A stretch of DNA of 52,665 nucleotides from Gammaproteobacteria bacterium (GTDB lineage: Bacteria > Pseudomonadota > Gammaproteobacteria > Pseudomonadales > Pseudohongiellaceae), in assembly GCA_030828385.1 (NCBI GenBank), contig JAURCS010000020.1:1-52665 (forward strand), given 5' to 3'. A program made the position numbers and the translations under genes. Each line of letters starts with the position of its first letter. The first letter of the stretch is position 1. Under the pieces are notes generated by a model. That model made no database searches. It was not told the DNA's origin and worked only from the letters and a program-made list of their open reading frames with translations. Shown here piece after piece: positions 1-52,665 of the stretch.

Positions 1-315
1 GAAAAAACTGCTCAGGATATGGATGATTTACTCTGGAGCTTCAAGCCGGAAAGCTTTATTCCCCATGTTATTGTCGGTCTGGATGAAGATCTTGATGCCG
101 ACGAGGAAATCCCGGTGTTTATTGGCTTTGGCACATCATGCACAGTCAGTGCTACGCTGCTGATAAACCTCAGCGAGGAGATTCCTGAATTTCACGACCA
201 GTTTGATCGAATCGCTGAAATCGTTCCCAACCAGGAAGCCGCAAAAAGTAAATTGCGTGAGCACTGGAATATCTATAAAGCAAAAGGCTTTGATCTCAAG
301 CATCATCCTCTTTAG
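1..315 (+). CDS. holC: DNA polymerase III chi subunit HolC, C-terminal part (5' end outside window)
   Basis: The chi subunit links the clamp-loader complex (through psi) to single-stranded DNA-binding protein at the replication fork. The frame is open from base 1, so the N-terminal part lies left of the window. The visible 104 residues match the C-terminal half of HolC: a DDLLWSFKPESFIPH segment corresponds to the family DEALW..PAESFVPH segment, and the end (FDRIAEIVPN...YKAKGFDL) matches the family's closing helix. The natural stop is TAG at 313-315. In gammaproteobacteria holC usually sits directly before valS. Here a fragment of another gene lies between them. Identification rests on recognised sequence similarity and the valS neighbour. 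Confidence 0.88.
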   Translation, partial: EKTAQDMDDLLWSFKPESFIPHVIVGLDEDLDADEEIPVFIGFGTSCTVSATLLINLSEEIPEFHDQFDRIAEIVPNQEAAKSKLREHWNIYKAKGFDLKHHPL

Positions 316-321
316 GTTAGG

Positions 322-576
322 GTGATTGCCCGTGAAATGAAAGACATCGCCGAACTGGAACTGGATGCTGCGAGACAGCTGGCCGACGCTGAAGCAAGAC
401 GCTTTGAAACCGGACTCAGTGATTTTTTTCAGCTAAATCTGCGCGAGCAAGCCGTTGCGCAGGCAGAACTGAAACGCTGGCAAGCGGATTTTGATCATCA
501 GGTTGCCCTGGCGAATTATTATGGCGTGAGCATGAACCTGGAATCACTCGGTATTGAAACTGGCATGCCGGAATAG
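322..576 (+). pseudogene. orphan C-terminal fragment of a TolC-family outer membrane efflux protein
   Basis: The 84 codons from a GTG at 322 (first ATG at 337) read as the last helix pair of an outer-membrane factor. The signature is a RRFETGLSDFFQLNLREQA stretch followed by a long helix (AELKRWQADFDHQVALANYYG), as in the periplasmic coiled-coil end of TolC-family proteins, which are usually 400-500 residues long. No signal peptide, beta-barrel strands or first repeat is present, and the segment starts 7 bases after the holC stop in the same frame, so it cannot make a working channel. I read it as a remnant left by recombination between holC and valS. It might still be translated by read-on from holC, but no good ribosome-binding site is visible. 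Confidence 0.72.
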
Positions 577-640
577 CCAACACCTGCCATTACAGTTCTG
601 CAAACCACTCAAAATTAATTCATGCGGCAGGGCTTGCGCA

Positions 641-670
641 TTGGGATATATCTTGGTGACAGGATATAAT
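641..670 (+). promoter_or_regulatory. predicted sigma-70 promoter of valS
   Basis: A perfect -10 hexamer TATAAT (665-670) lies 18 bases after TTGGGA (641-646). Transcription would start near 677. This excludes the ATG at 669, whose first two bases are the end of the -10 box, as a start on this transcript and supports the ATG at 726 for valS. Confidence 0.5.
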
Positions 671-725
671 GCGAGCCTTTCAGACAGTCACTCATATCCC
701 AAAACAGGCAGTTAAACTACATCCA

Positions 726-3509
726 ATGGACAAAACCTACCAACCTTCCGAGATAGAAAAAACCTGGTATCAAAACTGGGAAGAAAATGGCTATTTCAAG
801 CCTTCCGGCCAGGGTCCTGCCTACAGCATCGCAATACCGCCTCCCAATGTGACGGGCAGTCTGCACATGGGGCACGGCTTTAATAACGCCATTATGGATG
901 CCCTGATTCGCTATCATCGTATGAAGGGGTGTAACACGCTCTGGCAGGTAGGGACAGATCATGCCGGCATTGCCACCCAGATGGTTGTCGAACGTCAATT
1001 ACAGGCCGACGGTTTAACCCGCCATGATCTGGGCCGGGAAAAATTTATTGAAAAAGTCTGGGAATGGAAAGCCGAATCCGGTGACAATATTACCCGCCAG
1101 TTACGCAGACTGGGCTCATCAATTGACTGGAGCAGAGAACGCTTCACTATGGATGAAGGCCTGTCCCAGGCTGTTGAAGAAGTGTTTATTCGCCTATATG
1201 ACGAAGACATTATTTACCGTGGCAATCGCCTGGTTAACTGGGACCCGAAACTGCATACCGCGATTTCCGATCTGGAAGTAATTTCTGAAGAAGAAAATGG
1301 CTACTTCTGGTATTTCCGCTATCCGCTGACCAATGGCGTCACCACTGCCGACGGCAAGTCCTGCATCACTATTGCCACAACACGCCCGGAAACCATGCTT
1401 GGAGATAGTGCTCTGGCCGTGCATCCTGAAGATGAGCGCTTTGCCTCTTTGATAGGAAAAAGCGTACAGCTTCCATTGTGCGATCGGGAAATACCCATTA
1501 TTGCTGATGACTATGTCGATCCGGAATTTGGTGCCGGCTGTGTGAAAATAACCCCGGCCCATGACTTTAATGACTACGAAGTCGGCAAACGACATGACCT
1601 GCCCATTATTAATATACTCACTGTCGATGCCGCCATTAACGAGAATGCCCCACAAGCCTACCGCGGCCTGGATCGTTTCGATGCCCGCAAGCAGATCGTC
1701 AGGGACATGGAAAGCGCTGGCCTGCTGGAGAAAATCGAAGATCATAAGCTGAAAGTTCCACGGGGTGATCGTAGCGGCGTGGTCATTGAGCCCTACCTGA
1801 CCAATCAGTGGTATGTAGCGGTAGAAAGTCTCGCCAAACCCGCTATTGAAGCGGTGGAAAACGGGGATATCGAATTCGTTCCGAAAAACTGGGAGAACAC
1901 TTATTTTTCCTGGATGCGTGACCTGCAGGACTGGTGCATCAGTCGCCAGCTCTGGTGGGGACACCGCATTCCGGCCTGGTTCGATGAGCAGGGCAATATG
2001 TTTGTTGGCCGTAGTGAAGACCACGTACGTGAGAAATATAACCTGGCAGCCGACCTGCCCCTGAAACAGGATGAAGATGTACTGGACACCTGGTTCTCGT
2101 CAGCACTTTGGACCTTTTCTACCCTGGGCTGGCCGCAAGACACCGAAGAATTAAAGACCTTCCACCCGACCAATGTGCTGGTGACAGCTTTTGACATTAT
2201 CTTTTTCTGGGTGGCGCGCATGATCATGATGACACTGAAATTCAGGGAGCAGATTCCCTTTCAGAAAGTCTATATTCATGGCCTGATCCGCGATGGCGAA
2301 GGTCAGAAAATGTCCAAATCAAAAGGCAATGTGCTTGACCCCATTGACCTGATTGATGGCATTGACGCGGAGAGCCTGGTAGCCAAACGTACCCAGGGAC
2401 TGATGCGTCCACAGGATGCTGAAAAAATTGCCAAAAAAACCCGCAAGGAATTTCCAGATGGCATTCCCGCCTTTGGTACCGATGCCCTGCGCTACACTTT
2501 CTATTCCCTGGCTTCGACCGGCAGAGACATCAATTTTGACATGGGCCGCATTGAAGGCTACCGGAATTTTTGTAACAAAATCTGGAATGCGGCGCGTTAT
2601 GTGTTTATGAATGCTGAAGGCCAGCAGATCAGTGAACCGGATAGCGAGGATGATTATTCCCAGGTGGATATCTGGATCAGGTCACGCTTGCAGCAAACCC
2701 TGAAACAGGTTGAAAGTGGTATTGCGGATTATCGCTTTGACCTGGTGTCCCAGGCCATCTACGACTTTTTCTGGAATGAGTACTGCGACTGGTACCTTGA
2801 ACTCTCCAAGCCGGTACTGTGGGACGACAATGCCTCCGACGCCGAGAAAAATGCCACCCGTTATACCTTGCTGCATGTTCTTGAAAGCAGTCTGCGCATG
2901 TTGCACCCGTTAATGCCTTTTATTACCGAGGAGATCTGGCAGAAAGCCGCTCCACTTCTGGGCATTGAAGGTCCCACCATCATGCAGCAGCCCTTCCCGG
3001 AAGCTGATGACAGCATTATTGACGAGAGTGTCGACAGGGAAGTGGAGTGGATCAAGGGCGTTATCGTTGCTATCAGAAATATTCGTGGCGAGATGAATAT
3101 TTCACCCGCTACCAATATCAATGTCCTGTTGACCAGTGGTGCTGATCAGGATCGTAAAAATCTGGACAGTAACCAGCAATTTCTTGTCAAACTGGCGAAG
3201 CTGGAATCAGTCAGCTGGCTCGATGATCCGCAGCAGGCACCTCCTTCCTCCATGCAAGTGGTTGGCGATATGGAAGTTCTTGTGCCTATGGCCGGTCTCA
3301 TCGATGTAGATGCTGAAATGGCGCGTCTGGGACGCGAGCAGGACAAGCTGACCAAGGAAATTGGCCGGCTTTCGGGCAAACTGGGCAATGCCAAATTTGT
3401 CGATAATGCCCCGGCTGACGTGGTTGCCAGAGAAAAGGAAAAGCTGTCTAATGCCGAAACAACCCTGCATCAGTTACAGGATCAGGTAACCAGGTTAAAG
3501 TCCCTTTGA
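726..3509 (+). CDS. valS: valyl-tRNA synthetase
   Basis: This cytoplasmic class I aminoacyl-tRNA synthetase attaches valine to tRNA-Val and edits threonine mischarging. The 927-residue product has the full family layout: HMGH (the HIGH motif) at about residue 47, the CP1 editing domain, a [17 protein letters not shown] segment, [10 protein letters not shown] (the KMSKS loop) near residue 530, an anticodon-binding domain with [21 protein letters not shown], and a C-terminal coiled-coil arm over about the last 65 residues. The start at 726 ([11 protein letters not shown]) matches family N-termini. An in-frame ATG at 669 would add 19 unconserved residues and has an AGG five bases upstream, but it overlaps the predicted -10 box. 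Length and motifs are normal. It is likely transcribed alone. Confidence 0.97.
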
Positions 3510-3662
3510 CTTGGGGTAATTTACTGCCTGAAGGCAATATTGGGATTGTTTGTGCTTCAAACCGGTCTTGATGAACCTGACTGCTCCGTTTATCAGTTTA
3601 GTTGGGACCTTGAGCGCAATGGACGTAAAACTGGAATTCGTACAATTCATCAGGAGAGCAAC

Positions 3663-4439
3663 ATGCCGAACCTGAAAAAATTTGTCTTGCTGCTTTTACC
3701 GGGCTTGCTAATAAGCCTGCCGTGGTCATCCCTGCAGGCCCATCTGGACAAGAATTTCGATCGTAACGGCGGCCACTGGGATTTCTTTGGCAATTACCAT
3801 TGCCACCAGTCAGGCTGCCGCATGGCACCCTCCCGTAACGACATTATGTCTCGCCGTCCGCAACTTTCAAACCGTAATCAGGATTTGTTTTATCTTGAAG
3901 ATGACTGGCCCCACTGGATGCTGGTAGGAGGCTGCCAAACTGTTCGCACCCAGATCCTGCAGGCCACCAGCGAGGTTCCGGTGAGCTGGACCAATCCGCG
4001 CCAATGCGAAATTCGTGAAGGCAAATGGACAGACCCCTATAGCGGTGAAGAATTTACTCGCGCTGCCCGCCTGGAGTTAGATCACATCATTCCGCTGCCC
4101 TATGCCAACGCCGCCAATGGCTTTCAGTGGGATGATGAGAAACGCATGCAGTTCGCCAATGACCCCTTGAACCTGATTCCTGTGAGCCGGGACAGCCATC
4201 GCGACAAACGAGATCGCGGCATTGGCAACTGGCGCCCGGACCAGGAAAGCTTTCATTGTGAATATGCCGCAGCCTGGCGCGATGTTTCACGCAAATATGA
4301 TCTGGATTTATTTCAGCGTGATCGTAGCCGCATGAACACCATCCTCAAGGATTGTGATATCCCGGAGCGCGACTTTGGCGAGAAAGACGGGAATACAGAC
4401 ATTGATATACGTGCTGGCGGGATCCCTATTCCTCTCTAA
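3663..4439 (+). CDS. exported HNH endonuclease with a YHCH motif
   Basis: The product is 258 residues with an N-terminal signal peptide (LLLLPGLLISLPWSSLQA, cleavage likely after ...LQA), so it probably acts in the periplasm or outside the cell. The mature start carries a GGHWDFFGNYHCHQSGC segment, a His/Cys cluster of the YHCH type often seen next to secreted nuclease domains. The C-terminal half is an HNH fold of the GmrSD-C/DUF1524 kind: LELDHIIPL near residues 138-146, an NDPLNLIPV segment, and RDSHRDKRDRG. The likely role is non-specific DNA degradation for nutrition or defence, which is inference. The start at 3663 is set by AGGAGA five bases upstream and by the signal peptide; the frame stays open to 3540 but that part has no conserved features. 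It appears to be a single gene. Confidence 0.8.
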   Translation: MPNLKKFVLLLLPGLLISLPWSSLQAHLDKNFDRNGGHWDFFGNYHCHQSGCRMAPSRNDIMSRRPQLSNRNQDLFYLEDDWPHWMLVGGCQTVRTQILQATSEVPVSWTNPRQCEIREGKWTDPYSGEEFTRAARLELDHIIPLPYANAANGFQWDDEKRMQFANDPLNLIPVSRDSHRDKRDRGIGNWRPDQESFHCEYAAAWRDVSRKYDLDLFQRDRSRMNTILKDCDIPERDFGEKDGNTDIDIRAGGIPIPL

Positions 4440-4640
4440 AATGTTTCAAGTAAACTTGAGCATTCAGCCCCTTTAAAAATCTCACTCGAAAATGTTACCA
4501 TCCGCAGCTTGCTGCACTGCGTGGTTGTTGTAATTGCCATTTACCATTGCTTAATCTCTTGTCACCATCGCCGTGCAGGCAAGTTAAAAATAAACATTAA
4601 TAATAAAAAAGAAAACCTTCTTTTTCCAAAAGAGTTAATC
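4440..4640 (+). other. gene-free leader region before the cold-shock-domain gene
   Basis: About 200 bases without a convincing gene. The last 60 bases are very AT-rich (runs of A and T ending in AAAAGAG before the ATG at 4641). A long AT-rich 5' leader would fit a cold-shock-type mRNA, but I see no strong promoter or stable hairpin in it. Confidence 0.35.
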
Positions 4641-5108
4641 ATGAACATCAAAATAATCATTGCTTCAATAATCGTAGCGATAGTACTTTCTGCTATCTCT
4701 TTTTTCATCGGCTTATACAATCTTTTTCCAGGACCACTGACCGTTTTTTCTGTTGCCCTGCTGGCAGGCTGTTTTACCAGTTACTGGGTTTGTTCTGCAG
4801 AAGGTCTGACTCAAGGCAGCAACTCATCCAGAAAATCCTCCTCTCGCAAAAAACACAGAAAGAGTAAAAAGGAAAGTAAACCTGTCGTTATCAGTGCTGG
4901 ACCCCGGGAAACCGGGAGCGTTAAATGGTTTAGTGCCAGCAAGGGATTTGGCTTTATTACCCGGGATAGCGGAGACGATATTTTTGTGCACTTCCGCTCT
5001 ATTGTGGGAGATGGGCACCGGATTCTGCGAGAAGGTCAGCGCGTGAATTTTGCTGTTACCGAGGGTGACAAGGGCTTGCAGGCTGAGGAAGTCGACGCCG
5101 AGAAGTAA
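4641..5108 (+). CDS. membrane-anchored cold-shock-domain protein
   Basis: The 155-residue product has two predicted transmembrane helices (about residues 4-26 and 31-52), a very basic Ser/Lys/Arg linker (60-80) and a C-terminal cold-shock domain (91-155) with both nucleic-acid-binding motifs intact: KGFGFI (101-106) and DIFVHF (113-118). The domain should bind single-stranded RNA or DNA on the cytoplasmic face of the inner membrane. Free Csp proteins are about 70 residues, so the membrane half is an addition; DUF1294 fusions have the reverse order. The start at 4641 has AAAAGAG upstream; an earlier in-frame ATG at 4509 would add 44 residues that look non-coding. The exact role is unknown. It converges on slyX. 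Confidence 0.82.
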
Positions 5109-5163
5109 AAGGCCATTCCTGCACTTTAGTGAGCGAACCTTCAGGTATCTGATAGATCTCCAG

Positions 5164-5201
5164 CAGAGGTCGTTAATAGTTACCACTAATAACGACCTCT
5201 G
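5164..5201. terminator. hairpin between convergent genes
   Basis: A near-perfect inverted repeat: arm 5164-5179 pairs with 5186-5201 (15 of 16 pairs) around a 6-base loop. It lies between the converging ends of the cold-shock-domain gene and slyX. There is no clean T-run on either side, so it could be a bidirectional transcript end or an mRNA-protecting stem. Confidence 0.5.
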
Positions 5202-5232
5202 TCTGTCTAATACTGTCTATTACTGAGTATTA

Positions 5233-5484
5233 CTAATAGTGCGGGGGTTTTTCGTCGTGCTGCTCCGTCTCCACAGACGCCTCAAGAACTTTCAGGTTAT
5301 CCCCCAGCATTTCGAGCCGACGGGATAGGCTATCAAGCTGTTTTTGCTGATCAGTAATCACATCATTGAGCTCTGCAATGGTGAGATCCTGAAATTCCAG
5401 GCGGGTTTGTATTTCTACCAAGACCGCATTACCAGCATCATTGCCGCCAAGACCACCATCATTCCCACTGCGTGCATTACTCAT
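5233..5484 (-). CDS. slyX: SlyX family protein
   Basis: A small cytoplasmic coiled-coil protein of unknown biochemical function, 83 residues here and usually about 70-75. The core VEIQTRLEFQDLTIAELND and the closing PPHY are hallmarks of SlyX. An alternative start at 5505 adds seven residues. I prefer 5484 because GGATGG lies seven bases before it, while nothing resembling a ribosome-binding site precedes 5505. The Gly/Asn-rich N-terminus (about 20 residues) is longer than usual. It is transcribed alone, converging on the cold-shock-domain gene. Confidence 0.85.
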   Translation of the reverse strand: MSNARSGNDGGLGGNDAGNAVLVEIQTRLEFQDLTIAELNDVITDQQKQLDSLSRRLEMLGDNLKVLEASVETEQHDEKPPHY

Positions 5485-5662
5485 CAACAATCCATCCGGT
5501 TTCATTAAAATTCAGGCTATTTAGGATTTTAGCTGATCCGCAAATCCCTTACTACAGACACTCAAACCTGGAAGTCCCGGTGCTGGTTTTAATCAGCGCC
5601 TTATTCTGCAATAATTTCGACCACTCACAGCTAACCATTACATAACAGAAGAAAATATCAAC

Positions 5663-6841
5663 ATGACTCCCCCCAGTCCCAAACCACCCATTCGCTGGTT
5701 AAACCTTGCTGTCCTTGGGTTGCCCATTCTGGTCGTGCTTACATTGGTGCCCTGGTATGGCATTAATTATGGCTATGATCTTTATGAATGGGGCTGGTGC
5801 CTGGCATTGTTAATCTTTTGTGAAATGTCCATCACCGCCGGATATCATCGCCTCTGGTCACACAAGGCGTATCAGGCTCACCCCATTCTGAAGTTTGTTT
5901 TTGCCCTGGGAGGTGCCTGTGCCTTGCAGAATGACTGCATCACCTGGGCCTCGGATCACCGTCGTCATCATCTTTATGTGGATGACAATGAAAAAGACCC
6001 CTACTCAGCCGGAAAAGGCTTCTGGTATTCGCATTTTGAATGGATGATTCGGGATTTTGACAGCACCAAAGAGGACACCAGTAATGTAAAGGATCTGCTG
6101 GCAGATCCGGTTCTGGTCTGGCAACGCAAGCATTATCTGGCATTATTGCTGATAATGAATGTGGCTATGCCGGTTCTTATTGGCTTTGTTCATGGTGATA
6201 TCTGGGGCAGTTTACTGTTAGCCGGTTTTCTGCGCCTGGTACTGAGTCAGCACTTTACCTATCTGATCAACTCAGCGGCACATATCTGGGGCAGTCGTGA
6301 CTATGACCCACAACAGACTGCGCGTGATAACTGGTTTATTTCACTGTTTACCTTTGGCGAGGGTTACCACAACTATCACCACACCTTCGCCTGGGACTAT
6401 CGCAATGGCATCAAGTGGTATCACTGGGATCCCACCAAGTGGTTGATCAAATTCTGCTCCTGGATAGGGCTTACCTACAACTTACGCCAATGCTCTGTCT
6501 ACCGACAGGAGCTCAAGCGCTTACAGGTGCAATACAACCATGCCCTGATCACCTGTGAAAAAGTTATCGATTCTCCTTCCTGGCGCGAAAAACTCGAGCT
6601 TGAATATAACCAGCTGGTAGAAACGCTGAACCACTGGGCCGAGCTTAAGCAACAGTGGTACCAGGCAAAATCCGCGCAGCTATCCACCGACCTGCATGAA
6701 AAATTTCATGAACTGGATGCAGAAAGCCTGCGCCAACGCTATCGCCTGTTAAAAATCGAGCTGGAAGGAAAACGTCGCAGTTGGCAGGCCCTGCTGCATA
6801 CCTTTACCTCCCTGCCCTCGCCCAGTCCGCAATCTGCTTAA
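5663..6841 (+). CDS. delta-9-type fatty acid (acyl-CoA) desaturase
   Basis: This integral-membrane di-iron enzyme introduces a cis double bond into saturated acyl chains with O2 and reduced electron carriers. All three histidine boxes are visible: HRLWSH (62-67), HRRHH (99-103) and HNYHH (236-240), plus the extra SAAHIWG segment near 204. Hydrophobic helices lie around 12-35, 40-60, 72-95 and 160-200. At 392 residues it is longer than many bacterial DesC-type enzymes. The last 100 or so residues form a charged helical tail (repeated Glu/Leu/Gln) of unknown function. miaE follows after 9 bases, so the two are probably cotranscribed. It may supply the unsaturated fatty acids used by the lipid-modifying genes at 25-30 kb, which is inference. 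Confidence 0.9.
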   Translation: MTPPSPKPPIRWLNLAVLGLPILVVLTLVPWYGINYGYDLYEWGWCLALLIFCEMSITAGYHRLWSHKAYQAHPILKFVFALGGACALQNDCITWASDHRRHHLYVDDNEKDPYSAGKGFWYSHFEWMIRDFDSTKEDTSNVKDLLADPVLVWQRKHYLALLLIMNVAMPVLIGFVHGDIWGSLLLAGFLRLVLSQHFTYLINSAAHIWGSRDYDPQQTARDNWFISLFTFGEGYHNYHHTFAWDYRNGIKWYHWDPTKWLIKFCSWIGLTYNLRQCSVYRQELKRLQVQYNHALITCEKVIDSPSWREKLELEYNQLVETLNHWAELKQQWYQAKSAQLSTDLHEKFHELDAESLRQRYRLLKIELEGKRRSWQALLHTFTSLPSPSPQSA

Positions 6842-6850
6842 GCAAGAGAA

Positions 6851-7435
6851 ATGGATTTCACATTAAAGCAGATCACTTCCAGTGCATGGCTGGAAACCGT
6901 CATGGCTGATTTTGACAGTTTCCTGCTGGACCATGCCAGTTGCGAGAAAAAAGCCTCGGGCATGGCTATATCCATGCTCTCACACTACCCGGATAAACCT
7001 GAGCTGGTGAGAGAGATGCTTAATCTTGCCGTGGAAGAACTCAACCATTTTCGTGATGTCGTCAGATTGATACTGGAGAAAAATCTGACCCCCGGATCAG
7101 ACCAGAAAGATCAATATATACAACGACTGCACAAGGCCATGGACAAGGGAAAAGAAGCCTATATGCTGGACCGGCTTCTTATTGCCAGTATTGTGGAAGC
7201 CCGCGGCGCTGAACGCTTCGGCATAATTGCCCAGGCCTTGCCTGAGGATAAAGAACCTAAACTAAAGCGTTTTTACCTTGCCATCGCGGATTCCGAAAGC
7301 CGTCACTATCAATTATTTCTTAGCCTGGCCCAAAGCTATTTTCCAGAAGCCGCGATCATGCCTCGCCTGGATGAACTGCTGGAAATCGAGGCCACAATAG
7401 TTCGGGAATTACCATTGCGCGCAGCACTGCACTAA
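6851..7435 (+). CDS. miaE: tRNA-(ms2io6A37) hydroxylase MiaE
   Basis: MiaE hydroxylates the isopentenyl side chain of ms2i6A at position 37 of tRNAs reading UNN codons, using a carboxylate-bridged di-iron centre and O2. The 194-residue protein starts with the family signature LLDHASCEKKASGMAISM. Metal ligands can be placed at Glu32, Glu63 with His66 (ExxH), Glu117, and Glu149 with His152 (ExxH). The gene lies 9 bases downstream of the desaturase, an unusual partner that also needs a di-iron site and O2. Its substrate is made in part by MiaB, encoded at 39.5 kb in this window. Length is normal. Confidence 0.93.
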   Translation: MDFTLKQITSSAWLETVMADFDSFLLDHASCEKKASGMAISMLSHYPDKPELVREMLNLAVEELNHFRDVVRLILEKNLTPGSDQKDQYIQRLHKAMDKGKEAYMLDRLLIASIVEARGAERFGIIAQALPEDKEPKLKRFYLAIADSESRHYQLFLSLAQSYFPEAAIMPRLDELLEIEATIVRELPLRAALH

Positions 7436-7745
7436 GCTTTTGCTGCCAACAAACCCCCATCATTCGTTTCATTTTGTTTCCACATTATCCAGAGGTTTTC
7501 CCATTGCTTCTGTTCACCACTGCGAGTAAGATGCCCTTCGCAAATAATGACTCATGAGTCATTATTATTTTATTTACAATAAAAAGTGAACTTTATCAGT
7601 TGCTTGTCCGTAAAAAGAGTATCGAAAAATTGTTCCTGCAGCTCTTGCATGGCGGGGCAGCAACAAAGCATTGAAGAGTGTTTCCTGCATCAGCACAGCG
7701 CTATATTTACCAAACAGCAATAACTACCAGAAAAGGATCATATCC
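7436..7745 (+). promoter_or_regulatory. regulatory region of the RND efflux operon
   Basis: 310 bases between miaE and the adaptor gene with no convincing gene. The main element is the perfect palindrome at 7543-7566, followed by a -10-like TACAAT (7575-7580), so the palindrome covers the place where a -35 box would be. A frame reading into the adaptor is open from 7671, but its first 25 codons look non-coding. Confidence 0.5.
7543..7566. promoter_or_regulatory. perfect 24-bp palindromic operator candidate
   Basis: The half-site AATAATGACTCA is followed directly by its exact reverse complement, with no spacer. Its location over the expected -35 region of the RND efflux genes is typical of an operator for a dimeric repressor of the TetR or MarR kind. 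No such regulator gene is adjacent, so it would be encoded elsewhere. The element could also form a short stem in RNA, but its perfect symmetry without a loop favours protein binding. Confidence 0.55.
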
Positions 7746-8975
7746 ATGCTGAAAAAGCTTCTGCCATTCCTGATTATCCTGGCATCCATCGGTGTCGCCA
7801 TAATGCTGCGTGCAGGACGTCCGGATGCCGAGCAGAATGAACCGCAACAACTCTCCGTTGTGGTTGATGCCATGACAGTCAATGTCCAGGATGCCTATAT
7901 CTCGGTGTCATCGCAGGGTACCGTAGCTCCGCGCACACAGACCAACCTGGTGTCTGAAGTCGCCGGCCGTGTGGTTGAAGTATCCCCTTCCTTCGTCGCT
8001 GGTGGGTTTTTCAACGAAGGTGATGTACTGATAAAGTTGGATGACCAGAATTATCGCGCTGCCGTGAGCCGCGCCCAGGCATCAGTTGCTGCCGCCAAAA
8101 GCCTGCTGGAGCAGGAAAAAGGCCAGGCAGATGTTGCCCAGCGCGAATGGGACCGCATGTCAGCTGAACAGCAGTCCCGAATCAGGGCAAAAGAGCTCTA
8201 TCTGCGCAAACCCCAGCTACAGGAAGCTGTCGCAAGACTTGAGTCAGCCCAGGCCGATCTTGATCAGGCTGTTTCTGACTTGAATAAAACAGCCATTATC
8301 GCTCCCTATGATGGTCTGGTTAGCAGCAAAAACACCGATATCGGACAATATGTTACAACTGGCGCATCTATCGCAGAAACGTTTGCTGTGGATTATGCCG
8401 AAGTCAGACTCCCTATTCCGGAAACTAAAATTGCCTTCCTTGACCTGCCTTCACACACTGACAACCTCAGCGCGGCAGATAGCATGGAAAATGCACCGGA
8501 AGTGGACCTGGTCAGTCGGATTGGCAATCAGGATTATCACTGGACCGGTAAATTATCCCGCACCGAAGGCGTACTGGATACCCGTACCCGCGTCCTCTTC
8601 AGTGTTGTCCAGATTGCAGACCCCTATAATCTGAATAGTCAGAATAGCCGGAATAGTGAGTGGAATGATGAACCGTTAAGAATCGGCACCTATGTGAATG
8701 CCACCATTCGTGGGCGCATGCTTGAAGACGTGATCGTACTGCCACGCTATACATTACAGGCCAATAACGTAATCTGGACAGCCGATGCAGAGGGCAGACT
8801 GCGGCCTAAAACAGTAGAAGTCCTAACCATTAATGGAGATGACGTTTATATTTCCGCAGGTCTGGATAATGGCGATCGCGTCATCCTGACCCGTCTTGAA
8901 AATCCCCTTAATGGTTCACCGGTTCAGATCAAGGAAATTGAAGGCGTAGTGCAAACCGTTCAGGCCATCAAGTAA
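7746..8975 (+). CDS. RND efflux periplasmic adaptor subunit (membrane fusion protein)
   Basis: The 409-residue adaptor connects the inner-membrane pump encoded next door to an outer-membrane channel. It has an N-terminal membrane anchor (about residues 4-22, no lipobox), a barrel-sandwich half containing SEVAGRVVEV and GDVLIKLDD, an alpha-helical hairpin (about 100-175, Ala/Gln/Glu-rich), the returning lipoyl half (AIIAPYDGLV) and a beta-barrel and membrane-proximal domain to the end. The start at 7746 has AAAAGGA seven bases upstream; the frame extends to 7671 without conserved features. The pump gene follows after 47 bases. Substrate cannot be told. No outer-membrane factor gene is in the operon. 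Confidence 0.9.
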   Translation: MLKKLLPFLIILASIGVAIMLRAGRPDAEQNEPQQLSVVVDAMTVNVQDAYISVSSQGTVAPRTQTNLVSEVAGRVVEVSPSFVAGGFFNEGDVLIKLDDQNYRAAVSRAQASVAAAKSLLEQEKGQADVAQREWDRMSAEQQSRIRAKELYLRKPQLQEAVARLESAQADLDQAVSDLNKTAIIAPYDGLVSSKNTDIGQYVTTGASIAETFAVDYAEVRLPIPETKIAFLDLPSHTDNLSAADSMENAPEVDLVSRIGNQDYHWTGKLSRTEGVLDTRTRVLFSVVQIADPYNLNSQNSRNSEWNDEPLRIGTYVNATIRGRMLEDVIVLPRYTLQANNVIWTADAEGRLRPKTVEVLTINGDDVYISAGLDNGDRVILTRLENPLNGSPVQIKEIEGVVQTVQAIK

Positions 8976-9022
8976 GTCACCTACACAACATACTTCACCG
9001 CTAATAACAGGCGTCACCTAAC

Positions 9023-12000
9023 ATGTCAGAACTAGAAGAAGAAAAAGGCTTGATTTCATGGTTTGCCAATAACCATGTGGCTGCGAATTTGCTGATGATC
9101 ATTATCATCATGGCCGGGCTGTTTTCTATCTATACGATTACGAAAAAAGCGATGCCTGATTTTGACATCAACACTATCCAGATTTCCATGGCCTATCCCG
9201 GCGCTACTCCCGCTGATGTAGAGAAAGGCATTATTATTCTTCTGGAAGAAGCAGTGGAAGATGTGGATGGTATTACTGATGTGCGTTCGATTTCCCAGGA
9301 AGGAAGCGGTTCAGTCACCCTTGAAGTGGATGAATCCTATGACATTAACGAAGTTCTCAATGATGTTAAAACCCGGGTAGATGGCATATTCAACTTTCCG
9401 GTTGATGCGGAACCTGCCTCGGTAAGCCGCACTCTGATGCGCAATGATGCTCTGCGTATTGAAGTTTATGGTGATATTGACCCGGTCAGTCAGAAGGAAC
9501 TGGCCCAGCAATTAAGAGATGAACTGCTTGAACTGAGTGATGTGACCTCGGTACGCATGGCTGGGGATCGTCCTTACGAAATAGGCATTGAAGTCTCGGA
9601 AAACACCCTGCTCAAATACGGCCTGTCACTGGATCAGATAGCCCAGCGTATACGCGCTTCATCACTGGATCTGCCGGCAGGTTCCATCGACACCCAGGGC
9701 GGCGAAATTCTGGTGCGCACACAGGCACTTGCCTACGATTATCACGATTTTGACAAGATCATACTGCTGACCTCAACCGATGGCACTATTCTGACACTGG
9801 GCGATATCGCCACCATTATTGATGGCTTTGAAGACACAGAAACCTATGCCCGCTTTGACGGCAAACCTTCCATCAGTCTGACGGTGCTAACCACCAGCAA
9901 TCAGAATATGCTGAATGTCACGGAAGCGGCCCGTAATTTTGTTGAGGAGCGCAAGGCGACCCTGCCGGAAGGGATTAATCTGGATGTCTGGGCCGATTCT
10001 TCCTATTATCTTAAAGACCGCCTTGACCTGATGACCACCAACCTGCTGATGGGAGCCTTCCTGGTCTTCATCATTCTTAGCATCTTCCTCGAGATCAAGC
10101 TGGCATTCTGGGTGGTCGTTGGCATTCCTATTTCTTTCCTCGGTGCCTTTGCCCTCATGCCCACGGTTGGCCTCGATCTGAACATGCTCAGCTTGTTTGG
10201 CTTTATCATGGTGTTGGGTATCGTAGTGGATGATGCCATTATTATTGGCGAAAGCGCTCACCACAGTATGGACAAATATGGCCACAGTATTGCCAGCATT
10301 GTGCATGGCGCTAATCGGGTTGCATTGCCAGCGACCTTCGGTGTTCTCACCACTATTGTCGCCTTTTTACCATTACTGATGATCAGCGGGTTTGCCGCGG
10401 CGTTCACCGAATCCATTGGCTGGGTAGTGATTCTCTGCCTGGTTTTTTCACTGGTCGAATCAAAGCTGATACTGCCTTCTCATCTGGTTCACTTTGGCAA
10501 GCCCAATCCCGCCAGCTGGTTCAACAAGATACCTGCACGTGTCAACGCACGTCTGGACCAATTTGTGCACAATACCTATGTGCCTCTGGTTGAAAAAAGC
10601 ATCAGAAATCGCTACATCACCTTCACCAGCTTTATCGGCATGTTCATTATAGCTATTGGTCTGTTGGCTGGCGGTATTGTCCGCATTGTATTTTTACCTG
10701 AAATTCCTGCAGACGTTATTCGTGCCAATGTCACTATGGTCGAAGGCAGTCCTGAAGAACAGACCCGCGCTGTGATGGACAAACTCGAAGATGCCGCTCT
10801 TTCACTGGACGGCCAATTTGAATTTTTTAATAGTGAAACTGGCGAAATTTCCACCAAAATTGTTGATCATGTGATTATTGTTGGTAGTGGTGCCTCCTCC
10901 GGTACAGCCGCCATTGAAATGGATAAGGATGTTCCCAGCCAGATTGAGTCGGATCTGCTGACCCAGTATCTTGAAAGCTATGTGGGCAATATGCCCGGGC
11001 TCAAAACACTCACCTTTTCCTCAGGCACCGTATTTGGTGGCAACCCTATTTCCTACCAGCTGGTAAGCAACAATCCCGCTGAACTGACTGCTGCTGCAGG
11101 AGAACTTGAAGCCAAGCTGCGTACTTTTAACGGGCTAATCAATATCAAGAATGAAGCCGTTAACAGCAAGGATGAACTGAGGTTGCAGCTGTTGCCACGC
11201 GCTGAAGTCATGGGTTTCACCCTGAATGACCTGTCGACTCAGGTGCGTAATGCGTTTTATGGATCACAAGCCCAGCGCTTACAGCGTGGTGATGATGAGG
11301 TGCGTGTGATGGTTCGTTATCCTGAAGAAGAACGTGTTTCTATCGGCGATCTGGAAGATATGTATATTCGTACCGCTGAAGGAGACACGGTGCCCTTCTC
11401 TTCTATCGCAGACTTCAATATGCAGCCAGGTTATGCCCGAATCAACAGAGTTGATGGTGAGCGCTCGGTAGCCGTAAACGCAGACATCATAGAATCCCTG
11501 GTAGAACCCAACGTGGTCAATGAAGAAATCAAGAACAACTTTTTTCCTGAACTGAAATCGCGCTATCCAAGTGTTGATTACCGTGAGGATGGTGGTACTG
11601 CAGAGCAGTCCAGCATTATCCAGGACATGGTCAGAGGTATGATATTCGCCATCTTCGGCATCTATGCCCTGCTGGCAATTCCCCTGCGCTCCTATACCCA
11701 GCCAGTGATAATCATGGGTGTGATTCCTTTTGGTATGGTCGGTGCGATTATCGGTCATCTGATAGTAGGTATTCCGGTCAACTTCCTTTCCTTCCTGGGC
11801 ATCATTGCATTGTCCGGCGTTGTGGTGAATGACAGTATTATTCTGGTGAATTTTGTAAACAAGGCCATTGAAAAAGGGGAAGATGTTGTAAGCGCAGTAA
11901 TTAAAGGCGGAGCTCGTCGTTTCCGTGCCATTTTGCTAACCTCCCTGACGACATTTTTCGGCTTGTTACCCATCCTGATGGAAACCAGCATGCAGGCGCA

Positions 12001-12163
12001 GTTCCTGATTCCGATGGCTACGTCAATGGCCTTTGGTATCGTCTTTGCGACTATCATTACTTTGCTGCTAATTCCCTGCCTCTACGTTATTCTTGAGGAC
12101 ATGAAAGGCAAAAAGATCAATATTCCGGCCAGGCGTGGCTACCAGGTTCCTGTAACCAACTAA
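9023..12163 (+). CDS. RND family efflux pump, inner-membrane transporter
   Basis: The 1046-residue protein has the full RND layout: TM1 near residues 20-38, a large periplasmic loop with YPGATPADVEKGI, TM2-TM6 from about 335, a second periplasmic loop (about 560-870) and TM8-TM12. The proton-relay Asp pair is visible in TM4 (GIVVDDAIIIGES) and the TM10 equivalent GVVVNDSIILVNF is intact. It belongs to the AcrB/HAE-like broad family but diverges from AcrB in the porter domains, so drug specificity should not be assumed. It pairs with the adaptor upstream. Export would need a TolC-type protein encoded elsewhere; the only related DNA in view is the broken fragment at 322-576. Confidence 0.93.
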   Translation: MSELEEEKGLISWFANNHVAANLLMIIIIMAGLFSIYTITKKAMPDFDINTIQISMAYPGATPADVEKGIIILLEEAVEDVDGITDVRSISQEGSGSVTLEVDESYDINEVLNDVKTRVDGIFNFPVDAEPASVSRTLMRNDALRIEVYGDIDPVSQKELAQQLRDELLELSDVTSVRMAGDRPYEIGIEVSENTLLKYGLSLDQIAQRIRASSLDLPAGSIDTQGGEILVRTQALAYDYHDFDKIILLTSTDGTILTLGDIATIIDGFEDTETYARFDGKPSISLTVLTTSNQNMLNVTEAARNFVEERKATLPEGINLDVWADSSYYLKDRLDLMTTNLLMGAFLVFIILSIFLEIKLAFWVVVGIPISFLGAFALMPTVGLDLNMLSLFGFIMVLGIVVDDAIIIGESAHHSMDKYGHSIASIVHGANRVALPATFGVLTTIVAFLPLLMISGFAAAFTESIGWVVILCLVFSLVESKLILPSHLVHFGKPNPASWFNKIPARVNARLDQFVHNTYVPLVEKSIRNRYITFTSFIGMFIIAIGLLAGGIVRIVFLPEIPADVIRANVTMVEGSPEEQTRAVMDKLEDAALSLDGQFEFFNSETGEISTKIVDHVIIVGSGASSGTAAIEMDKDVPSQIESDLLTQYLESYVGNMPGLKTLTFSSGTVFGGNPISYQLVSNNPAELTAAAGELEAKLRTFNGLINIKNEAVNSKDELRLQLLPRAEVMGFTLNDLSTQVRNAFYGSQAQRLQRGDDEVRVMVRYPEEERVSIGDLEDMYIRTAEGDTVPFSSIADFNMQPGYARINRVDGERSVAVNADIIESLVEPNVVNEEIKNNFFPELKSRYPSVDYREDGGTAEQSSIIQDMVRGMIFAIFGIYALLAIPLRSYTQPVIIMGVIPFGMVGAIIGHLIVGIPVNFLSFLGIIALSGVVVNDSIILVNFVNKAIEKGEDVVSAVIKGGARRFRAILLTSLTTFFGLLPILMETSMQAQFLIPMATSMAFGIVFATIITLLLIPCLYVILEDMKGKKINIPARRGYQVPVTN

Positions 12164-12251
12164 TCAGCACTGTCTTCGCAACTGGACTAAGCATGGCATG
12201 TTCATTATTCTGACGTGATGTTCAATTCACTGGATTAATAAAGACACTGCC

Positions 12252-12692
12252 ATGGAGCAATTTTTTCAGGTTACTGATATTTCTAGTGCCATTCAGCTGG
12301 CCGTTGCGCCGGTATTTTTGCTAGCCGGCATCACCGGTGCCCTTAACGTCATGACCCATCGACTCGGACGTATTGTTGACCGCGGGCGCTTTCTCAAGGA
12401 CAAAAAAGCCATTTGTGATGAAACAGAAAGGATTCTGGTCATGAGTGAATTGAAATCCCTGACACAGCGCGCCATATTGACGAACTGGGCCATATCCCTG
12501 AGCACCTGTTGTGCCTTATTGATATGTCTGGTGATAGTTGTGCTTTTTATTGGCGCTGTAATGAATTTTGAGGTTGTTATCTTTATTGCCTTTCTTTTTG
12601 TCCTCGCAATGCTCTGCCTGATACTGGCTCTGATGCTTTTTCTAAAGGAAATTTCCCTCAGTACCTCGGTATTTATGTTCAATACCGAGTAG
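12252..12692 (+). CDS. DUF2721 family membrane protein
   Basis: A 146-residue inner-membrane protein of unknown function. The start DISSAIQLAVAPVFLLAGITGALNV is the DUF2721 signature, followed by a cytoplasmic charged segment (about 40-70) and two more hydrophobic helices (about 75-105 and 108-135). It lies 88 bases after the RND pump and may be read from the same transcript, though no functional link is known. Length is normal for the family. Confidence 0.82.
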   Translation: MEQFFQVTDISSAIQLAVAPVFLLAGITGALNVMTHRLGRIVDRGRFLKDKKAICDETERILVMSELKSLTQRAILTNWAISLSTCCALLICLVIVVLFIGAVMNFEVVIFIAFLFVLAMLCLILALMLFLKEISLSTSVFMFNTE

Positions 12693-12784
12693 TGGCTGTT
12701 CTCGAAATCAATTTAAATCCCGAGCCAATGAGAACCACCCGCCTCAGGATTGAAAAGACCCAAACACACCCTGACTGAAGCTTG

Positions 12785-12793
12785 TGCTAGTAT
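12785..12793 (+). promoter_or_regulatory. extended -10 promoter candidate for ligA-ligB
   Basis: TGCTAGTAT matches the extended -10 pattern (TGn followed by a TATAAT-like hexamer, TAGTAT at 12788-12793). No good -35 box is present. Transcription would start near 12800, and a GGAG ribosome-binding site at 12811-12814 sits inside a small palindrome (CTGGA-G-TCCAG) seven bases before the ligA ATG. Confidence 0.35.
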
Positions 12794-12821
12794 TCTTTTT
12801 TAACTTATCTGGAGTCCAGTC

Positions 12822-14068
<1,247 letters not shown>

Positions 14069-14154
14069 TATTTCAAACATTACGCTGGCTGTTGCATGCA
14101 CCGCCGAGTTGAAAGAGAATCCCCTGACTAGTAAAAAACTATGGGGGCTCGTTC

Positions 14155-15084
14155 ATGCTTTTGCGCAAACTGATTACATTTTGCCTGTTCACCGCTATTT
14201 CATTTTCTGCCCAGGCACAGGACTGCGATCGCAGTTGCCTGGCCGGCTTTCTTGACCAGTATCTCAATGCCATAATCGCTAACGATGCCTCCCAGGCACC
14301 GCTAAGCTATGGCTTCCGCCAGACAGAAAATTCTATTGTTACCCCTAACGACGAAGGACTGTGGTCTAGCGTCACCGCAATGGGTGAGTTGGAACGCCGT
14401 TACTATGACCCTGAAGGCAGTTCAGCGGGTTTCTATGGCTTGCTGGAAGAGAATGGCGAGCGAGCTGTGGTTTCACTGCGCCTGAAAGTTAACAACAATA
14501 TGATCACTGAAGCCGAATGGCATGTTGGCAGAGAAAATGACCTGGGCCTGCAAGGCGTACCTGGAACAGTTTACTGGGATGCCGACAACCTCATTGCCAA
14601 TCCACCCAACGAAGGGGCAGTGCCATTAAACCGTCGTTACAGCCGCGATGATCTGATTGCCATTGCCAACAGTTATTTCGACGGCATCATTGCCCAGAAC
14701 AGTAAAGTAATTAAAGGTCATCCGGGATGCTCTCGGCGTGAAAACGGCCAGGATACTTTTGGTGGACCTTTGGCAGAAGGGGCAACCGGGTACAATGGCA
14801 CTTCAGATTGCCGCACCTCAGGCGACTTTGGTCTCGCCCAGGTAGCCGCTCGTCGCGTTCAGGTAGTGGATGTAGAACAGCAAATAGCCATGCTTTCTGT
14901 CGTCTTTTTGCGCCGCCCGGGCAATGAACGCTGGAGAAACCATTTCACCGAAGTGTTCAGCATTGAGGATGGCCTGATACGTCATGTCCACGCCGCCATG
15001 TTCTATGCCAGACCAAATCAACCAGTACCAAACTGGCCACCCTATGACGGCAATTTTCCATTGACACCCAATGCTGCCGAGTAG
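14155..15084 (+). CDS. exported DUF8021-like protein (SnoaL-like fold)
   Basis: A 309-residue protein with a signal peptide (cleavage likely after ...FSAQA, about residue 21). The mature start QDCDRSCLAGFLDQYLNAIIANDAS matches the opening of DUF8021 proteins, which are built from SnoaL/NTF2-like cone folds. Paired cysteines (CDRSC; later HPGCSR and SDCRTSGD) could form disulfides in the periplasm. A second NTF2-like unit seems to begin near residue 160 (SRDDLIAIANSYFDGIIAQN) and ends with HFTEVFSIEDGLIRHVHA. The ribosome-binding site is GGGGG, partly inside a possible CCCC/GGGG hairpin just upstream. It follows ligB by 86 bases in the same direction. Biochemical function is unknown; a hydrolase or isomerase acting on an aromatic product is speculation. 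Confidence 0.7.
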   Translation: MLLRKLITFCLFTAISFSAQAQDCDRSCLAGFLDQYLNAIIANDASQAPLSYGFRQTENSIVTPNDEGLWSSVTAMGELERRYYDPEGSSAGFYGLLEENGERAVVSLRLKVNNNMITEAEWHVGRENDLGLQGVPGTVYWDADNLIANPPNEGAVPLNRRYSRDDLIAIANSYFDGIIAQNSKVIKGHPGCSRRENGQDTFGGPLAEGATGYNGTSDCRTSGDFGLAQVAARRVQVVDVEQQIAMLSVVFLRRPGNERWRNHFTEVFSIEDGLIRHVHAAMFYARPNQPVPNWPPYDGNFPLTPNAAE

Positions 15085-15165
15085 CCTTGGGTGACAGCGT
15101 CATAGCAAAATAAACCGCATCTATTAGAATATTTTTCAGCACTAGAAAAGCTAGAGGTAAGCAAA

Positions 15166-16179
15166 ATGAATCCAGTACTCCCGCCCATTGACGATACAAA
15201 AATCTGGGACGTTATGCTCAGTGTTTTCAACTCCCAGGCTATTGCCATTGCCCTGGAGCTGGAAGTCTTTGATGGCTTGAGTGAGCCTTCAGGCGTCGAA
15301 GAACTTGCAAATAAACTCGGCTATTCCCCGCGCGGTATGAAGGCATTATTGCCGATGCTCAAGGTACAGGGTTTTCTCGACAAACATCAGGGTGCTTACC
15401 AGCTCAATAACCTGTCGCGCACCTATATGCTCAAAGAGAGCCCCTATTACTGGGGTCCATTTTTTAGTCGGCGTGCAGAAGCGTTTCCAAACTATAAAAT
15501 GATTCTGGAAAATATTCGTGATGGAGAAACGGTTGAGTCGAGGGCCGCAGCTGATGGCTGGGAATCAGGCACCCTGCCTCCGGAAGTAGCCAAAAGCGTA
15601 ACTGACTTTATGCACTGCCATTCCATGCCTTCCGCGGTGGGGCTGGCCCATACCTGCGATTTTTCTGGTGTTAGCAGCCTGCTAGATGTGGGCGGCGGTT
15701 CCGGCTGCTATGCTTCCGCCCTGGCCAATCATTATCCAGAGATGAAATGTACTATTATGGAACTGGCTGCGGTTTGTGAGGTAGCCAAAGGCTATATTGA
15801 AAAAGCCGGCGTATCAGACCGCGTCGATACCACAACTGTGGACATGTTCAGGGAAGACTGGCCTGAAGGTTATGAAGCTCATTTTTTCTCAAACATCTTC
15901 CACGACTGGAGCATAGAAACCTGCGAACAACTGGCACAAAAAAGCTTTGACGCTCTGGCTCCAGGAGGACGCATCTGTCTGCAGGAAATTCTTCTGGAGG
16001 AAAGTGGTGATGAACCCTACGCCGCTGTCGCCTTCTCCTTTTTCATGACCCAGGGAACCAAAGGTCAGCAGTTTACTATGGCGCAATTAGAGGCAATTTT
16101 GACGAAAGCAGGATTTAGCAATATTAGCGCACAACGTTCCTATGGTTATTACTCCCTGGTAACAGGAAAGAAACCCTGA
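15166..16179 (+). CDS. SAM-dependent O-methyltransferase (plant-type Methyltransf_2 family)
   Basis: The 337-residue enzyme has an N-terminal winged-helix dimerisation domain (about 1-100, ALELEVFDGLSEPSGVEELANKLG split over that region) and a C-terminal Rossmann domain with motif I LLDVGGGSGCYASALA near residue 170, an acidic MELAAV strand end, FFSNIFHDW near 240 and PGGRICLQEILL. Relatives methylate hydroxyls of small aromatic or carotenoid compounds (hydroxyneurosporene, acetylserotonin and caffeate type). AGAGGTAA precedes the ATG. It follows the ligA-ligB/DUF8021 genes in the same direction, so a catecholic or phenolic substrate is plausible but not shown. Confidence 0.82.
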   Translation: MNPVLPPIDDTKIWDVMLSVFNSQAIAIALELEVFDGLSEPSGVEELANKLGYSPRGMKALLPMLKVQGFLDKHQGAYQLNNLSRTYMLKESPYYWGPFFSRRAEAFPNYKMILENIRDGETVESRAAADGWESGTLPPEVAKSVTDFMHCHSMPSAVGLAHTCDFSGVSSLLDVGGGSGCYASALANHYPEMKCTIMELAAVCEVAKGYIEKAGVSDRVDTTTVDMFREDWPEGYEAHFFSNIFHDWSIETCEQLAQKSFDALAPGGRICLQEILLEESGDEPYAAVAFSFFMTQGTKGQQFTMAQLEAILTKAGFSNISAQRSYGYYSLVTGKKP

Positions 16180-16201
16180 AATAACCAGCAATGAAACTGG
16201 A

Positions 16202-16700
16202 TTAGGAATCCGTCTCTGCGAATAACTGTGTTTTTGCGGTGTTGTATATAGTCGACAGGATTGGCAGGGCGTCGCTGATCTTGCGCTCCAGCGAAAGGGC
16301 ATAAAATTGCTCACGAACTTTATTTGTCCGCCCCACGATTTCAACGCCATAGTGCGCACAGACTTCCTTTTATATGATGCTCGGCATGAAAAACAGTCCT
16401 TTTCCGGTTTCACCAAAGTCTTTAAGTAAGGTACTGTTATAAAACTTGCCAACGATATTCGGTGACACATCCATGGACATGAACCATTGATCAATGGGAG
16501 GACGAATAGTGCTGTTATCAGTTGGCAATAACAGGGGAGCCTGTTGAAGACTTTTCGTAAAATTCTTTCGATATTGTCTGGCGAGTTTTCTGACAGAAAA
16601 ACAGGTTAAAGGGCTTTCACCAAGCTTATGATTCATCAGAGTGGTATATAACCCTGTTGGGAAAAATACACATCGGAAATATGTGAAACAGATAGAATAA
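16202..16700 (-). pseudogene. decayed LysR-family regulator, NhaR-like effector domain
   Basis: On the minus strand an ATG at 16636 opens a frame (NHKLGESPLTCFSV, then QQAPLLLPTDNSTIRPPIDQWF and VGKFYNSTLLKDFGETGKG) that matches the second half of NhaR-type LysR effector domains. The frame meets TAA at 16370-16372 and, still in the same frame, continues as KEVCAHYGVEIVGRTNKVRE to a natural stop at 16202-16204. NhaR proteins have a Glu-rich EEEVCRQYG here, so the TAA probably replaced a GAA codon. Further upstream a different frame gives ILSVSHISDVYFSQQG, which also fits, implying a frameshift near 16655. No helix-turn-helix N-terminus was recognised in 16700-16958. The gene is broken and incomplete. 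Confidence 0.68.
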
Positions 16701-16776
16701 TTTGAAAATACCTATGCAGGAATCAGAGCTGGGTGGAATCAATAGCATCCCTGCCATGATTTCAAAAACACATGCT

Positions 16777-16799
16777 TTTGATTGTAAAGGACAATCAAA
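16777..16799. repeat. 9-bp inverted repeat in a gene-free stretch
   Basis: TTTGATTGT (16777-16785) and ACAATCAAA (16791-16799) flank a 5-base loop. The surrounding 16.70-16.96 kb has no gene I can support. No T-run follows, so it is not an obvious terminator. It may be a remnant of the regulator region. Confidence 0.35.
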
Positions 16800-16958
16800 C
16801 AGCAGTTATTTCTTTCAAAAACAGCAGCAGTAGGGAAAATAGTCGGAAAAGACTCGGTTAACGAGGCATTTCAAACACCAGAGAAGGGTAAACATGAGAA
16901 AGGATCGTTGGTATTTTACGAAATACGCCAGAAACAGCAGATGTTAGGCGAATCGTTA

Positions 16959-17258
16959 CTAGGCGGGGTCTCTGATTAACTCGAGCGCGTTACCAAATGG
17001 ATCCTTGATATAGATTGATTCCGTGCCGTCACGATGAGTAGTCAATGCGCCATACTTTTCCGGGTGGGCACTGGCCACTGCAAAATGAGGAGGATGTTGC
17101 CCTGGCAATACCAGAGCCAGGGAAATGTTTTCAAAATCCAGCATGGCCCAGCTCTCGTCCTGATAACTGACATTGACGGAAAATTCCTTGCAGTACCAGT
17201 CAACGGCACTGGCAATGTTATCTACCTGGATTGCAATATGATGAATACTGTCTGTCAT
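16959..17258 (-). CDS. VOC (glyoxalase/dioxygenase fold) family protein
   Basis: A 99-residue single-domain protein: SIHHIAIQVDNIASAVDWYCKEF at the start, a DFENISLALVLPG strand pair, and the closing IYIKDPFGNALELI typical of the vicinal-oxygen-chelate fold. Candidate metal ligands are His in HHIAIQ and Glu in NALELI. One such domain needs to dimerise for an active site. Start chosen at ATG 17258 with GGGAG eight bases upstream; a GTG at 17273 overlaps that ribosome-binding site. It lies 40 bases after the DUF3833 gene and is probably the last gene of that operon. Substrate is unknown; removal of a reactive aldehyde or oxidised product would fit the stress context. Confidence 0.75.
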   Translation of the reverse strand: MTDSIHHIAIQVDNIASAVDWYCKEFSVNVSYQDESWAMLDFENISLALVLPGQHPPHFAVASAHPEKYGALTTHRDGTESIYIKDPFGNALELIRDPA

Positions 17259-17298
17259 ACAACGATCTCCCACTATTCGGCTTTAGAAAACCAATATC

Positions 17299-17877
17299 CT
17301 AGACTTTCTCAATTACCAGACTAAGCTCGCCTACGCGAAAACCGAATTTTCTCAAAACTGTCCTGTTGATAATATGATCTTCGTCAACAAGAAATAACCA
17401 GTCATCCAGATTCACCACAATCGTGCCATCCCCATAGGGAACCTCAAGACTGTAAACCCAGTTGAATGCAGCCCCTGAAATTTCGCCGTTGGCCGTGCCA
17501 ATGACATCGCCGGCGACACCGGAGTATCGGCCATTACCCTGATGCGTCAATTGCCAGATGCGATCCTGCTCCTCGCCATCATCGTAAATAAAGTGTTCGA
17601 CCAACGTTCCCTGCTCGCCCTCCCATGAGGCTTCAATAGTAGCTTCAAAGCGCCTGGTTACTTTGCCAGATCTGTCTTGCAGCAAGCCATAAGCCATCAG
17701 GCTGCCCTCGAAAAATGTTCTCAGGTCAAGCTGCGGAGTGGTATCACGATAATCATCCAGCGTCGTTTTGCTGCAGGCGCTGATGCCAAGGGTAAAGGCA
17801 ATGACAAGTATGCCGAAAATTGAGTGTTTATGTTTATGCGACAGCTTTGTTGGTAAAACGTTGTTCAAATTTTTCAT
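17299..17877 (-). CDS. DUF3833 family lipoprotein
   Basis: A 192-residue protein with an N-terminal export signal ending in a lipobox-like LGISAC (Cys at about residue 35), so probably membrane-anchored by lipid. The body follows DUF3833: LDLRTFFEGSLMAYGLLQDRSGK, then TRRFEATIEASW, a central YSGVAGDVIGTANGE, and DDWLFLVDEDHIINR. The family adopts a lipocalin-like beta fold by inference. Its start overlaps the stop of the upstream chalcone-isomerase-like gene by one base (TAATG), implying translational coupling. Function is unknown, but the family recurs next to Cfa/COG2907/DUF1365 genes, which also occur in this window. Confidence 0.82.
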   Translation of the reverse strand: MKNLNNVLPTKLSHKHKHSIFGILVIAFTLGISACSKTTLDDYRDTTPQLDLRTFFEGSLMAYGLLQDRSGKVTRRFEATIEASWEGEQGTLVEHFIYDDGEEQDRIWQLTHQGNGRYSGVAGDVIGTANGEISGAAFNWVYSLEVPYGDGTIVVNLDDWLFLVDEDHIINRTVLRKFGFRVGELSLVIEKV

Positions 17878-18422
17878 TAACTTTGCCTTATTAGATTATC
17901 TCTGAAATCAGGTCGAGTAGTTTTTTCAGACAACCAGATCGCCGCAAACTGTTCCGTGAAAGCAGAGTCTGCAATAGTGCCCAGCAGACGTTCATTTAAA
18001 TAGAAATTACTGGCACCCTGCGCATCCACATAAAGGGTTATAATATCACCGTTATCTACATCACCAAGCAAGCTCCCCAAGGTGTTGAGTCTTGTGGCAT
18101 TGTCTTTACTGTCGGCATCAATACCAATGGCTTTCCATTGTTTACGGGTTTCATCTACCAGCTGCTGGACACTGAACTTACGTTTGTAATGCAACTCAAG
18201 GGCGAAAGGCCTGGTTTCTGAAAATACAAAATTACCGTTATTAGAATAAAGTCTTGCCTCGTATACATGCCAGAAGAAAAATTTTAGCTCTGCCTCGCCT
18301 ACCAGCTGGAGCTGCTGCCAGGGCTTTGAAGGGACTTGGTCCTGCGCCTGAGCAGAGATCGCACTGGTTGAAGCAGCCTGAATAAACAGAAAAACACAAA
18401 GAAATTGAAAAAGCTTATTCAT
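17877..18422 (-). CDS. chalcone isomerase-like exported protein
   Basis: A 181-residue protein with a signal peptide (cleavage near residue 25, after ...SAQA). The mature part matches bacterial chalcone-isomerase-fold proteins: a VGEAELKFFFWHVYEARLYS segment, LELHYKRKFSVQQLVDETRKQW, GDIITLYVDAQGASNFYLNERLLG, and AAIWLSEKTTRPDFRDNLI. Bacterial members of this fold bind fatty acids or related lipids in some plant relatives, so a periplasmic lipid-handling role is plausible but unproven. The start lies 30 bases after the DUF2878 stop and the stop overlaps the DUF3833 start. Confidence 0.82.
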   Translation of the reverse strand: MNKLFQFLCVFLFIQAASTSAISAQAQDQVPSKPWQQLQLVGEAELKFFFWHVYEARLYSNNGNFVFSETRPFALELHYKRKFSVQQLVDETRKQWKAIGIDADSKDNATRLNTLGSLLGDVDNGDIITLYVDAQGASNFYLNERLLGTIADSAFTEQFAAIWLSEKTTRPDFRDNLIRQS

Positions 18423-18452
18423 TTTATTTGCTGACCTTTTAAATACTCTTAT

Positions 18453-18983
18453 CTAGATCTTAATCTTTTTCAGTATCCACTCTCCACATTGAATTATCAA
18501 CGGCACAAAGCCTGCCCACAATACGCCAATGAGCAGCATGGTGAGGGGTATGGACAAACCATAACTCACCGCGCCCATAAGATATCCGGTAAAGTAACCC
18601 AGACAGCCGGCGACAATCCCTATGGCCGATTGTGCCAATGGATGCCAGCGAGTGATAAAGGAAAACCCCCTTGGCAGGGTCAAGGAAAAAGATAACCATA
18701 ACAATATCAACCAAAGAGGAAGATAAGCTGAAGGAAAAACAAATACGCCAGAAACCATCAGCAAGGAATCCATCGCCAAGCCACTGACAAAAGTCAGTAC
18801 CACGATCGGTAAAGCACGGATGATGCCAGGCCAGGTCAGTATTTTTAGTGCAATAAGCGCAACCACTGGGAATACAGCCTTGGATTGAAATATGACCAAC
18901 CCCACCCAGGTGAACTTGAACAGGACTAGGTCCACCCAGGTGGGTAGTAATAATCCTGAAATTTGCCGAGCTGGATTGTTCAC
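18453..18983 (-). CDS. DUF2878 family membrane protein
   Basis: A 176-residue integral membrane protein with about five hydrophobic helices; the segment GLAMDSLLMVSGVFVFP is typical of DUF2878. Function is unknown. Start: a GTG at 18983 has AAGAGAG eight bases upstream; a GTG at 18992 is also in frame but falls on that site. It is the first gene of a minus-strand operon (DUF2878, chalcone-isomerase-like, DUF3833, VOC). A promoter motif like that of the sigma-E regulon lies 28-53 bases upstream. Orthologues of these three families often cluster with Cfa and COG2907 genes. Confidence 0.8.
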   Translation of the reverse strand: MNNPARQISGLLLPTWVDLVLFKFTWVGLVIFQSKAVFPVVALIALKILTWPGIIRALPIVVLTFVSGLAMDSLLMVSGVFVFPSAYLPLWLILLWLSFSLTLPRGFSFITRWHPLAQSAIGIVAGCLGYFTGYLMGAVSYGLSIPLTMLLIGVLWAGFVPLIIQCGEWILKKIKI

Positions 18984-19010
18984 TATAAACACTCTCTTTA
19001 GTCTTAATTT

Positions 19011-19036
19011 TACGCAAAAAACACTGAAATGGATTC
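19011..19036 (-). promoter_or_regulatory. predicted ECF (SigE/ChrR) promoter of the DUF2878 operon, variant
   Basis: Read on the minus strand: GAATCC (19036-19031), 16 bases, CGTA (19014-19011). The spacing and -10 are identical to the motifs at the sigma factor gene; the -35 keeps ATCC but differs in its first two bases. Transcription would begin about 20 bases before the GTG at 18983. It overlaps the proposed start of the glycosyltransferase gene on the other strand. Confidence 0.5.
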
Positions 19037-20396
19037 ATTGCCCAGCCCTTTGAACTGGTACCATAAGCCCATGTCCATGCAACAATACCTTGCCCGTTAT
19101 GCTGAATCAGACGCCTCTGACGTACAGCATTATCTCCAGCATGCAAAAACGGATTTTGATAGGAGCTGGGAGCATGTATTGTGCATTCCCGCCTTTGCAG
19201 AAGCAGCGGATTTTCTTGAAAAACTCACCGTGAATATTCAGCAGCAATCTGCCCTGATTATCCTCGTGGTCAATGCCAGCGCAAAGGCAGATCCCGGGAA
19301 AATCGAGCAGACCAGACAAATTGCAGCACATCTATGCCGTCACTATTCATGTGCAGCCAGAATTGCACCCCATATTCAGCTCTTGTCCATGGGTGACAAG
19401 CTGGATGTATTGCTGGTGGAGCATATCAGTCCCGGCCTGTTATTAGCGGAAAAGGAAGGCGTCGGCCTGGCACGAAAAATTGCCTGTGATATTGCCTGCC
19501 AGTGTATTGCCCTGGGAGTAGTGAAAACGCCCTGGATTCATTCAAGCGATGCCGATGTTGTTTTACCCCATGATTACTTTCAGGCAACAGCGAATCTGGA
19601 CTCTAGAGCGATCAGCGCCGGCATCTATCCCTTTCAGCATACGCCCCATAATGAAAATGACATTGTTCATGCCCAGCAGTGCTATGACCTGGCTATGGAC
19701 TATTATGTCGCCGGTCTGAAATGGGCAGGTTCTCCCTGGGCTTTCCATACCATCGGCAGCACCTTGCTAATCAACAGTCAGCACTATGCCAAGGCCAGAG
19801 GGTTTCCCAGACGTCAGGCCGGAGAAGATTTTTATCTGTTAAACAAGCTGGCAAAAATCGGCGAGGTCATCAACCTGCAGTGTGCACCACTGGCACTGGA
19901 AAGCCGCCTTTCAGACCGCGTCCCCTTTGGGACTGGCCCGGCATTGCTTAAAATCATGACCCTGGATGATCCACAGCAGCAGTATCTGTACTACCATCCC
20001 GATTGTTTTCTCGCGCTTAAATGCTGGCTGCACATCTGCCAGACGCTGCAGCCCGAAACTTCAGGATCGTTAAGTCTGGAAACCATCACTGCGGCTAAAA
20101 ATAGCGTTGAAGCGTTTTCAACGCTGTTTTCAAAGGTTGATAGCAAATTATTACTGCAATGCCTGAAGGCATTGGGTGTAGACAAGGCCATGGCACACGC
20201 CGGCACCCACAGCAAAACCAAAGATACATATGCCAGGCATATGCATAACTGGTTTGACGCCTTTTTGACCTTGAAATTTATTCACTGGATGCGCGACAAC
20301 GCCCTGCCCTCGCTGCCCCTTCATGAGATTCGTGGGCTGGAGTCAACAGCCGCTATTCAGAAACAAAGCGGTCTTGTGCTAAATCCCGCTGCCTAG
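19029..20396 (+). CDS. glycosyltransferase family 2-like protein
   Basis: A 455-residue cytoplasmic protein. An N-terminal Rossmann-like half (CIPAFAE, then LIILVVNASA) leads to GVGLARKIACDIA and WIHSSDADVVLPHDYF, where DAD fits the metal/nucleotide-sugar-binding DxD motif of GT2 (GT-A) enzymes. Next come AGSPWAFHTIGSTLLI and GEDFYLLNKLAKIGEV, where the acidic ED pair fits the catalytic-base motif. Acceptor and sugar are unknown. The start at 19029 lies inside the predicted promoter of the opposite operon and lacks a clear ribosome-binding site; ATG at 19071 or 19077 are alternatives. The 3' end overlaps the converging EamA gene by 44 bases. Confidence 0.68.
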   Translation: MDSLPSPLNWYHKPMSMQQYLARYAESDASDVQHYLQHAKTDFDRSWEHVLCIPAFAEAADFLEKLTVNIQQQSALIILVVNASAKADPGKIEQTRQIAAHLCRHYSCAARIAPHIQLLSMGDKLDVLLVEHISPGLLLAEKEGVGLARKIACDIACQCIALGVVKTPWIHSSDADVVLPHDYFQATANLDSRAISAGIYPFQHTPHNENDIVHAQQCYDLAMDYYVAGLKWAGSPWAFHTIGSTLLINSQHYAKARGFPRRQAGEDFYLLNKLAKIGEVINLQCAPLALESRLSDRVPFGTGPALLKIMTLDDPQQQYLYYHPDCFLALKCWLHICQTLQPETSGSLSLETITAAKNSVEAFSTLFSKVDSKLLLQCLKALGVDKAMAHAGTHSKTKDTYARHMHNWFDAFLTLKFIHWMRDNALPSLPLHEIRGLESTAAIQKQSGLVLNPAA

Positions 20397-21315
20397 GTTT
20401 CTTCTGCAAATTATGTCCCAATGCTGCCAGCATGGATCCTGCAACCACCAGTAGCGCACCGAGATAAGCCAGGGCATTAAGCTCACTATCACTAAACACT
20501 GACGGCCACCAATGTACCGCCAGCATCATCGACACGATGGTCAACAATGGTGCCAGCGTGATAACGGCACTAACCTTGGCTGCATCCCAGAGAAACAAAG
20601 CCTCGGTAAACGCGCCGTAGGCAAGAACCAGGTTCAGACTGCAGAACAGCAAGGCGCCAAACTGCAGACCATTCAGTGATAACACGGTTGCCGGACTGGC
20701 AAAAGGCAATAACAGAATCACACCTCCCAGATACATAAGACTGGTGAGCTGGATTGAATCCATATTTGTTAACAGGTTTTTCTGTAGCAAGCCATAAGTT
20801 CCCCAGGTCACTGAAGCAAGCACCATCAATAGAATGCCGATGGAATAATCATTCAGGGAGGAAAATATTTGCGCGAGTCGATCATTAAAAAACAGGGAAA
20901 AACCACCCAGTAACAAGGCAACCCCGATCCATTCCAGCCAGCCAAGTCTTTCCTTGTAAAAAAAGATGCTGCCAAACATAAGAATGAAGGGGGCCATTTG
21001 AATTAACACCTGGGCACTTTCAGGATTAAGATAGCTCAGGCTACTAAGATAGAAAACAAAGTTGGCGGCAAGAGCAGCAGCTGCCAGAAACAGCACCAGC
21101 TTCACTTTTGAATTGTAGGTTCTCAACGCTGGCAACTTGCCACGACGCCAGAGAAAGACAAATACCACTATGGCAGCCAGAGTAAAGCGATACCAGGTAA
21201 TAGTAATGGTATCCATAGAGCCAATCAGTACGACGAAGGCGACAGGCAACACTCCCCACATCAGGGCGGTTAGTAATGACAGGAAAAATCCCGCCACGGG
21301 ACGTCTGGCAGACAT
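20353..21315 (-). CDS. EamA/DMT family transporter
   Basis: A 320-residue inner-membrane protein of the drug/metabolite transporter superfamily with two EamA repeats of five helices each (about residues 10-145 and 155-300). The features seen are GFFLSLLTALMWGVLPVAF in helix 1, ESAQVLIQMAPFILMFGSIFFYKE in the first repeat, and VTWGTYGLLQKN at the start of the second. Substrate is unknown; relatives export amino acids, nucleosides or metabolites. The last 44 bases overlap the end of the converging glycosyltransferase gene. The M16 protease ends 30 bases upstream, so the two may be cotranscribed. Confidence 0.88.
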   Translation of the reverse strand: MSARRPVAGFFLSLLTALMWGVLPVAFVVLIGSMDTITITWYRFTLAAIVVFVFLWRRGKLPALRTYNSKVKLVLFLAAAALAANFVFYLSSLSYLNPESAQVLIQMAPFILMFGSIFFYKERLGWLEWIGVALLLGGFSLFFNDRLAQIFSSLNDYSIGILLMVLASVTWGTYGLLQKNLLTNMDSIQLTSLMYLGGVILLLPFASPATVLSLNGLQFGALLFCSLNLVLAYGAFTEALFLWDAAKVSAVITLAPLLTIVSMMLAVHWWPSVFSDSELNALAYLGALLVVAGSMLAALGHNLQKKPRQRDLAQDRFVSE

Positions 21316-21345
21316 AGGTTTGGTTCCCTGACTATGAATACTGAC

Positions 21346-24315
21346 TCACCTGAAGGTGAAGACCTCGGAAGACTGCTTGAAAGCATTATAGCTATCAATA
21401 TCATCTTCAATAAGGATGGCGTCGCTATTCAGGCGTTGCTGCGCTGACTGAAAATCTTCCTGATGAAGTCTTCCTGCTGACATGCCCACCAGAGCAGCAG
21501 CCTCGCCCTGGACAACCTGCCTGCGGTAGTATTCAACAATGTGACTTTTTTCCAGCGCTTCGATGGCATCAGCCATTTTCAGCGTGGCATCCTCTGCAGT
21601 TTCCTCAATCAGAATATCACTCCAGAAGCGACCACTTAGAGCGCCCAGACTCTGGGGCTCCTGGCGCAAGTTATTTAACAGTCCGGCTTTGATATCACTA
21701 AACATGCTATCAGGCATGGTAACCAGTTCAGACTCATAATCGAGCAGGAAGCCTTTGATCTCTGCCTCCAGCTGCAGGGGATCGGCAACCGGCGATTCAA
21801 TGGTCATGGCCAGACCAGTGGTTTTCAGTATCGGCATCGAGCCGGCATTGACCACATAACCCAACTGTTTTTTCGTGCGCAGGGCATCAAAAAAAGGCGT
21901 ACGTAAAATACTACCCAGCAGGGAGACCGTAGCGCGGCTTACCAGCTTGTCATCGGGCGCCTGCAGATAAATAACAATAGCCGAATCAACATGATCCACC
22001 ATCACTTCCTGCACTACCCTGCTGCCCGGCTGCAGTTTCAATACAGTGCCAAATGGAGGATCAATAACAGCCGGGCTTACCGATAAATAGCGCGTCAGAA
22101 TATCCAGCATTGCCAGTGCGTCGTCCTGTTCAACATTGCCGTGATAGAGTACCTGCAGATTGAGGTTTTCCAGCATGCGGGGAATAAAGGCCCGCACCTG
22201 TTCCAGGGTAATTTTTTCGAGAGCATCGATACGCTGCTGTTCTGACCAGTAAGGATTAACCAGCAAGGCCTGGACTTTCTGATAAAGGCGGGTATAGGGC
22301 ATCTGTTTGTCAGCATTTTCCAGTCCCCGTATTCTTTCAGTTTTAATAATATCAAAACGTTCCTGCTCAAAATCCGCTGCCACCAGTGTCTCCAGCAAAG
22401 CTTCCAGCAAAATATCCTGTTTGTCGTTATAACCACCCAGACGAATAGAGAAACCACGCGCTCTGCTGGTCACCCCATAAAAGACACCGGCCAGGTTTGC
22501 CGGATAACTGTATTCATTGAGCTTGTCATTGACCAGGTTAATCACCAGGCTCGACATCAGATTATGTTCCAGGGATTCATTGAATAGAGGCGTCATGGCA
22601 TAGGCATAGAAATTTGCCCGCGGCACCTGGAACTCATTGTCATGTTTGAACCACAGCTTTATGCCGTTTGCATCGATGATAAGTTCGGGTTTGTTTTGTG
22701 GCCCGAAAGCACCAGCTCCTGCTGCATCCCGAATACTCAGGTCATCAGGTAAAAAAGGATTTGGCTGTGTAATGGCAAGTGCTGGATCAACTGTATTGCT
22801 GCGCCAACTACTGATGCGCTGTTCGTCCAAGGGGAAATAGTTGTAACGCCCACCAAATAAAGGGTCCTGCTGTGCACCGGAAACAGTTTTAGAAGTAAAG
22901 GTCAGCAAGGCATTATCAGGACGCAGGTAAGAAAGGATTTCCCGATACAGCGCCGGGTTGTAATCCTCGAAGGCATAGGCTGCAGTAATAATTTCCTCTG
23001 GCGGATAAAGCTGAAGCCGTCGTGACATACCACTGACAAGGCCTACTGGCGAACCGGGTTCCTGAAAGGCAAAACTGATATCGGCCATGGTACGTTGCTC
23101 GTCGAACAGCCACTGCTGAATTCCGTCGCGTTGTGCCAGGGCAATAAACTGAAAAAGCAGGGCCGAGATTTCATCAATTCGCTTAACGCCATCCTCGGTC
23201 AGGGACAGAGAAAATGAAAACGTGGCGTTGTCCTGGTAAGACATACCGCCGCCAGCACTCAGACCATTAACCCAACCCCTCTCACGCAGCAGGGACAACA
23301 AACTGCCCTCACCTTCATGACCCAGAATATTGCCTAGATAGTTAAGCGGCTTGGCGCGATAATATTCCCACATAACCGGAATCGGAAAAGTATAGGACAG
23401 GGATCGCGTATCCCGTACCGGTTCAATTTCCAGCAGTGCTGGCAACTGACCCTGCAAAAACAAGGGGACATTAGTACGCGGTGCTTCTACATTTCTATTT
23501 TCTATATCCAGAAAATAGGTCAGCGCCAGGGTTTCCAGCTCATCCAGTGATTCCTGCCCGATAATGGCAAGGCTCATCATATTGGCGGAGTAATAACGCT
23601 CATACTGATCTTTTAACGCCTGCTCCAGCGAGCCTGCAGCCTTATCCTGCAAGGTGTCGAGGCTACCGACGGAAAACTGCGACAGTGGATGCGCAGGATT
23701 CATTACCTGCTTGAATATTGAGTAACTGCGACGGCCGTCATTTTCAAGGTTGGATTGATACTCCGAATTCACCGCGTTACGTTCACGATTTACATATTCC
23801 TCGTTAAACAGCGGCGCAATAAAAAACTGGGCGAAACGATCCAGGGCAGGCGCCAGGGAATCCTTTTCAATGTCAAAGTAGTAATTGGTATTTTCATAGG
23901 AGGTATAGGCATTATGGCTACCACCATGACTGCTGATGAATTCCTGGTACTCACCGGATTGGGGAAATTTTTGCGTACCCAGAAAAAGCATGTGCTCCAG
24001 AAAATGCGCCAGCCCCTCGAATTCAGCCGGATCACTGTTGGAGCCCGCATTCACATCCATTGAGGCCGCGGCCTTGTCGGTTTCAGGATCGGAAATAAGC
24101 AGAACCTTGAGACCATTTTCCAGTTCCAGCGCACGATAATCACGGCGATCATTGGGACTCTTGGGAATATCATCTACACGGGACAATAATGCCCCATCAA
24201 CATTACTTTCCTGGAGTGCCTGCCTGACTACCGGCTGGCATGCCAGCAAGCTGAAACATACGAGAATGAAAAAAATACGGCTTGGGGTAGTCAGTGAAAA
24301 GTGTTTGCTGAACAT
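21346..24315 (-). CDS. M16 family zinc metalloprotease, lipoprotein (pitrilysin/insulysin-like)
   Basis: A 989-residue protease of the inverzincin class, with the zinc motif HFLEH at 104-108 and the third ligand in NRERNAVNSEYQ near 180. The large C-terminal domains are present, as expected for a pitrilysin (about 960 residues), which degrades peptides inside a closed chamber. Unlike soluble periplasmic pitrilysin it starts with a lipoprotein signal ending FSLLAC (Cys26), so it is probably anchored to the inner or outer membrane. AAGGAG lies about 11 bases before the ATG. It is separated from srkA upstream by 194 bases containing a REP-like element. Confidence 0.9.
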   Translation of the reverse strand: MFSKHFSLTTPSRIFFILVCFSLLACQPVVRQALQESNVDGALLSRVDDIPKSPNDRRDYRALELENGLKVLLISDPETDKAAASMDVNAGSNSDPAEFEGLAHFLEHMLFLGTQKFPQSGEYQEFISSHGGSHNAYTSYENTNYYFDIEKDSLAPALDRFAQFFIAPLFNEEYVNRERNAVNSEYQSNLENDGRRSYSIFKQVMNPAHPLSQFSVGSLDTLQDKAAGSLEQALKDQYERYYSANMMSLAIIGQESLDELETLALTYFLDIENRNVEAPRTNVPLFLQGQLPALLEIEPVRDTRSLSYTFPIPVMWEYYRAKPLNYLGNILGHEGEGSLLSLLRERGWVNGLSAGGGMSYQDNATFSFSLSLTEDGVKRIDEISALLFQFIALAQRDGIQQWLFDEQRTMADISFAFQEPGSPVGLVSGMSRRLQLYPPEEIITAAYAFEDYNPALYREILSYLRPDNALLTFTSKTVSGAQQDPLFGGRYNYFPLDEQRISSWRSNTVDPALAITQPNPFLPDDLSIRDAAGAGAFGPQNKPELIIDANGIKLWFKHDNEFQVPRANFYAYAMTPLFNESLEHNLMSSLVINLVNDKLNEYSYPANLAGVFYGVTSRARGFSIRLGGYNDKQDILLEALLETLVAADFEQERFDIIKTERIRGLENADKQMPYTRLYQKVQALLVNPYWSEQQRIDALEKITLEQVRAFIPRMLENLNLQVLYHGNVEQDDALAMLDILTRYLSVSPAVIDPPFGTVLKLQPGSRVVQEVMVDHVDSAIVIYLQAPDDKLVSRATVSLLGSILRTPFFDALRTKKQLGYVVNAGSMPILKTTGLAMTIESPVADPLQLEAEIKGFLLDYESELVTMPDSMFSDIKAGLLNNLRQEPQSLGALSGRFWSDILIEETAEDATLKMADAIEALEKSHIVEYYRRQVVQGEAAALVGMSAGRLHQEDFQSAQQRLNSDAILIEDDIDSYNAFKQSSEVFTFR

Positions 24316-24436
24316 GTAAATATTTACTCCTTAAATTCCAGAACAAACATAGCATAAGCGGGCACGTCGCATAAGAAATGCCCGGAGGAATATGGGAAGA
24401 ACAAGGTAGACATTACTTTATTGTTTATTATTTCAA

Positions 24437-24487
24437 TAGGTCGTTGCGCGCTATGTCGAATGACGGGCTGCGCCCTTATCCGACCTA
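24437..24487. repeat. REP-like palindromic element
   Basis: A 51-base unit bounded by TAGGTCG (24437-24443) and its reverse complement CGACCTA (24481-24487), with an inner GGGC-TGC-GCCC stem at 24465-24475. On the minus strand it reads as the familiar TAGGTCGGATAAGGGCGCAG type of extragenic repeat found between genes in many proteobacteria. It lies downstream of srkA. No second copy was seen in the window. Confidence 0.6.
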
Positions 24488-24509
24488 CAGCTTTTTCGCA
24501 TTCAAAGGT

Positions 24510-25490
24510 TTAAAAAAGCTCCAGGGCTGGCTCATCCAGCGCGAATAGCTGCTCCCTCAGTTCCAGGATATGCCCAGCCCAATAACTTTCACTGTTAAAC
24601 CAGGGAAAGGCCAATGGAAAAGCCGGGTCATCCCAACGCCGCGCCAGCCAGGCACTGTAATGCATCAGCCGCATGGTGCGCAGGGATTCAATCAGCACTA
24701 GTTCGCCGGGATTAAAATCATAAAATTCGTTGTAGCCATCTATCAATTCACTTAACTGGGCCAGCTTTTCCTGTCGGTCACCGGACAGCAGCATCCACAG
24801 GTCCTGAATCGCCGGCCCCGTCATGGTGTCATCAAAATCGACAAAGTGCGGCATGTCATCACGCCACAGCACATTACCCATATGACAATCGCCATGGATA
24901 CGTATTTGTGCCGGTACTCTGGCTGATGCAAACACATCCCCAATACGCTTTATCAGATCCTGAGCCAGCGTGGAGTATGCCGGACGAAGATCCTGGGGAA
25001 TAAAATTATTTTCCAACAGATACTGGGCACTCTCTTCGGCAAAATATTCAAGGGTCATGGTGCGCCGGTGCTGAAAACTCTTGATTGCTCCAGCGGCATG
25101 CAGCCGGCCGATAAAACGTCCCATGATCAGCAAATTATCCAGACTTAGATCAGGACTGCGCCCTCCCCGTCTTTTAAACAGGGCAAACTGAAAGCCGGCA
25201 AATTCTGCCAGCGTGCAATCCCCCATCACAATCGGGGGCACGACAGGAATTTCAAGGTCAGCCAGTTCCAGGGAAAAGCTGTGCTCTTCCAGAATCTGCT
25301 CACGACTCCAGCGCTCAGGCCGGTAGAATTTTGCAATCAGCGGGTCAGCATCTTCAACACCGACCTGATAAACACGGTTTTCATAACTGTTCAGGGCAAG
25401 GATACGCGCATCGGAAATAATGCCGGTAGATTCAACGGCATCAATGACGGCGTCAGGCGTCAGCTTTTCAAAAGGGTGAGATGAGGGCAA
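24510..25490 (-). CDS. srkA: stress response kinase A (SrkA/YihE-like)
   Basis: A 326-residue protein kinase of the aminoglycoside-phosphotransferase-like fold. It follows E. coli SrkA closely: LNSYENRVYQVG near residue 35, AKFYRPERWSREQILEEH, the catalytic loop IHGDCHMGNVLWRD and the metal-binding FVDFDDTMTGPAIQDLW. SrkA phosphorylates Ser/Thr and counters stress-induced cell death. It lies 69 bases downstream of the Cfa gene in the same direction and may be the last gene of the sigma-E-type operon, which would fit an oxidative stress role. Confidence 0.9.
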   Translation of the reverse strand: MPSSHPFEKLTPDAVIDAVESTGIISDARILALNSYENRVYQVGVEDADPLIAKFYRPERWSREQILEEHSFSLELADLEIPVVPPIVMGDCTLAEFAGFQFALFKRRGGRSPDLSLDNLLIMGRFIGRLHAAGAIKSFQHRRTMTLEYFAEESAQYLLENNFIPQDLRPAYSTLAQDLIKRIGDVFASARVPAQIRIHGDCHMGNVLWRDDMPHFVDFDDTMTGPAIQDLWMLLSGDRQEKLAQLSELIDGYNEFYDFNPGELVLIESLRTMRLMHYSAWLARRWDDPAFPLAFPWFNSESYWAGHILELREQLFALDEPALELF

Positions 25491-25559
25491 AACAGCTCCA
25501 AAGCAGATAATCAGGGCGCACTATACTAGCACGCCCCGGCGCTTCACCCTGAAAAGGAG

Positions 25560-26831
25560 TTAACGAATACGCGGTAATTCCCTGAAACCCGGCTTCGCCA
25601 TCAGAAACTGTCCGGTATGGATAACCCTTTCGCGAAAGCCGCCTTCACAAAAGCACAGATAGTAATTCCACATACGAATGAAAATATCATCAGTGCCCAG
25701 GCGTCTTACATCATCAATGCGATCCCAGAATCGTTCACGCCATGCTGCCAGTGTCTTGGCATAATCATGGGTAATATCTTCCAGGCCAATGAGCTGTAAA
25801 TCAGTCTGGGTAGCAATTTTGTCGGCGATCACTGCATTGGAGGGCAATTGCCCGCCAGGGAAAATATAACGTTTTATAAAGTCGATACTGTTAACAGACT
25901 GCTCGAAACGTTGATCGGAGATAGTGATTGCCTGAATCAGCATCAGCCCATGAGGTTTCACCAGGCTACTGCAGGTCTGAAAATATTCATCATAGTATTT
26001 GGCACCCACCGCTTCGATCATTTCCACGGATACCAGTTTGTCGTACTGTTGGGCGCTGCCGTCCAGCTCACGGTAATCCTTTTCCAGCAAGGTAATTTTT
26101 TCTTCCAGACCTTCCTGCTTAACCCAGTCACAGGCATGCATATACTGTTCATGGGAAATAGTTGTTGTGGTTACCCGACAACCAAAATGTTTTGCCGCAT
26201 GAATCGCCAGACCACCCCAGCCAGTGCCGATTTCTAGTAAGTGATCTTCTGGTTGTAATTGCAGACGCTCACAAATGTGCTGAAACTTGTTGAGAGAGGC
26301 ATCATGCAAGGTGTCGCTTTCGTTTTTGAAGATGCCCGACGAGTACGCCATGGTGGGATCAAGAAACAGGGAGAAGAACTCATTGCTCAGGTCGTAATGG
26401 GCAGAAATATTACGCTTGGAACCGGTAAGTGAGTTAGCCCTGAAGGCATGGTGCATCTTGCTCGCCAGCTTTCGCCATAACGGTTGTTTATTGCCCATTT
26501 CCTGCAAGGTATGCATATTGAGTACAAACAGACGGATCACTTCAAGCAGATCGGGAGTATCCCATTGGCCCAGCATGTAAGCCTCACCGGCTCCTGTGGA
26601 ACCGTCTTTCAGGACCGCCATAAATGCCGCCGGGTCCTTGACCTGAATACTGGCAGTGACAGTCTTGTCCTGTCGGTCGCCAAAATGTCTGGTCTGTCCA
26701 TTCTCTTCCAGTACCAGTGAGCCGACAGTTAATCTTTCAAGGATGGCATACACCGCCTTGCGGGAAAGCTCTGTCATGTTAAAAAGACTCTTGGCCCCTG
26801 ACTTGTTTTGATCTACAGCTGTAATTCTCAC
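25560..26831 (-). CDS. Cfa-type (cyclopropane fatty acid synthase family) phospholipid methyltransferase
   Basis: A 423-residue SAM-dependent enzyme acting on double bonds of membrane phospholipid acyl chains. An N-terminal domain (1-120) leads to YDLSNEFFSLFLDPTMAYS, motif I LLEIGTGWGGLAIHAAKHFG, TTTISHEQY and a VSVEMIEAVG segment, then FPGGQLPS and the C-terminal NYYLCFCEGGFRE. True CFA synthases make cyclopropanes; in Rhodobacter the copy controlled by SigE/ChrR (UfaM in the furan fatty acid pathway, from memory) methylates instead. The COG2907 and DUF1365 neighbours favour that second type. GTG start at 26831 with AGGAA seven bases upstream; ATG at 26777 is an alternative. It lies 10 bases after the DUF1365 gene. 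Confidence 0.88.
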   Translation of the reverse strand: MRITAVDQNKSGAKSLFNMTELSRKAVYAILERLTVGSLVLEENGQTRHFGDRQDKTVTASIQVKDPAAFMAVLKDGSTGAGEAYMLGQWDTPDLLEVIRLFVLNMHTLQEMGNKQPLWRKLASKMHHAFRANSLTGSKRNISAHYDLSNEFFSLFLDPTMAYSSGIFKNESDTLHDASLNKFQHICERLQLQPEDHLLEIGTGWGGLAIHAAKHFGCRVTTTTISHEQYMHACDWVKQEGLEEKITLLEKDYRELDGSAQQYDKLVSVEMIEAVGAKYYDEYFQTCSSLVKPHGLMLIQAITISDQRFEQSVNSIDFIKRYIFPGGQLPSNAVIADKIATQTDLQLIGLEDITHDYAKTLAAWRERFWDRIDDVRRLGTDDIFIRMWNYYLCFCEGGFRERVIHTGQFLMAKPGFRELPRIR

Positions 26832-26841
26832 TACCGGTTCC

Positions 26842-27798
26842 TCACTTTTTACAATTGTTCATTGCGTTACTGGCTAATGGATTAGCTCCTGAATTAACCC
26901 CTGAATTAACAACGGGAGTAGTCATTGCTTTAGTATTAATATGCTTGCTGGCCTGCTTTTTAGGGTGCGGATGGAATGGTATATTTTTCCACCACAGTTT
27001 TAATGCCTGCCAGTAAATTCCCCAGGCTACCTGCAAGGTCATAAAAGGATACTTCGCCAGTATCATATTCAAAGCCCCGGGAGTAATTGCCCGGTATTTC
27101 AGATGCATGGCAGCATTAAACATACGCTGGCTTTTTGCCTGCTGCCCACCTTGAGCATCATTTATTGCATGCTGTTTTATAACTGATTCTTTTACTGACC
27201 TTTCCAGGGACTGATCCGGCACATCGCAGCTATGGTTCTCCATATAAATATCAAGATTTTCTCCCGGCACCGTACTGCGCCATCGATACTCCATTGCCAT
27301 CGGCAGGAACGGTGAAACATGGTGGTCCTTGCCAAACGAGGCCCGGGTTTTGCCATTCTCCTGTGCTGCCCTGATAACATAACTGTGGCGTTCGCCCCAT
27401 GGTGTATTGGTCACTTCCGCTACAATATATTTGAGATTTTCCTCGCTATCAAAACAGTAATAACAGGTAATAGGATTGATAATAAAGCCGAAATAGCGCA
27501 GGTTGCTCAACACCCTTACCGGGCCATCGGGTATTTCACCGGTTTCTTCACAGACACGCATTTTTACTGCGTCTTTTAAAGGTATTGCCGGGTCACCCAG
27601 ATAATCTTCGCGATGGAAACTGGCCAGATTAGCCTTGTTGACTGACCACAATAGGTTACTGGCAAACACCTGGTCCAGTTCGTCCAGATCCAGGTACATC
27701 ATGAATACTTTATAGCGAAAACGATGCAGCCTGGGCACAAAGCGGCAATGAGTAACTATACCTTCATAAATGCCGCTTTTGAATTTGCTTTCATGCAT
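26842..27798 (-). CDS. DUF1365 (COG3496) family protein
   Basis: A 318-residue protein. The DUF1365 core is clear: [34 protein letters not shown] at the start (split over residues 8-42), then [42 protein letters not shown] and [20 protein letters not shown]. The last 40 residues are a low-complexity Asn/Ser tail (repeated NSG) outside the domain. Biochemical role is unresolved. Family members sit with COG2907 and Cfa genes, and in Rhodobacter the homologue belongs to the SigE/ChrR regulon and is linked to the singlet-oxygen response. It lies 24 bases after the COG2907 gene. Confidence 0.88.
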
Positions 27799-27822
27799 AG
27801 TTTTTTTGGCCAGGCGCCTTTT

Positions 27823-29130
27823 CTATACCGCCTCGGCCAATGCCGGGGCCGGGGTAGACTGATCCTGATTACTGTTCAGCTGACGCGCAACGCGCAGTGC
27901 ACTCCATACCCCATCTTCATGGAAACCATTACGCCAGTAGGCACCACAAAACCAGGTGCTTTTCACACCATTGATTTCCTGCCAGCGATCTTGCGCCTTG
28001 ACACCGGCTTCCGAGAAAACCGGGTGATCATATTCAAATTCACCAAGGATCTTTGAGGGATCAATATCCCCGCTCTGATTCAGGGTGACACAGAAAGTTT
28101 CGTCGGACTGGATGGACTGGAGAATATTCATATCATAGGTCAGTGTGGGCCGCTCAATATGGTGATCCTTACCGGTTAAGGCCACATTCCAGCTCGACCA
28201 GCAACGCTGGTTTTCAGGCAGCAAGCTGATGTCAGTATGCAGCACTACCTCATTTTTAGTATAGGGTATCGCAGAGAGGATAGATTGCTCATTACCATCA
28301 GCATCCGCCAGCATAGCCAGAGCCTGATCACTGTGACAGGCAAAGATTACCTGATCATATTCAGCAGTAAAGCCTTCACTTTCCACTCGTACCACAGGCG
28401 ACCCATCATTATCCTGGTAGCGGGTTACCTGTTTGACCGGGTTACCCAGTTCGATATTATTTTTAAATTTTTCTGACAGAGGCGCAATATAACTTCTGGA
28501 TCCACCCTTGATCACACGCCACTGGGGGCGATTCTTGATATTCAAAAGGCCATGATTGCGGAAGAAGCGCACGAAAAACTGCAGTGGAAAACTCAGCATC
28601 ATCTCGGTATTGGATGACCAGATTGCCGCGCCCATAGGCACCAGGTAGAGGTCGCGGAAAGGTTGGGAATAACGATACTTACCCAGATAATCCCCCAGAG
28701 ACATGGCCTTGCAATCCGGGTCTTCCTGTAGATGTTTTTCAACCTGGCCATTAAAGCGCAGGATATCTTTGGTCATGCTGAGGAAACGCGGCGAAACCAG
28801 GTTGCGGCGCTGGGCAAACAGGGTATTCAGGCTTGAACCGGCATACTCTATTCCTGTGACTCGATCACTGACCGCGAAGCTCATTTGCGTGGGCTGACTC
28901 TCAACCCCCAGCTCATCCATCAGCTTGATAAATTCGGGATAGGTCCAGTCATTAAAGACAATAAAACCGGTATCTATAGCATAGTCCCTGCCCTTGTGGG
29001 TGACATCAATAGTTGCCGTATGGCCACCAAGTTTGTTGCCGGCTTCGAACAGGGTAATCTCATGGTCATCTGCCAGCGTGTGGGCTGCCGTTAATCCGGA
29101 GATGCCACTACCAATAATTGCAATTTTCAT
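27823..29130 (-). CDS. FAD-dependent oxidoreductase, COG2907 family
   Basis: A 435-residue flavoprotein of the amine-oxidase/phytoene-desaturase-like fold. The dinucleotide-binding motif is at the N-terminus (IAIIGSGISGLTAAHTLAD), followed by GGHTATID, then DTGFIVFNDWTYPEF. The middle has GAAIWSSNTEMMLSFPLQFF and the C-terminus CGAYWRNGFHEDG. With Cfa and DUF1365 it forms a conserved trio. In the furan fatty acid pathway an enzyme of this kind would desaturate the methylated acyl chain before oxygen is added; assigning that step here is inference. Its ATG overlaps the stop of the upstream SDR by four bases (ATGA), so translation is coupled. Confidence 0.88.
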   Translation of the reverse strand: MKIAIIGSGISGLTAAHTLADDHEITLFEAGNKLGGHTATIDVTHKGRDYAIDTGFIVFNDWTYPEFIKLMDELGVESQPTQMSFAVSDRVTGIEYAGSSLNTLFAQRRNLVSPRFLSMTKDILRFNGQVEKHLQEDPDCKAMSLGDYLGKYRYSQPFRDLYLVPMGAAIWSSNTEMMLSFPLQFFVRFFRNHGLLNIKNRPQWRVIKGGSRSYIAPLSEKFKNNIELGNPVKQVTRYQDNDGSPVVRVESEGFTAEYDQVIFACHSDQALAMLADADGNEQSILSAIPYTKNEVVLHTDISLLPENQRCWSSWNVALTGKDHHIERPTLTYDMNILQSIQSDETFCVTLNQSGDIDPSKILGEFEYDHPVFSEAGVKAQDRWQEINGVKSTWFCGAYWRNGFHEDGVWSALRVARQLNSNQDQSTPAPALAEAV

Positions 29131-29963
29131 GAATCTGCTCCGGATCTTCGCAAACGTTTACCAATTTTTAAATACCACAGGCGCGGTAAAAGTGCCATGG
29201 ATTTCAATAGCAGATTCAGCCGCGCCGGAAAGGCAATTGTCAGGGGGCGCCGGACTGCTTTTCTGAGAATAATATCAGCAGCATCATCAACCTCAACCAG
29301 GAACGGCATGGGAAAATCATTACGGTCTGTCATCGGTGTTTTCACAAAGCCGGGATACACTACAGTGACATCCATACGATCGCCCAGATCACTGCGTAAT
29401 GATTCAAGAAAATAGCTCATGGCCGCTTTGGAAGAGCCATAGGCCTCGGCTCTCGGGAAGCCAAGATAACTACTCATGCTACCAATACCGATGATATGCG
29501 GGCGCTCACAGGATGAATTTTTTGCCGCTTCAGCGGTAATTTCCAGCATTGGCAGAGCCGCAATACAGGCGTTGACCACTCCAAAATAGTTGGTCTCATT
29601 AACACGCCGGATCATATTGATATCCAGGTCCGGTAAATCAATGTACTCGCAGGTTCCCGCGCTCAGAATAATGGTATCCAGATCTTGAACCCCGGCTTGC
29701 CGTAACACATTGACCATGGCGACATCATCGGTGACATCACAGGGCAATGCTATTAACTGGCCGCCACTATTTATCGAGGCTTCACTGCCATAAGTTGAGT
29801 CAAATTGCTGTACGATGTCGTCAAGGGTTTGCGAGGAACGCCCGCTGATGTAAACCCGATGTCCCTGTTGGGCAAGTTTCTCGGCCATAGCCCGACCGAT
29901 ACCGGAACTGGCACCGGTAACCCAGATTGTTTTGGTTTTAACAGTGTTAGTTGATTGTTGCAT
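29127..29963 (-). CDS. short-chain dehydrogenase/reductase
   Basis: A 278-residue NAD(P)-dependent SDR. It has the glycine motif VTGASSGIGRAMAEKL near residue 15, the ILSAGT equivalent of NNAG, a Ser in IGIGSMSSYLG, and YGSSKAA (YxxxK) around residue 180. A short hydrophobic or basic C-terminal tail (LLLKSMALLPRLWYLKIGKRLRR) could tether it to the membrane, as in SDRs acting on lipids. It is the second gene of the operon; its stop overlaps the flavoprotein start. The substrate is probably a lipid or lipid-derived carbonyl, judged only by context. Confidence 0.87.
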   Translation of the reverse strand: MQQSTNTVKTKTIWVTGASSGIGRAMAEKLAQQGHRVYISGRSSQTLDDIVQQFDSTYGSEASINSGGQLIALPCDVTDDVAMVNVLRQAGVQDLDTIILSAGTCEYIDLPDLDINMIRRVNETNYFGVVNACIAALPMLEITAEAAKNSSCERPHIIGIGSMSSYLGFPRAEAYGSSKAAMSYFLESLRSDLGDRMDVTVVYPGFVKTPMTDRNDFPMPFLVEVDDAADIILRKAVRRPLTIAFPARLNLLLKSMALLPRLWYLKIGKRLRRSGADS

Positions 29964-30003
29964 TATTATTGTTATTCTTGATTAGCAGATATTTATAATC
30001 AAA

Positions 30004-30459
30004 CTAGTTATTCTGAGCAGCCATACGCCCTTTCAGGCTTCGAGTGATGCCGCCAATAACTGGCAGGTGTTCATAGAGTAAGGCACCCAGATCGTAACAG
30101 TCTTCATGATAATAAATACGATTGGTGAATTTGAGATGGGACATGCCACGTACGGTGATAATTTTACCGCCGGAGATTTTTTTGTGGGCAAAATCCATTT
30201 CCCAAGTCAGGTAGGCAGTGTTTTCGCCGGTAAGAACTTCTAGATAGCGGATCTTGTAATGGCTGAGGTTGACCGCCATTTTTTTCATATAATGCTTGAG
30301 TGACAGAATGCCGTCGACTTTATGGACGGGATCAACAAATTCAATATCCTGAGTATAGAATTCATCCAGTTTGGACATATTTTCAGCTGAGAACTTTTCA
30401 TAAAAGTTCATCAGATTCATCAGCAATTGCTGGGCTTTGGAGTCTGGAGAGTTATTCAT
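30004..30459 (-). CDS. SnoaL/NTF2-like protein
   Basis: A 151-residue single-domain protein with the NTF2-like cone-fold pattern: an N-terminal helix (LLMNLMNFYEKFSAENMSKLDEFY), a TQDIEFVDPVHKVDGILSLKHYM segment, then strands ending YYHEDCYDLGALLYEHLPVIGG. Relatives (DUF and SnoaL-type) are found as the first gene of Cfa/COG2907/DUF1365 operons. Enzyme or lipid-binding function is unknown. It is the first gene of the minus-strand operon, about 40 bases after the predicted transcription start. Confidence 0.8.
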   Translation of the reverse strand: MNNSPDSKAQQLLMNLMNFYEKFSAENMSKLDEFYTQDIEFVDPVHKVDGILSLKHYMKKMAVNLSHYKIRYLEVLTGENTAYLTWEMDFAHKKISGGKIITVRGMSHLKFTNRIYYHEDCYDLGALLYEHLPVIGGITRSLKGRMAAQNN

Positions 30460-30505
30460 ATTTTTTCTTTATAAATTAGGCAGTTATAATCGAATTAGGA
30501 ACATA

Positions 30506-30531
30506 TACGCAGGGAAAAATATTTCGGATCA
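30506..30531 (-). promoter_or_regulatory. predicted ECF (SigE/ChrR) promoter of the lipid operon
   Basis: On the minus strand: TGATCC (30531-30526), 16 bases, CGTA (30509-30506). The same pair with the same spacing faces it on the plus strand 26 bases away. Transcription would start near 30498, about 40 bases before the NTF2-like gene. TGATCC is the -35 element known for Rhodobacter SigE. Confidence 0.75.
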
Positions 30532-30557
30532 GATATGTAATTTTCCCGTAATTTAAT

Positions 30558-30583
30558 TGATCCACACGCAACACTTTGCCGTA
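30558..30583 (+). promoter_or_regulatory. predicted ECF (SigE/ChrR) autoregulatory promoter
   Basis: TGATCC (30558-30563), 16 bases, CGTA (30580-30583) followed by GAAC. It would start transcription near 30591, about 58 bases before the TTG start of the sigma factor, making the gene self-activated. Confidence 0.75.
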
Positions 30584-30648
30584 GAACAAACATAACACCA
30601 AATAATGACAGATAAATACAGTAATCCCGAAGTCGGTGGAGTTTCCCC

Positions 30649-31296
30649 TTGCCTACAGCAGGTCATCATAATTTTGGACAAAAGAGCAAGCGCGTTGTGA
30701 ATGAAGCAACCGTCAAATGGTCCAATTTGTTGCTGAAAGTGGCGGACCAGGACCGTGCTGCATTCGAGCAGCTATTCGTCAAATTTTCTCCCCTTATCAA
30801 GGCTTTTGCCAACAAGCAGGCCGGCGCAGACAAAGGCGTCAATATGTCTGAGGAACTGGTTCAGGAGACTATGGTGAAGGTTTGGCAGAAAGCCCCCTCC
30901 TTCAACCCTGAAAAAGCAAGCGCCAGCACCTGGATATTCACCATCGCCAGAAACACCCGTATTGATTTGTTACGCAAGAATGCCCGCCACTTTATTAATA
31001 AGGCGACTTCCATCCCTGGCAACGATCAGCAAAATGATGGTTTTGATGTTGACGATATCTGGATAGAAAACGAAGACGAAGATATTTTTAATCAGCTGAT
31101 TAAACAGCGAAACAGCGAAGCGCTGCACGAAGCCATGAAAGCCCTGCCGGAAGAACAGTCATTTATTCTAAAGAAGGTTTATCTGGAAGATAAATCCCAT
31201 TCCGAGATTGCCGAAGAATTGCAGATGCCATTGGGCACTGTTAAATCGCGGGTGAGGCTGGCACTGAACAAATTGAGCCTGTCGGTCGACAGATAA
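30649..31296 (+). CDS. ECF sigma factor, ECF11 type (RpoE/SigE partner of ChrR)
   Basis: A 215-residue sigma factor. Region 2 spans about residues 35-110 (AAFEQLFVKFSPLIKAF, ELVQETMVKVWQKAPSFNP, ASTWIFTIARNTRIDLLRK); region 4 spans about 155-212 (LPEEQSFILKKVYLEDKSH, SEIAEELQMPLGTVKSRVRLAL). It closely resembles Rhodobacter RpoE, which drives the singlet-oxygen response, and its gene is followed by chrR, the defining partner. The start is TTG at 30649 with GGTGGAG seven bases upstream. It is oriented away from the lipid operon and shares the intergenic region with it. The chrR gene is 195 bases downstream rather than overlapping. Confidence 0.92.
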   Translation: MPTAGHHNFGQKSKRVVNEATVKWSNLLLKVADQDRAAFEQLFVKFSPLIKAFANKQAGADKGVNMSEELVQETMVKVWQKAPSFNPEKASASTWIFTIARNTRIDLLRKNARHFINKATSIPGNDQQNDGFDVDDIWIENEDEDIFNQLIKQRNSEALHEAMKALPEEQSFILKKVYLEDKSHSEIAEELQMPLGTVKSRVRLALNKLSLSVDR

Positions 31297-31340
31297 CCTG
31301 TTGTTAATATTAATAAATTAGAGAATATAACAAATTAAAT

Positions 31341-31366
31341 TGATCGAAAAAGAGAGAGCCAGCGTA
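31341..31366 (+). promoter_or_regulatory. predicted separate ECF promoter for chrR
   Basis: TGATCG (31341-31346), 16 bases, CGTA (31363-31366) followed by GAAC, the same eight bases (CGTAGAAC) as in the sigma gene promoter. It lies 44 bases after the sigma stop. It would give chrR a second, sigma-dependent transcript with a leader of about 118 bases. Confidence 0.6.
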
Positions 31367-31491
31367 GAACTCGCGTTGACAGGCAAAACGAAAGCCAGAG
31401 AAAAGAGAGAAAGTTACTTACATTAAAATTTTAACGACTGCTGATCACTGAAGATCACTGACGAGATACAGGAAAGATTCAGAAAAATATC

Positions 31492-32214
31492 ATGGTTAAA
31501 TATCATCCCGACACAAGGTTTCTCACCGATTATGCTGCAGGAAGTCTGCCTGAATCCCAGGCCCTGTGTGTAGCAGCACATCTTCATTATTGCTCTGGCT
31601 GCCGCGCCAAGATCCGTGAGCTGACCCAGCTGGGCGCAGAGTTTTTCCTGACCCAGGAACCTGAAGCTGTAAGTGAAGATAGTTTCGACCGGCTTTGGCA
31701 ATCCTTACAGAATCAGGAGACGCCAGCAGCTCAGCAAATTCATCTGCAGCAAGAACCGGAAACTACCCCGGACACGACTAAAACTACTACAACGGCTACT
31801 AACACCCCCAAGTCAGCGCAGGAACTTCCCCAGGCCATTGAGAAACTTACTCGCGGCAATATTAACAGCCTGAAGTGGCGTAATATCGGCAAGTCCTTTC
31901 GTTTTTCTAACATCCCGCTGGGTGAGCAGAGCAGGGAAACCACTCTTTTCCATATCAAGGCAGGCGGCAATGTTCCCAAGCATCATCACGGTGGTGATGA
32001 AATCACAGTGGTGCTGAAAGGCAGCTTTTCTGATCAGGAAGATCATTACCACGTTGGTGATTATATTGTGCGCACCAGTGGTGAATCACACACACCGGTA
32101 GCATCCCAGGATGAGGACTGCCTGTGCCTGGCATCACTTGATGCGCCGATTGTCATGAACAACTGGTTCTATCGTGTAATGGCGCCTTTCTTTAACAGGC
32201 CCACTGCCGGCTGA
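31492..32214 (+). CDS. chrR: ChrR-type zinc/cupin anti-sigma factor
   Basis: A 240-residue cytoplasmic anti-sigma factor that holds the ECF sigma factor until singlet oxygen or related stress appears. The N-terminal zinc anti-sigma domain has ligands His5, His30, Cys34 and Cys37 (AAHLHYCSGC), matching His6, His31, Cys35 and Cys38 of Rhodobacter ChrR. A Thr/Pro/Gln-rich linker (about 75-110) leads to a C-terminal cupin domain with metal ligands in HHHGGDE (His164 or His166, Glu170) and His200 (SGESHTPVA), then DCLCLASLDAPI. The linker is longer than in Rhodobacter. All sensing residues are intact, so regulation should work. It converges on the photolyase gene. Confidence 0.93.
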   Translation: MVKYHPDTRFLTDYAAGSLPESQALCVAAHLHYCSGCRAKIRELTQLGAEFFLTQEPEAVSEDSFDRLWQSLQNQETPAAQQIHLQQEPETTPDTTKTTTTATNTPKSAQELPQAIEKLTRGNINSLKWRNIGKSFRFSNIPLGEQSRETTLFHIKAGGNVPKHHHGGDEITVVLKGSFSDQEDHYHVGDYIVRTSGESHTPVASQDEDCLCLASLDAPIVMNNWFYRVMAPFFNRPTAG

Positions 32215-32308
32215 TTATTGAATCAAGGTGAATCTAGGGGTCAGAGTTGTTGATCCCAAAGATTCTTGCCATTATGAGCTACCTGATACTTTATCGAAGC
32301 GGGCTAAA

Positions 32309-33718
32309 TCACTGCTGTTTGAAAGCCGCAAGCGCCCTTTCGCGGCCAAACTTCAGATCAATCATTGGCACTGGATATTGCTCCGGCCTAAACAGTCCGG
32401 GTTCATGAATAGTCTTGTTATCCAGTTCTTCAAGTTCCGGAACAAAGTGACGAATAAAGTCCCCTGCTTCATCAAAGCGGCGTGACTGGGTCACCGGGTT
32501 AAAAACTCTAAAATATGGAACTGAGTCAGTACCGGTGGATGCGCTCCACTGCCAGCCCCCATTGTTGGCGGAGAAATCGCCGTCGATGAGATTCTGCATA
32601 AACCATTGTTCACCCCAGCGCCAGTCGATCAGTAAATGCTTGCTGAGAAACATGGCTGTAATCATACGCAAACGATTATGCATCCAGCCGGTTTCAAGCA
32701 ACTGCCGCATGGCGGCATCAATGATCGGAACACCTGTTCGCCCCTCGCACCATAATTTGAATTCAGCCTCATCATGACGCCAGGGAACATGCCCCACATT
32801 ATTCTTGAACGGCTGTTTTTTGCTGACCTGAGGGTAATGGAAAAAGATATGGCGATAAAACTCACGCCATAACAATTCATTCTTCCAGGTTTCCGGCCCC
32901 TCGCCCTGATGCGAAGCGGTCGCCTGACGCCAGCAATCCCTGATAGAAATAACACCGGCATTAATCCAGGGCGATAGCGAACTGGTGCCGGTAATGGCAG
33001 GGAAATCCCGGTTTTTCTTGTAATCCCTGATCCGCGCAGTTCTAAACTCTTTAAGTAATTTTTGCGCGTGCGCCTCTCCGGCCGGCCAAAGATCAACCCA
33101 TACTGGATCCGCATGCGGCCAGTCTACTTCTTTCACAGAGCATTGCCCGGCAATTGACAGTTTTGCGATAGCGGAAAACGCAGGCGCCGATGATTTCAGC
33201 GCTGTAATTGTGCCAGCGGTATCAGGTACATATAAATTGGCGCGGCACTTTTTTGAAAAAGGGGTAAATACCTTGAATGGCTCACCACTGTTATTCAGGA
33301 TTGATCCCGGCTGTAACAGCACCTGGTCATGACAGGGCTCTACCTCGACACCAAGTGCCTGGCACAGCATACTGACTTCCTCATCCCGGCATGCTTCATA
33401 CAAGGGGTACTCGGCATTAAACGCCAGCGCAGTGATTTCCAGCTTTTCTATAAGATCCTTGATAACAGCAGGAACCGCAGCATAATCCGCCACCTGACAA
33501 ATCACCAGGGGGATGCCCAATTTCCCCAGGCTGGATTCCAGTTCCAGCAGATTACGCCGCCAGAAATCCAGTTTGATGGGCGCATCATCATGTTTCTGCC
33601 ATTGTTTTGGCGTAGCAATGTATAGCCCTACGGTGGGCCCTTTGGCAACAGCAGCTTGCAGCGCCAGATTATCTTGTACTCGCAGATCAGAGCGAAACCA
33701 GCAAAGAGAGTTCGACAT
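32309..33718 (-). CDS. phrB: deoxyribodipyrimidine photolyase (class I CPD photolyase)
   Basis: A 469-residue flavoenzyme that repairs UV cyclobutane dimers with light. The N-terminal antenna domain ([19 protein letters not shown]) is followed by the FAD domain with [50 protein letters not shown], and [14 protein letters not shown]. These match E. coli PhrB-type enzymes in order and length. It is the last gene of a minus-strand operon with the DUF523-DUF1722 gene 11 bases upstream, as ybgA precedes phr in E. coli. In Rhodobacter a photolyase gene belongs to the SigE/ChrR regulon, which fits its place next to chrR here. Confidence 0.95.
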
Positions 33719-33729
33719 GATTAGCTTCC

Positions 33730-34692
33730 TTAAATCTGATTTCTCAGGCTGAGATCATCCGGGTAAGGTTGTAAAAAAGACTGCCTGGCTATGTAGTCAT
33801 TGGGATAACTGTGAAAATAATTTCGCAAAAGCGTCACCGGGACAATCAAGGGGACAATGCCCTTGCGGTATTGATCAATGAACTTGCCAAGGGATTCCTT
33901 TTCACGCGGCCCCAGATCATTTTTAAGATAACCCTGCAAATGCATCAACACATTGGTATTGCTTTTTCTGTTAGCTTTTTTCTCCAGAGAGGCCATTAAT
34001 GCAATAAAATATTTCTCTGCCAGCGAATCCAGATCCTGCTTGCCAATATCCGCCAACATTCTTCCCAGGCCTGAATAGGACTGCGGGTCATGGGCCATCA
34101 ATGTGTATTTATAGGAAGAGTGAAAGTCGATGAGTTTTTTTGCGCTCAAACCGGTTTTTTTCAGGGCCTTGAAATTATCGTAAGCAAAGACCCGGGTGAT
34201 AAAGTTCTCACGCAACACCGCATCCATCAGACGCCCTGACTCTTCCACCGGAAGCAAGGGATAAGTATCGGTAACGGCCCTGGCATAAACACCGCGCCCC
34301 ATTTCTTCCTGGGGACAGCCTTTATCGTTATATACCTTGACGCGAAAAAGTCCGCAGCTTGGCGAGCCCTTGATAAAAATATAGCCGCTCAGGTCTGCCA
34401 GATCCTTCACTTTTTCCCGGGAAAAATCCTTCATGGCCTGAGTTACGTTATGCTCGGGATTATCGACACCGACAATATCGGGATCATCGGGATTGCCCAC
34501 CAGACGGATGGGTTTGCGGGGGACGCCAAGTCCGATACTGACTTCCGGACACACCGACATAAATTCAAAATACGCGGAGAGATCGCGGGTGCATAAGGAG
34601 GAATGTTTATGCCCGCCGTTATAGCGGACTTCATCCCCCAGCAGACAACTGCTAATACCCACTTTAATTTTTTGCTGTTGTGGCGTTGACAC
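33730..34692 (-). CDS. DUF523-DUF1722 fusion protein (YbgA-like, TudS-like N-domain)
   Basis: A 320-residue two-domain protein. The N-terminal DUF523 part (about 8-155) has conserved cysteines Cys16 (SSCLLGDEVRYNGGH), Cys48 (VCPE) and Cys113 (KGSPSCG). These are the kind of positions that hold a [4Fe-4S] cluster in the thiouracil desulfidase TudS of this family. The C-terminal DUF1722 part (about 185-305: FHSSYKYTLMAHDP, then VLMHLQGYLKNDLGPREKESL and VPVTLLRNYF) is the YbgA domain. YbgA genes commonly precede photolyase genes, as here. A role in repair or removal of modified (thiolated or damaged) nucleobases is suggested by both facts but not proved. CbiX lies 16 bases upstream. Confidence 0.88.
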   Translation of the reverse strand: MSTPQQQKIKVGISSCLLGDEVRYNGGHKHSSLCTRDLSAYFEFMSVCPEVSIGLGVPRKPIRLVGNPDDPDIVGVDNPEHNVTQAMKDFSREKVKDLADLSGYIFIKGSPSCGLFRVKVYNDKGCPQEEMGRGVYARAVTDTYPLLPVEESGRLMDAVLRENFITRVFAYDNFKALKKTGLSAKKLIDFHSSYKYTLMAHDPQSYSGLGRMLADIGKQDLDSLAEKYFIALMASLEKKANRKSNTNVLMHLQGYLKNDLGPREKESLGKFIDQYRKGIVPLIVPVTLLRNYFHSYPNDYIARQSFLQPYPDDLSLRNQI

Positions 34693-34708
34693 TTTTTATT
34701 ACAGCTTC

Positions 34709-35146
34709 CTATTGCGCGCTCACTGCTTCATTGACGACAGTCGACGATGGGCTTTCAATGTCATCCAGTTCATAGACGCCAGCGATCATTGTTCCCAGTG
34801 CCTGCCAGAATTCATCCTGCCTGCCCACGGCTTCCAGCAAACGGACATCAAGACCGGGATGGGTCTGCTGGAGATTCTCAATTTGTTCCGGCACATCATG
34901 CAACAAATGTCGGCCAGCGGCAAAAAACAGGGGCAGGATATTAAACTGTCGAACTCCGCGTAGATAGTGATTGGCGATTACCGTTTCAAGACTGGGGGAC
35001 GCCATTTCCATGTAAGCCAGGCAGGCATCCTGTGCAAGGGCGCCATTGATTACCTGCAAACCATTTTCAAAGGTTGCACACCAGTTGCTGTCTCTGCTGC
35101 CATGGGCCAGGAGTATTAACTGTCTTGGGGAATCCGCTTTATTCAT
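34709..35146 (-). CDS. CbiX/SirB-like chelatase (small sirohydrochlorin-type)
   Basis: A 145-residue protein of the short CbiX class, which homodimerises to insert Co2+ or Fe2+ into sirohydrochlorin. The metal-binding His is in LILLAHGSRDSNW near residue 15, and the second His region is FFAAGRHLLHDVPEQIENL near residues 75-90. Length is about half that of HemH, as usual for this class. It is the first gene of the CbiX/DUF523-DUF1722/photolyase operon and faces hemH across 159 bases, so two metal chelatases of tetrapyrrole synthesis are neighbours. Cofactor for the photolyase would be FAD and an antenna, so the link may be common control by light stress. Confidence 0.87.
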   Translation of the reverse strand: MNKADSPRQLILLAHGSRDSNWCATFENGLQVINGALAQDACLAYMEMASPSLETVIANHYLRGVRQFNILPLFFAAGRHLLHDVPEQIENLQQTHPGLDVRLLEAVGRQDEFWQALGTMIAGVYELDDIESPSSTVVNEAVSAQ

Positions 35147-35202
35147 CTCTTTATCTCTTTATTTCTTGAATCACATCCATCAATTCCATCACATCCATTG
35201 CT

Positions 35203-35283
35203 TCAGGTAATACGTATTAAGGTGACATATAATGCATGCTAGCTGAACTTTGAATCTGACCTGATTAATTATCAGGTAATACG
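35203..35283. repeat. direct repeats and palindrome in the hemH-cbiX intergenic region
   Basis: TCAGGTAATACG occurs at 35203-35214 and again at 35272-35283, 69 bases apart. The first copy overlaps a perfect 12-bp palindrome TAATACGTATTA (35208-35219). A TATAAT at 35228-35233 is a likely hemH -10 box without a good -35, so the repeat and palindrome lie where an activator or repressor would bind. Confidence 0.5.
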
Positions 35284-35305
35284 AAAAATTGGTGCCAATA
35301 GATCT
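35280..35305 (-). promoter_or_regulatory. possible ECF (SigE/ChrR) promoter of the CbiX-photolyase operon, degenerate
   Basis: On the minus strand: AGATCT (35305-35300), 16 bases, CGTA (35283-35280). The spacing and -10 match the motifs at the sigma gene, but the -35 keeps only GATC. Transcription would start near 35272 with a leader of about 126 bases. It is the weakest of the five sites. Confidence 0.35.
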
Positions 35306-36325
35306 ATGAAAAACCAAGCTGTCTTACTTGCCAATCTGGGCTCACCGGATAACGCTGATGTTGCCTCAGTGCGACGCTACCTTAATCAGTTCCTGATGGA
35401 TCCCTACGTCATCCAGCTACCTTGGATCTTGCGTCGTCTTATAGTCGGCTTGTTTGTTCTACCTTTCAGGCCCAAACGTTCTGCAGAGGCCTATCAGAGT
35501 GTCTGGACCGATAGAGGTTCACCGCTGGTTGCCCTGTCCCGGGATCTACTCGCCGCATTGCAGGCAAAAACCGATGTGCCGGTGGGGATGAGTATGCGCT
35601 ATGGCAAGCCTTCCATTGAATCGGAACTATTGAAACTGGCCGCAATGCCCGGAATCGAGGAAATTGTATTTATTCCCCTCTATCCCCATTACGCAGAAAG
35701 CACAGTGACCACGTCTATCGCGGAAGCCGAGCGAGTCATCAAAAAACATGGCTTAAGCGTTACACTGCGACCATTCAAGCCTTTTTATAATCGGCCTGAT
35801 TACATCAATGCCCTGGTAAAAAGTGCCGAGTCATACCTGGCTGAGAAATCAGCCTATGACCACATCCTGTTCAGCTATCACGGTCTGCCCGAGCTGCATC
35901 TTACCAAGGCTGACCCTACCGGTTCCCATTGTATGAAAACCAAAGATTGCTGTAACGTGCCTTCGCCAGCCCATGCAACCTGCTATCGTCATCAGGTCAT
36001 GGAAACCACACGCCTGTTTGTTGAGCAAAGCGGATTAAGCAGTGATCAGTATACGGTAACCTTTCAATCCAGACTGGGACGGGCAAAATGGCTTGAGCCC
36101 AGTACCGAGGAAACCTTGAAGGAAATGGCAGGTAGAGGCATTAAGAACATACTGGTGCTATGCCCGGCTTTTATTACCGACTGCCTGGAAACCCTGGAAG
36201 AAATTGAATTGCAGGGTGACGAAGTGTTCAAGGAAGCCGGCGGTGAATCGGTCACCCTGGTGCCCTGCCTGAACGCCAGTGAAGAATGGGTTGACACGCT
36301 GGCTAACTGGGTGGAAGCTGGATAG
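35306..36325 (+). CDS. hemH: ferrochelatase
   Basis: HemH inserts Fe2+ into protoporphyrin IX in the last step of heme synthesis, at the inner membrane. The 339-residue protein has the family blocks: VLLANLGSPDNADVASVRRYL at the start, a region with MSMRYGKPSIESEL, IPLYPHYAESTVTT, the catalytic His in ILFSYHGLPELH, FQSRLGRAKWLEPST and the metal-binding Glu in CPAFITDCLETLEEI. Start ATG at 35306, about 73 bases downstream of a TATAAT box. It faces the CbiX gene. Free porphyrins generate singlet oxygen in light, so its place beside a singlet-oxygen regulon is functionally sensible. Confidence 0.95.
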   Translation: MKNQAVLLANLGSPDNADVASVRRYLNQFLMDPYVIQLPWILRRLIVGLFVLPFRPKRSAEAYQSVWTDRGSPLVALSRDLLAALQAKTDVPVGMSMRYGKPSIESELLKLAAMPGIEEIVFIPLYPHYAESTVTTSIAEAERVIKKHGLSVTLRPFKPFYNRPDYINALVKSAESYLAEKSAYDHILFSYHGLPELHLTKADPTGSHCMKTKDCCNVPSPAHATCYRHQVMETTRLFVEQSGLSSDQYTVTFQSRLGRAKWLEPSTEETLKEMAGRGIKNILVLCPAFITDCLETLEEIELQGDEVFKEAGGESVTLVPCLNASEEWVDTLANWVEAG

Positions 36326-36337
36326 CCGCTGAATAAC

Positions 36338-36384
36338 TATCTTGAGATTGCTTATCTTGAAACTGCTTATCCCTGAAATTGACT
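36338..36384. repeat. three imperfect 15-bp tandem repeats
   Basis: Units at 36338-36352, 36353-36367 and 36368-36384 share the pattern TATCTTGARAYTGCT (third unit diverged). They lie between the convergent ends of hemH and a small hypothetical gene. Confidence 0.4.
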
Positions 36385-36405
36385 AGCGGTAACCCATCCG
36401 CAAGC

Positions 36406-36684
36406 TCAGTTTGATCCCAGGCGAAAGCCGCTGGGCTCAAAATCCTTCAGATCCTCGACCAATTGCTCATCGCTGCCTTCATGGAAATCAAGAAACACCA
36501 GCACCAGATAATAATTATTCTGGGATAACCTTCTGTGAGTGACTACCTGTCCGGCAACCCTTAATGTTGATTTGTCTTCGGAAATCATGAAATCCAGCGT
36601 GGCGGTGTGAGGATATTCATCACTGCCCAGCAAGGCCTCAACCAGCTCGCTATCACAACTGATCTGTATACTGGAGCGCGACAT
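36406..36684 (-). CDS. small hypothetical protein
   Basis: A 92-residue acidic protein with no signal peptide or membrane segment. It starts RSSIQISCDSELVEALL and has a predicted beta pattern (TATLDFMIS, LRVAGQVVTH, NYYLVLVFLDF), with a hydrophilic end. I do not recognise the family; a PilZ-like or similar small beta domain is possible but no RxxxR signature is seen. No strong ribosome-binding site precedes the ATG. It converges on hemH. Confidence 0.5.
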   Translation of the reverse strand: MSRSSIQISCDSELVEALLGSDEYPHTATLDFMISEDKSTLRVAGQVVTHRRLSQNNYYLVLVFLDFHEGSDEQLVEDLKDFEPSGFRLGSN

Positions 36685-36983
36685 ATCCGCACATTAAGAT
36701 TCGTACTTGAGATTATCCTCAGCGCCATTGAGTCAAAATTTCACCGGAAAAGTGATTGGATATCGTGGAAATGCGCGTCTTTCTTTCATAATTTACCCAA
36801 AGCTGTGGTTTCTACCTGTACTTGATATTTTCCTGGAAATCTCTTTTATCTGTAATTAATACCAGATTCTAGAACTCGCTTCTTGCGGAAAATATGCCTA
36901 AAACCATAAATCATGATCTGTTTCACACCTCACCTGCGAAGCATGCCGAAAAATGTGAGCTTCTGCACTCATTTTCTCAGGAT
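36685..36983. other. gene-free region
   Basis: About 300 bases between a minus-strand hypothetical gene start and the end of the epimerase gene. I see no gene. On the minus strand a TTGACT (36736-36731) and TAATCT (36715-36710) could be a poor promoter for the small hypothetical gene, but the 15-base spacer is short. No hairpin terminator was found for the epimerase gene. Confidence 0.3.
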
Positions 36984-37889
36984 TCAATGAATAAGGATAT
37001 CAGTCAAAGCACCATCGAGATCCGGAAAATCAAAACTGAATCCGGCTTGCAGTAGATTATGCGGCACAACACTCTGACCCATCAGTAGCAAACGCTCTCC
37101 CATTTCCCCAAAAATGGTTTTCACGACAAATGCGGGCAGCGAGAAAAGTGTTGGTCGGGAAATCACTTTACCAATAGTCTGGGTAAATTGTGTATTACTG
37201 ACGGTGCCCGGGGCGGTGAGATTAAACACACCACTGAGACTATTATCATCCACCAGGTAATGCACTGCCCTGATCACATCATTCACATGGACCCATGACA
37301 TATACTGTTGACCCGAGCCAATACGTCCGCCCAGGCCAAAGTAAAAAGGCGGCAGCATTCTTTTCAGCACGCCACCATTTTTTCCCAGCACAATACCAAG
37401 GCGGATAATGCATAAACGAATGCCCAGATCACCCACTGCAGCCGCCTCCTTTTCCCAGGCCTCACAAAGCGCATGGGAAAATTCCTCATGACAGGCAGAA
37501 TCTTCTGTCAGCGGTGTCTCATCATGGGCACCATACCAGCCGACGGCGGAAGCACTGATCATCACTTCAGGACGTTTTTCCAGCCGCGCAAGACACTTCA
37601 CCAGATGATTGGTCAGCCCAATACGGCTATCCAGTAATTGCTGTTTGCGTTTGGCACTCCAGCGTTTATCGGCAATGCCCTCTCCGCCCAGATTGATGAC
37701 AGCATCAAAACAGTCACTATTGTCGATAGCACTGAAGCTGCCGATATAGCGCACCTTTTCAGCAAAGGTCCCTTCATGCTTTTCGGGACGACGCGTCACT
37801 ACAACCGCCTCATGGCCCGCATTCACCAGTTGTGCCACCAACTGTTTACCAATGAAACCGGTACCGCCGGTAATTAGAAAGTTTGCCAC
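36984..37889 (-). CDS. TIGR01777 family NAD-dependent epimerase/dehydratase (YfcH-like)
   Basis: A 301-residue Rossmann protein of the atypical SDR39U1/YfcH group. It has the glycine motif FLITGGTGFIGKQLVAQL at residues 4-21, VINLGGEGIADKRWSAKRKQQL near 65, a catalytic-type SASAVGWYG, and the C-terminal DUF1731-like VVPHNLLQAGFSFDFPDLDGAL. Its reaction is unknown. The start is GTG at 37889 with AAGGAG seven bases upstream. The methyltransferase gene ends 41 bases upstream, so the two are likely cotranscribed. Confidence 0.88.
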   Translation of the reverse strand: MANFLITGGTGFIGKQLVAQLVNAGHEAVVVTRRPEKHEGTFAEKVRYIGSFSAIDNSDCFDAVINLGGEGIADKRWSAKRKQQLLDSRIGLTNHLVKCLARLEKRPEVMISASAVGWYGAHDETPLTEDSACHEEFSHALCEAWEKEAAAVGDLGIRLCIIRLGIVLGKNGGVLKRMLPPFYFGLGGRIGSGQQYMSWVHVNDVIRAVHYLVDDNSLSGVFNLTAPGTVSNTQFTQTIGKVISRPTLFSLPAFVVKTIFGEMGERLLLMGQSVVPHNLLQAGFSFDFPDLDGALTDILIH

Positions 37890-37930
37890 GCTACTACTCC
37901 TTGCCTATTGATGGTGTCAGCTAGTGTCGA

Positions 37931-38776
37931 TTAACAGCTGGCCTTTACCAGCCAGGCACAGCCTTCCAGTTCAACCCTGTTATCGTTGCTATAGCCACGC
38001 AGTAATTCAACCGCTTCCTGGTAAGCCTGTTGTTTTATCTCATCAGGTTGGTCAGCCAGTGCATCGCCAAGAAACAGCGCATCCATGACAAAGCGCGCAG
38101 CACTTTCCGGTGTCGCTTCGGCGCCACCTATTTGTTGCTTGCCACGCCACAGGGTTATCTCGAGATTCCTGAAGGAGGCGCTCTCGAGAATATCGCGCAG
38201 ATAATTCTGGTTACCAAAAGCAAATGGTCCCGGGGCATTAGGCACTGGTGCGGGTAATTCGACATACTTGCCGGCGATTGCCATTAGCTGACCGACCCAG
38301 GGTTGTTCTGTGGGCGGTCCCCAGCAGACAAAACTGATACGACCGCTTTCCTTGAGGAAACGACGCATATTTTGAAAAGCAGCATAGGGGTCTTCAAAAA
38401 ACATGACCCCAAAACGCGAAAACAGGACATCATAATCATTTACGCTACTGGTTGAAGCATCGTCACAGATAAAGTCGATATTCGATAAGCCAGATTCTGC
38501 CAGCCGTCGATTCGCGGTATCCACCAGGGTCTGGGAAAGGTCCAGACCCGTCACATGACCATCACCAATCTTGCGTGCAATATCAAAAGTTGTGGCGCCG
38601 CCGCCGCAACCAATATCAATAACCCGTTCGCCTGGCCGAAAAGCGGCATACTCAATAGCCGCAGCGCCAACCGGCGCAATCATGCCTTCAAACTGATCGA
38701 CATAGGTATTCCATTTTTCACCCATTTCGCCGGCCCAGCTGTCCGACTCCATTTCCTGAGGTAATTTATCTGTCAT
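37931..38776 (-). CDS. class I SAM-dependent methyltransferase
   Basis: A 281-residue methyltransferase of the UbiE/Methyltransf_11 kind. Motif I is VIDIGCGGGATTFDIARKIG near residue 54, followed by VTGLDLSQTLV, FICDDAST, and VLFSRFGVMFFEDPYAAFQN. The substrate is unknown. AGGAGA precedes the ATG by about seven bases. It is upstream of the YfcH-like gene in the same direction. Members of this group next to epimerase-like genes are not well characterised. Confidence 0.82.
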   Translation of the reverse strand: MTDKLPQEMESDSWAGEMGEKWNTYVDQFEGMIAPVGAAAIEYAAFRPGERVIDIGCGGGATTFDIARKIGDGHVTGLDLSQTLVDTANRRLAESGLSNIDFICDDASTSSVNDYDVLFSRFGVMFFEDPYAAFQNMRRFLKESGRISFVCWGPPTEQPWVGQLMAIAGKYVELPAPVPNAPGPFAFGNQNYLRDILESASFRNLEITLWRGKQQIGGAEATPESAARFVMDALFLGDALADQPDEIKQQAYQEAVELLRGYSNDNRVELEGCAWLVKASC

Positions 38777-38944
38777 CTTGTTCTCCTGTTAACAGTTTTT
38801 GTCTGCCATCAGCCAGACTTGCTCACCATCACATGGATTGGCATTTTTCCGCAAACTCAGCAGGAAGGCCAGCAGGTTCATGCCGGCAAACAAAGTTTTC
38901 ATAGTAATAGATAAAGCAGATTGGTAGTCAGGTTGAATTTCAGA

Positions 38945-38973
38945 TAAAAAAAGCAGGCCAACAACCTGCTTTT
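38945..38973. terminator. rho-independent terminator of the DUF1820 gene
   Basis: A 9-bp stem AAAAGCAGG (38949-38957) with CCTGCTTTT (38965-38973) and a 7-base loop, followed on the minus strand by a run of seven T (38951-38945). It lies 24 bases after the DUF1820 stop. The T-run TTTT on the plus side is shorter, so it could also work in the other direction. Confidence 0.8.
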
Positions 38974-38997
38974 AATCTGAAAATTCATCGATCAATA

Positions 38998-39342
38998 TTA
39001 TTTATCCGGCGTTTTTGCCTGGGGTGAAATCAGGGTGGGAAATGGTGAAACATTATCACCTTTGCTGATTTTGCTGACCCCTTCCTTTTCCACTTCATCA
39101 ATACGAATAATGGCCTGCATGGGAATGAAACTCCGCTTAACTCCGGCAAATTCGGCCTTCAGTTTTTCCTCGCTGGGATCAACCACAAGCTGGGAGCGTT
39201 CGCCAAAAATATAATCTTCTATTTCTATGAAGCCATAAAGATCGCTGGAATACACCTGCTTGGCAAAGACTTCGTATATCTCGCCTTTGTTAAGGAAGGA
39301 AATTTTATAGATTTCTGTCGGTTCTTTTGTGGAATTAGCCAT
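38998..39342 (-). CDS. DUF1820 family protein
   Basis: A 114-residue protein of unknown function. The core EIYKISFLNKGEIYEVFAKQVYSSDLYGFIEIEDYIFGE (residues 10-48), then LVVDPSEEKLKAEFAGVKRSFIPMQAIIRIDEV, matches DUF1820. It sits head-to-head with miaB, as in Pseudomonas-type genomes. A strong terminator follows. It is a small soluble beta-rich domain. Confidence 0.88.
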   Translation of the reverse strand: MANSTKEPTEIYKISFLNKGEIYEVFAKQVYSSDLYGFIEIEDYIFGERSQLVVDPSEEKLKAEFAGVKRSFIPMQAIIRIDEVEKEGVSKISKGDNVSPFPTLISPQAKTPDK

Positions 39343-39411
39343 TGTTGCCTGCTACCTGATGGGTTAACGCTTGCTAATATCAGGCTTTTTTCTCCGATTT
39401 CAAGGGCAGTG

Positions 39412-39471
39412 TAACGACTTTAGGCATAAGTAACGACTTTTCTAGAGAGTTTTTCCTGATACCGCTATAAT
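39412..39471 (+). promoter_or_regulatory. miaB promoter region with direct repeats
   Basis: TAACGACTTT occurs at 39412-39421 and 39431-39440 (19 bases apart), upstream of a perfect -10 TATAAT at 39466-39471. No good -35 box is present, so the repeats may bind an activator. Transcription would start about 55 bases before the miaB ATG. Confidence 0.4.
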
Positions 39472-39534
39472 CCGCCCTCTTTTCGGCAAGTCCCCTTGCC
39501 AGACCGGCTAATTAATACGTAACAAGACAAGCTT

Positions 39535-40857
39535 ATGGCGCAGAAAGTATTTATCAAAACCCATGGTTGCCAGATGAACGAGTACGACTCCGCGCGTATG
39601 TTCGACCTGTTGCATGAAAATCGCGATATGGAGCGTGTCGACACCCCGGAAGAAGCCGACCTGCTTTTGCTAAATACTTGTTCTATAAGGGAAAAAGCTC
39701 AGGAAAAAGTATTTCATCAACTGGGCCGCTGGCGCGAACTGAAAAAGTTAAAACCAGGCATGAAGATCGCCGTGGGTGGCTGTGTTGCCAGCCAGGAAGG
39801 CGAAATGATCGGCAAACGGGCGCCCTATGTCGATGTGGTCTTTGGTCCACAGACCCTGCATCGCCTGCCGGAACTGCTGGATGCCTCGGGCGGTAGCAAA
39901 CCTGTTGTGGATATCAGTTTTCCTGAAATTGAAAAATTTGACCGCCTGCCTGAGCCTACTGTATCGGAATGTCAGGCATTTCTGACAATTCAGGAAGGCT
40001 GCAGCAAATACTGTTCTTTTTGCGTGGTGCCCTATACCCGTGGCGAAGAAGTTAGCCGGCCTCTGGATGATATTCTGGCCGAAGCCGTCCACCTGGCAGA
40101 GCAGGGAGTAAGGGAAGTAAACCTGCTGGGCCAGAACGTCAATGCCTACCGCGGACTCAGTCATGATGGCGAAATCATCGACATGGCAACCCTGGTGACT
40201 TATATCGCCGCCATAGACGGTATCGATCGCATCCGCTACACCACCTCTCATCCAGTGGAATTCAATCAGAATCTGATCGACACCTATGACAGTGTGCCGG
40301 AACTGGTCAGTCATCTGCATCTGCCAGTTCAGCATGGCTCCGACCGCATACTGGCCCTGATGAAGCGTAATCACACCGTGCTGGAATACAAATCCATTAT
40401 CAGGAAACTACGGGGCATCCGACCCAACATCAGTATTTCATCGGACTTCATCATTGGCTTTCCGGGCGAAACCGAAAAGGATTTTGAAGACACCATGAAC
40501 CTGATCAATGAGATTGGCTTCGACCACAGTTTCAGTTTCATCTATAGCGCTCGCCCGGGCACCCCGGCGGCGGAACTCTTCGATGACACACCAATGGAAG
40601 TGAAAAAACAGCGTCTGGCTATTTTGCAGACTCGAATATTGCAGCATGCGGCGACTATCAGTGAAGCCATGGTGGGTACTATTGAACCGGTGCTGGTCAC
40701 CGGGGTCTCGAAGAAAGATCCAGGCGAGCTGCAGGGCCGTACTGAAAACAACCGCGTGGTTAATTTTCGGGCAGAGTCCAACGCCATCATTGGCCAGATC
40801 GTTGACATGAAAATAGCCGCGGCACTGCCAAATTCACTGCGCGGTGAACTGGTTTAA
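39535..40857 (+). CDS. miaB: tRNA-2-methylthio-N6-dimethylallyladenosine synthase MiaB
   Basis: MiaB is a radical-SAM methylthiotransferase that converts i6A37 to ms2i6A37 in tRNAs reading UNN codons, using two [4Fe-4S] clusters. The 440-residue protein has the auxiliary-cluster cysteines Cys12 (GCQMN), Cys49 (NTCSIREKA) and Cys83 (GGCVA) in the N-terminal UPF0004 domain, the radical-SAM motif Cys156/160/163 (CSKYCSFC), and a C-terminal TRAM domain (about 380-440). It starts the miaB-phoH-ybeY-corC-lnt cluster. MiaE at 6.9 kb acts on its product. Confidence 0.96.
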
Positions 40858-41029
40858 TCCATTTCAGTCAGTAGCCATAACCAACGATGGCGCTATTTTG
40901 TGCATCCTGACGACCTCGTGAGCAGGCCACCTGATCGATATTTCAATATATTCTTATATATAACAGCATATTAGAGAAATTGAATAAAATTTGGACTGCC
41001 TAAAAATTAATACAAAATTCGTATTCAAT

Positions 41030-41038
41030 TGGTATACT
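41030..41038 (+). promoter_or_regulatory. extended -10 promoter candidate for phoH-ybeY-corC-lnt
   Basis: TGGTATACT fits an extended -10 (TGn plus TATACT at 41033-41038) without a clear -35. Transcription would start near 41045, which rules out the in-frame ATG at 40991 as the phoH start on this transcript and supports 41081. Confidence 0.4.
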
Positions 41039-41080
41039 CTTCCCATATTTACTGCCTTTGGAGGGCTGTTTTCTCACTAC

Positions 41081-42202
41081 ATGACTAGTCAAAACCTTTC
41101 CCAGCGTCTGGTGCTGGAACCCGAAAACCCCCAACGTCTTGCTAACCTTTGCGGACGCCTTAATGAACACCTGAAACAGATAGAAAAACGCCTGCTGGTG
41201 AAAATCAAAAATCGGGGTAGTGAGTTCATGGTGACCGGCGCTCCCGAAGCGGTAAAAAGCACCTCCAGTATCATCCGTCAATTGTATGTAATGACCCAGA
41301 ATTCACAGAACCTGGCACCGGATAATATTCATATGGCTATTCAGGAAGGCATCAATATCGCGGCTCAGGAAAACTCAACTGCTGAAAATACCCCCAGCAC
41401 AGAACAAACCGCAGGCGATAACAATGAGGACAATAACGACGAATTCTTGATATTGCGCACCCCCAAGGCCTCGGTAAAACCCAGAGGTCAAAACCAGAAC
41501 AATTATGTGCGCGACATCGTGCGTCATGACATTAATTTCGGCATTGGCCCCGCCGGGACCGGCAAAACCTATCTGGCAGTTGCCTGCGCGGTAGAAGCCC
41601 TGATCAAGGAACAGATCAGCCGCATTCTGCTGGTGCGCCCTGCGGTTGAAGCGGGTGAAAAACTTGGCTTCCTGCCAGGCGATCTGAGCCAGAAAGTAGA
41701 CCCCTACCTGCGCCCCTTGTATGACGCGCTCTATGAAATGCTTGGCTTTGAACGTGTGGGTCGTCTAATTGAGAAAAATGTTATCGAAGTAGCGCCGCTT
41801 GCCTATATGCGCGGACGCACGCTGAACAATGCCTTTATCATTCTCGATGAAAGCCAGAATACAACCACCTCACAAATGAAAATGTTTCTGACCCGTATCG
41901 GCTTTGGCTCCACTGCGGTGATCACCGGCGATGTAACCCAGATTGATCTACCTAAGGGCGCAGGCAGTGGTCTGGTTCAGGCCAGTAAAATATTGGAAAA
42001 CGTGGACGGGGTAAGTTTTACCTACTTCAAGTCCAGAGATGTCGTCAGACACCCGATAGTACAGCAGGTTGTTGAAGCCTATGATGCCCATGATCGACAG
42101 TCCATAACTGAGCTCAACTCTGAGTCCAGCTCTTTACAGAACTCTTCACAAACCTCCTCACAAACCAAGGAAAGTGATCGTTTCAATGAACGTGACCATT
42201 GA
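41081..42202 (+). CDS. ybeZ: PhoH family ATPase (YbeZ)
   Basis: A 373-residue PhoH-type P-loop ATPase linked to RNA and ribosome metabolism through YbeY. The N-terminal KH-like part (residues 1-70) leads to Walker A GPAGTGKT (156-163), LLVRPAVEAGEKLGFLPGD, a PLAYMRGRTLNNAFIILDESQN Walker B block and GFGSTAVITGDVTQIDLP. A GGAGGG lies 15 bases before ATG 41081, rather far. An earlier in-frame start at 40991 overlaps the predicted promoter. The Ser/Gln-rich C-terminal tail is longer than usual. Its end overlaps the start of ybeY. Confidence 0.93.
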   Translation: MTSQNLSQRLVLEPENPQRLANLCGRLNEHLKQIEKRLLVKIKNRGSEFMVTGAPEAVKSTSSIIRQLYVMTQNSQNLAPDNIHMAIQEGINIAAQENSTAENTPSTEQTAGDNNEDNNDEFLILRTPKASVKPRGQNQNNYVRDIVRHDINFGIGPAGTGKTYLAVACAVEALIKEQISRILLVRPAVEAGEKLGFLPGDLSQKVDPYLRPLYDALYEMLGFERVGRLIEKNVIEVAPLAYMRGRTLNNAFIILDESQNTTTSQMKMFLTRIGFGSTAVITGDVTQIDLPKGAGSGLVQASKILENVDGVSFTYFKSRDVVRHPIVQQVVEAYDAHDRQSITELNSESSSLQNSSQTSSQTKESDRFNERDH

Positions 42203-42677
42203 GTTGATGAACGCCAGCACCGAATACATACTCCCCTCACAACAGGAATTTCAACGCTGGTCTGAAGCCGCACTGAAAGCTGTGCCCTGCGCCAGCGATG
42301 ATGCCATTGCTGAAAATACCGAGCTGAGTATTCGCATTGTTGACGAGAGTGAGTCCGCCAGCCTGAACGAAACCTACCGGCACAAAAAAGGCCCCACCAA
42401 TATCCTGTCTTTTCCCTGTTCCGGCGTTCCAGGCACTGATATCAACCTGCTTGGTGACCTGGCTATTTGTGCTGCGCTGGTAAAACAGGAAGCAGCACAA
42501 CAGTCTAAATCCGTTGAATCGCACTGGGCCCATCTCACTGTACACGGCGTGTTACATTTGCAGGGTTTTGACCACGAGGAAGCCGCTGCAGCTGAAGAGA
42601 TGGAAACACTGGAAATCAATATTATGAATACACTGGGCTATACCGATCCATACCAGGAAATAAAAGGCGATGAGTGA
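42186..42677 (+). CDS. ybeY: endoribonuclease YbeY
   Basis: A 163-residue zinc-dependent RNase for 16S rRNA 3' maturation and ribosome quality control. The metal motif HGVLHLQGFDH (HxxxHxxxxxH) is intact, preceded by NETYRHKKGPTNILSFP and DINLLGDLAI, as in all YbeY proteins. Start at 42186 chosen by family length; an in-frame ATG at 42174 would add four residues. It overlaps the end of phoH by 17 bases and the start of corC by 8 bases, so the three are translationally coupled. Confidence 0.93.
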   Translation: MNVTIELMNASTEYILPSQQEFQRWSEAALKAVPCASDDAIAENTELSIRIVDESESASLNETYRHKKGPTNILSFPCSGVPGTDINLLGDLAICAALVKQEAAQQSKSVESHWAHLTVHGVLHLQGFDHEEAAAAEEMETLEINIMNTLGYTDPYQEIKGDE

Positions 42678-43530
42678 CGACCAATCTAGTAGCGATTCGG
42701 GAAACTCTTCCTGGATCGGTAAACTGACAAACATGTTCACAGACCAGGTGGATGACACCAAGAGTCTGGTCACCTTTCTACGCAAGGCAGAACAAAACCA
42801 GGTCATTGATGCCGATGGACTCAGCATCATTGAGGGGGCCCTGCAGGTCACAGACATGCAGGTGAGGGAAATTATGATTCCCCGTTCACAGGTCGCCACT
42901 ATCGACATAACTGATTCTCCCGATGAAATTATTCCCAAGGTAATACAGGCCGGACACTCCCGCTTCCCGGTGATCGGCGAAAGCAAGGATGATGTGGTGG
43001 GCATATTACTCGCCAAGGATTTGCTGGAACTGGTATTGATCAGTGACCAGCGCAAATTCAATCTTAAAGATGTACTGCGTCCGGCGATTTATGTGCCCGA
43101 ATCAAAACGCCTGAATATCCTGCTCAAGGAGTTTCGCGAGAACAGAAATCATATGGCCATTGTTATCGACGAATACGGAGGCCTTGGTGGTGTTGTCACC
43201 ATCGAAGATGTACTGGAACAGATTGTTGGCGAAATTGAAGATGAATTCGATGTCGATGAAGAGGACTATATCAAGGTCTACGACAAGGACAGTTATACCA
43301 TCAAGGCCCTCACCCCTATTGAAGACTTTAATACTTTTTTCCACAGCAATCTGCCGGATGATGAGTTTGATACCATTGGTGGTCTGGTGGTCAATCAATT
43401 TCGCCATATCCCGCAACGTGACGAAAGCGTCGGCATAGGCCCCTATATGTTCAAGGTGTTAAGTGCAGATAATCGCCAGATCAGGCTGTTGCTGGTGACG
43501 ACCCTTTTTGTAGCCGGTTCTGACGGCTGA
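42670..43530 (+). CDS. corC: CorC/YbeX-type CBS-domain protein
   Basis: A 286-residue cytoplasmic protein with two CBS domains (about residues 65-185: REIMIPRSQVATID, then HSRFPVIGESKDDVVGILLAKDLL and FRENRNHMAIVIDEYGGLGGVVTIEDVLEQIVGEI) and a C-terminal CorC_HlyC domain (about 205-285). Named for magnesium and cobalt efflux, though YbeX now also has a role in ribosome metabolism, matching its place between ybeY and lnt. No membrane helix. Starts inside the end of ybeY; lnt starts 5 bases after it. Confidence 0.93.
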   Translation: MSDDQSSSDSGNSSWIGKLTNMFTDQVDDTKSLVTFLRKAEQNQVIDADGLSIIEGALQVTDMQVREIMIPRSQVATIDITDSPDEIIPKVIQAGHSRFPVIGESKDDVVGILLAKDLLELVLISDQRKFNLKDVLRPAIYVPESKRLNILLKEFRENRNHMAIVIDEYGGLGGVVTIEDVLEQIVGEIEDEFDVDEEDYIKVYDKDSYTIKALTPIEDFNTFFHSNLPDDEFDTIGGLVVNQFRHIPQRDESVGIGPYMFKVLSADNRQIRLLLVTTLFVAGSDG

Positions 43531-43535
43531 CAAGC

Positions 43536-45113
43536 ATGACTGAAACCGGTTCGGAACCAGTCCTGTCTACCCATGCCGTCGGCTTCAGCCCTTCCCTGCC
43601 GGGACGCTGCATGATTGCCCTGCTTAGTGGCGCCATCGGCCCACTGGCGTTTAGTCCCAATCATATGTGGCTGATTGGTTTTGTCTCGGTAATGGGTTTT
43701 TATGTTGCCCTGAAATTTGCCAGCCCACGGCAAGGTGCAATTACTGGCTGGTTTTTTGGTCTGGGCTTCTTTGGCGTTGGCGCATCCTGGGTCTTCGTCA
43801 GCATCAATGTCTATGGCAATGCCGGCGAACTGCTGGCTGGCTTTCTGACTTTTCTTTTTGTTGCGGGACTCGCCCTGCTGTATTCACTGCAAAGCTGGCT
43901 CAACCAACGGTTTTTCCATGCATCATTTTATATGTTCGGTTTTGCCGCCCTTTGGGTACTCGGGGAATGGTTTCGCAGCTGGTTTCTCACCGGCTTCCCC
44001 TGGTTATATATGGGATATCCCCACATTCAATCCAGCTTTTCCGGACTTGCTCCAATTTTTGGCGTGCTGTCTATCAGCCTGGTCGTGGCGCTGTCTGGAG
44101 CCGGCTTTGGTGAAATGTTTCTGATCTGGCAGCGCCATGATGAAAGAAAAGCCTATACCGTTGCCCGCTCCTATATCCCTACCGGCCTGTTTTTTATCTG
44201 GATAGCCGCCGGACTTAGTGGAAAATTGACCTGGGTAGAGCCTGTAGAGAACGGAATTATTGACGTCGGCCTGGTGCAGGCAAATATAGATCAGGGACAA
44301 AAATTTGATGCCGCCTTTATTGCACAAAACCTGGATCGTTACGAACAACTCAGTGACTCACTTTGGGATGCCGATGTCATAGTCTGGCCGGAAACGGCTA
44401 TTCCCTATGTGGCAGGTCGCTCGAATCGCGTACTGGACTTTTTTGAAAACAAGGCCCGCGCCACCAATACCACCCTGGTCACCGGCATTTTCGGCGAGAC
44501 ACAAGCCGGCCTGCATAACAGTATTACCAGCCTGGGGAATGGCGAGGGAATTTATCACAAACAAAAACTGGTGCCGTTTGGTGAATACGTTCCCATGCGC
44601 GCTGTGTTCTCAACCTTACTAAAAGTTTTTGACTTGCCCATGTCTTCACTTGTACCCGGTCCTTCCGACCAGGCCATGCTGAGCGCAGGTCCCTATACTT
44701 TGGCGTCGTTTATTTGTTATGAAGTGGTGTACCCTGACTTTGTTCGTCAGGGTGCAAAAACATCAGACTTCATGGTGACCATCAGCAACGACACCTGGTT
44801 CGGCTCATCCTGGGGACCACTGCAGCATCTTGAAATGGCTGCCATGCGCGCACTTGAAAATGGCCGTTACCTGGTTCGCGCTACCAACAATGGCGTTTCT
44901 GCCATCATCAATGAGAAAGGAATTATCGTCGCGCAAACTGGGCAGTTCAGCGCTGAAGTATTACGTGGTGAAGTTCAGGTGTTTTCCGGGCGCACGCCCT
45001 TTTCCTACTGGGGTTCCTGGCCAATCCTGCTTTTATGCGCAGGCTTGCTTGTGTTTGTCCGCCGTGTTCCGGCTACCGTTCCTGCCTTTCTCGAAAATCT
45101 GAAAAATCGCTAG
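43536..45113 (+). CDS. lnt: apolipoprotein N-acyltransferase
   Basis: Lnt adds the third acyl chain to lipoproteins at the inner membrane. The 525-residue protein has about six N-terminal transmembrane helices plus one at the end (about 485-505) around a periplasmic nitrilase domain. The catalytic triad is Glu286 (WPETAIPY), Lys344 (QKLVPFGEYVP) and Cys394 (FICYEVVYPD). NDTWFGSSWGPLQHLEMA and NNGVSAIINEKG are further signatures. It is the last gene of the phoH-ybeY-corC-lnt block. The lipoproteins in this window (M16 protease, DUF3833) would be its substrates. Confidence 0.95.
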   Translation: MTETGSEPVLSTHAVGFSPSLPGRCMIALLSGAIGPLAFSPNHMWLIGFVSVMGFYVALKFASPRQGAITGWFFGLGFFGVGASWVFVSINVYGNAGELLAGFLTFLFVAGLALLYSLQSWLNQRFFHASFYMFGFAALWVLGEWFRSWFLTGFPWLYMGYPHIQSSFSGLAPIFGVLSISLVVALSGAGFGEMFLIWQRHDERKAYTVARSYIPTGLFFIWIAAGLSGKLTWVEPVENGIIDVGLVQANIDQGQKFDAAFIAQNLDRYEQLSDSLWDADVIVWPETAIPYVAGRSNRVLDFFENKARATNTTLVTGIFGETQAGLHNSITSLGNGEGIYHKQKLVPFGEYVPMRAVFSTLLKVFDLPMSSLVPGPSDQAMLSAGPYTLASFICYEVVYPDFVRQGAKTSDFMVTISNDTWFGSSWGPLQHLEMAAMRALENGRYLVRATNNGVSAIINEKGIIVAQTGQFSAEVLRGEVQVFSGRTPFSYWGSWPILLLCAGLLVFVRRVPATVPAFLENLKNR

Positions 45114-45129
45114 CACAATAAACCGGTCT

Positions 45130-45342
45130 TTACTGACCTGATACGCCGGAATATACAAGATCATCATCTGCCGGTGTGCGATACCACTGCTCGGCATAGA
45201 AACTATTGATTACTGTACTTTCAATATCATCACTGATATAAATCACATACATGAACGGCCAGCACCGTAATAATGCATCAGTACCTTGGTCAGACAACAG
45301 CTTTAGCTCGTGATTAGCCAAAGTAATGTTTACGGTGGTCAT
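45130..45342 (-). CDS. small hypothetical protein, doubtful
   Basis: A 70-residue reading frame converging on lnt (MTTVNITLANHELKLLS at the start, then RCWPFMYVIYISDD). I do not recognise it. There is no ribosome-binding site ahead of the ATG and it lies at the edge of an AT-rich, decayed region, so it may be a remnant. Confidence 0.3.
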   Translation of the reverse strand: MTTVNITLANHELKLLSDQGTDALLRCWPFMYVIYISDDIESTVINSFYAEQWYRTPADDDLVYSGVSGQ

Positions 45343-45726
45343 AAAATGGGCTTAAACTTCTTCTATATCATTTCTGACATTGGCATAAGCTGATAATAAG
45401 GAACTGGTATATTTAAATATTCCTATATCATCTTCTTTATCAAAATTATTGAAATAAGAATGCCATTAATTTTAGGTATATATTTGCTGATAAAAATATT
45501 TAAAGTTTCTGCACGATTAGACTTTTCTGGCAGGTTTGAAAGATATACATTCTATCCAATTGATTGTCGCAGATGACATTAATGGCAAATTAGAGTCCCT
45601 AGAAAAGCAACCTGCTTTTTGTTATCACTATGACGTGGCAACTCCGCCGAACACTCAAAATCGGCTTTTCTAACGTGCTGGTGATTATCTATCCTGTTCA
45701 ATTCAGCCTGAAAATAGCCATTTTCA
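45343..45726. other. AT-rich gene-free stretch with possible coding remnants
   Basis: No intact gene. On the minus strand, short pieces read like protein but in different frames (for example NLPEKSNRAETLNIFISKY and KYTSSLLSAYANVRNDIEEV), separated by stops. They may be remains of a gene that once preceded or followed the broken response regulator. I cannot name a family. Confidence 0.3.
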
Positions 45727-47154
45727 TCAGTTAAAGCCAATCCCTGGGCATTGCTGATCAACGCGTCGTAGACTATTTGAAACAAACTTTTAGAGGAGAT
45801 CGCCTGCAAGGTGAACATTGCCATCGCAATTTTCTATCGCTGACTTAATTATTTGTTTTTCAGCTAACCAGAAAGGTTTAACTTGCATACCCATAACATC
45901 CTTACTCGACCCTTTTTTCTCTACTATCACATTTACAGCACCATCTTTTCCAGAATTCACACTATTCAATTTTTTAGTCAGCTTTTTCCTTATGCTAACC
46001 GGCAACATTTCTAACTCAAGCACCTTAGAATCGTTTAAAATAATCGCGTTTTCCAGTGTACTCTCTAACTCCCTGATATTCCCCGCCCACTCGTAACCCA
46101 TGAAGGCCTTTTCAAGTTCCGGTGATATTTCCTTAAACCCCTTACCCAATTGATTGCTGAATTTTTCAAGAAAATATCTCGACAGAACAAGTATATCTTC
46201 TTCTCTATCACGCAATGCTGGCATTTCTATAGGGAAGACATTTAACCTGTAATAAAGATCTTCTCGAAATCTACCTTCTTCTATCTCTTTTTCCGGATCC
46301 CTGTTGGTAGCACATACAATGCGGGTACATACATTGCTTTCATTTTTATCTCCAACTCTTTGATAAGTTCCTGATTGAAGAAATCTCAATAATTTTGCTT
46401 GAAGACTCAAATCCAATTCACAGATTTCATCAAGAAACAGTGTACCATCGGCCGCCATTTCAAATGCGCCTATTCGATCATTCACTGCTCCACTGAAAGC
46501 GCCTTTAATATGTCCAAAAAATTCAGATTCAAAAAGGTCTTTCGGGATAGCAGCACAATTCAATGCTACAAATGGCTTGTCTTTTTTATTACTGGAATTA
46601 TGATTGGCATGAGCGCAAACCTCTTTTCCAGTTCCGCTTTCACCAGTGATAAAAACACTGGCGTAACATTTTGCTGCGCTTTCTATAATTCCATATACAA
46701 TCTGCATTTTTAGTGAACTACCAATAAATCCGTGGTATTAATGCAGGTCAAACTCATTACTGTAGGTTTCAACCTTTTCAAGTAACTTCCCATGTTCTAT
46801 GGCATTTTTAACAGTTACCCGGAATCGCTGTTTGGAGCACGGTTTTTCAAGGAAATCAAAAGCTCCCAACTCCACAGCTTTATTAGCATTGCTATAAGAA
46901 TTGTGTGAAGTTAGTACTATTGTTGTTACAGGCAAAGACTCTTGATAAATTAACTCCAGGATCTCCAATCCAATTACATCTGGTAATTCGATATCAAGTA
47001 TCATGACGTCTGGCAATTCTTGTTTTAGAGCATCAATAACCTGAAGACCTTCCTTGAAAATCACCACATCACAATCAATCTCTTGAATTTAGCTCTTATA
47101 AAGATTGGCTGTTGATGTACTATCTTCAACAATAAATACTTTGGCAGAACACAT
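45727..47154 (-). pseudogene. LuxO-like sigma-54 response regulator, interrupted by three in-frame TAA codons
   Basis: From ATG 47154 a single frame of about 475 codons encodes a full NtrC-family regulator closest in layout to LuxO/VpsR-type proteins. It has a receiver with acid pair Glu10-Asp11, phospho-acceptor Asp54, Thr82 and Lys104, and a sigma-54 AAA+ domain with Walker A GESGTGKE (171-178), GAFSGA (218-223, usually GAFTGA), Walker B TLFLDE and an arginine-finger-type REDLYYRL. The Fis-type HTH (CDGNVHLAGDLL, then VSNSLRR) is weak. TAA occurs in this frame at codon 22 (47091-47089), codon 139 (46740-46738, between receiver and AAA+) and codon 455 (45792-45790, inside the HTH). No frameshift is needed. 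Without readthrough it yields fragments, of which the AAA+ piece from ATG 46707 is the largest (305 residues). No partner kinase is nearby. Confidence 0.8.
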
Positions 47155-47257
47155 TGATAAATAACTCCGAAAAATTTACATACCATTACGCAGGATAAAC
47201 AAATTGCAAATAAATGATGTGAGGCAATCAAATTTTTATAACTATCGGGAATAATTC

Positions 47258-48190
47258 CTATAGACCAAGTAAAAATGCATAGAAACTTATACTGAAGACA
47301 GATAAAACACAAGAAAGGACTATCGCACTGGCTACCAGGTTTTCACAACATCGGTAACGAATAGAAAAGACATAAACGGAAATCCCCACAGGCATGCAGG
47401 ACAAAAGTACAGCGGTTTGAGTCCATAGCCTGTCCATTTCGAATACATACTCCGTAAGCGTCCACACCAGCGCCGGCAGAACCATTAACTTCATTAGCGT
47501 GATCGACATTGCCATGGGAATCTCGCCACGAATATGATATCTGTTCATTCCCGCCCCCAGGGAAATCAGTGCTGCAGGAATGGCGGCGCGGCTGATCAAT
47601 TCCAGCGACTCCATTAGCGGGGAGTAGATTGCTATACCAGCAAGATTTACAACACCACCAACAAGAAGACTACCACTGATAGGGTTCTTCACTACGCCCC
47701 TGAATACAGTCCACAAATGAGATCGTAACGCGGTTCCCTCTTCTCTTTTCAACTCCGCCACAATGATGCCAAATGAAAAGATCAACAAATTATTTACAGC
47801 GATCAGCATGAAGATCGGAACAAAGGCTTCTTCACCAAGCAGTTCCAGACATATTGGGATACCCAAAATCGTGACATTGGGGTACGCACAACCCATGCCG
47901 ATAACACTCAACCTGGCCTGTCCCAGGCCATAGCGAAAGAAAGCTATAAGCATCCCCAACAAATAGATAATAAAAATAGCGAGGTAATAGGCCCACATCA
48001 GGTTCCAGTCCATTACTTCTGGAAAAGACATAGTCGCAGTGCCGTGAAATAACATACAGGGGATAAGGAAATTGAAGGTGATTTTTTCGAAACCCTTGAC
48101 GTCAGAATCACTGACAATTTCTTTGTGCGCAACCAGCCATGCCAGGGCGGCAATGGCAACAATGGGAAAAAGGGCTTCAAGGATAGTCAT
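47258..48190 (-). CDS. AEC family transporter (auxin efflux carrier-like)
   Basis: A 310-residue inner-membrane protein with about ten helices and the AEC pattern: an N-terminal TILEALFPIVAIAALAW, IPCMLFHGTA near residue 45, GMGCAYPNVTILGIPI near 100 with the conserved Asn-Pro type break, and ALISLGAGMNRY near 215. Substrates of bacterial members include malate and other organic acids; which one here is unknown. It is transcribed alone on the minus strand, after the exported hypothetical gene. Confidence 0.88.
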   Translation of the reverse strand: MTILEALFPIVAIAALAWLVAHKEIVSDSDVKGFEKITFNFLIPCMLFHGTATMSFPEVMDWNLMWAYYLAIFIIYLLGMLIAFFRYGLGQARLSVIGMGCAYPNVTILGIPICLELLGEEAFVPIFMLIAVNNLLIFSFGIIVAELKREEGTALRSHLWTVFRGVVKNPISGSLLVGGVVNLAGIAIYSPLMESLELISRAAIPAALISLGAGMNRYHIRGEIPMAMSITLMKLMVLPALVWTLTEYVFEMDRLWTQTAVLLSCMPVGISVYVFSIRYRCCENLVASAIVLSCVLSVFSISFYAFLLGL

Positions 48191-48307
48191 GAATGTCAGC
48201 GGCCAAAAAAAATGCTGGCAACATTAAAGCATGCCAGCATTCTTCCGGGAAACACTCAGTTCACCTTGTTGCCCTGTTTATCCTTTAAAACCGCAAATGT
48301 ATTGGTC

Positions 48308-48904
48308 TTATTTCAAATAATAGGGGGTAGTGTCCTCAAGCGTCGCAAACTGGGGCAAGGCTGCAAAGGACTGGAGCTGCAGTTTTCCCTGTTCGTTAAA
48401 AACTATTTCTCCATCCAGCGAGGACTTGGCAACGCCGTTTTCATCACTCATCTGTACCTGGACAAGGGTAAATGCAGGTGAGTTGTTATTAGGTGTTTCC
48501 CATAAATAGGGGTTTCGGGTTTTCAGCCCCGGGGTTACCAGAAAGTGCATCACCTGGTCACTTCCCCCGTCATGTTTCCAGGCATACTTTATGCGATAGC
48601 CGGTGGCCGCCGCAGTAAACAGATAGCCACGGGTATCCTGTTGATCAACGATGTCAAGAAATGCCTCCAGATCGCCGTCATCCTGATATTGCCGATAGGC
48701 AGTTTCAATCGCTGCCAGTTGTTCGGGGGCGGACCAGTCTATGACCGACAATCTGATTTCGGCATCATCTTCATATTTGACCCCCTCTGCCGTACCTGAA
48801 AGGGACAGAATAGCTGCCGCCTGAGTCCCACACGAGAATACAGTCAACATCAACAAGACCATCAAACCATTAGCGGTTGACAGTGAATTGGCAAATAATT
48901 TCAT
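48308..48904 (-). CDS. exported hypothetical protein
   Basis: A 198-residue protein with a signal peptide (hydrophobic GLMVLLMLTVFSCGTQAAA, cleavage likely after ...TQA). The mature part is a mixed alpha/beta domain with IRLSVIDWSAPEQLAAIETAYRQYQD and RGYLFTAAATGYRIKYAWKHDGG, then HFLVTPGLKTRNPYLWE. Related unnamed proteins occur in marine proteobacteria, but I know of no function. A strong AAGGAGG lies seven bases before the ATG. It follows the DegQ-type protease gene by 37 bases and could share its transcript, which would suggest a cell-envelope role. Confidence 0.7.
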   Translation of the reverse strand: MKLFANSLSTANGLMVLLMLTVFSCGTQAAAILSLSGTAEGVKYEDDAEIRLSVIDWSAPEQLAAIETAYRQYQDDGDLEAFLDIVDQQDTRGYLFTAAATGYRIKYAWKHDGGSDQVMHFLVTPGLKTRNPYLWETPNNNSPAFTLVQVQMSDENGVAKSSLDGEIVFNEQGKLQLQSFAALPQFATLEDTTPYYLK

Positions 48905-48941
48905 TTGAGTAACCTCCTTAAGTTATCAAGTAAAAAATACT

Positions 48942-50321
48942 CTAGCGCACGATCAGGAACAGCAATTGCTCTCCCCTTCTGATATTCAACGCGACAGTGC
49001 CGGAGATATCCTCCAGTAATGCCAGCATTTGTGATCTTGAGCTAACCGGCTGCCGGTTTACTGCGGTAATAATATCCCCGGCCTCCAAACCACTGCGATA
49101 GGCACGACTGCCCTGCTCTATGGCACTGACCAATACACCTTGCACCTCACCATAGGCCTCATGACTTTCTGGAATATTACTTAGCTGCGCGCCCTCCAGC
49201 ACAGATCGTTCATCCGTCCTGATGCCAGCCTCAGCCGTGGTCCCGGCATTACCAATCCTGACATCGAAATCAAGTCGCCGGTTTTCACGCACAAGCCCAA
49301 TAGTCACTTCTTCACCCGCCCGGGTGAGGCCAATGGTGTTTCTCAAATCAGACGCACTTTTAATGATGTGCTCATCGACGGCAACAATGACATCACCGGC
49401 TTCAATTCCTTCTGCCTGGGCCGGGGAATCCGGTTCAACACTGGAAACCACCGCACCCGCGCTGACTTCCAGATCAAGGGCTTCCACGATATCGGGGGTG
49501 AGATCAGTAATACGTACTCCCAGCATGCCGCGGCGAATCTCACCGTACTCAAGCAACTGCTCCACGATAGACATGGCCATATTGATAGGTACAGCAAAGC
49601 CGATTCCTACATTACCCCCGGCTGGCGAGATAATGGCGGAATTTATCCCGACCAGATTCCCCTTATAGTCCACCAAAGCGCCGCCGGAATTGCCCGGGTT
49701 GATGGAGGCATCAGTCTGAATAAAATCTTCATAACCATCAGCATTGATGCCAGTCTGTCGACTCAGGGCACTGACGATGCCTGTGGTAACAGTCTGGCCA
49801 ATTCCGAAAGGATTACCAATGGCCGCGACATAATCCCCTACCCGCAAGGTATCTGAATCAGAGATTGGCACAGCCTTGAGCCCGGCAGCATCAATTTGCA
49901 ATAAGGCGATATCAGTAGCCGCATCGCTACCGATGACTTGAGCCGGAATTTCACGCCGGTCCTGAAGCACAATAGTGACTTCCTCAGCATCTTTCACAAC
50001 ATGATGATTGGTTAAAATATACCCGTCTGCTGCGTCAATAATCACGCCAGAGCCTGCACTTTGTACCGGACGCGTCTGGGGCTGATCCGGCATGTCAAAG
50101 AAACGCCGGAAATAGGGATCATTAAGCAGAGGGTTTTGTGGCACGGCTGCCCGGCCGGTAACAGAAATATTCACCACCGCAGGGGTGACGTTCTCCAGTA
50201 CCTGGGCAATACCTGGTCGATCTACAGAAATAATTTCCTGTGCATCACTGACAGCAACTCTTCCAAAAAGTAGGAAGTTTGCCAACAGTAAGGCCAGAAA
50301 ATAACGCATTGTTATTTTCAT
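48942..50321 (-). CDS. degQ: Do family periplasmic serine protease (DegQ/DegP-like)
   Basis: A 459-residue periplasmic protease and chaperone for misfolded envelope proteins. It has a signal peptide (cleavage near residue 27, after ...VSDA), a trypsin-like domain with His107 (TNHHVV), Asp137 (ATDIALLQI) and Ser212 (INPGNSGGALVD), and two PDZ domains (about 255-345 and 370-455; RRGMLGVRITD and GVLVSAIEQGSRAYRSGLEAGDI). AGGAG lies seven bases before the ATG. The linker between PDZ domains is short, as in DegQ. DegQ rather than DegP is chosen for its length and lack of an extended LA loop, with some uncertainty. Confidence 0.93.
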   Translation of the reverse strand: MKITMRYFLALLLANFLLFGRVAVSDAQEIISVDRPGIAQVLENVTPAVVNISVTGRAAVPQNPLLNDPYFRRFFDMPDQPQTRPVQSAGSGVIIDAADGYILTNHHVVKDAEEVTIVLQDRREIPAQVIGSDAATDIALLQIDAAGLKAVPISDSDTLRVGDYVAAIGNPFGIGQTVTTGIVSALSRQTGINADGYEDFIQTDASINPGNSGGALVDYKGNLVGINSAIISPAGGNVGIGFAVPINMAMSIVEQLLEYGEIRRGMLGVRITDLTPDIVEALDLEVSAGAVVSSVEPDSPAQAEGIEAGDVIVAVDEHIIKSASDLRNTIGLTRAGEEVTIGLVRENRRLDFDVRIGNAGTTAEAGIRTDERSVLEGAQLSNIPESHEAYGEVQGVLVSAIEQGSRAYRSGLEAGDIITAVNRQPVSSRSQMLALLEDISGTVALNIRRGEQLLFLIVR

Positions 50322-50346
50322 ACTGTAACTCCTAATATCCTGGACT

Positions 50347-50373
50347 CAATAGCCATTGATTAATCAATAGCCA
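50347..50373. promoter_or_regulatory. palindrome and direct repeat upstream of degQ
   Basis: A perfect 14-bp palindrome ATTGATTAATCAAT (50355-50368) is flanked by CAATAGCCA at 50347-50355 and 50365-50373. It lies 26-52 bases before the degQ start, a natural place for a regulator of the protease gene. Confidence 0.4.
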
Positions 50374-50436
50374 ATGTCTTCACAAGCAGCGTGAAATTAA
50401 TATGTAGGTTCAGTCAGAAAAATTTCAAGGGGATAA

Positions 50437-50462
50437 ATTCAGTGGCTTTCAGGCCACTGAAT
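50437..50462. terminator. hairpin downstream of the YeeE/YedE pair
   Basis: A perfect 10-bp stem (ATTCAGTGGC at 50437-50446 with GCCACTGAAT at 50453-50462) and 6-base loop, about 54 bases after the stop of the second YeeE gene on the minus strand. The following minus-strand sequence has only a short T-run. Confidence 0.5.
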
Positions 50463-50515
50463 CTATGTGTTCGGGGATTAAGGAATGGACGCGGAGAGCT
50501 ATGCTGTAAGCAGAT

Positions 50516-50959
50516 TCAGGAAGACAGTACTTTATCGTGGAAAAGCAGTCCCGCCAGCAGTGCAACAACGAACAGGACTATCCTGCCATCAAACGCATTC
50601 AGCGCCACCAGGGAAGGCCCCGGGCATATACCAGCAAGGCCCCAGCCAATACCAAAAAGGACGGCACCAAGAATCAATTTTTTATCCAGGTCTTTTTTGC
50701 CCGGCATACTGAAACTCATGCCGAGGACGGGTTTATGCATCAGGCGTGCATATTGAAAACCGGGAACCGCGACAGTGAGCGCACCGCCCATGACAAAGAT
50801 CAGGGTGGGGTCCCAGGGTCCAAGAATATTCAAAAATCCCAGCACCCGGGCCGGATTAACCATTTCGGAAACACTCAGGCCCAGACCAAACAAAATGCCA
50901 CTGGCGATAATAATAATCAGGTTGCTAAAAGGGATGCCTTTATCTGTAGATTCCATCAA
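50516..50959 (-). CDS. YeeE/YedE-type membrane protein, second half (DUF6691 family)
   Basis: A 147-residue inner-membrane protein with about four helices. GLGLSVSEMVNPARVLGFL and IGWGLAGICPGPSLVAL are the family signatures, the cysteine in GICPGP being part of the presumed sulfur-compound pathway. It works with the neighbouring YeeE/YedE protein, whose stop lies 9 bases upstream; together they equal one full-length YeeE, a transporter for thiosulfate or other sulfur species. The substrate here is unknown. Confidence 0.88.
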   Translation of the reverse strand: MMESTDKGIPFSNLIIIIASGILFGLGLSVSEMVNPARVLGFLNILGPWDPTLIFVMGGALTVAVPGFQYARLMHKPVLGMSFSMPGKKDLDKKLILGAVLFGIGWGLAGICPGPSLVALNAFDGRIVLFVVALLAGLLFHDKVLSS

Positions 50960-50968
50960 TTCTCCTCC

Positions 50969-51391
50969 TTAAGCTGTGATCAGACTGAAAACAGTATGAG
51001 TAAGCGCCGCAGTGGCAATGAAGGTTACCGTCGCGACGATGGAACGATTTGAAAGTCTGGCCAGACCACAAATGCCATGACCACTGGTACAGCCACTGCC
51101 CATGCGTGTACCAACGCCAACCAGCAGGCCTGCTACCAGGTAAACAGGCCAGGAATAATCCAGCGTAACCGCCAGATCCCTGCCCCACAGGAAGGGATAA
51201 ATTGCGCCGCCTGTCACCAGGCTGAGAACAAAAATAACACGCCAGCTCACCTGCCCTTTCTCGGGCATGACAATGCCCCCAATGATGCCGCTGATGCCGG
51301 TAATGCGGCCAAGAAACAGCCACATCAGAATGACAGCAAAGCCAATCATGACGCCACCGCTGAATGCATTAATGAAAGAAAAATCAGTCAT
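50969..51391 (-). CDS. YeeE/YedE-type membrane protein, first half
   Basis: A 140-residue inner-membrane protein with about four helices. The motif GTRMGSGCTSGHGICGLARLS carries two conserved cysteines placed along the transport path in YeeE. It begins the two-gene unit. Known split pairs of this family are often found with sulfide or persulfide-related genes (rhodaneses, beta-lactamase-like dioxygenases); here the next gene upstream is a peroxiredoxin, 165 bases away and separated by a hairpin. Confidence 0.88.
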   Translation of the reverse strand: MTDFSFINAFSGGVMIGFAVILMWLFLGRITGISGIIGGIVMPEKGQVSWRVIFVLSLVTGGAIYPFLWGRDLAVTLDYSWPVYLVAGLLVGVGTRMGSGCTSGHGICGLARLSNRSIVATVTFIATAALTHTVFSLITA

Positions 51392-51478
51392 AGGGTTAAG
51401 TTCCAGAGTAAATACAAGAAATTAATACCCGCACTTTAGGGTAAAACAGAGGGAGTGTATTGCCTTATATCAATTAAT

Positions 51479-51524
51479 CGGAGCCAATGACGCTATTTTC
51501 AGCTGCTTGCTACCATTGGCTCCG
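51479..51524. terminator. inverted repeat after the peroxiredoxin gene
   Basis: An 11-bp perfect stem (CGGAGCCAATG at 51479-51489 with CATTGGCTCCG at 51514-51524) around a 24-base loop, 33 bases after the peroxiredoxin stop. The loop is long for a classical terminator, and T-runs are weak, so it may be a transcript-end structure or a protein site. Confidence 0.45.
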
Positions 51525-51556
51525 TCAAATAAGACTATCAGAAACTCTACTGGAAA

Positions 51557-52033
51557 CTAAAGCTGTTCGAGAATCGCTTCAGCGGTGCTGATACCCATTT
51601 CACCAGGAGGCTCAATAGCCAGATGAGTAACTGTGCCATCATCGACAATCATGGCCAGGCGCTTGCAACGGGTACCCAGTCCAAAACCACTACCGTCAAG
51701 CTCTGTGCCCATGGCTGTAGTTAATTCTGCATTGCCATCTGCCAGCATGGTGATTTTTTCGGCATTCTGCGCCTCGCCCCAGGCACCCATAACAAAGGCA
51801 TCATTTACAGACAGGCAAATAATGCAGTCGGCTTTTTCTAAAATGGCATCAGCATTCACTACATAACCAGGAAGGTGAGTCATGGAACATCCTGGTGTGA
51901 AGGCACCGGGGACGGCAAACATCACGACTTTTTTTCCGCCAAATAAATCATCAGTGGTAACGTCTTTTGGCCCATCGGCACTCATCACTTTCAAGGTGAC
52001 CGAAGGGATTTTATCTCCAGTTTGAATTGTCAT
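51557..52033 (-). CDS. peroxiredoxin, Prx5 type
   Basis: A 158-residue thiol peroxidase that reduces H2O2, alkyl hydroperoxides and peroxynitrite. The peroxidatic Cys49 is in MFAVPGAFTPGCSMTHLPGY, with Thr46 and the later Arg (GTRCKRLAMIV) completing the active site. Additional cysteines (ADCIICL, TRCKR) may act as resolving residues or with glutaredoxin. Length and motifs fit the Prx5/AhpE-like redoxin group. It is divergent from the M3 peptidase gene. No ECF-type motif was seen upstream. Confidence 0.9.
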   Translation of the reverse strand: MTIQTGDKIPSVTLKVMSADGPKDVTTDDLFGGKKVVMFAVPGAFTPGCSMTHLPGYVVNADAILEKADCIICLSVNDAFVMGAWGEAQNAEKITMLADGNAELTTAMGTELDGSGFGLGTRCKRLAMIVDDGTVTHLAIEPPGEMGISTAEAILEQL

Positions 52034-52186
52034 AACTATCTCCAGTTGCTTATAAATTCAGGGCACCTATGATCCGCAAAAGCCTCCCCTAACACAATAG
52101 CCATCACTAAAAATTTGGTCGCTGGTGTGTGCTCCTTTAAACTATGCATTATTCAACGCTTATAACCTTAGCTTAATTGAGGAATT

Positions 52187-52665
52187 ATGAAGACTCGCGC
52201 CCGCAATACATTACTCTCGATACTCTCCATTTTCGCCATACTCGCTGCTTCAACGTTCAACACAGCGCCTGTGAATGCACAGGACGATGCCTTTGAACCC
52301 TATGAGTGGGATCTGACTGAGCTCTATCCCGGTCTCGAAGCCTGGGAAGCTGAACGCCAGCGCATCCTGCAGCAGATCGATAATATCGAAGCCTTCCGCG
52401 GCACACTGGGGAACGATGCGGATTCTCTTTATGCCGCCCTGCGTTTTGTCTCCGATATTTACCGGGAAGTTTTACGGGTGTATTCCTATGCCAGCATGGA
52501 ACAGGATGAAGATCTTCGAGTCACCAACGCCCAGGAACGCAACCAGCTGGGAGAAGGGCTGTTTGCCAGCTTTAATCAGGCTACCGCCTGGATGGATCCT
52601 GAGCTCATTGCCGTGGGCGAAGAGCGCATCAGTAGTTTTCTGGAAGAAAACGAGGAGCTGGCCCC
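52187..52665 (+). CDS. exported M3-family oligoendopeptidase F-like protein (3' end outside window)
   Basis: The first 159 codons of a long gene cut by the right edge. A signal peptide (LLSILSIFAILAASTFN, cleavage likely after ...PVNA near residue 30) is followed by EPYEWDLTELYPGLEAWEAER, IEAFRGTLGNDADSLYAAL and VYSYASMEQDEDLRV, the N-terminal region of PepF-type M3 peptidases. The HExxH zinc motif would lie beyond the window. Most PepF proteins are cytoplasmic; the signal peptide places this one in the periplasm or outside. GAGG lies four bases before ATG 52187. Confidence 0.83.
   Translation, partial: MKTRARNTLLSILSIFAILAASTFNTAPVNAQDDAFEPYEWDLTELYPGLEAWEAERQRILQQIDNIEAFRGTLGNDADSLYAALRFVSDIYREVLRVYSYASMEQDEDLRVTNAQERNQLGEGLFASFNQATAWMDPELIAVGEERISSFLEENEELA

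Follow-up and report, generated by a model that had tools for sequence, protein, structure and literature searches.

Opposed putative ECF11-type promoter sites between rpoE–chrR and a lipid operon in a Pseudohongiellaceae genome

The genes on either side of the intergenic region

The stretch of DNA analysed here, which we call the window, comprises 52,665 nt of contig JAURCS010000020.1 (assembly GCA_030828385.1) from a gammaproteobacterium of the family Pseudohongiellaceae. A single intergenic region in it separates a sigma factor gene and its chrR neighbour from a lipid operon that runs in the opposite direction, and the features are as follows.

30649..31296, plus strand: rpoE-like ECF sigma factor (Sigma70_r2, Sigma70_r4_2; start codon TTG at 30649 or GTG at 30697)
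31492..32214, plus strand: chrR, zinc anti-sigma factor with cupin domain (TIGR02451; Cupin_7)
30558..30583, plus strand: putative ECF11-type promoter TGATCCA-N15-CGTA, exact match, reading into rpoE–chrR
30532..30557, no strand: AT-rich 26-bp stretch separating the two −35 boxes, its length varying among genomes
30506..30531, minus strand: putative ECF11-type promoter TGATCCG-N15-CGTA, exact match, reading into the SnoaL-first lipid operon
30004..30459, minus strand: SnoaL_2/NTF2-like protein, first gene of the lipid operon (PF12680, 1.1e-11)
29127..29963, minus strand: short-chain dehydrogenase, SDR (PF00106, 1.6e-34)
27823..29130, minus strand: FAD amine-oxidase-like protein, proposed counterpart of UfaD (RSP_1091), preceding the DUF1365 gene as in many relatives (PF01593)
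26842..27798, minus strand: DUF1365 protein, proposed counterpart of UfaO (RSP_1090) (PF07103, 4.7e-77)
25560..26831, minus strand: CMAS/Cfa-type SAM methyltransferase, UfaM candidate (PF02353, 8.6e-84; under the NCBIfam Cfa cut-offs)

A preliminary description of this DNA had placed TGATCC-N16-CGTA on both strands of the intergenic region with equal spacing and 26 bp apart, and a motif scan of the window does find exact copies there, on the minus strand from 30531 to 30506 (TGATCCGAAATATTTTTCCCTGCGTA) and on the plus strand at 30558-30583 (TGATCCACACGCAACACTTTGCCGTA). The flanking genes that it named also hold up in the domain search, with rpoE–chrR on one side and the SnoaL/SDR/FAD/DUF1365/Cfa operon on the other. 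A simple scan of 30440-30720 found no sigma70-like promoter or terminator.

The sigma protein has sigma-70 regions 2 and 4 and is nearest to Rhodobacter RpoE, as would be expected of an ECF11 factor with a ChrR partner; its best PDB sequence is Rhodobacter RpoE (2q1z, E 5.1e-31), the next best standing at 1.9e-10. Among the 25 NCBIfam families listed for it, none of which is ECF11-specific, only the sigma70-ECF superfamily TIGR02937 is over its cut-off. H. influenzae RpoE2 was considered as a comparison and set aside as a member of a different ECF group. The adjacent protein is a ChrR-type anti-sigma factor by TIGR02451 (173 bits against a cut-off of 124.5), while falling under the cut-off of the narrower equivalog NF051881 (112.4 against 300). 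ChrR carries four zinc ligands in its anti-sigma domain and four in its cupin domain (PMC6852236), and the corresponding positions, His/His/Cys/Cys and His/His/Glu/His, align by eye with those of ChrR 2z2s.

The gap between rpoE and chrR (31297-31491) is unusually long at 195 bp and contains GATCACTGA-like repeats; it is well kept in the three closest species, and the three other genus members in the comparison have a shorter gap that differs from it. A promoter of chrR's own, at the one-mismatch site 31341-31366, was also considered and rejected: the site is shared by the nearest species, degenerate in the next and absent in the other three compared.

On the lipid side, the assignments lean on work on furan fatty acid synthesis, in which UfaD corresponds to RSP_1091, and UfaO, which like its homologues contains DUF1365, to RSP_1090 (PMC7380195); RSP_1091 is also reported to match a flavin amine oxidase of P. 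syringae (PMC5507510). The window encodes a DUF1365 and an FAD protein, together with a Cfa/CMAS-type methyltransferase that the models used cannot separate from cyclopropane synthase.

Conservation of the opposed sites and the distance between them

The window's own genome (2.62 Mb of sequence) has four exact matches to TGATCC-N16-CGTA, two of which are the opposed pair, and simple arithmetic from base counts gives about five expected, so a single match means little. The pair is a different matter. Opposed copies with a gap of 10-40 bp occur in 18 of 138 genomes of the family, our own included, where about 0.01 would be expected by chance by the same kind of simple arithmetic, and the reversed-pattern control gives 0. 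Both copies are kept, with no more than one mismatch each, in all seven genus members.

To follow the sites at the locus itself we used a search with the sigma protein, which gave 47 matches in 46 of 58 genomes, and took the best 30 of the 47, our own included, as loci. Both opposed sites at spacer 16, with no more than one mismatch each, lie upstream of rpoE in 22 of these 30, and at each of seventeen other spacers from 8 to 25 the count is 0 of 30; shuffled upstream regions give a mean of 0 with both sites. The copy facing the lipid operon is present at spacer 16 in 28 of the 30 (own included, no more than one mismatch), and the rpoE-ward copy has spacer 16 in 22 and spacer 17 in five, such that 26 of 30 regions have both sites if spacer 17 is allowed there. 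A SnoaL gene lies opposite rpoE in 29 of 30 loci, again including our own, and the exception, L024, is the sole locus without either site. TGATCC is directly followed by a purine in all 50 of the 50 sites of this set, though the search did not require it, and in about 98% of 234 half-sites among the matches listed in a wider set, where it was likewise not required.

A scan of a bacterial genome collection returned at least 117 stretches with an opposed pair at a gap of 10-40 bp. In 90 of 117, among the matches listed, the pair separates RpoE from a lipid-operon gene, the partner being FAD in 76, SnoaL in seven, DUF1365 in four and Cfa in three; the rest of the matches listed include three with RpoE and the end of the stretch, three with RpoE and something else, nine other partial cases and five with neither. 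In L152, a record titled Luteovulum azotoformans, the pair lies between RpoE and FAD genes; we take this species to be a close relative of R. sphaeroides. A phylum-wide sample has the pair, at a gap of 0-30 bp, in six of 398 genomes (own included), and all six pairs stand between RpoE and the lipid operon. The back-to-back layout is real and old. With TGATCC, a spacer of 16 and CGTA on both strands, a spacing specific across relatives, and a published consensus to compare, the promoter reading of both sites is strongly supported by the sequence comparisons, and the earlier view that one ECF11-type promoter reads into the sigma gene and another, divergent from it, into the lipid operon stands.

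Two side observations belong here. Seven stretches among the matches listed (L059, L084, L092, L115, L146, L147 and L164) lack an adjacent RpoE gene, the opposed pair standing there between genes of FAD type and SDR genes with a gap of 28-29 bp. Three others, from records with the titles Chloroflexi, Exiguobacterium and Klebsiella (L103, L143 and L156, all MAGs), do have RpoE next to the pair; judging by the titles, our guess is that these are probably mislabelled or contaminated bins.

How, then, should the pair be read? The preliminary description spoke of mirror-image promoters 26 bases apart, and this geometry carries no weight, since gap lengths at the same locus in other genomes range from 2 to 179 bp. 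Even among the seven genus members it is 26 bp in only three, and 24-37 bp in the other four; the 22 loci that have two spacer-16 sites give values from 12 to 179 bp, and in two further genomes, of the phylum sample, the gap is 2 and 4 bp. Each half is an inverted copy of the other and has the same inner spacing, as one would want of a single palindromic operator bound at its mirror-image half-sites by a dimeric regulator and not by a sigma factor; the free gap speaks strongly against such an operator, the inner spacing being fixed at 16 and the distance between halves open from 2 to 179 bp, and one-sided sites precede the DUF2878 and CbiX operons (see below), leaving this the least credible of the alternatives. 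Hardly better placed, and very improbable in our view, is the idea that just one of the sites is a working promoter and the other a decayed or chance match. At the strict threshold four of the 30 loci do miss the pair (L011, L022, L024 and L030): L011 has the rpoE-ward site only, at spacer 17, and L022 and L030 retain the opposite-strand site only (L030 with a degenerate rpoE-ward site, score 14.0), as this idea would have it, and L024 has neither. Both copies in the window are nonetheless perfect, each with its purine, and both are kept throughout the genus (7/7).

The remaining alternative, unlikely rather than far-fetched, is a coupled bidirectional promoter, in which the −35 boxes are close enough for polymerases to exclude or help each other and so set the ratio of sigma and anti-sigma factor to lipid enzymes. 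The gaps of 2 and 4 bp lend it something, as do gaps of 11-14 bp, which are over-represented among the matches listed (26 of 90, against 11.6 expected if uniform over 10-40; the 90 are 96 stretches minus six near-duplicates, cover gaps of 10-40 only and are handled for kinship at the level of near-identical elements only). Weighing on the other side are gaps of 24-37 bp in our own genus and, among relatives, of as much as 179 bp, and the gap lengths have no clean helical period, Rayleigh values being alike at 9, 10, 10.5, 11 and 12 bp. In its more specific form, a coupled ECF11 promoter with a short gap, 11-14 bp favoured and down to 2-4 bp, we hold it to be slightly less likely again; if it were true, DNA geometry would set the ratio of sigma and anti-sigma factor to feedback lipid enzymes in many Proteobacteria. 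An inner spacing that is fixed and an outer spacing that is free argue for two promoters and against one palindrome. We favour, at a probability of about 0.9, two independent back-to-back ECF11 promoters, with loss of ChrR freeing the sigma factor to transcribe both rpoE–chrR and the lipid operon. The A+T content upstream of the −35 boxes, 62-69% at 14-17 bp against 32-43% at 4-10 bp (gaps of at least 24 bp; 108 half-sites listed), rises as expected of a UP-like element.

The motif across the genome and two degenerate sites

It had also been proposed that the sequence predicts the regulon directly, and here the outcome is less kind. A whole-genome scan with TRATCYR-N15-CGTA gives nine sites in our own genome against 63 over ten control spacings, or 6.3 per spacing, so that the motif is not clearly commoner than its control and a direct prediction of the regulon is not supported in this genome, and three of the seven sites outside the locus lie inside ORFs. 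Allowing more mismatches is of little help: a one-mismatch motif has 135 sites against 63 for the reversed pattern, a control whose dinucleotide make-up differs and which we do not rely on, and at up to three mismatches the window has 323 sites against a mean of 319 in shuffles. We discarded the whole-genome scan as a predictor of the regulon.

The individual sites are best taken one by one, with gene names read from translations and not from family searches. Those of C43, C61 and C130, found with the relaxed pattern, are inside ORFs, their sequences being conserved in relatives in the way expected of coding DNA, and were rejected, as was the exact match on C56, which lacks the purine and lies inside a ccmB-like gene. 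The C68 site is intergenic, antisense beside an orn-like gene, and kept in two relatives; the C74 site precedes a pdxJ-like gene in three of seven genomes, and its TAA is the stop codon of the upstream gene; the C94 site, which the start codon of a SOUL-like gene follows at 10 bp, is not among the matches in the other six genomes. The C70 site, before a ybbA-like ABC transporter gene, is found in three of seven genomes amid otherwise partly diverged DNA, and of the seven sites outside the locus it alone stays a fair candidate for an ECF11 promoter; the site before the ybbA-like gene is kept in the three closest species (L171, L203 and L213).

A further site, on contig C93 of our own genome (L211:1094-1492), reads TGATCCA-N15-CGCA, with CGTA in five other genus members. 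It lies about 275 nt before a conserved membrane-like protein of 36 residues, with repeated GTTACC/GGTAAC boxes between, and after the protein comes a conserved inverted repeat, GCAGTCTG..CAGACTGC. The Rfam search gave no match at gathering score, with only weak sub-gathering matches at E up to 5, and a tRNA search of three loci found none.

Nor does the strict motif pick up the photolyase operon that lies close to chrR, where the candidate site has a degenerate −35 box. Two such sites, each before an operon on the minus strand, were scored with a weight matrix built from 48 relatives' sites, our own locus left out; for scale, the best score in random 350-bp DNA exceeds 6.3 in 5% of cases and 11.0 in 1%.

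35280..35305, minus strand: degenerate ECF11-type site AGATCTA-N15-CGTA before CbiX–YbgA–photolyase (score 12.2)
34709..35146, minus strand: CbiX-like protein, first gene of the photolyase operon (PF01903)
33730..34692, minus strand: 2-thiouracil desulfurase-like/DUF1722 (YbgA-like) protein (PF04463, PF08349)
32309..33718, minus strand: DNA photolyase (PF03441, PF00875)
19011..19036, minus strand: degenerate ECF11-type site GAATCCA-N15-CGTA before DUF2878 (score 12.8)
17299..18992, minus strand: DUF2878, chalcone isomerase-like and DUF3833 genes (PF11086, PF16036, PF12915)

No site with one mismatch or fewer precedes either operon in the window, nor was one found in the photolyase regions of three relatives. 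Counterparts of the photolyase site score 8.4 to 18.6 in all seven genus members, our own included, one of them reading TGATCTG-N15-CGTA and one falling under the 99% level of random DNA; of four more distant genomes, one has a counterpart. As to DUF2878, 12 of 17 genomes, our own among them, have a site scoring at least 9.6 at about 58-103 bp from the start of the matched protein, on its upstream side. In both cases there is a neighbour to consider: the −35 box of the first (35305 to 35280) touches the start of the divergent hemH, that of the second (19036 to 19011) overlaps the start of a divergent ORF at 19029, and the constraint on these genes themselves may help to keep both boxes. Taken together, the comparisons suggest that these are two further, degenerate ECF11 promoters, which would make four within 17 kb. 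On the hemH-ward side of the region 35147-35305 there are also a TATAAT box and a perfect palindrome of 12 bp, TAATACGTATTA, and similar sequences recur in three genus members.

Known systems and the proposed circuit

A good deal of this is already in print, namely the consensus in R. sphaeroides, P. syringae and S. oneidensis and comparable layouts in R. sphaeroides and S. maltophilia, and it is well supported that the locus is a new example of a published type and not a new kind of system. The preliminary description had named TGATCC as the −35 element of Rhodobacter SigE; TGATCC-N15-GCGTA is given for the RpoE promoter of R. sphaeroides (PMC5036791), which agrees with the window in −35, −10 and spacer, and UfaD and UfaO genes are likewise in the operon. 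There, RSP_1091-1087 lie upstream of rpoEchrR with an RpoE-dependent promoter before each operon, and the RSP_1090/1091 pair is reported from 337 genomes, mostly near rpoE and chrR (PMC3818230); from the published text and the locus numbers we infer that the two operons diverge. The differences are that ufaM is RSP2144 in R. sphaeroides (PMC7380195), whereas the window has a Cfa/UfaM-like gene within the operon, and that SnoaL and SDR genes come first in the window.

In S. maltophilia, a nine-gene cluster (smlt2375-smlt2367) thought to modify membrane lipids is divergent from rpoEc-chrR-chrA; its expression goes up when chrR is deleted and comes down again in a strain that also lacks rpoEc (PMC11832516); chrA after chrR sets it apart from our locus, and TGATC is absent from the main text of that paper. 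The consensus TGATCC-N16-CGTA is that given for P. syringae (PMC5507510), and the regulons of PSPTO_1043 and of Shewanella oneidensis RpoE2 share with the window this motif and photolyase, cfa and SDR targets, with a flavin amine oxidase gene also among the PSPTO_1043 targets (PMC5507510) and with mapped start sites for rpoE2 and pgpD in Shewanella. The photolyase-to-cfa locus of P. syringae stands apart from the sigma gene (PMC5507510), whereas in the window these genes flank it. Finally, PMC6852236 and PMC5507510 cite Dufour et al. 2008 for a core sigmaE–ChrR regulon with rpoE–chrR, photolyase, cfa, SDR and FAD oxidoreductase genes, all of which are in the window, a difference being the degenerate −35 AGATCT of the photolyase operon. 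In the openly licensed literature searched, neither the freedom of the pair's spacing across classes nor the purine that follows TGATCC came up, which does not prove that they are undescribed.

Given counterparts of UfaD and UfaO and a Cfa-type methyltransferase in the window, we infer the same circuit as in R. sphaeroides. The two sites and their conservation are observed, as are the identities of the genes and an opposed layout that relatives share. Binding by the sigma factor, the inducing signal, the kind of fatty acid made and the feedback would follow by analogy with other bacteria. On this model, photo-oxidative or related oxidative stress would inactivate or destroy ChrR and free the sigma factor, which would transcribe its own rpoE–chrR operon rightward and the SnoaL–SDR–UfaD–UfaO–UfaM-like lipid operon leftward, and would separately drive the photolyase and DUF2878 operons. 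The lipid arm is probably also a feedback arm, with UfaD/UfaO-type enzymes modifying membrane fatty acids and promoting further turnover of ChrR. Singlet oxygen may not be the sole signal: the homologous system of S. maltophilia contributes to superoxide tolerance and hardly to singlet oxygen tolerance (PMC11832516), and in V. cholerae blue light acts via ChrR (PMC5241685).

What the locus adds is perspective on a circuit best studied in a photosynthetic alphaproteobacterium. The sigmaE–ChrR wiring, that is, a sigma gene and a lipid operon under opposed copies of one promoter with the distance between them free, is kept in records titled Alpha-, Beta- and Gammaproteobacteria. The promoter pattern can be refined, with a purine after TGATCC and with TAATCC, TGATCT, AGATCT and GAATCC as variants, and the regulon emerges from sites conserved among relatives rather than from scanning a single genome with a consensus.
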